39,682 bases of DNA from Desulfocapsa sp. (GTDB lineage Bacteria; Desulfobacterota; Desulfobulbia; Desulfobulbales; Desulfocapsaceae). Every line of letters begins with the position of its first letter. The stretch's first letter is position 1. Location: NCBI GenBank assembly GCA_022712895.1, contig JAFLJS010000027.1, forward strand, positions 1-39,682. Direction: 5' to 3'. This document shows positions 1 to 39,682 of this stretch, one piece after another. Under the pieces are notes generated by a model. The model made no database searches. It was given only the letters and a program-made list of their open reading frames with translations, and was not told the origin of the DNA. The position numbers and the translations under genes were made by a program.

Positions 1-1213
1 TTCAATCCACACCCCCGTGAAGGGGTGACCTTAGTGTGACTGGCAGTATGGTTACACCAGAGGGGTTTCAATCCACACCCCCGTGAAGGGGTGACGCCGG
101 AACGTGAGCAAAGGGACATTTGCACTAAGTTTCAATCCACACCCCCGTGAAGGGGTGACAAGGCCGAGGAAGTAAAGGCCTTGAGTTCACACCTGTTTCA
201 ATCCACACCCCCGTGAAGGGGTGACAAGCTCCTTACTCATCTGTTTCTCAAGCCTATTGGGTTTCAATCCACACCCCCGTGAAGGGGTGACTCAAGATCA
301 CCTATTTGTTGTCTACTGTTACGCAGTTTCAATCCACACCCCCGTGAAGGGGTGACCGGCAGGAGGATGATCATTTGTTAAAGTAAGATTTGTTTCAATC
401 CACACCCCCGTGAAGGGGTGACTTCGATGCCTAATCACAGCGGCAGCTTCCTGAATCGTTTCAATCCACACCCCCGTGAAGGGGTGACGGTTTTGGTGTT
501 GTTCGGGGCGCTATGGATGTCTCGTTTCAATCCACACCCCCGTGAAGGGGTGACAGGTACTATCCGACTACTCGTTCAGGGTAGAGAAGTTTCAATCCAC
601 ACCCCCGTGAAGGGGTGACATAGTTTCGTAAATCGGTTGTAATACCGAAATACCGTTTCAATCCACACCCCCGTGAAGGGGTGACGGTAATATTGGGGTT
701 AGGTAGTTATGACGGTTTCAGTTTCAATCCACACCCCCGTGAAGGGGTGACTCCAGATGCTCGACGCATGGGCCAAACCATTTCGTGTTTCAATCCACAC
801 CCCCGTGAAGGGGTGACAAAGGATTTAACGCCACCGGGGAAAGCGACATGCGTTTCAATCCACACCCCCGTGAAGGGGTGACTTGTCGAGCAGTAAGTGT
901 ACCATTTATGACAAAACGTTTCAATCCACACCCCCGTGAAGGGGTGACTGTCGATGCACAGCCGATCCGGTAATTTAAAGTTATGTTTCAATCCACACCC
1001 CCGTGAAGGGGTGACCACTTATATTGCCCGTAACAAGTGATGGTTCCAGGGTTTCAATCCACACCCCCGTGAAGGGGTGACTATCGATTTTATAATACCC
1101 GTAAACTTGTATGATTGTTTCAATCCACACCCCCGTGAAGGGGTGACTAATCCACACTAAGTGGTATCCCCATTCAATTTCTGTTTCAATCCACACCCCC
1201 GTGAAGGGGTGAC
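1..1213 (-). CRISPR. Type I-C CRISPR array, 19 repeats (first partial) and 18 spacers
   Basis: Repeats of 31 nt start at 65, 129, 195, 261, 326, 392, 458, 524, 589, 655, 721, 787, 852, 918, 985, 1051, 1117 and 1183; a 29-nt partial repeat occupies 1-29. All copies look identical. On the minus strand the repeat begins GTCACCCC and ends ATTGAAAC, the usual type I-C form, with a CACCCC/GGGGTG stem. Spacers are 33-36 nt (mostly 35) and all differ. The array is transcribed on the minus strand, like the cas genes, and the newest spacer should be 1148-1182, next to the leader. The older end runs off the window, so the true length is unknown. Uniform repeats and unique spacers suggest recent activity. 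Confidence 0.98.
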
Positions 1214-1398
1214 TCCCAATGTGTAGCATCGCGCCACCATTGGGCAAAAACTATATTTTCTGCGAACCTATACGGATAGATAGTTCGAAAAAAATACAGA
1301 CTTTCAAAAAATACTATATTCCTTTGTGTTTTCAAAGAGTAATAATGTGTTGCGAATAACAGGGGGATTTGATGGGTGTTGTATATTCGCAGCAGCAA
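1214..1398 (-). promoter_or_regulatory. CRISPR leader
   Basis: This A+T-rich 185-bp stretch between the cas2 stop and the first full repeat has the position of a leader. On the minus strand a possible promoter is TTGAAA (1330-1335), 16 bp, TATTTT (1308-1313). Next to the first repeat is a perfect 7-bp inverted repeat, CCCAATG (1215-1221) and CATTGGG (1238-1244). An ACTATATT motif behind an A-run occurs twice (ending 1257 and 1320). An 8-bp inverted repeat TGCGAATA/TATTCGCA (1351-1358, 1384-1391) lies just after cas2. The functional role of these elements is inferred. Confidence 0.8.
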
Positions 1399-1689
1399 TT
1401 AAACTAAGAGTACGCCATCCATATCCGTAGCTTCTTTAGCCCCAATATGCTCCACTTTATGTTTCCAGTTGGAGCCAAGAAAATAAAAACGTAAACTATC
1501 TTCTAAAGGATCTATTTCGTCAATTAATCTTTGGCGTAACGTCGTCCATTGTGCAGGATCTATAAGGCATTCAAAGACAGAGTATTGCACCCGCTGGCCA
1601 TAATCTTTGCAGGCTTTGGCTACTCGGCGTAGTCTTTTTGAACCGCCGGGCTCACTGGTTTTAACATCATATGTAACAAGAACCAACAT
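1399..1689 (-). CDS. cas2: CRISPR-associated endonuclease Cas2 (type I-C)
   Basis: Cas2 is the dimeric core of the Cas1-Cas2 integrase that inserts new spacers at the leader end of the array. The 96-residue product has the ferredoxin-like Cas2 start, MLVLVTYDV, with the conserved Asp at residue 8, and a YSVFEC strand typical of the family; length is normal. A GGAG Shine-Dalgarno sequence lies 8 nt before the ATG, inside the end of cas1, and only 4 bp separate the two genes, so they are co-transcribed. It is the last cas gene before the leader. Identification is firm; nuclease activity is not needed for integration in studied systems. Confidence 0.97.
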   Translation of the reverse strand: MLVLVTYDVKTSEPGGSKRLRRVAKACKDYGQRVQYSVFECLIDPAQWTTLRQRLIDEIDPLEDSLRFYFLGSNWKHKVEHIGAKEATDMDGVLLV

Positions 1690-1693
1690 AGTA

Positions 1694-2722
1694 TTATCTC
1701 CAGATCATAGGTGGATAGCCGTCCATGTCACCACGAAAAAATCTGGACAGGAGTAATGCCTGGGTATGAAACAAAAGTCCGGTGGGCATTTTTTCATCAA
1801 TGAAAGGGTGAGTAAGAATTTCCTGTTTCTTTTTCTGATAGACTGTCAGGACAGTTTTTCTGGTTTCGTCATCCATTCGGACACCTCCTCCTGCACTAAT
1901 TTTAAATCCTTTGCTTTTAACCTGACTACGATTGACGAGAGACAGCGCAATCCGATCAACCCATGGGCGAAATTCTTCCATCATATCCAATGCCAAACCA
2001 AATCTTCCAGGTCTGTCTCGATGCAGGTAGCCAACCGCCGGGTCAAGTCCTACGCTTTCAAGGGCTGAGCGAATATCATTCATCAGCATCATATATAGGA
2101 ATGAAAGCAGACAATTAATTCTGTCTAGTGGTGGTCGTCGTGATCTGGTGGTAAAATAGAAGTCTTTTTTATTCTGTAAAATCAGATTGTCGAAGAATTG
2201 AAAGTAAACATGGCTGGCGTCACCTTCGACTCCACGAATTGTATCAAGATCAAGATTTCTTTTTAAGCGATCCAGAGAATGATTAAGTCTGGAAATGGCC
2301 TCTTTCAAGGACTTTCTGTCTAACCGATCTGCATGGTCACGTCCCATCCGTTTGAGATTGTGGCGAGAGTTTGCAATTTTGGCTGTAATGAATGATGATG
2401 CCAGTTGTGCTGAAAATTTCATGTCATCGGCAAAGCGGTACTGTTGGCGGCGAAGCAAGACATTGCCGGAAACAGCTCCCTGCACCCTTGCCAGAAACTT
2501 GCCATATTCAGTATGGAAACTAAAGCTCACTCCTCGTTCTCCACAAAAACCAAGTAAGAATGGACTCGCACCAATATTGCCAAAACAGACGATGGATTCC
2601 AGAGTGTGAATGGGAAGTTGCAAGCGGACTTTTCTCTCTATTTTGACCACGACAGTTTCACCTTCTTTGGCCAAGTATGCACCTTGGGTGGTCACAAACA
2701 GAGTATTTAGGTGCTTTTTCAT
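1694..2722 (-). CDS. cas1: CRISPR-associated integrase Cas1 (type I-C)
   Basis: Cas1 is the metal-dependent integrase of spacer acquisition. An upstream ATG at 2785 would add 21 residues, but family proteins begin MKKHLNTLFVTTQGAYL, so the start at 2722 (342 residues) is preferred. That ATG overlaps the cas4 TGA as ATGA, giving translational coupling. Visible active-site residues, numbered from this start, are Glu166 (VEGDAS), His234 (GYLHRDRPGR) and Glu249 (DMMEEFRP). The N-terminal beta-domain and C-terminal alpha-domain are both complete. Together with Cas4 and Cas2 it forms the adaptation module; type I-C Cas4 selects PAM-containing prespacers. Confidence 0.97.
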   Translation of the reverse strand: MKKHLNTLFVTTQGAYLAKEGETVVVKIERKVRLQLPIHTLESIVCFGNIGASPFLLGFCGERGVSFSFHTEYGKFLARVQGAVSGNVLLRRQQYRFADDMKFSAQLASSFITAKIANSRHNLKRMGRDHADRLDRKSLKEAISRLNHSLDRLKRNLDLDTIRGVEGDASHVYFQFFDNLILQNKKDFYFTTRSRRPPLDRINCLLSFLYMMLMNDIRSALESVGLDPAVGYLHRDRPGRFGLALDMMEEFRPWVDRIALSLVNRSQVKSKGFKISAGGGVRMDDETRKTVLTVYQKKKQEILTHPFIDEKMPTGLLFHTQALLLSRFFRGDMDGYPPMIWR

Positions 2723-3354
2723 GCTAACATCCTCGACAGGTAGTTTTTCACTGTTCGCTTTTTTACCAAAGTAGATGGCAGACATATTTCTTCAAAAGAA
2801 CAATTATGACATTTCTTAGAGTATTCGGGCATGGGAGTGATAGCTGAGGCGATAAGTTGGTGTAGCCTGGTGACGCTTTTTATTGTCACCCGGCGTAGTT
2901 TGTTGTCAAAGAGTATTTCTGTTCGTCGATGATTTTTTCCGTAATATAAAGCGCCAGTCTGGATGGTGGCGTTTGTCATCTCTTCTATGCACATGGCCTG
3001 GGCGCAAAGCTGGACGACATCAGAATGATCCTGTTTGGGTTTACCTCTTTTGTATTCCACCGGATAGGGAATCCAGTCGCCACCAATTTTATAAAATTCA
3101 ACCACATCAGCTCGTCCAGTTATTCCAAGTTTCATGGAACGGAGCGGCAAATCGTATTCGATACGTTTTTTACTCCGAGATTCTGAGCCAGCCCTGTGGA
3201 CACGATCATGCATTATTCTGCCCTCAGCGGTGAGTCTGTTTTCAAGCCATAATTGTTCGATGTGAATAAGGGCACACTGTCTGGGGCAGAAAAGTAAATG
3301 TTGCAAGGCAGAAATCATTAACAAGTCATCTTCCTGAAATATAAATTCGCTCAT
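2719..3354 (-). CDS. cas4: CRISPR-associated exonuclease Cas4 (type I-C)
   Basis: Cas4 is a RecB-like Fe-S nuclease that trims prespacers and sets their PAM orientation for Cas1-Cas2. The 211-residue product shows the iron-sulfur cysteines Cys23 (or 27) and Cys182, Cys185 and Cys191. The PD-(D/E)XK core is Asp83 (GRADVVEF), Glu100 and Lys102 (PVEYKRGK), followed by the QxxxY-like helix around Gln115. It overlaps cas1 by 4 bp downstream and the Bro-N/DinD-like gene by 4 bp upstream (ATGA in each case), so all three are translationally coupled. The start has only a weak A-rich Shine-Dalgarno sequence, consistent with coupling. Length is normal and all key residues are present. Confidence 0.96.
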   Translation of the reverse strand: MSEFIFQEDDLLMISALQHLLFCPRQCALIHIEQLWLENRLTAEGRIMHDRVHRAGSESRSKKRIEYDLPLRSMKLGITGRADVVEFYKIGGDWIPYPVEYKRGKPKQDHSDVVQLCAQAMCIEEMTNATIQTGALYYGKNHRRTEILFDNKLRRVTIKSVTRLHQLIASAITPMPEYSKKCHNCSFEEICLPSTLVKKRTVKNYLSRMLA

Positions 3355-4184
3355 TTCTTTTTCTGACTCAGTCGTCTTTGACGTTCCGGTTCCGTTAGAT
3401 AATTCTTAGAACTGATAACGTCAGAGCCTGTTTCGAGTTCGAGGTTTTTTCGGGCATCCCCAGCTATGGTACCGCCTTTATTGGAGGCAACCTTATTTTT
3501 AACAAATCCTTGAGCATCTTGCTTACGGGCAATCTCTGTGGTGGCGGCTTCACCAAGCATGGAAAAAATGAGTTCAAGGTCGGTCATGTGATCCCGAAGG
3601 TTTTGACGGTTCAATCCTTTGTGTCGTTTGTACTCGGCAGGAGTCATACCAAAGGCGGCCTTTGAAATTTCTGCGGTCAAAATGGTATATTCGGGCGATT
3701 CTTTTACTCCACGATCTGTCCACTCATCGGTGAGCTCTGCCCGAATGGCAATGCCCCGCATTCTCTTTTCAATCCAGTTTTCAGAATAGCCTTTGGCACG
3801 ATAGATTTCTTTTGTACGTTTACTGGCAAGCTCAGGATCTTCAATCTCCTGAACCCGTTCGTAACCTACTTTTGCCAGCCAGCGTTTGAATGGTTCTGCC
3901 TTTGGAGAGGGGATAGACTGGATAATACGGAAAACGCCTTCGGTGTTGGCACAGTTGATTTTTCGTGTCTTACCATCTTGAGTTCGCAAAGGAAGGGGGG
4001 TACAAATTGTACCCCAGTAGGAGTTCAATTCGCTATCTCGTTGGCGCATCTTTTTTACATATTGTTTAGGGTCGGCACTTACGGTTAAAGTTGCAACAAT
4101 GTCCACAACAGCGAACCACCATTCATCGCTGTGGAGGGTGCGCCTGATTTCGCTGCCTTTAAATATGGCTAGTTTGGTTTCCAT
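3351..4184 (-). CDS. Bro-N / DinD-like protein encoded inside the cas operon
   Basis: This 277-residue protein has an N-terminal Bro-N-like domain (about residues 1-100: METKLAIFKGSEIRR, EWWFAVVDIV, then SPKAEPFKRWLAKVGYERVQ). Its C-terminal region around HKGLNRQNLRDHMTDLELIF resembles the second half of E. coli DinD (KGLKKNQKILDHM). Bro-N proteins are common phage antirepressors; DinD is an SOS-induced protein reported to inhibit RecA. Neither is a known part of type I-C. It lies 50+ bp after cas7c and overlaps cas4 by 4 bp, so it is co-transcribed. An upstream ATG at 4217 would add 11 residues but abuts a hairpin; the 4184 start has AAAGGG upstream and matches relatives. A function in adaptation, repair or cas regulation is inference; it may also be a passenger gene. 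Confidence 0.85.
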   Translation of the reverse strand: METKLAIFKGSEIRRTLHSDEWWFAVVDIVATLTVSADPKQYVKKMRQRDSELNSYWGTICTPLPLRTQDGKTRKINCANTEGVFRIIQSIPSPKAEPFKRWLAKVGYERVQEIEDPELASKRTKEIYRAKGYSENWIEKRMRGIAIRAELTDEWTDRGVKESPEYTILTAEISKAAFGMTPAEYKRHKGLNRQNLRDHMTDLELIFSMLGEAATTEIARKQDAQGFVKNKVASNKGGTIAGDARKNLELETGSDVISSKNYLTEPERQRRLSQKKK

Positions 4185-4219
4185 AAGATAAACCCTTTTT
4201 TTGAGGACATATTCCATGT

Positions 4220-4251
4220 AATCAGTAGCCAGAAGAAATGAGCTACTGATT
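4220..4251 (-). promoter_or_regulatory. Perfect 10-bp hairpin between cas7c and the Bro-N/DinD-like gene
   Basis: AATCAGTAGC (4220-4229 plus strand) pairs exactly with GCTACTGATT (4242-4251) around a 12-nt loop. In the minus-strand operon mRNA there is no U-run after it, so it is not an ordinary terminator for cas7c. A run of five T follows on the plus strand, where it could end antisense transcripts. It may protect the 3' end of the effector-gene segment or modulate reading into the downstream gene (inference). Confidence 0.6.
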
Positions 4252-4267
4252 TTTCAGTTTTCAGACG

Positions 4268-5128
4268 TTACAGTACTGTTATTCCATTAGGCAGATCCCC
4301 AACCACTTCAATATCGGTATATTCAGAAAACGCTCTGGCTGGTTTTTCAGGATTTTTCAGGATTGGATTAGCAACCATCTCAAAGAGTTGTTGAGCTGAG
4401 GCATTCCCAAGAGCAGAGTCATGCTTAAAAATAATCAGTTTTCTTGTCCCCATCAGCCCACGTGCTGCGGAACGATCATGGTCAAACATGTCTCGTAGAG
4501 CATGCCAGAAGAGATCGAGATCCTCTTCTGAAAATCCTGTTTGACTGGCTAAGTGGGGAGAGATAAAGCCGTGGGCACGATAAAGGGCATAAGGTACAGT
4601 GTATTTGCGTCCCATTGTTCGATTGTCACCCTTCTGCTTTTCGGCATCAGCTTCTGTGGTCACAGCCATTCTGGTGATTGAATGTTCAGTAGCTATGATC
4701 GGGTCAACTGATCTTGAAAAAGTAAGTTGAACCGGTCCTCGTACCTGTCCGGCATTTTTCCCTGTACTCATCACTGCCCCAAAGGTTCTTATATCATAGT
4801 AATTAGAACACATCCATTGCCGTGCAGACTCAACTTTGTCAGCAGGTTTCTTCTGTTTTTTAACTTCTTCGGTTTCATACGATTTATCAATTAGAGTGTT
4901 AAGAACCGCTTTTTCTTTCACAAAAATATCAAATGGACTTTTTGCTTCCTTAACTAGATGGACAAAGTTTCTTACCTTTCTTTTCAAGCAGACGTCCGTT
5001 ACAAGTCCGTATCCTGTTTCGGCATCCATTCGTGGTAAATTACCTGCATCAGGATCACCATTGGGGTTACCATCTTGAACATCAAAAAACAGCACAAAGT
5101 CGTAACGATTTTTTATAACTTCAGACAT
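4268..5128 (-). CDS. cas7c: Cas7c (Csd2), Cascade backbone subunit
   Basis: Cas7c forms the helical backbone of the type I-C Cascade complex, coating the crRNA spacer. The 286-residue product carries the typical N-terminal strand and glycine-rich loop ([19 protein letters not shown]) followed by LPRMD and [14 protein letters not shown], all characteristic of Csd2/Csh2 RAMP proteins. A strong AAGGAG Shine-Dalgarno sequence precedes the ATG, as expected for a subunit needed in several copies. It begins 12 bp after cas8c. A 50-bp or longer gap with a hairpin follows before the next gene, marking a possible break between effector and adaptation halves of the operon. Confidence 0.97.
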
Positions 5129-5140
5129 AACTCTCTCCTT

Positions 5141-5662
5141 TTATTTTTTATCTTCTTTTTTAGTAAATAAATCCTGACGCTGATGATAATATCCCACTGC
5201 AAAACGGGCCTGAGCCTCAAGGGGTAAATGGGAAGGGATTTCCTCGATACCGCTGAATATTTCAGCCAGCAGTGTTTCAAAATAGATACCGGCACCACCT
5301 TTTAGTTTGGCAAGATGGTGATTTTTTAATTTTAATAATTGGGGAAATACCGAGACTGGGGAGCTTGATGCTGCACCATAAAATCGTTCACGAATAGTTT
5401 CCTTACCCTGCGCCCGCTGTTGGATATTCTCAAGGACAGCAAACAAACGCCCCAACCTGTAGGCTGGGTTTATATTATCTTTATCAAGTGACACGGAGAT
5501 CTCCTCTTTAGTTACTTTCTTGTAATAACGATTTTTACGATTTATATAGGCTTTCAGGATGGCGGCCCGAATGCGGTTCACCCGCCGTTCAGCCCGAATC
5601 CGACGCATACATTGCTGAAATAGAGTGGCCGGATATGGTTTGCCTGCAAGAATTGCCTGCAT
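5141..5662 (-). CDS. cas11c: Cas11c small subunit, internal in-frame start within cas8c
   Basis: Type I-C systems are known to make a separate small subunit from an internal start in cas8c. Here an in-frame ATG at 5662 opens a 173-residue product beginning MQAILAGKPYPATLFQQCMR, rich in Arg and Lys, matching the expected domain. An AGGTG sequence lies 5 nt before this ATG on the minus strand and would serve as its ribosome-binding site. The product would line the Cascade belly and stabilise the non-target strand. The start is predicted from sequence and analogy only. Confidence 0.65.
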   Translation of the reverse strand: MQAILAGKPYPATLFQQCMRRIRAERRVNRIRAAILKAYINRKNRYYKKVTKEEISVSLDKDNINPAYRLGRLFAVLENIQQRAQGKETIRERFYGAASSSPVSVFPQLLKLKNHHLAKLKGGAGIYFETLLAEIFSGIEEIPSHLPLEAQARFAVGYYHQRQDLFTKKEDKK

Positions 5663-7105
5663 AACAGCACCTGGTAAATTGGGTGGAACATTACTGATCT
5701 TAAAATCAAAAGCGGTATGGGATAACAACCTATGGAGAGAAAAAAATTCTTTATCTTTATCCGAACGCACAATCTCCAGATCATCAAAATGGCTTTTAAT
5801 CTTTTCCGCAAACTGGAGAACTGTTCCTTGTGACCAAAAACGCACTGAGATTCGGGCGGCATTGGGGGAAAGCCCCAGAACATAGAAGGGAATTTCATTT
5901 TCAGACGCAAGACTTCCTGAAAGAATACTTTCATACAGGGCGCGGACAGCTTTGATTCCAACATCTGGGTCGTCACAATCCTTTGGCGGCTCACTAAAAA
6001 AGAGATTGAAATTAGATTCAATAGGGGTAGTCTTCCCAGCCCAGAAAACGGTGGTTGAATCACCGACAAAAATACGGTTTTCGCTATTGATAAGCGTTGA
6101 CAACGCTGTGGTGTAGGCCGCCTGGGCATATTTTCCAACAGGAGCATTAAACCCTTGTTCCTTGCCGTAAGAGTCATAACCGGATGACTTCTGAAAACTG
6201 ACAAGGCCAGCCGTACTCTTTCCTCCAGGAATAGCCGTAGCGGTATGAAGTCGTTGGATCGGCTGTTTTTTTCCAGTCACCAGACAATATGATTCGTAAC
6301 TCTCTGTTTCATCAGGAACTAGAGCCACTGATTTCTGATAGGCAATTACGGTCGCCCGTTCAGGAACCACACCCGCCTCACCATCAAGGCGAAAGGTTAA
6401 GTTGCAGCCATTAATCTCACGACAATCACGCCAGGAGTCAAAGGTAAACACCTTCTTGTATTCAGATGTCTCATAAAATGAGACAACTGCGGCAACACCC
6501 TCGTCTTTCAATACTTCTGGTGGAAGTGTGGCTATTTTTTTTTGAAAAGTGCCCAGCTGCTTGCTGGCCATTTCCTGCTCTTTTTGGTAGGTTGTCGTAG
6601 CTGTTGAGATCTCCGTGGCTAATTGCAGGTATTCAGGCAGCTTCAAAAGAAGTTTTCGAAATGAACCTAAGTTCCGCATGGTTGACTCAGGATTATCATC
6701 AAAACTCTCACAAAAACTCACAACGTCTACAATAGCCTTATCCTGTTTTTTCTCCCCGGAAAGCAGTTCGAATTGCTTGCGAACCTGCTTTATTGATTTA
6801 ATGGTATCTTTTTTGCTTTCACCCTTGGAATGCCCCAAAACATAGCCAAAATGATCCCATAATAAACAAGCTGTGGCCCAGGAATTTTTACCACTTCGTC
6901 CTTCAACCTTGGGAAGTAAAAACCTCCTCCCCACAAGCTTTTTCCCAATTTTTTCCCGAGTATCCTGCAAATCAACCATTCGGCCTTGCCGATCAAGGAT
7001 AATTACAAAGGGAATTTCTTTCCAGGCAAAACCGATGGGGGCAATTTTCGAGTTTGGTTCTGCGGCTCTCCGTTCATAATATTCACAAAGTGCTTGTAAT
7101 ATCAT
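5141..7105 (-). CDS. cas8c: Cas8c (Csd1), Cascade large subunit
   Basis: Cas8c recognises the PAM and recruits Cas3 in type I-C. The 654-residue product starts MILQALCEYYERR and contains the family landmarks ATACLLWDHFGYVLG and the segment around YCLVTGKKQPIQRLH. It is somewhat longer than many relatives (about 580-620). It overlaps cas5c by 4 bp (ATGA) upstream and is followed after 12 bp by cas7c. Its last 173 codons form a basic helical domain that can be made separately as Cas11c (separate entry). No frameshift or loss is seen. Confidence 0.96.
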   Translation of the reverse strand: MILQALCEYYERRAAEPNSKIAPIGFAWKEIPFVIILDRQGRMVDLQDTREKIGKKLVGRRFLLPKVEGRSGKNSWATACLLWDHFGYVLGHSKGESKKDTIKSIKQVRKQFELLSGEKKQDKAIVDVVSFCESFDDNPESTMRNLGSFRKLLLKLPEYLQLATEISTATTTYQKEQEMASKQLGTFQKKIATLPPEVLKDEGVAAVVSFYETSEYKKVFTFDSWRDCREINGCNLTFRLDGEAGVVPERATVIAYQKSVALVPDETESYESYCLVTGKKQPIQRLHTATAIPGGKSTAGLVSFQKSSGYDSYGKEQGFNAPVGKYAQAAYTTALSTLINSENRIFVGDSTTVFWAGKTTPIESNFNLFFSEPPKDCDDPDVGIKAVRALYESILSGSLASENEIPFYVLGLSPNAARISVRFWSQGTVLQFAEKIKSHFDDLEIVRSDKDKEFFSLHRLLSHTAFDFKISNVPPNLPGAVMQAILAGKPYPATLFQQCMRRIRAERRVNRIRAAILKAYINRKNRYYKKVTKEEISVSLDKDNINPAYRLGRLFAVLENIQQRAQGKETIRERFYGAASSSPVSVFPQLLKLKNHHLAKLKGGAGIYFETLLAEIFSGIEEIPSHLPLEAQARFAVGYYHQRQDLFTKKEDKK

Positions 7106-7842
7106 TTGCGAACCTCCTCGCTTTCCCAGTCAGGGACAGCAATTCGCCCATTAACGAGTTTCGGACGATAAAAGGCCGGAGTCGGATTTTCAGGATCACT
7201 AAAATCTAGATCATAGAGCATAAAGCCAAGATCACGACTGTCCTGGACAGGTCTGGCCTTTTCCTGATCAGGATGATCAACCAATCGAAAAAAAGCAGAA
7301 AACTCCCGACACCCCAGATAAGGTTGGGTAAAACATTGGCCTTTACGTGCCCGACGTTCAAACATGGCCAGATATTTCCCGGGATTTTCATCTCTACCAT
7401 TCTGCCAGGCCGTGAGGGTTTCACCTATCTGTTCCTTTTCCCCCTCATCCCAAAGTTGAACCGGAACCTGACAATAACTTTTCTTCCGTTTACGAACCGG
7501 GATATACTCAAGCCAGGCATGAATTCGATAATGCACATCACGCAGGAACAAACTGGCCCGTTGTTGTCTGTTTGATTCAATAAAGATTTCTTTTGCCCGT
7601 TTAGAGGCTAGCGCTCCAACCTCATTACGACGCACAGAAATCCAGTTAATGGGGGTTAGCACCTCTATTTCCCGAATATGCCACCTGATTGCTGGTTTCC
7701 AGAAAATCGCCTCAAAAATAGCCCGAGCTGAAGAGGGTGTGATCACATCATAACTCACCCGTTCAACCTTCATCTCTGGTCGGGTAAAGCAGGCATAATC
7801 ACCCCACACCTCCAAACAGAATGTTTTTTCTTTTTTTGACAT
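7102..7842 (-). CDS. cas5c: Cas5c (Cas5d), crRNA-processing endoribonuclease
   Basis: In type I-C, Cas5c replaces Cas6: it cuts pre-crRNA in the repeat and stays on the 5' handle in Cascade. The product has the family pattern FCLEVWGDYACFTRPEMKVE followed by SYDVITPSSARAIFEAIFWK, then the LRDVHYRIHA strand. The first ATG is at 7857 (251 residues), overlapping the cas3 TAA. However, GGAGG lies 8 nt before the ATG at 7842, which gives 246 residues and is the better start. The gene overlaps cas8c by 4 bp. The expected substrate is the minus-strand repeat RNA; the cut should leave an 11-nt 5' tag ending ATTGAAAC. Confidence 0.95.
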   Translation of the reverse strand: MSKKEKTFCLEVWGDYACFTRPEMKVERVSYDVITPSSARAIFEAIFWKPAIRWHIREIEVLTPINWISVRRNEVGALASKRAKEIFIESNRQQRASLFLRDVHYRIHAWLEYIPVRKRKKSYCQVPVQLWDEGEKEQIGETLTAWQNGRDENPGKYLAMFERRARKGQCFTQPYLGCREFSAFFRLVDHPDQEKARPVQDSRDLGFMLYDLDFSDPENPTPAFYRPKLVNGRIAVPDWESEEVRK

Positions 7843-7856
7843 AGGCATTGCCTCCA

Positions 7857-10115
7857 TTATATACAGATTGCACCATCATTGGGATTCATATCTAACCCCA
7901 CAAAGCCGAGGGTTTCATCATAGGCATAATCCACTGCTTGACACCAAATACCGTGGATTTCTTCCATCATACTCTCCTTAACATCTAAGAATTTTCTTTC
8001 AGGAACCGTGACCGTAAATCGTTGTAATTTACGAAACAATTTTCGACTCGGGCCATTTTTTTTTAATTGGCCAATAAGCTGCTGTCCACTTGTCTTTTTC
8101 CCCTGATGCCACACCACCATTGTCACCTGATTCTGGTCGTCGATGAGTTTAAATTTCCGGGCGGCAGTTCTAAATTGAAATTCCTGCTGTCTTGCATCTT
8201 TGCCAAGTAATGACTGGATATTCTTTTGATCAAAACTTGTTACGCCGTTGCCGTAAAAAATCTCAAAATAACGCTGGAAAATATCTGCGCTTAGATTTTT
8301 GCACCCTTCCGGGGCAATTCGTAAGAGTTCTGCGCCGGCATCTGCCCCTTTCCTGAGGAAGCCTGGAGGTGCTGGCTTTGGGGGGTGAAACACCATCACC
8401 TGGCCTTTGATCTTTTTGCCATCCTTTTTTAATTTCCCCTCACGATTACAACGTCCGGCCGCTTGGGCAATGGAGTCAAACCCGGCCATGGCCCGGTAAA
8501 CCACAGGGAAATCAATGTCTACGCCAGCCTCCACCAATTGGGTACTGATAACTCGAACAGGTTTGTTGTTTTTTAAGGCTATCTTCATATTGGCAATGAT
8601 CGTGCTACGATGCTCACCGCAAAGATTTGCTGAGAGCAATATGGAACCTTCCGGCATAAGGGCATGAAGATCCAGACAGTCCTTTCTAGTATTCACCACA
8701 CAAAGAACCTGTGAATATGTGGCAAGATCACCCGCTAATCTCTCCCAGTCCTCATATTTCCCGACATTATCAACAACAACTCGCTGCATATTTTGACCGA
8801 GCAGGTCAGGTTTTTTAATGATTTCCCGTACCTTATCCGGGGGGATCGCCGTAAATTTCGTCAGGCTAGAACCAATTTCACCAGTTAGGACTGGTTGCGT
8901 AGCAGTGCATAAGACAATGGAGACTTTGAAATAATCAACAAGCCCTTGCATGGAGGAAAGGATTGGTTGAAGATATTCTGGCGGCAACATCTGGGCTTCA
9001 TCACAGATTATAACTGAATTAACAATGTTATGGAGTTTCCTGCATTTTGAAGTTTTAGCGGCAAAGAGAGATTCAAACAGCTGAACATTTGTTGTTACAA
9101 TGATAGAGGCATCCCAATTTTCACTGGCAAGCCTTGCCTCGGTTGTTTCTTTATCAGGATCAAGACTAGAATGATGTTCAAGCACATTTTCTTCACCAAA
9201 TATTTTTTTATACTCTTCAGCCGTCTGCTCAATGATTGAGGTGTAAGGAATCACGACTATTATCCGGTTTTTATCGTATCGAATGGCATGTTTCAGGGCA
9301 AAGGCCATTCCAGACAGTGTTTTCCCTCCGCCGGTTGGCACTGTTAAACTAAAAAAACCAGGGGGTAACTCTGCTGCCTCTAAACAATCCTGCAAGATTT
9401 CCTGTCGTAAAGTATTGACTTTAGTTGTTTCTACTCTGGGCCCTAAGGCTGTCATGTAGGCATCAAATTTTGCTTGCAGTTGTGAGATTGAGGTCTGGTT
9501 GGTGCGACAATCATGTTTACCTCTATCCATAAATTTTTCAGTATCAAGAAAGTCTGCATCCACCAGACACGAAAAAAGCATTCTCACCCACAGGTGAAAG
9601 GTCTCTGTATTGATTCCCCCCTCACACGGAATAGTTTTTGGAAAAATTAAATGCTTGGTGGTTTTTCCTACCCAGCCCGATGCCAGCTTTGGAAGTTTGC
9701 CAACCTCACCATCGGTAAGACGATTACTCAAACAACCACCGCCACCGATCTCATTATGCCAGTCAGGTAGCCCCGCATGATGTCCTGCAATGAGGTAAGC
9801 CAGAACCTTGCCCACCCCCGCCATATTTTTATTAGCCCAAACAGCCCCATGGCTTGAATGATTTGGCCCGCGAGATGGGGCGTCACCAATAACGCCCTGA
9901 ACCTCAAATCCGGTCACTTTACAAATGAATTCTTGAAATTCAGCCGAACCTTTACCTAAATCATGCAGTAAGCCAGCAGCCATTCCCCAATCGGCATTTG
10001 AAAATGATTCTGCAAACTTTTCAGCCATATTTGCAACACCTTGCAAATGCTCTTTTAAGGGATGAGGTAGTATCTTCTTGTGTTTTTCATTGTAGACGGC
10101 ATGTGCAATTTTCAC
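7857..10115 (-). CDS. cas3: Cas3 HD nuclease-helicase (type I-C)
   Basis: Cas3 is the effector that nicks and degrades target DNA once recruited by Cascade. The 752-residue protein has an N-terminal HD domain (His23, His51-Asp52 in LLHDLGK, His86/His89, His112-His113 in AGHHAGL). An SF2 helicase follows: Walker A PTGGGKT 260-266, DEAQ 372-375, CTATQP about 403-408, QLVEAGVDID and QAAGRCNREG. All motifs look intact. The start is GTG, with AAGAGA a few nt upstream; the next gene start overlaps its stop (TAATG). It is the first gene of the operon, so promoter control should lie between 10116 and about 10390. Confidence 0.97.
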   Translation of the reverse strand: MKIAHAVYNEKHKKILPHPLKEHLQGVANMAEKFAESFSNADWGMAAGLLHDLGKGSAEFQEFICKVTGFEVQGVIGDAPSRGPNHSSHGAVWANKNMAGVGKVLAYLIAGHHAGLPDWHNEIGGGGCLSNRLTDGEVGKLPKLASGWVGKTTKHLIFPKTIPCEGGINTETFHLWVRMLFSCLVDADFLDTEKFMDRGKHDCRTNQTSISQLQAKFDAYMTALGPRVETTKVNTLRQEILQDCLEAAELPPGFFSLTVPTGGGKTLSGMAFALKHAIRYDKNRIIVVIPYTSIIEQTAEEYKKIFGEENVLEHHSSLDPDKETTEARLASENWDASIIVTTNVQLFESLFAAKTSKCRKLHNIVNSVIICDEAQMLPPEYLQPILSSMQGLVDYFKVSIVLCTATQPVLTGEIGSSLTKFTAIPPDKVREIIKKPDLLGQNMQRVVVDNVGKYEDWERLAGDLATYSQVLCVVNTRKDCLDLHALMPEGSILLSANLCGEHRSTIIANMKIALKNNKPVRVISTQLVEAGVDIDFPVVYRAMAGFDSIAQAAGRCNREGKLKKDGKKIKGQVMVFHPPKPAPPGFLRKGADAGAELLRIAPEGCKNLSADIFQRYFEIFYGNGVTSFDQKNIQSLLGKDARQQEFQFRTAARKFKLIDDQNQVTMVVWHQGKKTSGQQLIGQLKKNGPSRKLFRKLQRFTVTVPERKFLDVKESMMEEIHGIWCQAVDYAYDETLGFVGLDMNPNDGAICI

Positions 10116-10185
10116 AAATTCTCTTTTATTACGTTTTTTTCAACATCTTTTCAGTTTATTGTTGATCATTTCTTTACCATAACAC

Positions 10186-10216
10186 ACCAGGGTACTCATA
10201 TAGTGAGCACCCTGGT
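10186..10216. promoter_or_regulatory. Dyad upstream of cas3
   Basis: ACCAGGGT (10186-10193) and ACCCTGGT (10209-10216) form a perfect 8-bp inverted repeat. Inside it, CTCA/TGAG pair after one A-C mismatch, leaving a TATAG loop. It lies 70 bp upstream of the cas3 GTG. There is no T-run on either side, so an operator or 5'-leader structure for the cas operon is more likely than a terminator (inference). Confidence 0.5.
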
Positions 10217-10386
10217 TCTTAAATTAACAAAAAGATATACCATGGATGTGCTCGTTAGGGAATTGAAAAATATGCGGAAATACAGAGTGATATGCCGTGT
10301 GTCCGTTTTGGTTTTTTGCTAGTAGTTTAAAAAAAGTTGGGTGCATAAATGAGTACTTATTGTAGGAGTGGGAAAGGAGGAAGGTT

Positions 10387-10671
10387 GTGGATGTAATAAA
10401 TTACACAACATTTCGGAAAAAATTGGCGATTGATCAGGTAAATGACAATTACAATCCGATTCTTATTACTCGTTAAAGTGGAAAGCCTGCTGTCGTTATG
10501 TTCATTGAAGATTATAATTCTTTTGAAGAAACCACCTATCTGGTAACCCGGAACCTCTGTAAAATGATTGAGCCGGTTGCTGGTCTGGTGGGATCAATAG
10601 AAGAAGACTGTGTGGTGTATAAACCGCAAATAAACACACTGTTTACTGCCCAATGCCGGCATTGTTGTTGA
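10387..10671 (+). pseudogene. YefM/Phd-type antitoxin remnant
   Basis: A GGAGG 6 nt before a GTG at 10387 opens a frame reading VINYTTFRKKLAIDQVNDNYNPILITR, a TAA at 10474-10476, then SGKPAVVMFIEDYNSFEETTYL. Together these match the N-terminal DNA-binding half of YefM/Phd antitoxins, where the stop replaces the usual Gln or Asn before GKP. After codon 52 the reading no longer resembles the family, so the toxin-neutralising tail is also lost or frameshifted. No toxin gene follows. The unit is oriented opposite to the flanking cas3 and fumarase genes. A 29-residue fragment could still be made but is unlikely to work. Confidence 0.8.
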
Positions 10672-10673
10672 GT

Positions 10674-10721
10674 GTTGTTGACATCCGTGTCAAATTGGAA
10701 GAAAAACGGAATGTCAACAAC
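10674..10721. repeat. Inverted repeats downstream of fumarase
   Basis: GTTGTTGACAT (10674-10684) and ATGTCAACAAC (10711-10721) form a perfect 11-bp inverted repeat with a 26-nt centre. An overlapping dyad TTGACA-TCCG-TGTCAA spans 10678-10693, and GTCAAC recurs at 10735 and 10742. It sits 22 bp after the fumarase stop. No T-run follows on the minus strand, so it is at best a weak terminator or an mRNA 3'-end structure. Confidence 0.45.
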
Positions 10722-10742
10722 GGATAAGACTTACGTCAACTG

Positions 10743-12263
10743 TCAACTACGATCCAGATAGTCCCGTATCTTCTGGCTCCAGAGTGCAGGGCCTGTTTTG
10801 TGAACGGATTCACCTTTGCTGTCAACAGCGACCGTAACCGGCATGTCTTCTACTTCAAATTCGTAGATTGCTTCCATACCAAGATCTTTAAAGGCTACAA
10901 CACGTGCTTTTTTGATGGCCTTGGAAACAAGATAGGCCGCTCCACCCACAGCCATGAGATAAACAGCCTTGTGCTCTTTGATTGACTGAATAGTATCATC
11001 TCCTCGTTCAGATTTGCCGATCATACCGATAAGCCCTGTTTGATCCAGCATCATATCTGTATATTTATCCATTCTGGTGGAGGTCGTGGGGCCGGCGGGG
11101 CCTACAGCCTCATCATTTACGGGATCAACAGGTCCCACGTAATAGATGAATTTACCCTTAAAATCGACCCCGTCCGGCATTTTGTCACCTTTTTCCAAAA
11201 GGCTTTGAATCCTGCGATGGGCGGCGTCACGGCCCGTGAGGATGGTTCCGTTTAGGAGTAAGGTTTCGCCGGGTTTCCAGGAGGCAATTTCTTCTTTACT
11301 GATCCCGTCCAGTTGGACTCGTTTGACAGACTCGCCAACTTCCCATTCAATTTTCGGCCAATCTTCCAGGCGTGGCGGAGCAAAGTGTGCAGGGCCACTG
11401 CCATCTAAAATGAAATGGATGTGGCGAGTTGCCGCACAGTTAGGGATCATGGCAACGGGTAATGAGGCGGCGTGGGTTGGACAGTCGAAAATTTTCACAT
11501 CCAACACTGTTGTGAGCCCTCCCAGGCCCTGTGCTCCGATGCCCAGTTCATTTACTCGCTCGTATATCTCAAGCCGTAATGCTTCAATGGAATTTTCTGG
11601 GCCTTTTTCCTGTAATTCTTGCATGTTGATTGGTTCCATCAGTGACTCTTTGGCAAGTACCATGGCTTTGTCAACGGTACCGCCAATACCAATGCCTAGA
11701 ATCCCGGGAGGGCACCAGCCAGCGCCCATGGTGGGGGCTGTTTTTACAACCCAGTCTACAATAGAATCATTGGGATTCAGGGTTACAAAACGGCTCTTAT
11801 TTTCAGAGCCGCCCCCTTTTGCAGCAATACGAATATCCAATGCAGAGCCGGCCACTAGTTCTGTATAGATTACAGCTGGAGTATTATCCTTGGTATTTAT
11901 TCGTTTTCCGGCAGGGTCAGCCACAACAGAGGCACGCAGAGGATTCTTGGCATTGTTATATGCAAGACGAACACCTTCATCCACAAGCTCTTGGATGGGG
12001 ATGAAGGTGTCAAAGCGGCATTCCATTCCAATGCGTAAAAAGACGGTTACAATCCCGGTATCCTGACAGATGGGGCGCTGTCCCATGGCTGCCATACGTG
12101 AATTGATAAGAATTTGGGCCATGGCATCTTTTGCAGCCGGGCTCTTTTCGTTTTCGTAGGCTCTGGTCATGGCCTGGACAAAATCACGGGGATGGGTGTA
12201 GGAAATATATTGCAGGCTGTCCGCAATTGAATTGATAAAGTCTTTACTGTTTATAGTAGTCAT
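10743..12263 (-). CDS. fumA: Class I (Fe-S) fumarate hydratase
   Basis: Fumarate hydratase interconverts fumarate and malate in the cytoplasm as part of the TCA cycle or its reductive branch. The 506-residue chain contains both alpha and beta parts in one polypeptide, like FumA/FumB. Cluster cysteines are visible at Cys66 (PICQDTGI), in WCPPGILGIGIGGT and in FDCPTHAAS. The beta part shows GRDAAHRRI, YVGPVDP and GPTTSTRMD. The oxygen-sensitive 4Fe-4S cluster fits an anaerobe. An AGGA Shine-Dalgarno sequence precedes the ATG, and 33 bp separate it from the hexapeptide-repeat gene upstream, so the two probably form an operon. The symbol is by similarity of architecture; fumB is equally possible. 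Confidence 0.95.
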   Translation of the reverse strand: MTTINSKDFINSIADSLQYISYTHPRDFVQAMTRAYENEKSPAAKDAMAQILINSRMAAMGQRPICQDTGIVTVFLRIGMECRFDTFIPIQELVDEGVRLAYNNAKNPLRASVVADPAGKRINTKDNTPAVIYTELVAGSALDIRIAAKGGGSENKSRFVTLNPNDSIVDWVVKTAPTMGAGWCPPGILGIGIGGTVDKAMVLAKESLMEPINMQELQEKGPENSIEALRLEIYERVNELGIGAQGLGGLTTVLDVKIFDCPTHAASLPVAMIPNCAATRHIHFILDGSGPAHFAPPRLEDWPKIEWEVGESVKRVQLDGISKEEIASWKPGETLLLNGTILTGRDAAHRRIQSLLEKGDKMPDGVDFKGKFIYYVGPVDPVNDEAVGPAGPTTSTRMDKYTDMMLDQTGLIGMIGKSERGDDTIQSIKEHKAVYLMAVGGAAYLVSKAIKKARVVAFKDLGMEAIYEFEVEDMPVTVAVDSKGESVHKTGPALWSQKIRDYLDRS

Positions 12264-12296
12264 AATGTTCCTGTTGTTGGCTATGTTGAAGCGTAA

Positions 12297-13103
12297 TTAT
12301 CGAATAATGTTTCTGGGCTTATGGTAGCCGGATGGCGCAGTGGTATTGGGCATAAGGATGCCACCTTTGCCAATTATGGTACCGGGATTTGTCACAGAGT
12401 TGCATCCCGTTTGTGCCTCATCGCCTAAAATAGCCCCGAATTTACGTCGTCCGGTATCTACCATACCATCCTCAGTACGGATAGATACGTTACCACCAAG
12501 GAATTTAAGGTTGGCAAATTTGGTACCGGCACCAAGATTAGCGTCACGTCCCAGGATAGAGTCTCCAAGATAGGCAAAGTGACCGGCCTTAGCGTTGTTG
12601 AGAAAAATAGAGTGTTTTACTTCTGTGGTGTGGCCCACAACGCAACTTTTGCCGGTGAGGCAGTAGCCACGAATATACGCCCCCTGGCGTACCTCGGTAC
12701 AATCTCCAATGATTGTGGGCGATTTAACAGTTGCGCCTCCCTCGACTAACGCTCCTTTCCCAATATCAATGCGTCCTCCGATGAGTATTGCACCCGCCAT
12801 AAGAACTGCTGCTCCCACAAGTTCTTCATTATCATCTTTTCGATACACTTTGAGCATCCCTTTTGTGGTGTCGCCATGCTCAATAATATGGCCATCACTG
12901 GAAAAGATTTCTCCTTGATGTATAATGAGGGAATGAGGAAGAGGTTCGCCATCTGTGCAGAGTTCGGAATATAGATTCGGATAGTGATGTTCGTCCATAT
13001 ATGTTTTTAGTGTGTTCAACGCCTCCCATACCGGTTTGTCTGCGTCGAAAAGGGCAGAGTGGGAGAAGTCGGACAGGTCAAAAAAAGATCGTGTGGTCAG
13101 CAT
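12297..13103 (-). CDS. Left-handed beta-helix (hexapeptide repeat) transferase, GlmU-like
   Basis: The protein has a short N-terminal domain (LTTRSFFDLSDFSHSALFDADKPVWEAL) and a long run of hexapeptide repeats (IGGRIDIGKGALVEGGATVKSPTIIG and onward). These form a left-handed beta-helix, like the C-terminal part of GlmU and related sugar-1-phosphate nucleotidylyl/acetyltransferases. No N-terminal pyrophosphorylase signature is visible, so the substrate cannot be named. An upstream in-frame ATG at 13241 would add 46 residues of unconserved, hydrophobic sequence. The ATG at 13103 has GGAG 8 nt upstream and gives 268 residues, so it is preferred. It probably heads the operon with fumarase; the divergent gene is lon. 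Confidence 0.8.
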   Translation of the reverse strand: MLTTRSFFDLSDFSHSALFDADKPVWEALNTLKTYMDEHHYPNLYSELCTDGEPLPHSLIIHQGEIFSSDGHIIEHGDTTKGMLKVYRKDDNEELVGAAVLMAGAILIGGRIDIGKGALVEGGATVKSPTIIGDCTEVRQGAYIRGYCLTGKSCVVGHTTEVKHSIFLNNAKAGHFAYLGDSILGRDANLGAGTKFANLKFLGGNVSIRTEDGMVDTGRRKFGAILGDEAQTGCNSVTNPGTIIGKGGILMPNTTAPSGYHKPRNIIR

Positions 13104-13260
13104 GTTGGGCTCCAGAATGGGGTGAGGCTGTGACTGCTTGGTAGTGCTGCACAAAAGGTATACAGTATGGAGGAAAACAGTAAAATTTTCAAGAAAAAAC
13201 CAAGGAAGCAGGTAGGATACTGATTGCTGGCTTGACTTCAATATGTGCAGTGTTTAGATT

Positions 13261-13291
13261 TTGGCTCACTTTTAACGAACACTCTTATAAT
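13261..13291 (+). promoter_or_regulatory. Candidate sigma-70-type promoter for lon
   Basis: A perfect TATAAT lies at 13286-13291, 38 bp before the lon start, with a weak TTGGCT (13261-13266) 19 bp upstream. The position is right, but the -35 box and spacing are poor. No obvious heat-shock (sigma-32 or CIRCE) sequence was found. Confidence 0.4.
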
Positions 13292-13328
13292 AAAATAGAT
13301 TCGCTTTTTTGATTTCCGGAGGTTTTTT

Positions 13329-15719
13329 GTGGAATTTAATGACTCTTTAGCAATGGGCATGGATGATTTTACCGACCATGAGGATATGGTTATCCCAGAT
13401 GAGTTGCCGATGATGGCAGTTCGGGATGTTGTTGTTTTTAATTATATGATTATCCCGCTTTTTGTGGGACGCCCCAGTTCTGTGGAGGCCGTCAATGCAG
13501 CGCTTGAGGGTGATAAGTTGTTGATGCTGCTTACCCAGAAAGATGCCACCGCCGATGATCCTGAACCAAAAGACCTCTATGATGTGGGAATGGTGTGCAT
13601 GGTTATGCGTACCCTGAAACTTCCCGATGGCAGGTTGAAGGTTCTGGTGCAGGCCGTTTCCAAAGCAAAGGTAAAAAAATATACCCAGACAGAGCCTTTT
13701 TATCAGGTGAAAATCAAAGCGCTTCCAGAGGTTGAAACTGAAAGCAGTGATGTTGCCACCGAAGCTTTGATGCGGACTGTGCGTGAGCAGACTGAAAAAA
13801 TCATGTCGCTTCGAGGCATCCTCTCAGCAGATCTTATGATGATCATTAATAACATCGAAGATCCCGGTCGTCTGGCAGATCTGGTTGGGTCTAATCTTCG
13901 CCTGAAGATTCCAGAATCACAGGCTATTCTTGAAGAAAATGATCCGAAAAAACGTCTGCAGCTTGTAAATGACCTGCTTACCAAAGAACTTGAGGTCTCA
14001 ACGGTTCAGGCTAAAATTCAGTCTGATGCTAAAGAAGAGATGTCAAAATCGCAGCGTGAATATTATCTGCGTGAACAGTTACATGCCTTGCAGAAGGAGC
14101 TTGGTGACGGGGATGAACGGGGACAGGAAATTGATGACCTGTTGCGTAAGCTCAAAAAAACCAAGATGCCCAAAAAAGTACGCAAAGAGGCAAAAAAACA
14201 GATTGAACGTATGGATATGATGCATCCGGATTCCTCCGAAGCTACCATTATTCGTACTTATATCGACTGGATTCTTGATATGCCATGGAAAAAAGGCACC
14301 AAGGATCGGCTGGACCTCAAGGCTGCTAAAGTGATACTTGATGAAGACCATTTCGGTCTTGATAAGGTTAAAGAGCGCATCCTCGAATATCTTGCAGTAC
14401 GGAAATTAAATAGTGAAACCAAAGGTCCGATCATCTGTTTTGTGGGCCCTCCCGGTGTGGGTAAAACCTCCCTTGGTAAATCCATAGCACGAGCTATGGG
14501 GCGTCAGTTCTACAGACTTTCCCTGGGTGGTATGCGTGATGAAGCTGAGATCCGTGGACATCGCCGGACTTATATTGGTGCCATGCCTGGCAGGATTTTG
14601 CAGGGTTTAAAAACAGTTGAGTCTAATAATCCTATTTTTATGATGGATGAGATCGACAAAATTGGTTCCGACTATCGAGGTGATCCTTCTTCAGCTCTTT
14701 TGGAAGTGCTTGACCCGGAACAGAACTTTGAGTTCTCAGATCACTATATGAATATGCCCTTTGATCTTTCAAAGGTAATGTTTATAACAACTGCCAACCG
14801 TAGCGATACTATTCCCGGCCCTTTGCTGGACAGAATGGAAATTATCCATCTTTCCGGTTACACCCTGGAAGAGAAGGTGGTTATTGCCAGAAAGTATCTG
14901 CTTCCCAGGCAGATTAAAGAAAATGGAATTAAAACAAGGCACCTGCGTCTGGACGATGATGCACTACAGTATATTGTCAGTTATTACACCCATGAAGCGG
15001 GCCTGAGAGGCATTGAACGGGAGATTGGGAAAATCTGCCGCAAACTTGCAAGAAAAATTGCAGAAGGTGGAAAAGGTCCTTATTCGATCACTCGAAATAC
15101 CATACACCGCTACCTTGGGCCTCCGAAAATTATTCCCGAATCAGAGATTGAACGTCTGCATCAGCCGGGTCTGGTAACAGGCCTTGCCTGGACTGAGGTT
15201 GGTGGCGAAATTCTGCAAATCGAAGTGAATTTTATGCCTGGTAAGGGCAAGATGTTGCTCACCGGACAACTGGGTGATGTGATGAAGGAATCTGTACAGG
15301 CAGCACTTACCTACATTCGCAGCCGTTGCCAGGATCTTGGGATTGCAGACGATTATTTTGACAAGCATGATATCCACGTACATGTGCCGGCGGGTGCTAT
15401 TCCAAAAGACGGACCTTCAGCTGGGATCACCATGGCAACAGCGATCTATTCCGCTATCAGCGGTAAGAAAGTACATAAAAGACTGGCCATGACAGGTGAA
15501 GTTACCCTGCGCGGTCGGGTACTTCCCATTGGTGGTTTGAAAGAGAAGGCGCTGGCTGCCGTACGTGCCGGGATCAATAAGGTGATTATTCCTGATCAGA
15601 ACGAAAAAGATCTGATTGAGATTCCTGCCGAGATCCGGAAAACCATGACCTTCTATCCCGTAAAGGATATGGATGAGGTCGTTGCGCTGGCGTTTAACCG
15701 TAGTAAAAAGAAGAAGTAA
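13329..15719 (+). CDS. lon: ATP-dependent protease La (Lon)
   Basis: Lon is a cytoplasmic AAA+ serine protease that degrades misfolded and regulatory proteins. The 796-residue protein has the N-terminal substrate domain (about 24-225), a coiled-coil linker (about 225-300), and an AAA+ module with Walker A GPPGVGKT 373-380 and Walker B FMMDEID. The protease domain has the catalytic Ser697 (KDGPSAG) and Lys740 (GGLKEK). The start is GTG with CGGAGG about 6 nt upstream. Length and motifs are normal for bacterial LonA. mltG follows after a short gap and may be co-transcribed. Confidence 0.97.
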
Positions 15720-15755
15720 CGTTATTGATTCAGCAAAACATCGGTGAATAGTAAA

Positions 15756-16781
15756 ATGCTATTGAGTATAAAAAGGATCGCCTTCGGGCTGGTCCTTTTT
15801 CTTTTTGTAAGCGCTGTCGCCCTGGCTGTTTGGTTTTTTCAGTTCACAGAAGACGTGGCGGAAGGAGACAAGGAGCAAAGTGTTACGGTGATTATCGCCA
15901 AAGGCTCTACTGTCCAGGAAATCAACAGTCTCCTGGCAGAAAAGAATCTGGTGGAAGAGGATATCCGTTTTCTGTTGCTTGCCCGCTATCTGGGAATTGC
16001 CACCAAACTTCAGGCTGGAGAATTTGCATTACATCAGGGACAGACTCCTAAAGAATTGCTCCTTGAACTCAGCAGTGCAAAACCCATTCAACATCCTGTA
16101 ACCATCCCTGAAGGACTTGTCATTGACGATATCGCTGCAATATTTGCAGCGGGTGGCTGGTGTGATCAGGATACCTATAATCGTTTGGCCCATGATCCAG
16201 ATTTCTTGAAAAGCCTCGGTTTTAGTGAGCGTGAAAATCTGGAAGGGTATCTCTACCCTGATACCTACTATCTGACACGTCAAGGGCATGACGCCGCAGA
16301 TCTTATCCGCATGCAGATTAAACGTTTTTTCTCTGTCTGGGAAGAAGTTGCAGAGGGGAAGCAAACAGAATTGTCTCCATTTGAAGTCTTGATTCTGGCA
16401 TCCATGGTGGAGAAAGAAGCGGGTGTAGCAGTGGAGCGACCCATTATTGCCGGAGTTTTTTTGAATCGTCTACAGAAGGGAATGCGTCTGCAATCTGACC
16501 CTACGGTGATGTATGGTATCGAGGGCTTTTCAGGCCCCATAACAAAAACAAATCTGCGGACACCCACACCTTACAACACCTATACCCTGAAACGTTTGCC
16601 GGCAGGTCCTATCTGTAACCCTGGTATAGATGCGCTGCATGCGGTGCTGGTACCTGAAACAACAGATTTCTTCTACTTTGTGTCTAAAGGAAAAGGCAGG
16701 CACTATTTTTCGAAAACTCTGCGGGAGCATAATCGGGCAGTGTATAAATATTTACGTGCTCCAAAAAAGAAGAAAAAATAA
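15756..16781 (+). CDS. mltG: Endolytic murein transglycosylase MltG (YceG-like)
   Basis: MltG cleaves nascent peptidoglycan strands at the inner membrane and so sets glycan length. The protein has one N-terminal membrane anchor (GLVLFLFVSAVALAVWFF), a LysM-like part, and the YceG domain. The catalytic Glu lies in ASMVEKEAG, and the signatures LEGYLYPDTYYL, GVFLNRLQKGMRLQSDPTV and YNTY are present. A GTG at 15744 would add four residues; the ATG at 15756 has GGTGA 8 nt upstream and is preferred (341 residues). The C-terminus ends in a Lys-rich tail. It follows lon closely; the next gene is convergent. Confidence 0.93.
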   Translation: MLLSIKRIAFGLVLFLFVSAVALAVWFFQFTEDVAEGDKEQSVTVIIAKGSTVQEINSLLAEKNLVEEDIRFLLLARYLGIATKLQAGEFALHQGQTPKELLLELSSAKPIQHPVTIPEGLVIDDIAAIFAAGGWCDQDTYNRLAHDPDFLKSLGFSERENLEGYLYPDTYYLTRQGHDAADLIRMQIKRFFSVWEEVAEGKQTELSPFEVLILASMVEKEAGVAVERPIIAGVFLNRLQKGMRLQSDPTVMYGIEGFSGPITKTNLRTPTPYNTYTLKRLPAGPICNPGIDALHAVLVPETTDFFYFVSKGKGRHYFSKTLREHNRAVYKYLRAPKKKKK

Positions 16782-16815
16782 AGGGTACTGGTAGTTAGTT
16801 GTTCGATAGTGTGTT

Positions 16816-19596
16816 TTACACTTTTACAGATAATACAGAAGTGATGGCATCGTTCAGTTCTTTCAAATCAAAAGGTTTGGCAATGGCAGCACAAAACCCA
16901 TATTTTTTATAATCTGCCATAACTGGATCGTTAGAATAGCCAGAGGCAACGATAAGTTTTGCTTCAGGATCGATTGCAAGGAGTTTTTCGGCTGCTTCCC
17001 GCCCTCCTATTCCTCCTGGAATAGTAAGATCCATAATGATAATATCGACGGGTGTTTTTTTGTCTTGAAGTTCCTGGTACTTATCGATGGCCTGTCTTCC
17101 ATTTGAAACCATGACAGGTTCATGCCCTAAATTTTCAAGTTGTGCTTGAGCGACGTCGCGAATCATTTTGTCGTCATCCATTATCATTATTCTGCACGCT
17201 TTTGTTGCTGTGGGTTTATTCGGTTTGCGTGTAGTTGTACTCCCTGTGACGGGTACGGCAGGTAAGTACAATGTAAATGTAGTTCCCTGTCCTGGTAGAG
17301 AGTCAACAGTGATAAAGCCTTCGTGTTTATTTATAATTGAATGGCAAATCGCAAGTCCCAAGCCACTTCCACGCTGTTTTGTCGAAAAATACGGGTCAAA
17401 TATTTTATCTATGATTTTTTTGGAAATGCCAACGCCTGTATCTTTGATGGTCACTCGGACATAATCGCCATTGTCGATACTCAAGTGTGCTTCACTGGCA
17501 GCATCATGAATGTTACTGCATTCAATTGCAATCAACCCACCTTCCGGCATGGCATGTTGAGCATTTATTATGATATTTTGAATGACTTGACCTAGCTGAC
17601 CACTGTCCACATCAACCTTCCAGAGGTCATCCGGTGAGTTGTAGGTACAAGAAACCTGACTGCCGTGGAGAACAAAGTCTGCTGAGTCTGCAATTAACTC
17701 GGGCAATGCTATTATTCCCCTGACAGGTTCTCCACCCTTGGCAAAGGTCAGCAGTTGCTGTGTCAGTTTTGTCGCTCTTCGAGTTGCTTTTTTGGCATCA
17801 CTGAGAAGAGAGATTGTTTTACTGTCTTCCTGGTCGATTCTGTAGCTGACCAGTTCGATGTTGCCGAGGATGGCGGCAAGAATATTGTTGAAATCATGGG
17901 CAATACCGCCTGCCAGGACACCGATGGATTCGAGCTTCTTGATTTTGAGCAGCTCTTCTTCTATTCTCCGCTCATGGCTGACATCGCGAAATACGATTAC
18001 AACACCAACTATTTCACTTGCTAAGTTACGTATTGGAGCACCACTATCGGCTATGCTGCGTATTGTTCCATCCTTGGCAATAATGGCAGTGTGGTTGGCA
18101 AGGCCTATAATCCTGCCAGTTTCAAGAACCCTTTGTACCGGGCTAGCACATTTTTGACCTGTTTTTTCATTGATAATATTGAAAACTGTAGAGGACGGCT
18201 TCCCCTGAGCTCTTTCGCTGCTCCAGCCGGTAATTTCTTCAGCTCCTCTGTTTATAAAAACAATCTTACCGTCGGTATCAGTGGCAATAACACCTTCACT
18301 AATGGAACGCAGGATAACTGTCAGCCATTCCTGCTGGGCGGCAAGGTTTTTTTCGGCTTCTTTTTTCTCAGAGATATCCTGTACAGTGGCATAGATGACC
18401 TCATTACTACCGAAGAGAATTCTCTCCAGATTTACCAGCACCTCGAAGGTCGATCCATCATGGGGTCGACGAGCAATCCATTCAAATTGCTGTGCTTCGC
18501 CTTTAGCAGCTTTATCCCAGTATTCTGTGAGTATCTTTAATGGATTCTCGGGAGCAGAGTAATCATCGGTTATGGATAAATGTAACCCTTCTTCCTTTTC
18601 TACACCAAACATCACCTGCATGGTTCTGTTGATATTAATGATGTTCCCTTCCATGTCATGTATGAAAATGGCAGCAGGAGAAGAGTCGAATGTCATTTGC
18701 AATTCACTTGTCTTCACAGCGACTTGTCTTTTTAAAAACAGAGAAATAAGTAGAACGACAAGAAATAGTCCACCGCCAGCTAGTAGTGTGGGCATAATCC
18801 ACTGCGGAATAGTAGTAGCATGACTTCCTTGAAACCACTTTTCAAGAGACCGGTAATAAATAGAATTCTTGTCTTCTCGTAATTCTTTGAGGTGGTGGTC
18901 TATGGCTCGTAACAGATCACCATTTTGTCCTTTAGGAGTTGCATAACGAACTTCGATGGGGTTGAAAATCATGGGTGTTGCTTTTACCTGGAATTGATGT
19001 GCATTTTGCATCGCATACATTCGGTTCACAACACCGACATCTACTTTTCCACTGGCAACCTGCTGAAGAACAGCATCATAATTGTTTACAGGAACTATTG
19101 TTACAGCCTTGTTGAATTTATCCATGAGGTCCAGAAAAACTTTTGCATGAATATCTTTTTGTAGCAGTGCAACAGCTTTTCCATCAAGTTCGAGAAGCGA
19201 TGAAACGGAGGCGTCAGGGTGACGATAAAGCCTTCCCCAGTTAGTAATTAATGTTTGCTGAGAGTAGTCAAATATTTCTTTTCGCTCATCAGATACTGCG
19301 ATGGCAACCTGGAGGTCTATTTCTCCAGCTTTAAGCCTTTGCAAACATTCTGGCCAGCTGCCCTCTATAAACTGTAGTTTCCACCCCTCCTGCTTGGCGA
19401 TATGGCGCAGGACATCAACGGTAAGTCCCTGGAATGTTCCTTGCTCGTCTTGAAAGGCGAGGGGCTTGTTACTGTATATGCCGACTTTGATGGTTTTGCC
19501 AAACGATTGACTTGATAAGAAAAAGATAGAAAAAAAGATGAGCAGGAAACTCGGTAGTTGATTCCTGAAATGTTGCAGACAATAGTTGAAAAGCAT
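16816..19596 (-). CDS. Hybrid sensor histidine kinase with periplasmic solute-binding domain
   Basis: This 926-residue membrane kinase probably senses a small solute. In order: a signal peptide (about 1-33); a family 3 solute-binding domain (about 36-255; KVGIYSNKPLAFQDEQGTFQ); a membrane segment (about 270-292); two PAS domains (about 305-420, 425-545; AAIFIHDMEGNI, GVIATDTDGKI); and a HisKA H-box (GVLAGGIAHDFNNILAA). A HATPase follows (N-box NAQHAMPEGG, DTGVGI, GSGLGLAI), then a C-terminal receiver with Asp in IIIMDLTIPGG. The BvgS-like layout suggests a phosphorelay. AGGAG lies 7 nt before the ATG. No partner regulator is adjacent; the nearest stand-alone receiver is at 32.3 kb. Confidence 0.93.
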   Translation of the reverse strand: MLFNYCLQHFRNQLPSFLLIFFSIFFLSSQSFGKTIKVGIYSNKPLAFQDEQGTFQGLTVDVLRHIAKQEGWKLQFIEGSWPECLQRLKAGEIDLQVAIAVSDERKEIFDYSQQTLITNWGRLYRHPDASVSSLLELDGKAVALLQKDIHAKVFLDLMDKFNKAVTIVPVNNYDAVLQQVASGKVDVGVVNRMYAMQNAHQFQVKATPMIFNPIEVRYATPKGQNGDLLRAIDHHLKELREDKNSIYYRSLEKWFQGSHATTIPQWIMPTLLAGGGLFLVVLLISLFLKRQVAVKTSELQMTFDSSPAAIFIHDMEGNIININRTMQVMFGVEKEEGLHLSITDDYSAPENPLKILTEYWDKAAKGEAQQFEWIARRPHDGSTFEVLVNLERILFGSNEVIYATVQDISEKKEAEKNLAAQQEWLTVILRSISEGVIATDTDGKIVFINRGAEEITGWSSERAQGKPSSTVFNIINEKTGQKCASPVQRVLETGRIIGLANHTAIIAKDGTIRSIADSGAPIRNLASEIVGVVIVFRDVSHERRIEEELLKIKKLESIGVLAGGIAHDFNNILAAILGNIELVSYRIDQEDSKTISLLSDAKKATRRATKLTQQLLTFAKGGEPVRGIIALPELIADSADFVLHGSQVSCTYNSPDDLWKVDVDSGQLGQVIQNIIINAQHAMPEGGLIAIECSNIHDAASEAHLSIDNGDYVRVTIKDTGVGISKKIIDKIFDPYFSTKQRGSGLGLAICHSIINKHEGFITVDSLPGQGTTFTLYLPAVPVTGSTTTRKPNKPTATKACRIMIMDDDKMIRDVAQAQLENLGHEPVMVSNGRQAIDKYQELQDKKTPVDIIIMDLTIPGGIGGREAAEKLLAIDPEAKLIVASGYSNDPVMADYKKYGFCAAIAKPFDLKELNDAITSVLSVKV

Positions 19597-20267
19597 TCGT
19601 AACTCCTGGAAGCACAGTTTGTTTTTTCATTCGTTTAGAATCAATAAGGATTCTTCAAGCATGTCTCAATACACTGTCTTCTGTCAGGCGATCCTAGCTG
19701 GTATTAATGTTTTCGAAGTTAGCGCTAATAAAAAAGACTAATGTTACATAATGTTTATGGTGCTTTGCCCGTGAGGTCTTCTTCTCAAAAAAAATCTAGG
19801 AATATACCTCGAATGAGTACACCACTCAGGAAATCACGGTGGTTGATTCGAGTGTTTTTGCCAGATTGTTATATTCGATGTATTTAGGGCTCGACAGTCT
19901 GGCACTGACGGTTGACTATAACCATAGTCCTAAGCTGTTTTACTCATGGTATCTTGATTTTTTGGGGGAAGAAAAAGTTATATCGTAATAATGGTAAATT
20001 ATAACAATATAATAGGAAAAATGGAATGTAAAATATCGGCTAACTGTCTGTAGTTACGCCTTCGGAGAGAGTGGGTGTCTCTGCCTGTCGTGATATCGGT
20101 CTGTTCACCTGATTCTAACAGTGTATTTTTTTTGTTTTACTTATTCCCGTAGAGTGTCAGCACTTGGACAACGACAAGGAATATGGTAGAAGAATTGTAT
20201 GAATAGACACCTTTTTTTGTAGGCTCTCCCTGCAATGACCAAAGAAATATAGTTTTATGAAATCTCT
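19597..20267. other. 671-bp intergenic region, no gene recognised
   Basis: This A+T-rich stretch separates the divergent kinase and nadE genes and must contain both promoters. A perfect 10-bp palindrome TTAGCGCTAA lies at 19719-19728. Short open frames (for example one of 24 codons from about 19813) look like nothing known and have no good ribosome-binding site. No tRNA, rRNA or convincing structured RNA was seen. Confidence 0.5.
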
Positions 20268-21905
20268 ATGAAAATAGCACTGGTTCAGATAAATCCCATA
20301 ATTGGTGATTTTACATATAATAGTCGAAAAATTATTACAGCTTGTATCGAAGCCGAAAAGGCAGGTTGCGGGCTCGTTATCTTTCCGGAGTTGGTTCTTT
20401 CCGGCTATCCTCCTCACGACCTGTTGGAGCGAAATGCATTTCTTGTAGCCCATGATGAGGCCCTCGCTTCTCTTTGTCATGCATTTCCGGATATCGATGT
20501 TGTTTTGGGTTGTCTTGAAGCAAGGGCCACTGCCAGTGATGGAAAAAAGTTATTTAACAGTGCTTTTGTTGTCCAGCGTGGGAAAATTGTACAAAAAATA
20601 CGAAAACAGCTGTTGCCAACCTACGATGTCTTTGATGAGAAACGATGGTTTGCGCCAGGAAACGAGTCAGAAGTGTTCGAGTGGCAAGGAATACGTTTTG
20701 GGATCACCATCTGTGAAGATATATGGCATTCTGAAATCAGGGAATATCAAAAAGATCCTGTGGCTGGTTTTTTTGCAGAAGGACGGCGGATTGATTGCCT
20801 CATAAATATTTCTGCATCACCTTTTCAGCGTGATAAAGAGGCTACCAGACATAGACTTTTCCAGGCAATCTGCAGAACTCATTCTGTACCCTTGTTGTAT
20901 GCCAATCAGGTTGGGGGACAGGATTCTCTGCTTTTTGATGGTCGCAGTCTTGTTATGGATGCAAAAGGAGAAATATGTGCCAAGGCCAAGGGCTTTGAGG
21001 AAGATATGCTCCTGGTCGATACTGAAAGCTGGTGTGGAGCAATGCACGGAGAGCTACAGGAAGATGAGGTAGCAGCAGTTCATGACGCTCTGGTTATGGG
21101 CATCAATGATTATGTGTGTAAAAGTGGTTTTCGCTCTGTGGTCCTTGGACTGTCTGGTGGCATTGATTCGGCGTTAACTGCGGCTCTGGCAGTAAGAGCA
21201 CTGGGTGCTGAAAACGTTTTGGGAGTGGCTCTGCCTTCGCCTTACAGTTCCAATGATTCCATGGAGGATGCTCAAGGCCTTGCTCTGAATATGGGGTTTC
21301 GCTTTGAAGTGTTGCGTATAAGCAATCTTTTTGCCGGATTCAAAGAGACTTTGCAACCGCTTTTTGCAGGTCTTGAAGAAGATCTCACCGAACAGAATCT
21401 GCAAGCACGTATTCGTGGGAATCTACTGATGGCCCTGTCGAATAAATTTGGTCATCTTCTGCTTTCCACGGGCAATAAAAGTGAGATGGCAGTTGGGTAC
21501 TGTACATTGTATGGTGACATGAGTGGTGGGCTTGCCGTTATTTCTGATGTTCCGAAACAATTGGTGTATGAGTTGTCCCGCTATATCAACCGTGATAAAG
21601 AGATAATTCCAGATCGTACCATTACAAAAGCACCGACAGCAGAATTAAAACCAGACCAGTGCGATCAGGACGATCTGCCGGACTATGCAATTTTAGACCA
21701 GATCCTTGAATTACATCTTGAAGCGCATCTTGATGTGGAGAAAATAACAGCACAGGGTTTTGCAAAAGAACTGGTTACGGATGTGTTGCGTCGTGTACGC
21801 TTGAACGAGTATAAACGAAAACAGGCTCCCATGGGGCTAAAGGTCACCAGTAAGGCTTTCGGTTGCGGCCGCAGGTATCCAAATGTACAGAACTTTAATA
21901 ACTAA
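20268..21905 (+). CDS. nadE: Glutamine-dependent NAD+ synthetase
   Basis: NadE converts nicotinic acid adenine dinucleotide to NAD+, using ammonia channelled from glutamine. The N-terminal nitrilase-type glutaminase domain (about 1-255) has the Glu41-Lys113-Cys149 triad (FPELVLSGYPP, KQLLPTYDVF, ITICEDIW). The C-terminal synthetase domain has the PP-loop SGGIDS at 296-301, LLSTGNKSEMAVGYCTLYGD and KAPTAELKPDQ. The 545-residue length is normal. The ATG has no clear Shine-Dalgarno sequence. Only 3 bp separate it from the multiheme cytochrome gene, so the two are almost certainly co-transcribed, an unexpected pairing. Confidence 0.96.
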   Translation: MKIALVQINPIIGDFTYNSRKIITACIEAEKAGCGLVIFPELVLSGYPPHDLLERNAFLVAHDEALASLCHAFPDIDVVLGCLEARATASDGKKLFNSAFVVQRGKIVQKIRKQLLPTYDVFDEKRWFAPGNESEVFEWQGIRFGITICEDIWHSEIREYQKDPVAGFFAEGRRIDCLINISASPFQRDKEATRHRLFQAICRTHSVPLLYANQVGGQDSLLFDGRSLVMDAKGEICAKAKGFEEDMLLVDTESWCGAMHGELQEDEVAAVHDALVMGINDYVCKSGFRSVVLGLSGGIDSALTAALAVRALGAENVLGVALPSPYSSNDSMEDAQGLALNMGFRFEVLRISNLFAGFKETLQPLFAGLEEDLTEQNLQARIRGNLLMALSNKFGHLLLSTGNKSEMAVGYCTLYGDMSGGLAVISDVPKQLVYELSRYINRDKEIIPDRTITKAPTAELKPDQCDQDDLPDYAILDQILELHLEAHLDVEKITAQGFAKELVTDVLRRVRLNEYKRKQAPMGLKVTSKAFGCGRRYPNVQNFNN

Positions 21906-21908
21906 GTA

Positions 21909-23657
21909 ATGAGTAAAAAATCTAAAAAATCGGTATTCCTGTTGCTGCTCATCCTTGTTGCGGCGCTGGTTATTTACCGTGAATTGTTGGTGAAACGTCC
22001 GGATCAGGTGTATGTCACCACCAGCGGTCGTATTGATATGTGCCTCTCCTGTCACAAAACTGAGAAACTCGACCCCGCCCATGATCCGCGTGTCATTGGT
22101 TGCGCTTCCTGCCATTTGGGGGACGCCCTGGCCCTTGATGAGGAAACAGCTCATAAAGGTATGGTGATAAATCCCGGGGATCTGAGGGTCGTGGAAAAAA
22201 CCTGTGGTGTCGAAGGGTGTCATCCAACGGATGTGGAAAAGGTGATGAATTCCCTTATGGCTACAAACCGTGGAATAATTGGTACGCTTCTCTATTATTG
22301 GGGAGAATCCGATTCGCAGGATACGGATCTCACAGTAAAACAGCTTATTGACAGTGGTGAAACTTCTTTGGCACTGGATTATTTTAGAAAACTCTGTGCT
22401 ACCTGCCATCTCTGGAAGCAGAAGAATGATCTGCCGGGCGCACCCGACTTTTTTAATGAAAAGGGTGGCGGTTGTTCAGCTTGTCACTATCTTCTGCCGG
22501 AAGGTTCTGAGCGTCAGGGGGTTGCCGGATTTGATGATGCAACTAAGGCAGAAAAGAAAAAGATTCATCCTCATATTATCAAAAAAGTAGCAGAAGAAAA
22601 CTGCATTCGCTGCCATAATCGTTCCGGGCGGATTGGTATTTCCTACACTGGTGTTTTTGAGTCTGAGGGCTATGGTACACCCTATGAACATGGCGGCATG
22701 AGCTCGAAGCAGTTGCCGGGGCAGCGTTTTTACCTCGAGATTGCTGAAGATATTCACCATCAAAAAGAGATGGCTTGTATCGATTGTCATACCCGAAATG
22801 AGATCATGGGAGATGGTACCAGTTATGCTCACTACGAGGATCAGCTCGAGATAAGTTGTGAAATGTGTCATTCTGGAAATCCTGGAAAGACGCGTAAGGG
22901 AGACGATGTTTCTAATATTTACATGAAAGATGGCCAGTTTGTGATGACGGGTCGGGTAAATGATAGAGTCTACCCTCTGGCTGCTCCCAAAAAGGATGTG
23001 TGTGAAATCGACTTCCATAAGCGGGTAACCTGTGAAGCATGTCACTCCACCTGGGTTCCACAATGTTATGGTTGTCATGCAAAACGAGATGCTACCGAGA
23101 AACATCTTGATAAACTGACTCTTAAGGAAACTGCAGGCATGTGGGAAGAGGGGCGCTCATACATCCGCTACGAGAAACCCATGCTGGCAGTATGGGCCGA
23201 TGAAGTGGTAATCGTCACTCCAGGTTGCCAGGATATTGTTACTTTGATCGATGAAGAGGGAAATGTCGAGGGCGGTTTTAACCGCTTTACCATGGCTGCC
23301 ATTAGCCCTCACACCACCCAGGCCAAGGGAAGAAGTTGCAGTGATTGTCATCAGTCCACAAAAACGGTGGGCCTGGGAGAAGGCACCGTATCTATAGATG
23401 AAAAGGGCAAGTGGTCGTTTACGGCCCTTGATCAGGGGGTGGACACATTATCCGGGCAGACTGTGCCTTTTGATGCCTTTGTCAATATTGAGGGGGAGGC
23501 TTTGCAGCACAGTTCACGGCCAGATCTTCGTCCCTTTAATAAAGTAGAGTTACAAAATATACTTCGGATTGGGCAGTGCGTTGGCTGCCATGATACTTAC
23601 GCTGATCCGGTGTGGAAGAAGTATGACCGAAAGGCGGAATGCGTGCGACGTGAATAA
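21909..23657 (+). CDS. Membrane-anchored 12-heme cytochrome c
   Basis: The 582-residue protein starts with a basic stretch and one hydrophobic anchor (residues about 9-23, FLLLLILVAALVIY) and should sit on the periplasmic face of the inner membrane. It has eleven CXXCH sites, beginning at Cys45, 65, 163, 189, 232, 290, 317, 375, 386, 477 and 557, plus one CX4CH at Cys99-His105. That makes up to twelve covalent hemes. I cannot assign it to a named family; it likely takes electrons from the quinone pool or passes them to a periplasmic reductase (inference). It follows nadE by 3 bp and is followed by a cNMP-binding regulator-like gene. Confidence 0.9.
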   Translation: MSKKSKKSVFLLLLILVAALVIYRELLVKRPDQVYVTTSGRIDMCLSCHKTEKLDPAHDPRVIGCASCHLGDALALDEETAHKGMVINPGDLRVVEKTCGVEGCHPTDVEKVMNSLMATNRGIIGTLLYYWGESDSQDTDLTVKQLIDSGETSLALDYFRKLCATCHLWKQKNDLPGAPDFFNEKGGGCSACHYLLPEGSERQGVAGFDDATKAEKKKIHPHIIKKVAEENCIRCHNRSGRIGISYTGVFESEGYGTPYEHGGMSSKQLPGQRFYLEIAEDIHHQKEMACIDCHTRNEIMGDGTSYAHYEDQLEISCEMCHSGNPGKTRKGDDVSNIYMKDGQFVMTGRVNDRVYPLAAPKKDVCEIDFHKRVTCEACHSTWVPQCYGCHAKRDATEKHLDKLTLKETAGMWEEGRSYIRYEKPMLAVWADEVVIVTPGCQDIVTLIDEEGNVEGGFNRFTMAAISPHTTQAKGRSCSDCHQSTKTVGLGEGTVSIDEKGKWSFTALDQGVDTLSGQTVPFDAFVNIEGEALQHSSRPDLRPFNKVELQNILRIGQCVGCHDTYADPVWKKYDRKAECVRRE

Positions 23658-23702
23658 GCTGCGTATATTGAAATGCTGAAAAGCAACAGGGGGGAAATAG
23701 TC

Positions 23703-24788
23703 ATGCAAAAGAAAAAAATTCGTGATGCGATTTTCACAGTCACAGAAGAACGCTCCTGTCCCATCTACAATGTCGGAGATGAATTACGAGTTGAAGACCT
23801 CTGTGTCGTTGTCCCTGATGCCAAGCCGGTGTGCATGGTTCTTGTGGGGAAGCTCATTGAAGTTACGATGAAGAAAGAGAGCTTTGAGCGTTTCTCGCAG
23901 CTTGGCTCGCAACACCTTAAATTCGATTGCGGCGGTTGTGAGGGGAAAATCATCTTTCAGTATAAAAAACAGAAGGGTTTCTCAACGGTGCAGATGAAGC
24001 TTCTGTCTGAAGCGGAAGAACGCAGACGCAAGCAGCACTTGGCAATATTTTTTGACAGACTTCGTGAATTTCAGCTTTTTGAATCTCTTGATGACGATGC
24101 ACTTCTTGATCTGGCAGGACTCCTTGAACATAAAAAATACAAGAAAGATAAAGTTGTTTTGAAAGCCGGAGACCCCGGAAGGCACCTCTTTATACTCTTG
24201 TCGGGGCAGGTAGGCGTTATCGCCCATGATGGTGAGAGACTCGCTTCCATGGGGAGTGGTGAAATCTTTGGTGAAATGAGTTTGCTGTCTGGCGAGCCTG
24301 TTTCCTGTTCCATTCATTCGCTGGCTGAAACGGAAGCTGCGCTGCTCAGTGTGAAAAATTTCAAACATGTGTTGAAAAAAAATCCTGTCCTGCAACTGTT
24401 TCTTTTAAAAATGTTGGTAGATCGGGCCCAGGCCATGGCTCTTCGTTCCGGGAATATAACTTCTGGTATGTCGGGCGAGCTAAGTGAAATCAGTGCAGTA
24501 GAACTCCTTCAGTTAATAAATTCAAGTCAAAAAACAGGGCATGTTGAGTTGATTCTTAGCGATGCCAAGGGCAGTATCTTCTTCTCCGAAGGCGAAATTA
24601 TTCATGTTCGCTACAAAACCCTTCGAGATAAAGAGGCTCTTTTTGAGTTGCTTGCTAAAAAAGAGGGGCATTTCACCTACGCCAAGGGAGTTCCGATGGA
24701 GTTGACACATTTGGAGCCTTTGGGCGGTTTTATGGGGCTTATAATGGAAGGTGTGCAGTATATTGATGAGCAGGAGTATGGCCCCTGA
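23703..24788 (+). CDS. cNMP-binding and DUF4388-like domain protein with Cys-containing N-terminal domain
   Basis: The 361-residue protein has three parts. The N-terminal domain (about 1-85; SCPIYNVGDELRVEDL, later CGGCEGKIIF) resembles small cysteine-containing TIGR04076-type proteins. The middle (about 115-230) is a cyclic-nucleotide-binding fold (VVLKAGDPGRHLFILLSGQV, GEIFGEMSLLSGEP). The C-terminal part (about 260-355; LSEISAVELLQLINSSQKTGHVEL) is DUF4388/PATAN-like. No DNA-binding HTH is visible, so it is probably a signalling adaptor. An ATG at 23673 would add ten residues; 23703 has a G-rich Shine-Dalgarno sequence and is preferred. It lies 45 bp after the 12-heme cytochrome, suggesting joint regulation. 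Confidence 0.75.
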   Translation: MQKKKIRDAIFTVTEERSCPIYNVGDELRVEDLCVVVPDAKPVCMVLVGKLIEVTMKKESFERFSQLGSQHLKFDCGGCEGKIIFQYKKQKGFSTVQMKLLSEAEERRRKQHLAIFFDRLREFQLFESLDDDALLDLAGLLEHKKYKKDKVVLKAGDPGRHLFILLSGQVGVIAHDGERLASMGSGEIFGEMSLLSGEPVSCSIHSLAETEAALLSVKNFKHVLKKNPVLQLFLLKMLVDRAQAMALRSGNITSGMSGELSEISAVELLQLINSSQKTGHVELILSDAKGSIFFSEGEIIHVRYKTLRDKEALFELLAKKEGHFTYAKGVPMELTHLEPLGGFMGLIMEGVQYIDEQEYGP

Positions 24789-24836
24789 TCAGTATACTTT
24801 TTTTGTGAAACCTAACGGGTTATAGATAACTACAAA

Positions 24837-25604
24837 CTACAGTACCCGCATGGTAAGATTCCCAATTCCCTGCTTCACGAGAGAGAGTTTTTGGGCAAGT
24901 CCGTAAGAGAGGTCAACATCTCGCCCTTCTATGTATGGGCCTCGGTCTGTGACAACAGCTCTCACCATCTCCCCCGTTGCAGTATTCTTTAATTCAACTT
25001 TTGTACCAAGGGGCATTTCCTTATGGGCAATTGTTGCCGCATGCATATCGTATATGGCGCCGTTAGCCATGGGTCTGCCATGGAAGGCTTTACCATACCA
25101 ACTGGCAACAACAGGCTCTTCTCCAGTGCTTTGCGGTAGGCGAATTGTTATTTGCTGACCAATTTGAAGCGTTTTTGGGTCTGTGATGCCATTCTCTTTC
25201 ATGATGTCTTTGACGTGGACATGATATTTGTTGATTGCCAGATCCCAGAGAGTCTCTCCGGCTTTGATGGTGTGGGTGATGCTCTCTTCTTTATTTGTTG
25301 CAGGCATTGAGGGCAGAACCTGTTCGTGCTTGGCATTGATGCTGTGCATGAGTTTTGTTTGCTGTTGAGAAATGTGAATTGGTTCCTGGGAGACAGGTGA
25401 AGTTTTCGTTGCCTGTGCTTTTAGCAGGGACTTGTCAAAAGAATTTTCTGTGGTGATTGTGGCACCTTCTTTTAAGAACCAGTTGCCATTCTTCGCCTTG
25501 CCAATACTCTGGGGATTGTTTTTTTGAAGTGCTTCCCAGTTTGTGTTCAGTCTGCTGGTAACTCCTGCAATGGTATCGCCTTTTTGTACGTGGTATTCAA
25601 TCAT
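24837..25604 (-). CDS. LysM-LysM-RlpA (double-psi beta-barrel) protein without signal peptide
   Basis: The 255-residue protein has an N-terminal LysM-like repeat (EYHVQKGDTIAGVTSRLNTN, about 3-50), a Gln/Lys/Ser-rich linker, and a second LysM (about 108-156; THTIKAGETLWDLAINKY). An RlpA-type double-psi barrel fills about 163-255 (VVASWYGKAFHGRPMANG, ATIAHKEMPLGT, VTDRGPYIEGRDVDLSYGLA). The usual RlpA catalytic His and Asp are present, so it may be a lytic transglycosylase acting on denuded glycan. There is no signal peptide or lipobox, and AGGAG 7 nt before the ATG fixes the start, so export must be non-classical if it acts in the periplasm. It stands alone between convergent and divergent neighbours. 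Confidence 0.85.
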   Translation of the reverse strand: MIEYHVQKGDTIAGVTSRLNTNWEALQKNNPQSIGKAKNGNWFLKEGATITTENSFDKSLLKAQATKTSPVSQEPIHISQQQTKLMHSINAKHEQVLPSMPATNKEESITHTIKAGETLWDLAINKYHVHVKDIMKENGITDPKTLQIGQQITIRLPQSTGEEPVVASWYGKAFHGRPMANGAIYDMHAATIAHKEMPLGTKVELKNTATGEMVRAVVTDRGPYIEGRDVDLSYGLAQKLSLVKQGIGNLTMRVL

Positions 25605-26171
25605 CTATTGTCTCCTGTTTGTATCATGAGATATAGCAATTATTGTGCCAGTTCTGTATTTTGCTGAAAGAACGATGTTGTTACTGTTCGTGGTGGCCGT
25701 CTTCTCCCTCTTTTCTTTCTTCTCGTCATGTTTTTGACATTTGTTGAGAACTAATTGTATCAAGTGGAATTGTGACGTGAATTGAACGGGCTATGCTGGC
25801 TCTGAAGTACAGAGATGTTACCAGAGTGGGCAGTTTTATTTGAAGCTCAGGGAAGAATGCGTAGTGAAGGGGCTTGCTTTTAAATGCTCCCCCAAATTTA
25901 CCATTATCAATTTGTTGCTCTGCGTCTGCGTTGTTCTTTTCGCTGTTCCCCTCTCATTTGCAATTATAGCCAACTGTCAACACAAGTGGGCTGCTGTGCA
26001 AGTACCAGAATTGTAAAAGCGCTAATCGGCCAAAAAAAAGTTCTTTCTTTAATTCGATAAATAGGGTAATATTTCATGTTTTTCTGGTTTGATATGTAAG
26101 AAATTTTGTGGCGAAATGCATAATCTCCTGATTTGTATGGGGTTTTGTTTTCGTCTTGTTTTATTTGTGAA
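25605..26171. other. Non-coding stretch upstream of fusA
   Basis: No gene or known RNA is recognised in these 567 bp. They must contain the minus-strand promoter of the LysM-RlpA gene and plus-strand promoter(s) for fusA. A terminator-like hairpin at its right end implies that transcription starts within this stretch. Several TTGAXA- and TAWAAT-like boxes exist, but none at convincing spacing. Confidence 0.4.
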
Positions 26172-26209
26172 ATAGGGAGTTGCAGTAAGCTGTGGCTCCT
26201 TATTTTTTT
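26172..26209 (+). terminator. Terminator-like or attenuator hairpin upstream of fusA
   Basis: ATAGGGAG (26172-26179) pairs with CTCCTTAT (26196-26203) with one G-U. The inner TTGCAG/CTGTGG continues the stem through wobble pairs to a TAAG loop. Six T follow (26204-26209). It faces fusA and ends about 67 bp before its ATG. No plus-strand gene ends nearby, so it is either a leader attenuator or the end of a small unannotated transcript. Confidence 0.5.
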
Positions 26210-26220
26210 ATTTCATAGGA

Positions 26221-26252
26221 AGCTCTTTTTGAGCTACGTCGGGTTTGCCGAC
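26221..26252 (+). promoter_or_regulatory. Two tandem stem-loops in the fusA 5' leader
   Basis: AGCTC-TTTTT-GAGCT (26221-26235) and GTCGG-GTTTG-CCGAC (26238-26252) are two perfect 5-bp stems with 5-nt loops, separated by two bases. They end 24 nt before the fusA ATG. They may take part in translational control; their proximity to the hairpin at 26172 suggests one structured leader (inference). Confidence 0.4.
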
Positions 26253-26276
26253 AGAAAGAATCTGTAGAGGGTAGTC

Positions 26277-28358
26277 ATGAGTGTAGATTTAAGCCACGTG
26301 CGAAATATCGGGATCAGCGCCCATATTGATTCAGGGAAAACAACCCTGACCGAGCGCATCCTGTTTTATACCGACAGAATCCATGCCATCCATGATGTTC
26401 GTGGAAAAGATGGTGTCGGTGCCAAGATGGATTCCATGGAGCTTGAAAGAGAGCGTGGAATCACCATCCAGTCAGCTGCCACCTATTGTAACTGGAAGGG
26501 AAATGATATCAACATTATTGATACTCCCGGCCATGTTGATTTTACCGTGGAAGTTGAGCGTGCTCTGCGTGTTCTTGATGGGGCAGTTCTTATTCTCTGC
26601 TCCGTTGGTGGCGTGCAGTCGCAGTCCATCACCGTAAACAGACAGATGGATCGATATAATGTTCCCCGTATCTCTTTTATCAACAAATGTGATCGTACCG
26701 GTGCCAATCCTGAACGTGTTACCGGTCAGCTCCAGGAGAAACTGGGACTGAACGCACATATGATGCAATTGCCTATCGGTCTTGAAAATGATCTTGAAGG
26801 TGTGATTGATCTGGTTACCATGAAGGCTATTTATTTTGATGGCGAAAATGGAGAGACCATACGTGAAGAAGAGATTCCTGCAGATCTGTTGGATAAGGCT
26901 GAGGAAAAACGTGAAGAACTGCTTGATGCAGTTTCCATGTTCTCTGAAGAGCTGATGGAAGTTATGCTTGAAGAACAGGAGATCGATCCACAGCTTGTGA
27001 AAGACGCTGTTCGTGCCGGTACCCTTGCCCTTGACTTCTCTCCAGTTTTTATCGGTTCAGCCTATAAAAACAAGGCAGTTCAACCTCTGCTTGACGCCGT
27101 AGAATACTATTTGCCATGTCCCACCGATGTTGAAAATATTGGCCTGGATCTGGATAATGATGAAGAGGAGTTCCCGGTAACAAACGATGCGGCTGATCCT
27201 CTTATCATGCTTGCCTTCAAACTGGAAGATGGACGTTATGGTCAGCTCACTTATGTTCGTACCTATCAGGGCACATTGAAGAAAGGTGACAGTGTTATTA
27301 ACGTTCGTACCGGTAAAAAAGTAAAAGTCGGTCGCCTGGTGCGTATGCACTCCGATGAGATGAAGGATATCGACTCTTGTGGGGCTGGTGATATCGTGGC
27401 CTTGTTTGGGGTTGATTGTGCTTCCGGTGATACTTTCACCGATGGTAAAATAACCTGTTCAATGAGTTCCATGTATATCCCCGAGCCTGTTATTTCACTG
27501 GCTGTTCTTCCGAAGGATAATAAAGCGCAGATTAATATGTCCAAAGCGCTTAACCGTTTCACCAAGGAAGATCCAACATTTAAAACATTTGTTGATCATG
27601 AGACCAGTGAGACCATTATTTCCGGTATGGGCGAGCTGCATCTGGAAGTGTATATCGAGCGTATGAAACGTGAGTATGACGCTGAAGTTGAAGTCGGTGC
27701 ACCTCAGGTAGCTTATCGTGAGACCATTTCCCAGCGCGCTGAGTTTAACTACACGCACAAGAAACAGACTGGTGGTTCTGGTCAATTTGGCCGTGTTTCC
27801 GGGTATATGGAGCCTTGCGAAGACGAAGATTACGAGTTTATTGATAAAATTGTGGGTGGTTCTATCCCACGGGAGTTTATCTCTTCTTGTGATAAAGGTT
27901 TTACAAAAAGTATGGCAAAAGGAACTCTTTGTGGTTCTCCTGTTACTGGTGTACGATGCGTTATCAATGATGGTGCATTCCATGCGGTGGATTCGTCGGA
28001 TGTGGCTTTCCAGCTTGCGGCAGTCGGTGCGTTTAAAGAAGGATACGCAAAAGCCAAGCCCACTATTATGGAGCCCATTATGAAGGTTGCTGTTGAAGGG
28101 CCTTCCGAGTTTCAGGGATCAGTCATGGGAAGTATCAACCAGCGTCGTGGTATGATTATTGGTACCACCGAGGAAGGAAGTTACACTGTGGTTGAGGCTG
28201 AGGTTCCACTCTCTGAGATGTTTGGCTATTCCACCACTCTTCGTTCCCTTACTCAGGGTAAGGCCGAATTCACCATGGAATTTGCCAGTTTTAAGGCAGT
28301 TCCAAAGAGTGTTAGTGAAGAGCTGGTTAAAAAGTATCAGGAAGAGAAAAACAAATAA
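26277..28358 (+). CDS. fusA: Translation elongation factor G, spd/mt-EFG1-like subtype
   Basis: EF-G is the GTPase that drives ribosomal translocation. The 693-residue protein has G1 AHIDSGKT, G2 around ERERGITI, G3 DTPGH and G4 NKCD, then the domain II-V signatures ([40 protein letters not shown]). AHIDSGKT instead of AHIDAGKT, and [24 protein letters not shown], are typical of the spirochaete/Planctomycete/deltaproteobacterial EF-G1 group related to mitochondrial EFG1. In that group translocation and recycling are often split between two EF-Gs. No rpsL, rpsG or tuf is adjacent, so this is a stand-alone gene. An AGAGGG lies upstream of the ATG. Confidence 0.95.
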
Positions 28359-28439
28359 TATAAGTTACTTTGATGGCGGCTTTTTGAGGTCGCCGCAAAT
28401 GATAACGTGCACTGGTAAGTGGCAGGTGAGGCGAGTATA

Positions 28440-28525
28440 AGTGCCTTGTTGCTGTTTACCAATATTTTATTTACTTTGCTCTTATGAAGCCTGTTCGTAT
28501 TTCAGGCTTTATAAAGTAAGGCACT
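28440..28525 (+). ncRNA. Nested stem-loop leader upstream of the P-loop ATPase gene
   Basis: Three perfect pairings nest within 86 nt. AGTGCCTT (28440-28447) pairs with AAGGCACT (28518-28525), TTACTTT (28471-28477) with AAAGTAA (28513-28519), and AAGCCTG (28487-28493) with CAGGCTT (28503-28509). The structure ends just before the ribosome-binding site AGAGAGG and 16 nt before the ATG. The first two stems compete for two bases, so they could switch. It is a candidate cis-regulatory RNA and matches no riboswitch class I recognise. Confidence 0.45.
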
Positions 28526-28541
28526 AAAGAGAGGTACTACC

Positions 28542-29255
28542 ATGGGAAAAGAAGACCTGGTATCAAATAATCCGTTACGGGCCCTTGGCCTTGAAAAAGA
28601 AGAAGGTGCAGGAAGCCGCCGCGTTGGTCTTGTTATGGCACGCGCAGGACTCGGCAAAACTGCCATTCTTGTTCAGATCGCCATGGATTCCATGCTTCGT
28701 GACAATAAAGTTCTGCACGTGGCCATAGGTGAAGATCTGGAGAAAACCAGAACCTGGTACACTGATATTCTTGCTCTGATGGATCAGGAGAAGAAAGTTG
28801 AGAACTTCCAGGAAGTTGTTGGCGAGATCATGAAAAATCGCATGATTATGACCTTCAAGGAAAACAGTTTTGATACTGCCAAACTTGGAGAGCGAATGGA
28901 AGACCTGGCTCAGCAGGGTATCTTCAAAGCAGACTGTCTGGTTATTGACGGATTTGATTTTACAGCAAAAGATAGTGCCGCAGCCCTTGGCGGATTGAAA
29001 ATATTTATGGAAACAAGCGATTTGAAAATGATCTGGTTTTCAGCGCTGAGCCACCGCGACGATGATCGTGTGAGCGCCAATGGAGTGCCAGCACCTTGCC
29101 ATGAGGTTGATGAAGCTTTTGATACTGTACTGCTTATCTCCCCTGAAGATAATGGAATGAAGTTGAAAACATTGAAGTGTTCAGATGCATGTTCCGTTGA
29201 TGCTGGAAAGGCGCTGATTCTTGATCCAGCAACTATGCTTATTAAAAAAGCATAA
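28542..29255 (+). CDS. KaiC/RecA-like P-loop ATPase of unknown function
   Basis: The 237-residue cytoplasmic protein has a Walker A loop ARAGLGKTA (about residues 33-41) and a Walker B strand CLVIDGFDF (about 131-139). These occur in a single RecA/KaiC/DnaB-type ATPase fold (VGLVMARAGLGKTAILVQIA, KVLHVAIGEDLEKTRTWY, LKMIWFSALSH). It lacks a second KaiC domain, DNA-binding loops or zinc motifs, so neither RadA nor DnaB fits. AGAGAGG precedes the ATG, behind a nested stem-loop leader. A strong terminator follows, so it is probably a single-gene unit. The function cannot be named from sequence. Confidence 0.8.
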   Translation: MGKEDLVSNNPLRALGLEKEEGAGSRRVGLVMARAGLGKTAILVQIAMDSMLRDNKVLHVAIGEDLEKTRTWYTDILALMDQEKKVENFQEVVGEIMKNRMIMTFKENSFDTAKLGERMEDLAQQGIFKADCLVIDGFDFTAKDSAAALGGLKIFMETSDLKMIWFSALSHRDDDRVSANGVPAPCHEVDEAFDTVLLISPEDNGMKLKTLKCSDACSVDAGKALILDPATMLIKKA

Positions 29256-29297
29256 TGTGGGATTAGCAGTCTTTATGGCTGTCGTTGAAATGAAATG

Positions 29298-29335
29298 GGC
29301 TGATGTCTCCGTAAGGAGATATCAGCCTTTTTTTT
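29298..29335 (+). terminator. Strong intrinsic terminator after the P-loop ATPase gene
   Basis: GGCTGATGTCTCC (29298-29310) pairs with GGAGATATCAGCC (29315-29327) over 13 bp with a single G-U and a GTAA tetraloop. Eight T follow (29328-29335). It lies 43 bp after the stop codon and separates this unit from hisA. Confidence 0.93.
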
Positions 29336-29407
29336 CGAGTACGAAAGTTAACATCTTTTTGTGGAGTACGATAATCCACCAATAATTAATAGTAACACAA
29401 AATCCCT

Positions 29408-30175
29408 ATGCAATTTAGACCCTGTATAGATCTTCATGATGGTAAGGTAAAACAGATAGTCGGCTCAACATTAAAAGATGATGATCCTGGCAGCCTGCAA
29501 ACCAATTTCACAGCGGAACTTCCTTCTTCCTGGTTTGCAAAGTTATATCAAAAGGATAATCTTACCGGTGGACATATTATAAAGCTCGGTCCTGGAAATG
29601 AGGATGCTGCCACGGAGGCACTTGCCGCATGGCCCGGTGGTATGCAGATTGGTGGTGGTATAACAGCTGACAACGGAAAGCAATGGCTGGACAAGGGAGC
29701 ATCCCATGTGATTGTAACTTCCTATGTTTTTCGAGGTGGTCAGATTAATCACGATAATCTGCAAAAACTTGTGCAATCAGTGGGGAAAGAACGTCTGGTA
29801 CTTGACCTTAGCTGTCGAAAGAAAGGTGATGATTACTATATCGTGACTGATCGCTGGCAAAAATTTACCGATGTCATTGTCAGTCCTGCTGTGATAGATG
29901 GGTTTGCAAAACTTTGTGATGAGTTTCTGGTGCACGCGGCCGATGTGGAAGGGCAGTGTCGAGGTATTGCAGCAGATCTTGTAGAGAAACTCGGTAAGTG
30001 GAGTCCTATCCCTACAACGTATGCCGGTGGAGTGAAAGACCTTGCCGATATTGAGTTGATTAAGAAACTTGGAGACAATAGGTTGCATGCAACGGTGGGT
30101 AGTGCCCTGGATATCTTTGGCGGCTCCACCATGACCTACAAAGAGGTTGTTAATTTCCACAAAAATTCCTGCTAA
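29408..30175 (+). CDS. hisA: Eukaryote-type HisA, ProFAR isomerase
   Basis: HisA catalyses the Amadori isomerisation of ProFAR to PRFAR in histidine synthesis. The 255-residue (beta/alpha)8 barrel begins MQFRPCIDLHDGKVKQIVGSTL, the pattern of the plant/fungal HIS6-type enzyme (TIGR02129 form) rather than the usual bacterial HisA. The catalytic Asp pair is expected at Asp8 (CIDLHDG) and in VLDLSCRKK. Phosphate-binding loops are seen at GGGITAD and YAGGVKDLADI, with VGSALDIFGG near the end. No other his gene is close, so it lies apart from the rest of the pathway. Two bases separate it from the following small gene. Confidence 0.92.
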   Translation: MQFRPCIDLHDGKVKQIVGSTLKDDDPGSLQTNFTAELPSSWFAKLYQKDNLTGGHIIKLGPGNEDAATEALAAWPGGMQIGGGITADNGKQWLDKGASHVIVTSYVFRGGQINHDNLQKLVQSVGKERLVLDLSCRKKGDDYYIVTDRWQKFTDVIVSPAVIDGFAKLCDEFLVHAADVEGQCRGIAADLVEKLGKWSPIPTTYAGGVKDLADIELIKKLGDNRLHATVGSALDIFGGSTMTYKEVVNFHKNSC

Positions 30176-30177
30176 TC

Positions 30178-30366
30178 ATGGTAGACAAGACGCATCTGCA
30201 AGTAAACAACATGGATGACTTAATAGAATTGAAACTTAAAATTCCTGAGGATCTGTATCGTGCCTATCAGCGTTGTTCCTGGATCATTACCCATGAAACT
30301 GGAAGAAGCCAACTTGCTATTATGGAAGAAATGGTGCATGATTTTCTTGTGAAAAATCAGTGCTAA
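30178..30366 (+). CDS. Small ribbon-helix-helix-like protein
   Basis: The 62-residue protein has a strand-like start (IELKLKIPEDLYRAYQRC) and helical remainder ending TGRSQLAIMEEMVHDFLVKNQC, the spacing of a ribbon-helix-helix DNA-binding fold. It starts 2 bp after the hisA stop; an internal ATG at 30211 gives a 51-residue form that fits the fold more tightly. The next gene follows after 25 bp, so all three are probably co-transcribed. A DNA-binding role is inferred from pattern only. Confidence 0.55.
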   Translation: MVDKTHLQVNNMDDLIELKLKIPEDLYRAYQRCSWIITHETGRSQLAIMEEMVHDFLVKNQC

Positions 30367-30391
30367 ATCGCTAATAATAACGGGAACTACT

Positions 30392-31570
30392 GTGCAAAAG
30401 AATCCATTTACTAGTGAAATAGCCCATAAATGTCGTGGGGTTGGTGTTATCATTGGTGGCTCTGGGTTAATTGGCGGTGCCCTTGTCTATTATTTCAAAA
30501 ACAGGGTTTCTGAAGTAGAAGTACTCGCTCCCAACTCCAAAAAGCTTAATCTTGCCAATCCAGAAGATATTCGACTCTACTTTCGGCAATATCGTCCTGA
30601 TTTTATCATTAACAGTGCAATCGCTTCAATCAATTGTACAGCTGAACTGGCCTATGAGGTGAACTATCTTGGGGCTCTTAATTTGGCAAATATCGCCCTT
30701 GAACATAATGTTCCTTATATCCATATTAGTTCGGCAGCAACCATGCCTGCAGGCGAAAACCTGACTGAAAATGCCCGGCTTGCTCTGCGTGCGGACCTCC
30801 CTAACTATTCAAAATCAAAAATTATGGCTGAAATGAGTCTTGAGCATTTGGCAAAGACTCGTGGCCTTGATTACACTGTTGTGCGTCTGGCGATAGTATA
30901 TGGTAAGCACGATCATAAAATTCAGGGTTTTCATCGCTTACTCTTCTCTATTGCTGACCGGGCAATGCCTGTTCTGCTCACTAAAAAAGGAGCTATGCAC
31001 TCTTATAGCAACGTGCGGAAAATTGCACCTTTTGTACACCATGCACTGAAAAACAGGCAGGAATTCTCCGGGCAAAGCTATAACTTTGCAGATTCTGACC
31101 CTGTTGAACTTGGACGTCTTATCCTCATCATAAAGGCACTTATGAACCTGAAAACGCCCCATGCGCTTTACCTTCCGTTCGTGTTCGCAAAAGCAGGCAA
31201 AGCAATTATTTACTGGTTAATTGCAAAATTAAACAGGATAGGGATTGAAGCCAGGATGCCAGGTGAGATACAGTTTCTCGAAAGTTTTTATGAAACACAG
31301 ACCCTTAACGTAAAGAAAGTACAGAACTCCAGTTTTCACGATGCAAATCCGGAAGAAACTGTTTTCTCATTGTTGCCTAAACTTATAGAGTATTATATCA
31401 CCCGCTGGGAAGGTCTGAATTTGATCCACACCTTTAATAAAGAATTTTATGTTTCGGAAAAACACAGAATTGATGAATTTCGAGTAACTCCAGGCGAACT
31501 CCTGGAAAAAATCCATTCAGAGAATGAAAAGTCAAAAAAAAGTTTTCATGAGCGTTCTGTAAATATTTAA
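30392..31570 (+). CDS. NAD-dependent epimerase/dehydratase (extended SDR)
   Basis: The 392-residue protein has a Rossmann fold with GGSGLIGG (residues 22-29), an NxxA-like LNLANPEDIRLYFRQYRPDFIINSAI segment, and the active-site pattern SSAATMP followed by YSKSK. It is an extended short-chain dehydrogenase, as in nucleotide-sugar epimerases, sterol-dehydrogenase-like and dTDP-rhamnose reductase-like enzymes. The C-terminal third (about 230-392) lacks recognisable family features and contains hydrophobic stretches (LYLPFVFAKAGKAIIYWLIA) that may touch the membrane. The start is GTG with GGGA upstream. The substrate is unknown; the grouping with hisA gives no clear clue. Confidence 0.8.
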   Translation: MQKNPFTSEIAHKCRGVGVIIGGSGLIGGALVYYFKNRVSEVEVLAPNSKKLNLANPEDIRLYFRQYRPDFIINSAIASINCTAELAYEVNYLGALNLANIALEHNVPYIHISSAATMPAGENLTENARLALRADLPNYSKSKIMAEMSLEHLAKTRGLDYTVVRLAIVYGKHDHKIQGFHRLLFSIADRAMPVLLTKKGAMHSYSNVRKIAPFVHHALKNRQEFSGQSYNFADSDPVELGRLILIIKALMNLKTPHALYLPFVFAKAGKAIIYWLIAKLNRIGIEARMPGEIQFLESFYETQTLNVKKVQNSSFHDANPEETVFSLLPKLIEYYITRWEGLNLIHTFNKEFYVSEKHRIDEFRVTPGELLEKIHSENEKSKKSFHERSVNI

Positions 31571-31654
31571 AACATTCAATTCAGTTGTTTTTTCTACCTT
31601 ATGTGGTTAGATTACTGACAATTAGAATCCTTCAATTCTATTGGAGACGGAAGA

Positions 31655-32077
31655 ATGGAGCATCGAAAATACCCTCGCCTTACCACAATTGGTATGGAAG
31701 TCAGTATTGCTGACAAAGTTGGATTTAGTACCGGATCCATCAAAGATATTTCTCGTTCTGGTGTCTGCATTACTGACCTACCAAGACAGTTACAGCCCGC
31801 AAATAATAGTATAACCGTTGTCATCTCGGCCAAGGACAAGCAGTTCAGGCTGCTCCTTGAACCACAATGGGTAAAACAAGAGGGCTTGACCACGGTCACA
31901 GGAATGATCATCAATGACGTACCACAGAGTTGGACCGCAATGGTTATACAACTGGAACATCAAAGTAATGGTGCTCTGGCAAAAAAATCGTTTGTCGCTC
32001 CCCAAAAACGTAGTTTTGTAAAAAAACTACGCAGAGGAGTTGTTATTCTGAAGAAGAGCTCCAGGGGAGATGTTTGA
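31655..32077 (+). CDS. PilZ-domain cyclic-di-GMP-binding protein
   Basis: The 140-residue protein is a single PilZ domain with both c-di-GMP-binding motifs: RKYPR near the N-terminus (RxxxR) and DISRSG (D/NxSxxG) about residues 32-37. A basic tail (SFVKKLRRGVVILKKSSRG) follows. GGAGACGGAAGA precedes the ATG. It stands alone between the epimerase and a receiver gene and should act as a c-di-GMP effector for surface, motility or exopolysaccharide functions. The gap to the next gene contains a 7-bp dyad (ACCAAAT/ATTTGGT, 32122-32136). Confidence 0.88.
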   Translation: MEHRKYPRLTTIGMEVSIADKVGFSTGSIKDISRSGVCITDLPRQLQPANNSITVVISAKDKQFRLLLEPQWVKQEGLTTVTGMIINDVPQSWTAMVIQLEHQSNGALAKKSFVAPQKRSFVKKLRRGVVILKKSSRGDV

Positions 32078-32325
32078 TAAGTACTGTGTTCGTTGTTGTG
32101 AATTGTATTAGTTCCTAGCCTACCAAATTATTTGGTCTCTGATCCACCTTTTAAAACTGCTGCACGATTGCCTGGATGGTATTGTTGAATTTTGGAAGAA
32201 GTCCAGCGCATCTCATAATAAAGATGAGAAAAGTAAGCTTGGTTTTCTGTGCAGTGTCCGTACTGAGTAAAGAATAGATTTTTCTAAAACACCAATGTAA
32301 GCCAGGCAACGATAACAAGGGTGCA

Positions 32326-32799
32326 GTGGCGTTGGTCATGATAAAAACAGGGGCGCATCTTTTGGGAAATTTGGAATGCAGGATTTTATTAGTTGATGAT
32401 GAAGAGACGTTTTTGGAAGCGCTATCTCAGCGTCTTGAAATTCGTGGATTGACGGTATGCTCCGTGGCAAGTGGCGAAGAGGCCCTCGCTCAGGTTGAAG
32501 AACAGAATTTTGATGTTATTGTTTTGGATTTGTGCATGCCGGGTATTGATGGAATTGAAACCCTTAAGCATCTTAAAGAGGAAGATCCTGATGCCGAAAT
32601 CATTATACTGACCGGGCATGCCTCTGTAACTAGTGGTATCAAGGCGATGAAGCTTGGAGCTGAAGATTTTTTGACAAAACCGGTGGATATTGGGGTATTA
32701 CTAGAAACAATCACCGTAGCCAAAGAGAAAAAAATGCTTGTGTTGGAAAAGAAGTCTCAGGAGGAAATTAGAAAAATAATTATAAACAAGGGATGGTAA
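32326..32799 (+). CDS. Single-domain response regulator (receiver)
   Basis: The protein is a CheY-like receiver with the acidic pair in LLVDDEE, the phosphoacceptor Asp in VIVLDLCMPGIDG, Thr in ILTGHAS and Lys in FLTKPVD. A helical tail of about 30 charged residues follows and no output domain. The start at 32326 is a GTG behind AAGGG. In-frame ATG (32338) and TTG (32371) codons exist, and relatives begin at about the TTG (xxRILLVDDEE), so the first 15 residues are doubtful. It may be a phosphorelay partner of an orphan kinase, possibly the hybrid kinase at 16.8 kb (inference). Confidence 0.85.
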   Translation: MALVMIKTGAHLLGNLECRILLVDDEETFLEALSQRLEIRGLTVCSVASGEEALAQVEEQNFDVIVLDLCMPGIDGIETLKHLKEEDPDAEIIILTGHASVTSGIKAMKLGAEDFLTKPVDIGVLLETITVAKEKKMLVLEKKSQEEIRKIIINKGW

Positions 32800-32865
32800 C
32801 TTTTAAATAATTTACAGCTGACTCATGACCTACTCTGATCTGGTTTCTCTAAATTTGGATGAAAG

Positions 32866-33546
32866 GTGCCAGTGAAAAAATTTTTCGAATACCAAGCGTA
32901 CCATTTTTTGTTACTTGCCTTGATCATTATTGTTGTCTATTTATGTGTCACTGTGAATCCTGAGACACTAACAGGGGCTATATGGGGTATTGACACGGTG
33001 GTATGGTTCTGGCTCGCGATAGCTGTTCCTGTCCTTCACCAAATGTATGTTTGGATTGTCTGGCGACTTGAGCTTTACCAAAGGACTTTTACAAAGCAGT
33101 TTGGTTTAGAACGAGCATTTAAAATGTATGCCATCGGGTTTTCAATACTCTTTGGCGGTAGGCTTATCACGATAATTATTCTTGCCGTTAGCAACAGTAA
33201 TACATTGGGTGTATATCCTGTGGTGGCCTATTCGTTATCTTTAGTCATGGCATGTCCGGTAATATATCTTTTTTACTCGGTTAAAAAGTATTTCACTGTA
33301 GAGAGAGCCTATGGGATTGACCATTTCGACAGTAAATATAGGAAACCATTTGAAAAGAAAGGGATTTTTAAATATACCGATAATGGTATGTATGTTTTCG
33401 GGCTAATGATCCTATACTTTCCAGGTTTGTTGTTTTTGTCTAAGGCGGCTATTTTAGCAGCACTCTTTAACCATGTATACATTTGGGTTCATTATTATTT
33501 TACAGAACGTCCCGATATGATAGAAATATATGGTAATGCTCCATAA
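32866..33546 (+). CDS. Multi-pass membrane protein, phospholipid/isoprenylcysteine methyltransferase-like
   Basis: The 226-residue protein has about five membrane segments (for example YHFLLLALIIIVVYLCVTV, TVVWFWLAIAVPVLHQMYVW, AYSLSLVMACPVIYLFY, GLMILYFPGLLFLSK). Its C-terminal sequence FNHVYIWVHYYFTERPDMIEIYG resembles the SAM-binding ERPxxxxxYG end of the PEMT/ICMT membrane methyltransferase superfamily. The substrate is unknown. GTG codons at 32866 and 32872 are both possible starts; the second has AGGT upstream. It faces the convergent lipoprotein gene. Confidence 0.65.
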   Translation: MPVKKFFEYQAYHFLLLALIIIVVYLCVTVNPETLTGAIWGIDTVVWFWLAIAVPVLHQMYVWIVWRLELYQRTFTKQFGLERAFKMYAIGFSILFGGRLITIIILAVSNSNTLGVYPVVAYSLSLVMACPVIYLFYSVKKYFTVERAYGIDHFDSKYRKPFEKKGIFKYTDNGMYVFGLMILYFPGLLFLSKAAILAALFNHVYIWVHYYFTERPDMIEIYGNAP

Positions 33547-33612
33547 CAACCACCATGCATAATCAAACACACCTTATTTCGTAAAAGAAGAATGACGGAT
33601 ACACTGATGGGT

Positions 33613-33885
33613 TTACTCCTTATGAATTACCTTTTTTTTCGTCTCCCCTTCTTCTTTTTTCAGCACTTCTTCCTCACTCTTTGTTTCTTCAGTATCTTCC
33701 AATATGGTAACAGCTTTGTCTTTAACCGTCTCGATCGCATACTCCGCAGACTGCGTTACTTCATCCATTACCTTTTCTGCCTGGTCGCAAGCAGTCAAGC
33801 CTGCAAAAAGCAACACTGCCAATAACACTAGAATCATCTTTGTACTCAAAATCATCGATCCCATTTTGCATGGTGTCTTTCCCAT
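33613..33885 (-). CDS. Small inner-membrane-type lipoprotein
   Basis: The 90-residue product has a signal peptide (MILVLLAVLLFAGLTAC) ending in an LTAC lipobox, with the lipidated Cys at 33. Asp at +2 is the usual Lol-avoidance signal for retention in the inner membrane of Gram-negatives. The mature part is a highly charged helix (KVMDEVTQSAEYAIETVKDK) with a Glu/Lys-rich tail. AAGGAG 8 nt before the ATG supports the start, although ATGs closer to the hydrophobic core exist. No family is recognised; entericidin-like proteins share the size but not clear sequence. Confidence 0.75.
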   Translation of the reverse strand: MGKTPCKMGSMILSTKMILVLLAVLLFAGLTACDQAEKVMDEVTQSAEYAIETVKDKAVTILEDTEETKSEEEVLKKEEGETKKKVIHKE

Positions 33886-33963
33886 TAGCCAGCTCCTTTG
33901 TTAAAATTTTGTGTTTCTAATTTGTTACAAAAGAGTAATCACCAGAATAGTTGTGACAATTAG

Positions 33964-34669
33964 ATAAGAACTGCGCAAATCACGACGTTTGAAGAAGCTC
34001 TGGAGGTAAAACTTCTGCAGCGAGTTGGTCGAAATATTGAACCGACTGAAATGGGACAACTGGTATTCCAGTGTGCTGATGAAATATTTTCGATGGGAAA
34101 GGAGTTAATGAATACTGTTCGTGCTACTCCGACGTTGGTCGAATTCCTCTGCGGGTTGGGGGCGTGGATGCGCTCCCTAAAATGATTGTCCGGGATCTTT
34201 TAGATCCGGTATTCAAGATGGAAGAGCCAATACGGCTTGTCTGTTGTGAAAATAAAAAAGAGGCCCTGCTGGCAAAACTTGCCCTGCATGAACTGGACAT
34301 CGTGCTCAGTGATTCGCCAATCGGAAATGGCCTAAATATCAAGGCCTTTAATCACTCTCTTGGAGAATGTGGGCTTACATTTTTTGCCGTGAACGAAATA
34401 AGTAAGCCTCTTCAACAAGACTTTCCTGATTCACTGGATGGAGCGCCCATGCTGCTGCCCTGCTTAAGGCCTTCGGCCAGAAAGGTGATGGTATCTTTAT
34501 GGCACCAACCGTGATTGAGGATGAAATACGGCGTCAGTATGAAGTTTCCATCGTGGGAAGAACGGAAAAGGTCCAGTACATATTTTATGCAATCTCAATT
34601 GAAAAAATTCTAACGCACCCAGCTGTGTTGACCATATCAACAGCGGCTCGTCATAGTCTTTTTGCATAA
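33964..34669 (+). pseudogene. nhaR: nhaR remnant (LysR-family regulator)
   Basis: Three pieces of an NhaR-type regulator read in order. 33964 to about 34135 gives AQITTFEEALEVKLLQRVGR and PTEMGQLVFQCADEIFSMGK. After a frame change, 34137 to about 34455 gives GRIPLRVGGVDALPKMIVRD through FPDSLDGAPMLLP. Then 34454-34669 gives AALLKAFGQKGDGIFMAPTV through AARHSLFA and the TAA. The DNA-binding HTH at the N-terminus is missing, one base is lost near 34136, and about 30 residues are deleted between the second and third pieces. NhaR normally activates Na+/H+ antiporter and surface genes; no nhaA lies nearby. The gene is not functional. Confidence 0.88.
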
Positions 34670-34879
34670 ATAGAACGATACCACTGGATAAAGCAAACGC
34701 ATCACTTCGGTTTAATCGAACATACGGTGCAAGTACGCCAAACAGTAGAGCAATTATGGATAACGACTATGTGTCGCGAATCATTTTGAGGATGCTAAAA
34801 GGAATGACATGAATATGGCCTGCCTGTATTATACGGAAAATAAAAGTGTGTAATAAGTGCATTTTTTTGGAGGCATATA

Positions 34880-35467
34880 ATGCTGAATTCCATGGGGAGA
34901 TTAACTCCTCTTTTTCTTGTCTTTTTTACCCTCTGTTTTGTTGAGGCAGGCATCATGGCAGAATACTCAGATGCACGTTCTCGAGGTGGCGGACGCTCTT
35001 TTCGTTCCACACCAACAAAAAAAGCTCCTGTAACCCAGAACCAGAAATCCGGAATAAGTCGTGGATTGATGGGCGGCCTGATTGGCGGTGCAATTGGAGG
35101 AATGCTGCTTGGCAGCATGTTTGGAATGGGAGGCTCAGGTATGGGAATACTTCCTTTCCTCCTGCTCGGGGTTGTGGGCTACTTTATGTATAGAAGGTTT
35201 ACTGCCGCCCGTTCTTCCGGCGGGACATCTCCTGGATTTAATATCCCGGCTTCGGGTGGTTTCACAGCTCCACCAGCCGTTCCTCTGAAAACAGGGGTGG
35301 AGGAAGGTCTGGATCAAATCCGTATTGGTGACTCAGGGTTTGATACAGATTATTTTATTCAGGTGGCATCGGATGTGTTCTTTAAAGTACAGGCTGGCTG
35401 GATGCGGCGTGATATAACTTCCTACACAAATCTGCTGAAAGAATATTCAACCACACATCATGCCTAG
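34880..35467 (+). CDS. Truncated Tim44-like protein (paralogue of 37516-38439)
   Basis: This 195-residue protein has a signal peptide (TPLFLVFFTLCFVEAGIMA), an SRGGGRSF segment, a glycine/methionine-rich membrane region (about 62-105), and only the first part of the Tim44-like domain (FDTDYFIQVASDVFFKVQAG). After TSYTNLLKEYSTTHHA it stops. The full copy continues for about 95 residues, and no remainder is found downstream. A GGAGG Shine-Dalgarno sequence is intact, so a shortened protein could still be made. It is therefore either a degraded duplicate or a shortened variant; the neighbouring nhaR remnant favours decay. Confidence 0.75.
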   Translation: MLNSMGRLTPLFLVFFTLCFVEAGIMAEYSDARSRGGGRSFRSTPTKKAPVTQNQKSGISRGLMGGLIGGAIGGMLLGSMFGMGGSGMGILPFLLLGVVGYFMYRRFTAARSSGGTSPGFNIPASGGFTAPPAVPLKTGVEEGLDQIRIGDSGFDTDYFIQVASDVFFKVQAGWMRRDITSYTNLLKEYSTTHHA

Positions 35468-35533
35468 CTTTGAAATCTCAACAAGAAAATATCGGGCAAA
35501 AAAAAAGATATTTCATTATAATAGTTCCAGATT

Positions 35534-35568
35534 GCAAGAAATCATCTTGCTCACACTTTTAGTATAAT
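35534..35568 (+). promoter_or_regulatory. nrfA promoter region with operator-like dyad
   Basis: A perfect TATAAT lies at 35563-35568, 43 bp before the nrfA ATG, without a -35 box at normal spacing. Instead a dyad GCAAGA-N5-TCTTGC covers 35534-35550, ending 12 bp upstream of the -10. This is the arrangement of an activator-dependent promoter. The dyad does not match FNR (TTGAT-N4-ATCAA) and the activator is unknown. Confidence 0.45.
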
Positions 35569-35611
35569 ATGCTTTAAGATAACCTACCGTTACCAAAAAT
35601 AAAGAGGAACT

Positions 35612-37099
35612 ATGAAAAAAATGTACAAAGCAGTATTGATAGGCTCAGCAATGGCTATTAGCACCATAACCTTAACAATCCCCCCTTCGATGGCAACGGC
35701 TGAGACCATGATCAAAGAAACGGGTGTGGAAAGCCGCAATGAAGCCTGGGCTCAACATTTTCCTCTTCAGTATGAGTCCTGGAAACTGACTGGTGAAAGT
35801 GAGCGAATTGATGATATGCTCATCAAGAAACCGCAACTTGCTGTCCTCTGGGCCGGATATGGGTTCTCCAAGGACTACAATGCTCCGCGCGGACATCTTT
35901 ATGCCATTCAGGACAATGTCAACACTCTGCGTACCGGTGCCCCGGTGGGCCCGATAAGTGGTCCCATGCCGACTGCCTGCTGGAGCTGCAAATCTCCTGA
36001 TGTGCCGCGCATGATGCAAAAGGACGGTGAACTAGAGTTCTTTACCGGTAAATGGGCCAAGTACGGAAGTGAAATTGTTAACCCTATCGGTTGTGCTGAT
36101 TGTCACGACAGTCAAACCAGCGAATTGACCCTTTCTCGTCCTTTCCTCAAAAAAGGCCTGGAAGCGAGTGGAGTGGATCTTGAAAAGATCACCTCGGATG
36201 ATATGCGTTCTCTAACCTGTGCTCAATGCCACGTAGAATACTACTTTGAGAAGACCCCCTGGACCGACAAGGAAGGCAATAAAAAGATTGCTGTTGTGGT
36301 TACTCTCCCCTGGGCAAAAGGAATGAGCGCCGAGGCTATGGAAGAGTATTATGACGAGATAAACTTTAAAGACTGGACTCACACAATCAGCAAGGCTCCC
36401 ATGCTCAAGGCACAGCATCCCGGGTATGAGTTATACACCACCGGTATCCATGCAAAAAGTGGTGTCTCCTGTGCCGACTGTCATATGCCAAACATGAGCA
36501 AAGACGGGAAAGAGTACTCTGATCATAACCTCAAGAGTCCTATGGACGATATCGGAAACATCTGCCTCGGCTGTCATGATCAGACTGAAGAGGAGTTTCG
36601 ATCTGTGGTTGAGAACAAGCTGCAGCGTAAGGAACAGTTGATGGAAATTGCCATGGACAATCTGGCCAAGGCCCATCTCGAGGCAGGTAAGGCCTGGGAA
36701 CTGGGGGCCACCGAGCTTGAGATGGAGGACATCCTCAAGGATATAAGGCACGGTCAGTGGCGGTGGGATTATGCCATTGCCAGCCATGCCTCTTTTTTTC
36801 ATGCCCCGGAAGAAACCCTTCGTCTGCTAGCCGTATCCAATGAAATTGCCCAGACTGCACGTCTTAAATTGGTCAAGGTTCTAGCTAAATATGGTGCTGT
36901 GGACTATATGGCTCCCGATTTCTCCAGTAAAGAGAAGGCTCAGGGACTTGGAGGTGTACCTTTGACCAAGCTGATCGCAGAGAAAAAGCAGTTTAAAACA
37001 ACTCTGCTCCAGGAGTGGAACAAACAGGCAGTCAAAAATGGAAACCTGAATATGGATTCCCGTAAAGGTATGAGTGACAAGAGCTCCTACTCCAACTAA
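35612..37099 (+). CDS. nrfA: Ammonia-forming cytochrome c nitrite reductase
   Basis: NrfA reduces nitrite to ammonium with six electrons in the periplasm. The 495-residue precursor has a signal peptide (about 1-30, ending MATA). Five hemes follow: the catalytic CWSCK (Cys123-Lys127) with lysine ligation, and CXXCH at Cys161, 203, 287 and 318. Catalytic Arg107, Tyr210/211 and His269 are in the expected contexts (NTLRTGAP, QCHVEYYF, KAQHPGYELY), and the Glu-Tyr calcium site follows heme 3. GAGGAACT precedes the ATG. No nrfH quinol dehydrogenase gene is adjacent, so electrons must come from another membrane cytochrome. A terminator follows at 37296. Confidence 0.97.
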   Translation: MKKMYKAVLIGSAMAISTITLTIPPSMATAETMIKETGVESRNEAWAQHFPLQYESWKLTGESERIDDMLIKKPQLAVLWAGYGFSKDYNAPRGHLYAIQDNVNTLRTGAPVGPISGPMPTACWSCKSPDVPRMMQKDGELEFFTGKWAKYGSEIVNPIGCADCHDSQTSELTLSRPFLKKGLEASGVDLEKITSDDMRSLTCAQCHVEYYFEKTPWTDKEGNKKIAVVVTLPWAKGMSAEAMEEYYDEINFKDWTHTISKAPMLKAQHPGYELYTTGIHAKSGVSCADCHMPNMSKDGKEYSDHNLKSPMDDIGNICLGCHDQTEEEFRSVVENKLQRKEQLMEIAMDNLAKAHLEAGKAWELGATELEMEDILKDIRHGQWRWDYAIASHASFFHAPEETLRLLAVSNEIAQTARLKLVKVLAKYGAVDYMAPDFSSKEKAQGLGGVPLTKLIAEKKQFKTTLLQEWNKQAVKNGNLNMDSRKGMSDKSSYSN

Positions 37100-37139
37100 C
37101 ACATTTCTGTATTCCGCAAAACCGAATACAGTCAACAAG

Positions 37140-37266
37140 GATGGCGTGGTGAAAACTCTCCATCTCCTTCGTTGCTGCACATTTCCTATCATTACGACGT
37201 ACTTTAGTATGCCGAAATGATAGGAAATATTTGCGATTCGGATAGGAAGTTTTCTACTTAGCCATC
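37140..37266. repeat. 127-bp imperfect palindromic element (MITE/REP-like)
   Basis: The element is bounded by GGATGGC (37139-37145) and GCCATC (37261-37266). Inside, GAAAACT recurs inverted near the ends. A perfect 13-bp repeat ATTTCCTATCATT (37181-37193) / AATGATAGGAAAT (37216-37228) encloses a further small hairpin with a TTTA loop. The whole could fold into one long cruciform. It contains no coding frame of note. Its position between nrfA and its terminator, and its nested symmetry, suggest a mobile miniature element or a repetitive extragenic palindrome. Confidence 0.6.
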
Positions 37267-37295
37267 TAAGTTCTCAGTTTCACGAGTTTATCAAT

Positions 37296-37340
37296 AAAGC
37301 CTCTACCGGGAAATAATTCCAGTAGGGGCTTTGTTTGTTT
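37296..37340 (+). terminator. Intrinsic terminator downstream of nrfA
   Basis: AAAGCCTCTAC (37296-37306) pairs with GTAGGGGCTTT (37322-37332) with one G-U; an inner GGAA/TTCC extends the stem. The tail TTTGTTTGTTT follows. It lies about 200 bp after the nrfA stop, beyond the palindromic element. Confidence 0.75.
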
Positions 37341-37459
37341 AACAGTTCCTGGCTCTTTGGTATGAAACAATAAGTGGTGGGAATGTGTTCTCCATCTGTA
37401 AAACTTGCTAGCAAATAAAGTGGAGATAACACGGTTCGTGATGGCAGTATCTGCAAGGA

Positions 37460-37499
37460 ACAATGGTACCGCCTTTGTCGTGGCAGTACCATTGTTTTT
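37460..37499 (-). terminator. Hairpin between nrfA and the Tim44-like gene, possibly bidirectional
   Basis: ACAATGGTAC (37460-37469) and GTACCATTGT (37486-37495) form a perfect 10-bp stem, with an inner GCC/GGC. It lies 17 bp after the minus-strand Tim44-like stop codon. The T-run (37495-37499) is on the plus-strand side; on the minus strand only TTGTTCCTT follows. It probably ends transcription from both sides, better on the plus strand. Confidence 0.6.
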
Positions 37500-37515
37500 G
37501 AGGTGTAATAGTAGT

Positions 37516-38439
37516 CTAAGCTTCTTTAATTCCTTCTAACTTCCAGTCCTGAGTACCTAAAGGACGAGCCCAACTCCACTCTTCGGCAAACTTAACTGGT
37601 TCTGTCATAGATCCGGAAAGAAGATCTCCACTCTTGTCGTCCACGGTGTAATCGAGAAGATTGGCTGTGAAAAGAACCGTTACAAAATCTTCACCACTTT
37701 CAGATCCAGCAGAGATAAGTTCAACACCACGGATGGAGATATTCTCCAACTTGTTGAGTTCTCCTTTGGCTTCCATTTCACTGAACTGAGTTTTGTATTC
37801 AGAAGCGAGTTGTTCTCCTAACAGATGTTCGTAGGATGTTATATCTCTACGCATCCAGCCAGCCTGAACTTTAAAAAATACGTCTGATGCGATTTCTACA
37901 AAATAGTCAGTATCAAAATCTGGATCTGCTATCTGAATGACAGATATGCCTTCTTCCAGACTGGATTGTACTGGCTCCAGAGGAGGGGGGGGAGGAGTCG
38001 ATCCACCGGAGACAGCGTCATTATTGCCGCCAAAAGGAGAGTCGTTGCGTGGTGGTTGATATCCAGGAGAGGCACCTCTGGAGGGTTTTGCAGACATTCG
38101 TTTATAGAGAAAGTAGCCGGCAACACCAAGCAGCAGCAGGGGAAGGATTCCCATACCAGAGCCGCCCATGCCAAACATGGAACCAAGGAGCATGCCACCG
38201 ATGGCACCGCCAAGCAAGCCACCCATTAATCCACGGCTTAATCCAGACTTCTGCTGGTTTTGGCCGGTCTGTTTTTTCTGGGCAACAGGGGCTTTTTTTA
38301 CAGGTGTGGAACGTTTAAAAGATCTACCGCCACCTCGTGAGCGAGCATCTGAATAGTCTGCTAGAATACCAGCCTCAACAAAGCAGAGGGTGAAAAAGAC
38401 GAGAAAAAATGGGGTGAGTTTCCTCATAAAGACGAGCAT
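37516..38439 (-). CDS. Tim44-like domain membrane/secreted protein, full-length
   Basis: The 307-residue protein begins with a signal peptide or anchor (TPFFLVFFTLCFVEAGILA). An SRGGGRSF segment, a basic Gln/Lys-rich stretch, and a glycine/methionine-rich hydrophobic region (about 75-125, GGLLGGAIGGMLLGSMFGMG) follow. The C-terminal half (about 185-307) is a Tim44/MBA1-like domain (FDTDYFVEIASDVFFKVQAG, ending GTQDWKLEGIKEA). In mitochondria Tim44 tethers the import motor, but bacterial members are of unknown role, probably membrane-peripheral. GGAGG lies 6 nt before the ATG. It is the intact partner of the truncated copy at 34880, in the opposite orientation. Confidence 0.85.
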   Translation of the reverse strand: MLVFMRKLTPFFLVFFTLCFVEAGILADYSDARSRGGGRSFKRSTPVKKAPVAQKKQTGQNQQKSGLSRGLMGGLLGGAIGGMLLGSMFGMGGSGMGILPLLLLGVAGYFLYKRMSAKPSRGASPGYQPPRNDSPFGGNNDAVSGGSTPPPPPLEPVQSSLEEGISVIQIADPDFDTDYFVEIASDVFFKVQAGWMRRDITSYEHLLGEQLASEYKTQFSEMEAKGELNKLENISIRGVELISAGSESGEDFVTVLFTANLLDYTVDDKSGDLLSGSMTEPVKFAEEWSWARPLGTQDWKLEGIKEA

Positions 38440-38656
38440 GGTTTTCCTCCGGAAAATTTAAGAATTAGGTTAATCATTATTGCTAATAAATTAGCAACAG
38501 TCTCAACTTTTGTCATCCTTTTTACAACTTGCAATGCAGAAAAAAAATGTGCGGAGAGGGGCAAAATATTATACGCCACCAGTAAATTGTGATAGTATGT
38601 GAAAAGTATTACCGTATCCAAAGCAACTTTCTGAGATTATATTTTAAGGATAAGAA

Positions 38657-39043
38657 ATGTTACGAGATTTAGCGTTGGCAGCTAAGGCTGCTTGCAGCAA
38701 AGAGGATCAGGAATCATTGATCCCATTGATATTTTCCCTCAAAGAATTAGGTGCACAGGCCAAAAAGAGAGGATTTCTCTCACTGGAAGATAAGCTTGGA
38801 AGCATTAGTGACAACTTTCTTAAAATAGGCCTTCAACTTATTATTGATCAGACCAATCCTGATGTCGTCAGCGATATTCTTGACTCCGATATTTATTATA
38901 ATGAGTCAAACGGAAGGGAGCTCCTCAGGAAAATAATCATCCGTGAAGGTCTACTCCGTATTCAGGCAGGGGATACATCCCGAAATATCTTTCTCTGTAC
39001 CAGAACTTTTCTTGGGAAAATAGAAAACAGCGCGTTTTCCTGA
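38657..39043 (+). CDS. MotA cytoplasmic-loop-like soluble protein
   Basis: The 128-residue protein contains LGAQAKKRGFLSLEDKLGSI followed by SDNFLKIGLQLIIDQTNPDV and VSDILDSDI. This closely resembles the large cytoplasmic loop of MotA stator proteins (ARREGLLSLEDEL, FLKKGLQLVVDG). No membrane segment is present, so it cannot form a stator channel. The last 50 residues (ELLRKIIIREGLLRIQAGDT) are unfamiliar. It starts behind AAGGAT and is followed after 18 bp by the radical SAM gene, probably in one operon. A role in binding flagellar or stator partners is inference. Confidence 0.55.
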   Translation: MLRDLALAAKAACSKEDQESLIPLIFSLKELGAQAKKRGFLSLEDKLGSISDNFLKIGLQLIIDQTNPDVVSDILDSDIYYNESNGRELLRKIIIREGLLRIQAGDTSRNIFLCTRTFLGKIENSAFS

Positions 39044-39061
39044 TATCCCTGAACTACTCCC

Positions 39062-39682
39062 GTGCTTCTGATATTCCCACCACTTGCCAAGGCATGCGAG
39101 CCACCTGGCGGTATTCCCCGAATTGCCGGATTTCTGCGCGGTAATAATCGGAAGTGTCACATGTGGGATGCGAATCTTGAAGGGCAGCTTTATCTACTGG
39201 AATTGAAACAATCTCCTGTGGGTACCTGGAGCAAAAGGGCCTGGAAGCATGTGCAAAGTAACCTGCAACTCCTTCGCAGTACTGCTCTTTATGAAAACAG
39301 TGACCGTTATCAGCGGGCCGTGCGTGATCTCAATCGTGCCATAAACCAAAGTTGCCATGCATCTGTTGCTAGTATCAGTCTTGCAGATTATCAGGATGGT
39401 CAGCTATCAACGCACCAGAGTCAGGATCTGCTCCTGGCTGCGGAAAAGTACCAGGAAAATATCTTCTTTTCCTTTTTCCAGAAACGGCTTAGTGAGCTTC
39501 TTGGCCAGAGTGAGCATCAATTTGTTGGTATTTCCCTTAACTATCTCAGTCAGGCTCTTCCAACTTTTATTCTTGCCGGTTTGTTGAAGAAAGAATATCC
39601 GGCAATTACAATTATTGTTGGTGGTGGTCTGGTCACGTCATGGATGCGGAGCCCAACATGGATAAATCCGTTTAGATCGGAA
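39062..39682 (+). CDS. B12-binding radical SAM protein, 5' part only
   Basis: A frame open from a GTG at 39062 to the window end (207 codons) begins MLLIFPPLAKACEPPGGIPR and continues IAGFLRGNNRKCHMWDANLE. It ends with FVGISLNYLSQALPTFILAG and ITIIVGGGLVTSWMRSPTWI. This is the N-terminal Rossmann-like cobalamin-binding domain of large B12-dependent radical SAM proteins; the CxxxCxxC cluster motif would lie downstream of the window. An in-frame TGA at 39050 limits the start to this GTG (no ATG is available), and no good Shine-Dalgarno sequence is seen. The final residues may be distorted by adapter sequence. The product may be a methylase or other B12 radical SAM enzyme. Confidence 0.8.
   Translation, partial: MLLIFPPLAKACEPPGGIPRIAGFLRGNNRKCHMWDANLEGQLYLLELKQSPVGTWSKRAWKHVQSNLQLLRSTALYENSDRYQRAVRDLNRAINQSCHASVASISLADYQDGQLSTHQSQDLLLAAEKYQENIFFSFFQKRLSELLGQSEHQFVGISLNYLSQALPTFILAGLLKKEYPAITIIVGGGLVTSWMRSPTWINPFRSE
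39674..39682. other. Possible Illumina adapter start at the contig end
   Basis: The last nine bases, AGATCGGAA, equal the first nine bases of the common Illumina TruSeq adapter. Exact placement at the terminus suggests untrimmed read-through rather than genomic sequence, so the last three encoded residues (RSE) of the partial gene may be artefactual. Confidence 0.55.

Follow-up and report, generated by a model that had tools for sequence, protein, structure and literature searches.

The window analysed here, a stretch of 39,682 nucleotides from Desulfocapsa sp. (contig JAFLJS010000027.1), contains a gene for a cytochrome c552 (NrfA-type nitrite reductase) and, starting 40 bp past its stop codon, a palindromic intergenic element that is followed by a terminator-like hairpin (Table 1). 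Tim44-like ORFs lie on both sides of the NrfA-type gene (34880-35467 and 37516-38439 of the window), one of them a weak match (below the cut-off) and the other a clear one.

Table 1. Features at the NrfA-type locus (positions are those of the window)
Feature	Position	Strand	Description
Cytochrome c552 (NrfA-type nitrite reductase) gene, upstream	35612..37099	+	PF02335, E 8.5e-169
Left flank AACAAG	37134..37139	.	Possible target-duplication relic; 4/6 match to right flank
Whole element (very probable MITE copy)	37140..37292	+	153 bp; model R1 match, 154.7 bits; limits from the consensus and the duplications of other copies
Outer left tip GATGGCGTGGTGAAAACT	37140..37157	+	Family form GATGGCGTCGTAAAAACT; the common TCG is altered in the window copy
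Inner hairpin	37181..37228	+	Perfect 13-bp stem enclosing a shorter second stem with its loop; 47 copies show compensatory changes
Inner right tip GATGGCTAAGTAGAAAACT	37248..37266	-	Pairs with outer left tip; without TCG
Outer right tip GATAAACTCGTGAAAC	37277..37292	-	Family form GATAAACTCGTAAAAACC
Right flank AATAAA	37293..37298	.	Possible target-duplication relic
Terminator-like hairpin, T-rich tail	37296..37339	+	From sequence and fold; undamaged by the insertion

A sequence-only reading of this DNA had described a 127-bp palindrome with GATGGC/GCCATC ends, GAAAACT arms and a perfect 13-bp inner repeat, and had taken it for a dispersed miniature element rather than a plain terminator. All of these parts were located: the ends at 37140-37145 (GATGGC) and 37261-37266 (GCCATC), the GAAAACT and AGTTTTC arms between them, and the inner inverted repeat at 37181-37193 (ATTTCCTATCATT) and 37216-37228 (AATGATAGGAAAT). 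No other perfect inverted repeat of 13 bp with arms less than about 60 nt apart occurs in the whole window, and 20 base shuffles of the window (in 500-bp blocks) gave no comparable 13-bp inverted repeat. Folded as DNA, the 127 bp reached -23.7 kcal/mol against a mean of -9.6 for 200 dinucleotide shuffles (z = -6.3, with none of the 200 as good). Given the uniqueness of the repeat within the window and the strength of the fold, the palindrome at 37140-37266 is genuine and not a product of chance.

The palindrome is also far from alone. A covariance model built on 47 copies gave 134 distinct matches in the window's own genome (141 before removal of overlaps), i.e., possibly at least 134 copies, with up to 150 candidates scored and the weakest matches uncertain. 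A DNA search of the same genome, in which 40 of 134 candidates were scored, gave at least 48 matches with an E value of 0.001 or lower, part of which were fragments or second-strand matches of the palindrome. The exact tip GATNNNNTCGTAAAAA occurred 129 times in this genome and its reversed control not once, while, when 2 mismatches were allowed, a longer tip pattern gave 73 occurrences against 10 for the control. The idea of a single copy without a homologue elsewhere is thus excluded. At least 10 of the 134 matches were found at contig ends (e.g., C35, at both of its ends, C8, C11, C34 and C75), meaning that the assembly seems to break at these repeats.

Beyond this genome, an order-wide search found a match in 75 of 257 genomes (own genome included), in 45 of the 148 order genomes with completeness of at least 90% and contamination of at most 5%, and, within the genus, in 18 of 20 genomes. 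Among the 80 records listed for the exact left tip, most came from Desulfocapsa, Desulfobulbaceae and related MAGs. The left tip, exact over 19 bases, also had single matches in records named Demequina, Treponema and Sulfurovum (L131, L177 and L196), which may reflect chance, mis-binning or transfer. No copy was found in plasmid records, nor in viral contigs when these were searched with one exact pattern.

Comparison of flanks revealed that full family copies are mostly 153-155 bp long, non-coding and bounded by convergent outer tips, as conservation extends to the outer right tip. In the window copy this tip (GTTTCACGAGTTTATC) ends at 37292, judging by the duplications beside other copies and by the model match; the 127-bp unit of the sequence-only reading is therefore a real fold-back part of the element, but its right boundary falls 26 bp short of the end of the mobile unit. 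The usual anatomy of the family comprises three tips, namely an outer left tip, an inner right tip that pairs with it, and an outer right tip. In the alignment of 47 copies the TCG was mostly kept in the outer tips and mostly absent from the inner one. Among distant copies aligning only over positions 1-127, the outer right tip was clear by eye in 12 of 20, degenerate in 5 and missing in 3. The family also has a longer form of approximately 171-180 bp whose arms carry insertions. Copies of the longer form with an insertion in one arm carry TATTTATGCCCGTAGTTAGGGTG on the left or CACCCGAACAAAGGGCATAAATAC on the right, two versions that are partly complementary; own-genome loci with this form are L007, L038, L041, L045 and L046, and L026, L033-L037, L042 and L044.

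We then considered the flanks of 102 gathered units of 145-182 bp for target-site duplications. Exact 6-bp duplications were present in 44 units and exact 7-bp duplications in 11 (shuffled means 0.97 and 0.15, respectively), together 55 of the 102 units where about 1.1 would be expected; a further 9 units had a duplication of 3-5 bp, and in 38 no exact duplication reached 3 bp. When units were defined from tip to tip (shorter than 260 bp; n = 138), both flanks matched at all six positions in 54 of the 137 units having flanks, compared with 0.9% for shuffled flanks. At the 44 clean 6-bp sites the first duplicated base was A in 38 and the last was T in 41, and the target consensus was palindromic (A....T, with T-Y before and R-A after). 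The duplication of the window copy itself is degraded (AACAAG and AATAAA, 4/6). Taken with the 134 matches in one genome, these duplications bear out the proposal that the palindrome belongs to a dispersed miniature element.

The 3' end of the NrfA-type gene was matched in 7 of the 20 genus genomes, own genome included. At all six orthologous loci in sister genomes the model found no copy of the element at E up to 1, while the same model run on the seventh locus, the window's own, recovered the window copy. The orthologous flanks are too diverged for the junctions to be aligned to the base; by eye, each of the six genes is followed by other intergenic DNA that lacks the element, and a terminator-like hairpin lies close to the gene end. 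In one sister genome (G010), a stretch that lies past the terminator behind the NrfA-type gene (L241:1298-1335) resembles by eye a degenerate left half of the family; it was not scored by the model.

Based on the copies in the genome, the target-site duplications and the element-free orthologous sites, we are highly confident that the window element belongs to a non-autonomous DNA transposon (a MITE), of which it is an old and probably immobile copy, and which would have been mobilised in trans by an insertion sequence (IS) with tips of this kind. We take the window copy to be an old insertion given its 4/6 duplication and the loss of TCG from its left tip, and the changed tips suggest that it can probably no longer move.

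The position of the element, a strong fold downstream of a gene, would also suit a plain intrinsic terminator, and this explanation is almost certainly wrong: a separate terminator-like hairpin with a T tract lies at 37296-37339, such a hairpin is seen by eye after the gene in sister genomes that have no element there, and more than 100 dispersed copies with duplications refute termination as the sole explanation. A different possibility is that the hairpin has a regulatory or RNA role for the host and is retained in 3' UTRs to stabilise or attenuate transcripts, in this case the nrfA-type transcript. The window copy does lie between stop codon and terminator, and it keeps paired changes despite its changed tips. 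The fold-back as a whole was assessed in 47 copies, comprising the window copy and 46 of the 102 units (selected for a length of 150-157, an unambiguous orientation and mutual identity no higher than 93%). The drawn structure paired in 92.1% of cells, compared with 35.5-43.5% for slid versions, and 17 of the 40 pairs were changed on both sides (11.6 on average in shuffles), with 135 such cells (36.4 when shuffled), bearing in mind that the structure was derived from the same sequences and that relatedness inflates covariation scores. Some drawn pairs failed often (e.g., columns 55-86 in 18 rows), and an unguided consensus fold had double changes in 12 of 27 pairs. The fold-back stem hence shows strong compensatory change and evolves concertedly, with which either selection for the fold or palindrome-templated correction is compatible.

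These changes are in favour of a role for the host, but correction of the palindrome could yield the same covariation, and the placement of copies speaks against such a role. Of 80 distinct matches in own-genome loci, a crude ORF caller allowed the placement of 61 (the other 19 lacked a called neighbour on at least one side): 39 lay between tandem genes, 11 between convergent and 9 between divergent genes, and 2 inside a called ORF. Those between tandem genes ran along the gene direction in 17 cases and against it in 22, without a clear orientation preference. These counts fit tolerated intergenic insertion rather than a fixed regulatory role. Together with the absence of the element at 6/6 orthologous loci and of any Rfam match at gathering score in 36900-37550, they make a host regulatory element very improbable.

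About as improbable, or slightly more so, is an identity as a REP/BIME-type palindrome, with a REP-associated tyrosine (Y1) transposase as the mobiliser that could act on the single-stranded hairpin. The strong hairpin is in keeping with it, as is the own genome's complement of transposases, with five Y1_Tnp matches and none to DDE_Tnp_1. However, family tips (with at most 1 mismatch) were found near only one of the five Y1 loci, L059, where two tips on one strand come from a MITE copy beside a partial gene. In the stretches read, none of the five matches lay within a convergent pair of close-matching tips, and we thus rejected them as the mobiliser. Y1 is also disfavoured by the size of the unit (150 bp), its two outer tips and its exact target duplications of 6-7 bp; Y1 single-strand transposition is not known to produce such duplications. 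Nor does the element follow the REP/RAYT pattern, that of a 20-40 bp unit which flanks or is served by a Y1 transposase and makes no duplication.

As to an autonomous element in the own genome, no transposase was recognised by eye between tips in the ORFs of 14 own-genome loci, in a search that covered 61 tips away from known copies (among 100 listed of the 129) and stretches up to about 2 kb inward. An IS91-like (Y2) partner was discarded, as only one of 12 Y2 loci in the genus, L228, had a tip pair and the own genome had no Y2_Tnp match. The unit concerned (L228:1184-2162, also L174:1471-2449) is 979 bp long, with family tips, a decayed IS91-like transposase and, in L174, a perfect ATTATT duplication; given the single tip pair and the lack of Y2 in the own genome, we read it as captured or nested DNA. 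The transposase in L253 was likewise set aside, being of the IS1182 family (414.5 bits), with ends of its own and inserted in the loop of a MITE. This element (L253:1268-3119) has the ends GGAGCTTGTCCGAGAA, and the MITE loop that holds it contains CTAG; in another copy the same place is taken by a short element whose ends are similar (L133:912-1073).

A better candidate came from sister genome G028, in which a 578-aa transposase (DDE_Tnp_1_6, DDE_Tnp_1 and DUF772) is enclosed by the same kind of tips. The candidate partner is an IS of approximately 1.9 kb that encodes a DDE transposase and has tips of the MITE type GAT-NNNN-TCGTAAAAA. Among 23 distinct IS-like places (not counting L285, which is the IS1182-type element described above for L253), 8 had both tips, 8 had one and 7 had none. 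The eight two-tip copies were 1885-1960 bp long (up to 2 mismatches in the tips); four of them (L273, L293, L278 and L280) had a perfect 6-bp duplication and four (L264, which begins near a contig end, L274, L286 and L277) had no matching one. Relatives of the transposase were detected at E 0.001 in 14 of 93 family genomes, some as fragments or distant matches; the same search found no relative in the own genome. Both this absence and the contrast with the MITE, matched in 18 of the 20 genus genomes, count against the IS as partner. The 117 plasmid records with a relative were all less than 60% identical (best listed 36.9%), and 8 of the 15 listed were annotated as IS1182 family.

The tips and the duplication length of the IS agree with those of the MITE, and from these shared features we consider mobilisation in trans likely. 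The sequence common to both amounts to some 16-18 bp of tip only, meaning that the MITE is no simple internal deletion of any IS seen. A 141-bp tip-bounded unit with a perfect ACCCTT duplication lies beside the full IS in G082 (L273:2387-2527) and represents a second MITE type.

Mobilisation of the MITE would then proceed as follows: an IS with GAT-NNNN-TCGTAAAAA tips would provide in trans the DDE transposase that binds and cuts the two outer tips of the MITE, and the element would be pasted into a palindromic A-NNNN-T target with 6 (sometimes 7) bp duplicated. The internal fold-back would not be required for defining the ends of the element. The inner tip keeps GATGG and GTAAAAAACT. It is conceivable, if unlikely, that the inner tip and the covarying fold-back have a function in the mobile cycle rather than being leftovers; the inner tip might then capture transposase yet escape cleavage, or the left tip might be exposed or hidden by the folded core. 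If true, folding would let the MITE regulate its own mobilisation, and this design would have been kept across a bacterial order.

The MITE reading is well supported; the element is ordinary in kind, and the family is new as far as our literature search reaches: titles and abstract openings contained no recognisable description of it, and PMC3733652 makes no mention of Desulfo. The family spans an order, and the matching DDE insertion sequence falls below curated family cut-offs. In the own genome the family accounts for many intergenic palindromes and some assembly breaks, and more than 100 insertions in one genome offer a test bed for the persistence of prokaryotic MITEs without a visible matching transposase.

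Known systems resemble the family in different respects. The ERIC/IRU of enterobacteria is a palindromic intergenic unit of approximately 127 bp, and the likeness, drawn by description only, lies in this size and form; the present MITE differs in reaching 153-155 bp, in its 6-7 bp duplications and in its occurrence in Desulfobulbaceae-type genomes. With REP/REPIN and their RAYT transposase it has a dispersed intergenic hairpin in common, but it is larger and has two outer tips, target duplications and a candidate DDE partner. For the partner IS, the IS1182 family and the ISNCY/ISDol1 group are candidate families, as the transposase matched their NCBIfam models below the cut-offs (IS1182, NF033551, 159 bits against 270; ISNCY_1, 56 bits against 325). 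Members of the ISDol1 group make 6-7 bp duplications and are 1.6-1.9 kb long, to which we liken the partner IS by description only. PMC8147514 names this group. Among bacterial MITEs, Chunjie elements are described in the review PMC10969869, where Chunjie-1 of Geobacter uraniireducens has 37 other copies, 178-235 bp long and conserved at their ends, as well as 57 partial copies. Our family shares with such MITEs that it is short, non-coding and mostly intergenic, with inverted ends and direct repeats (PMC10969869); compared with Chunjie, again by description only, the Desulfocapsa MITE is of another size, is found order-wide and carries a third, inner tip.
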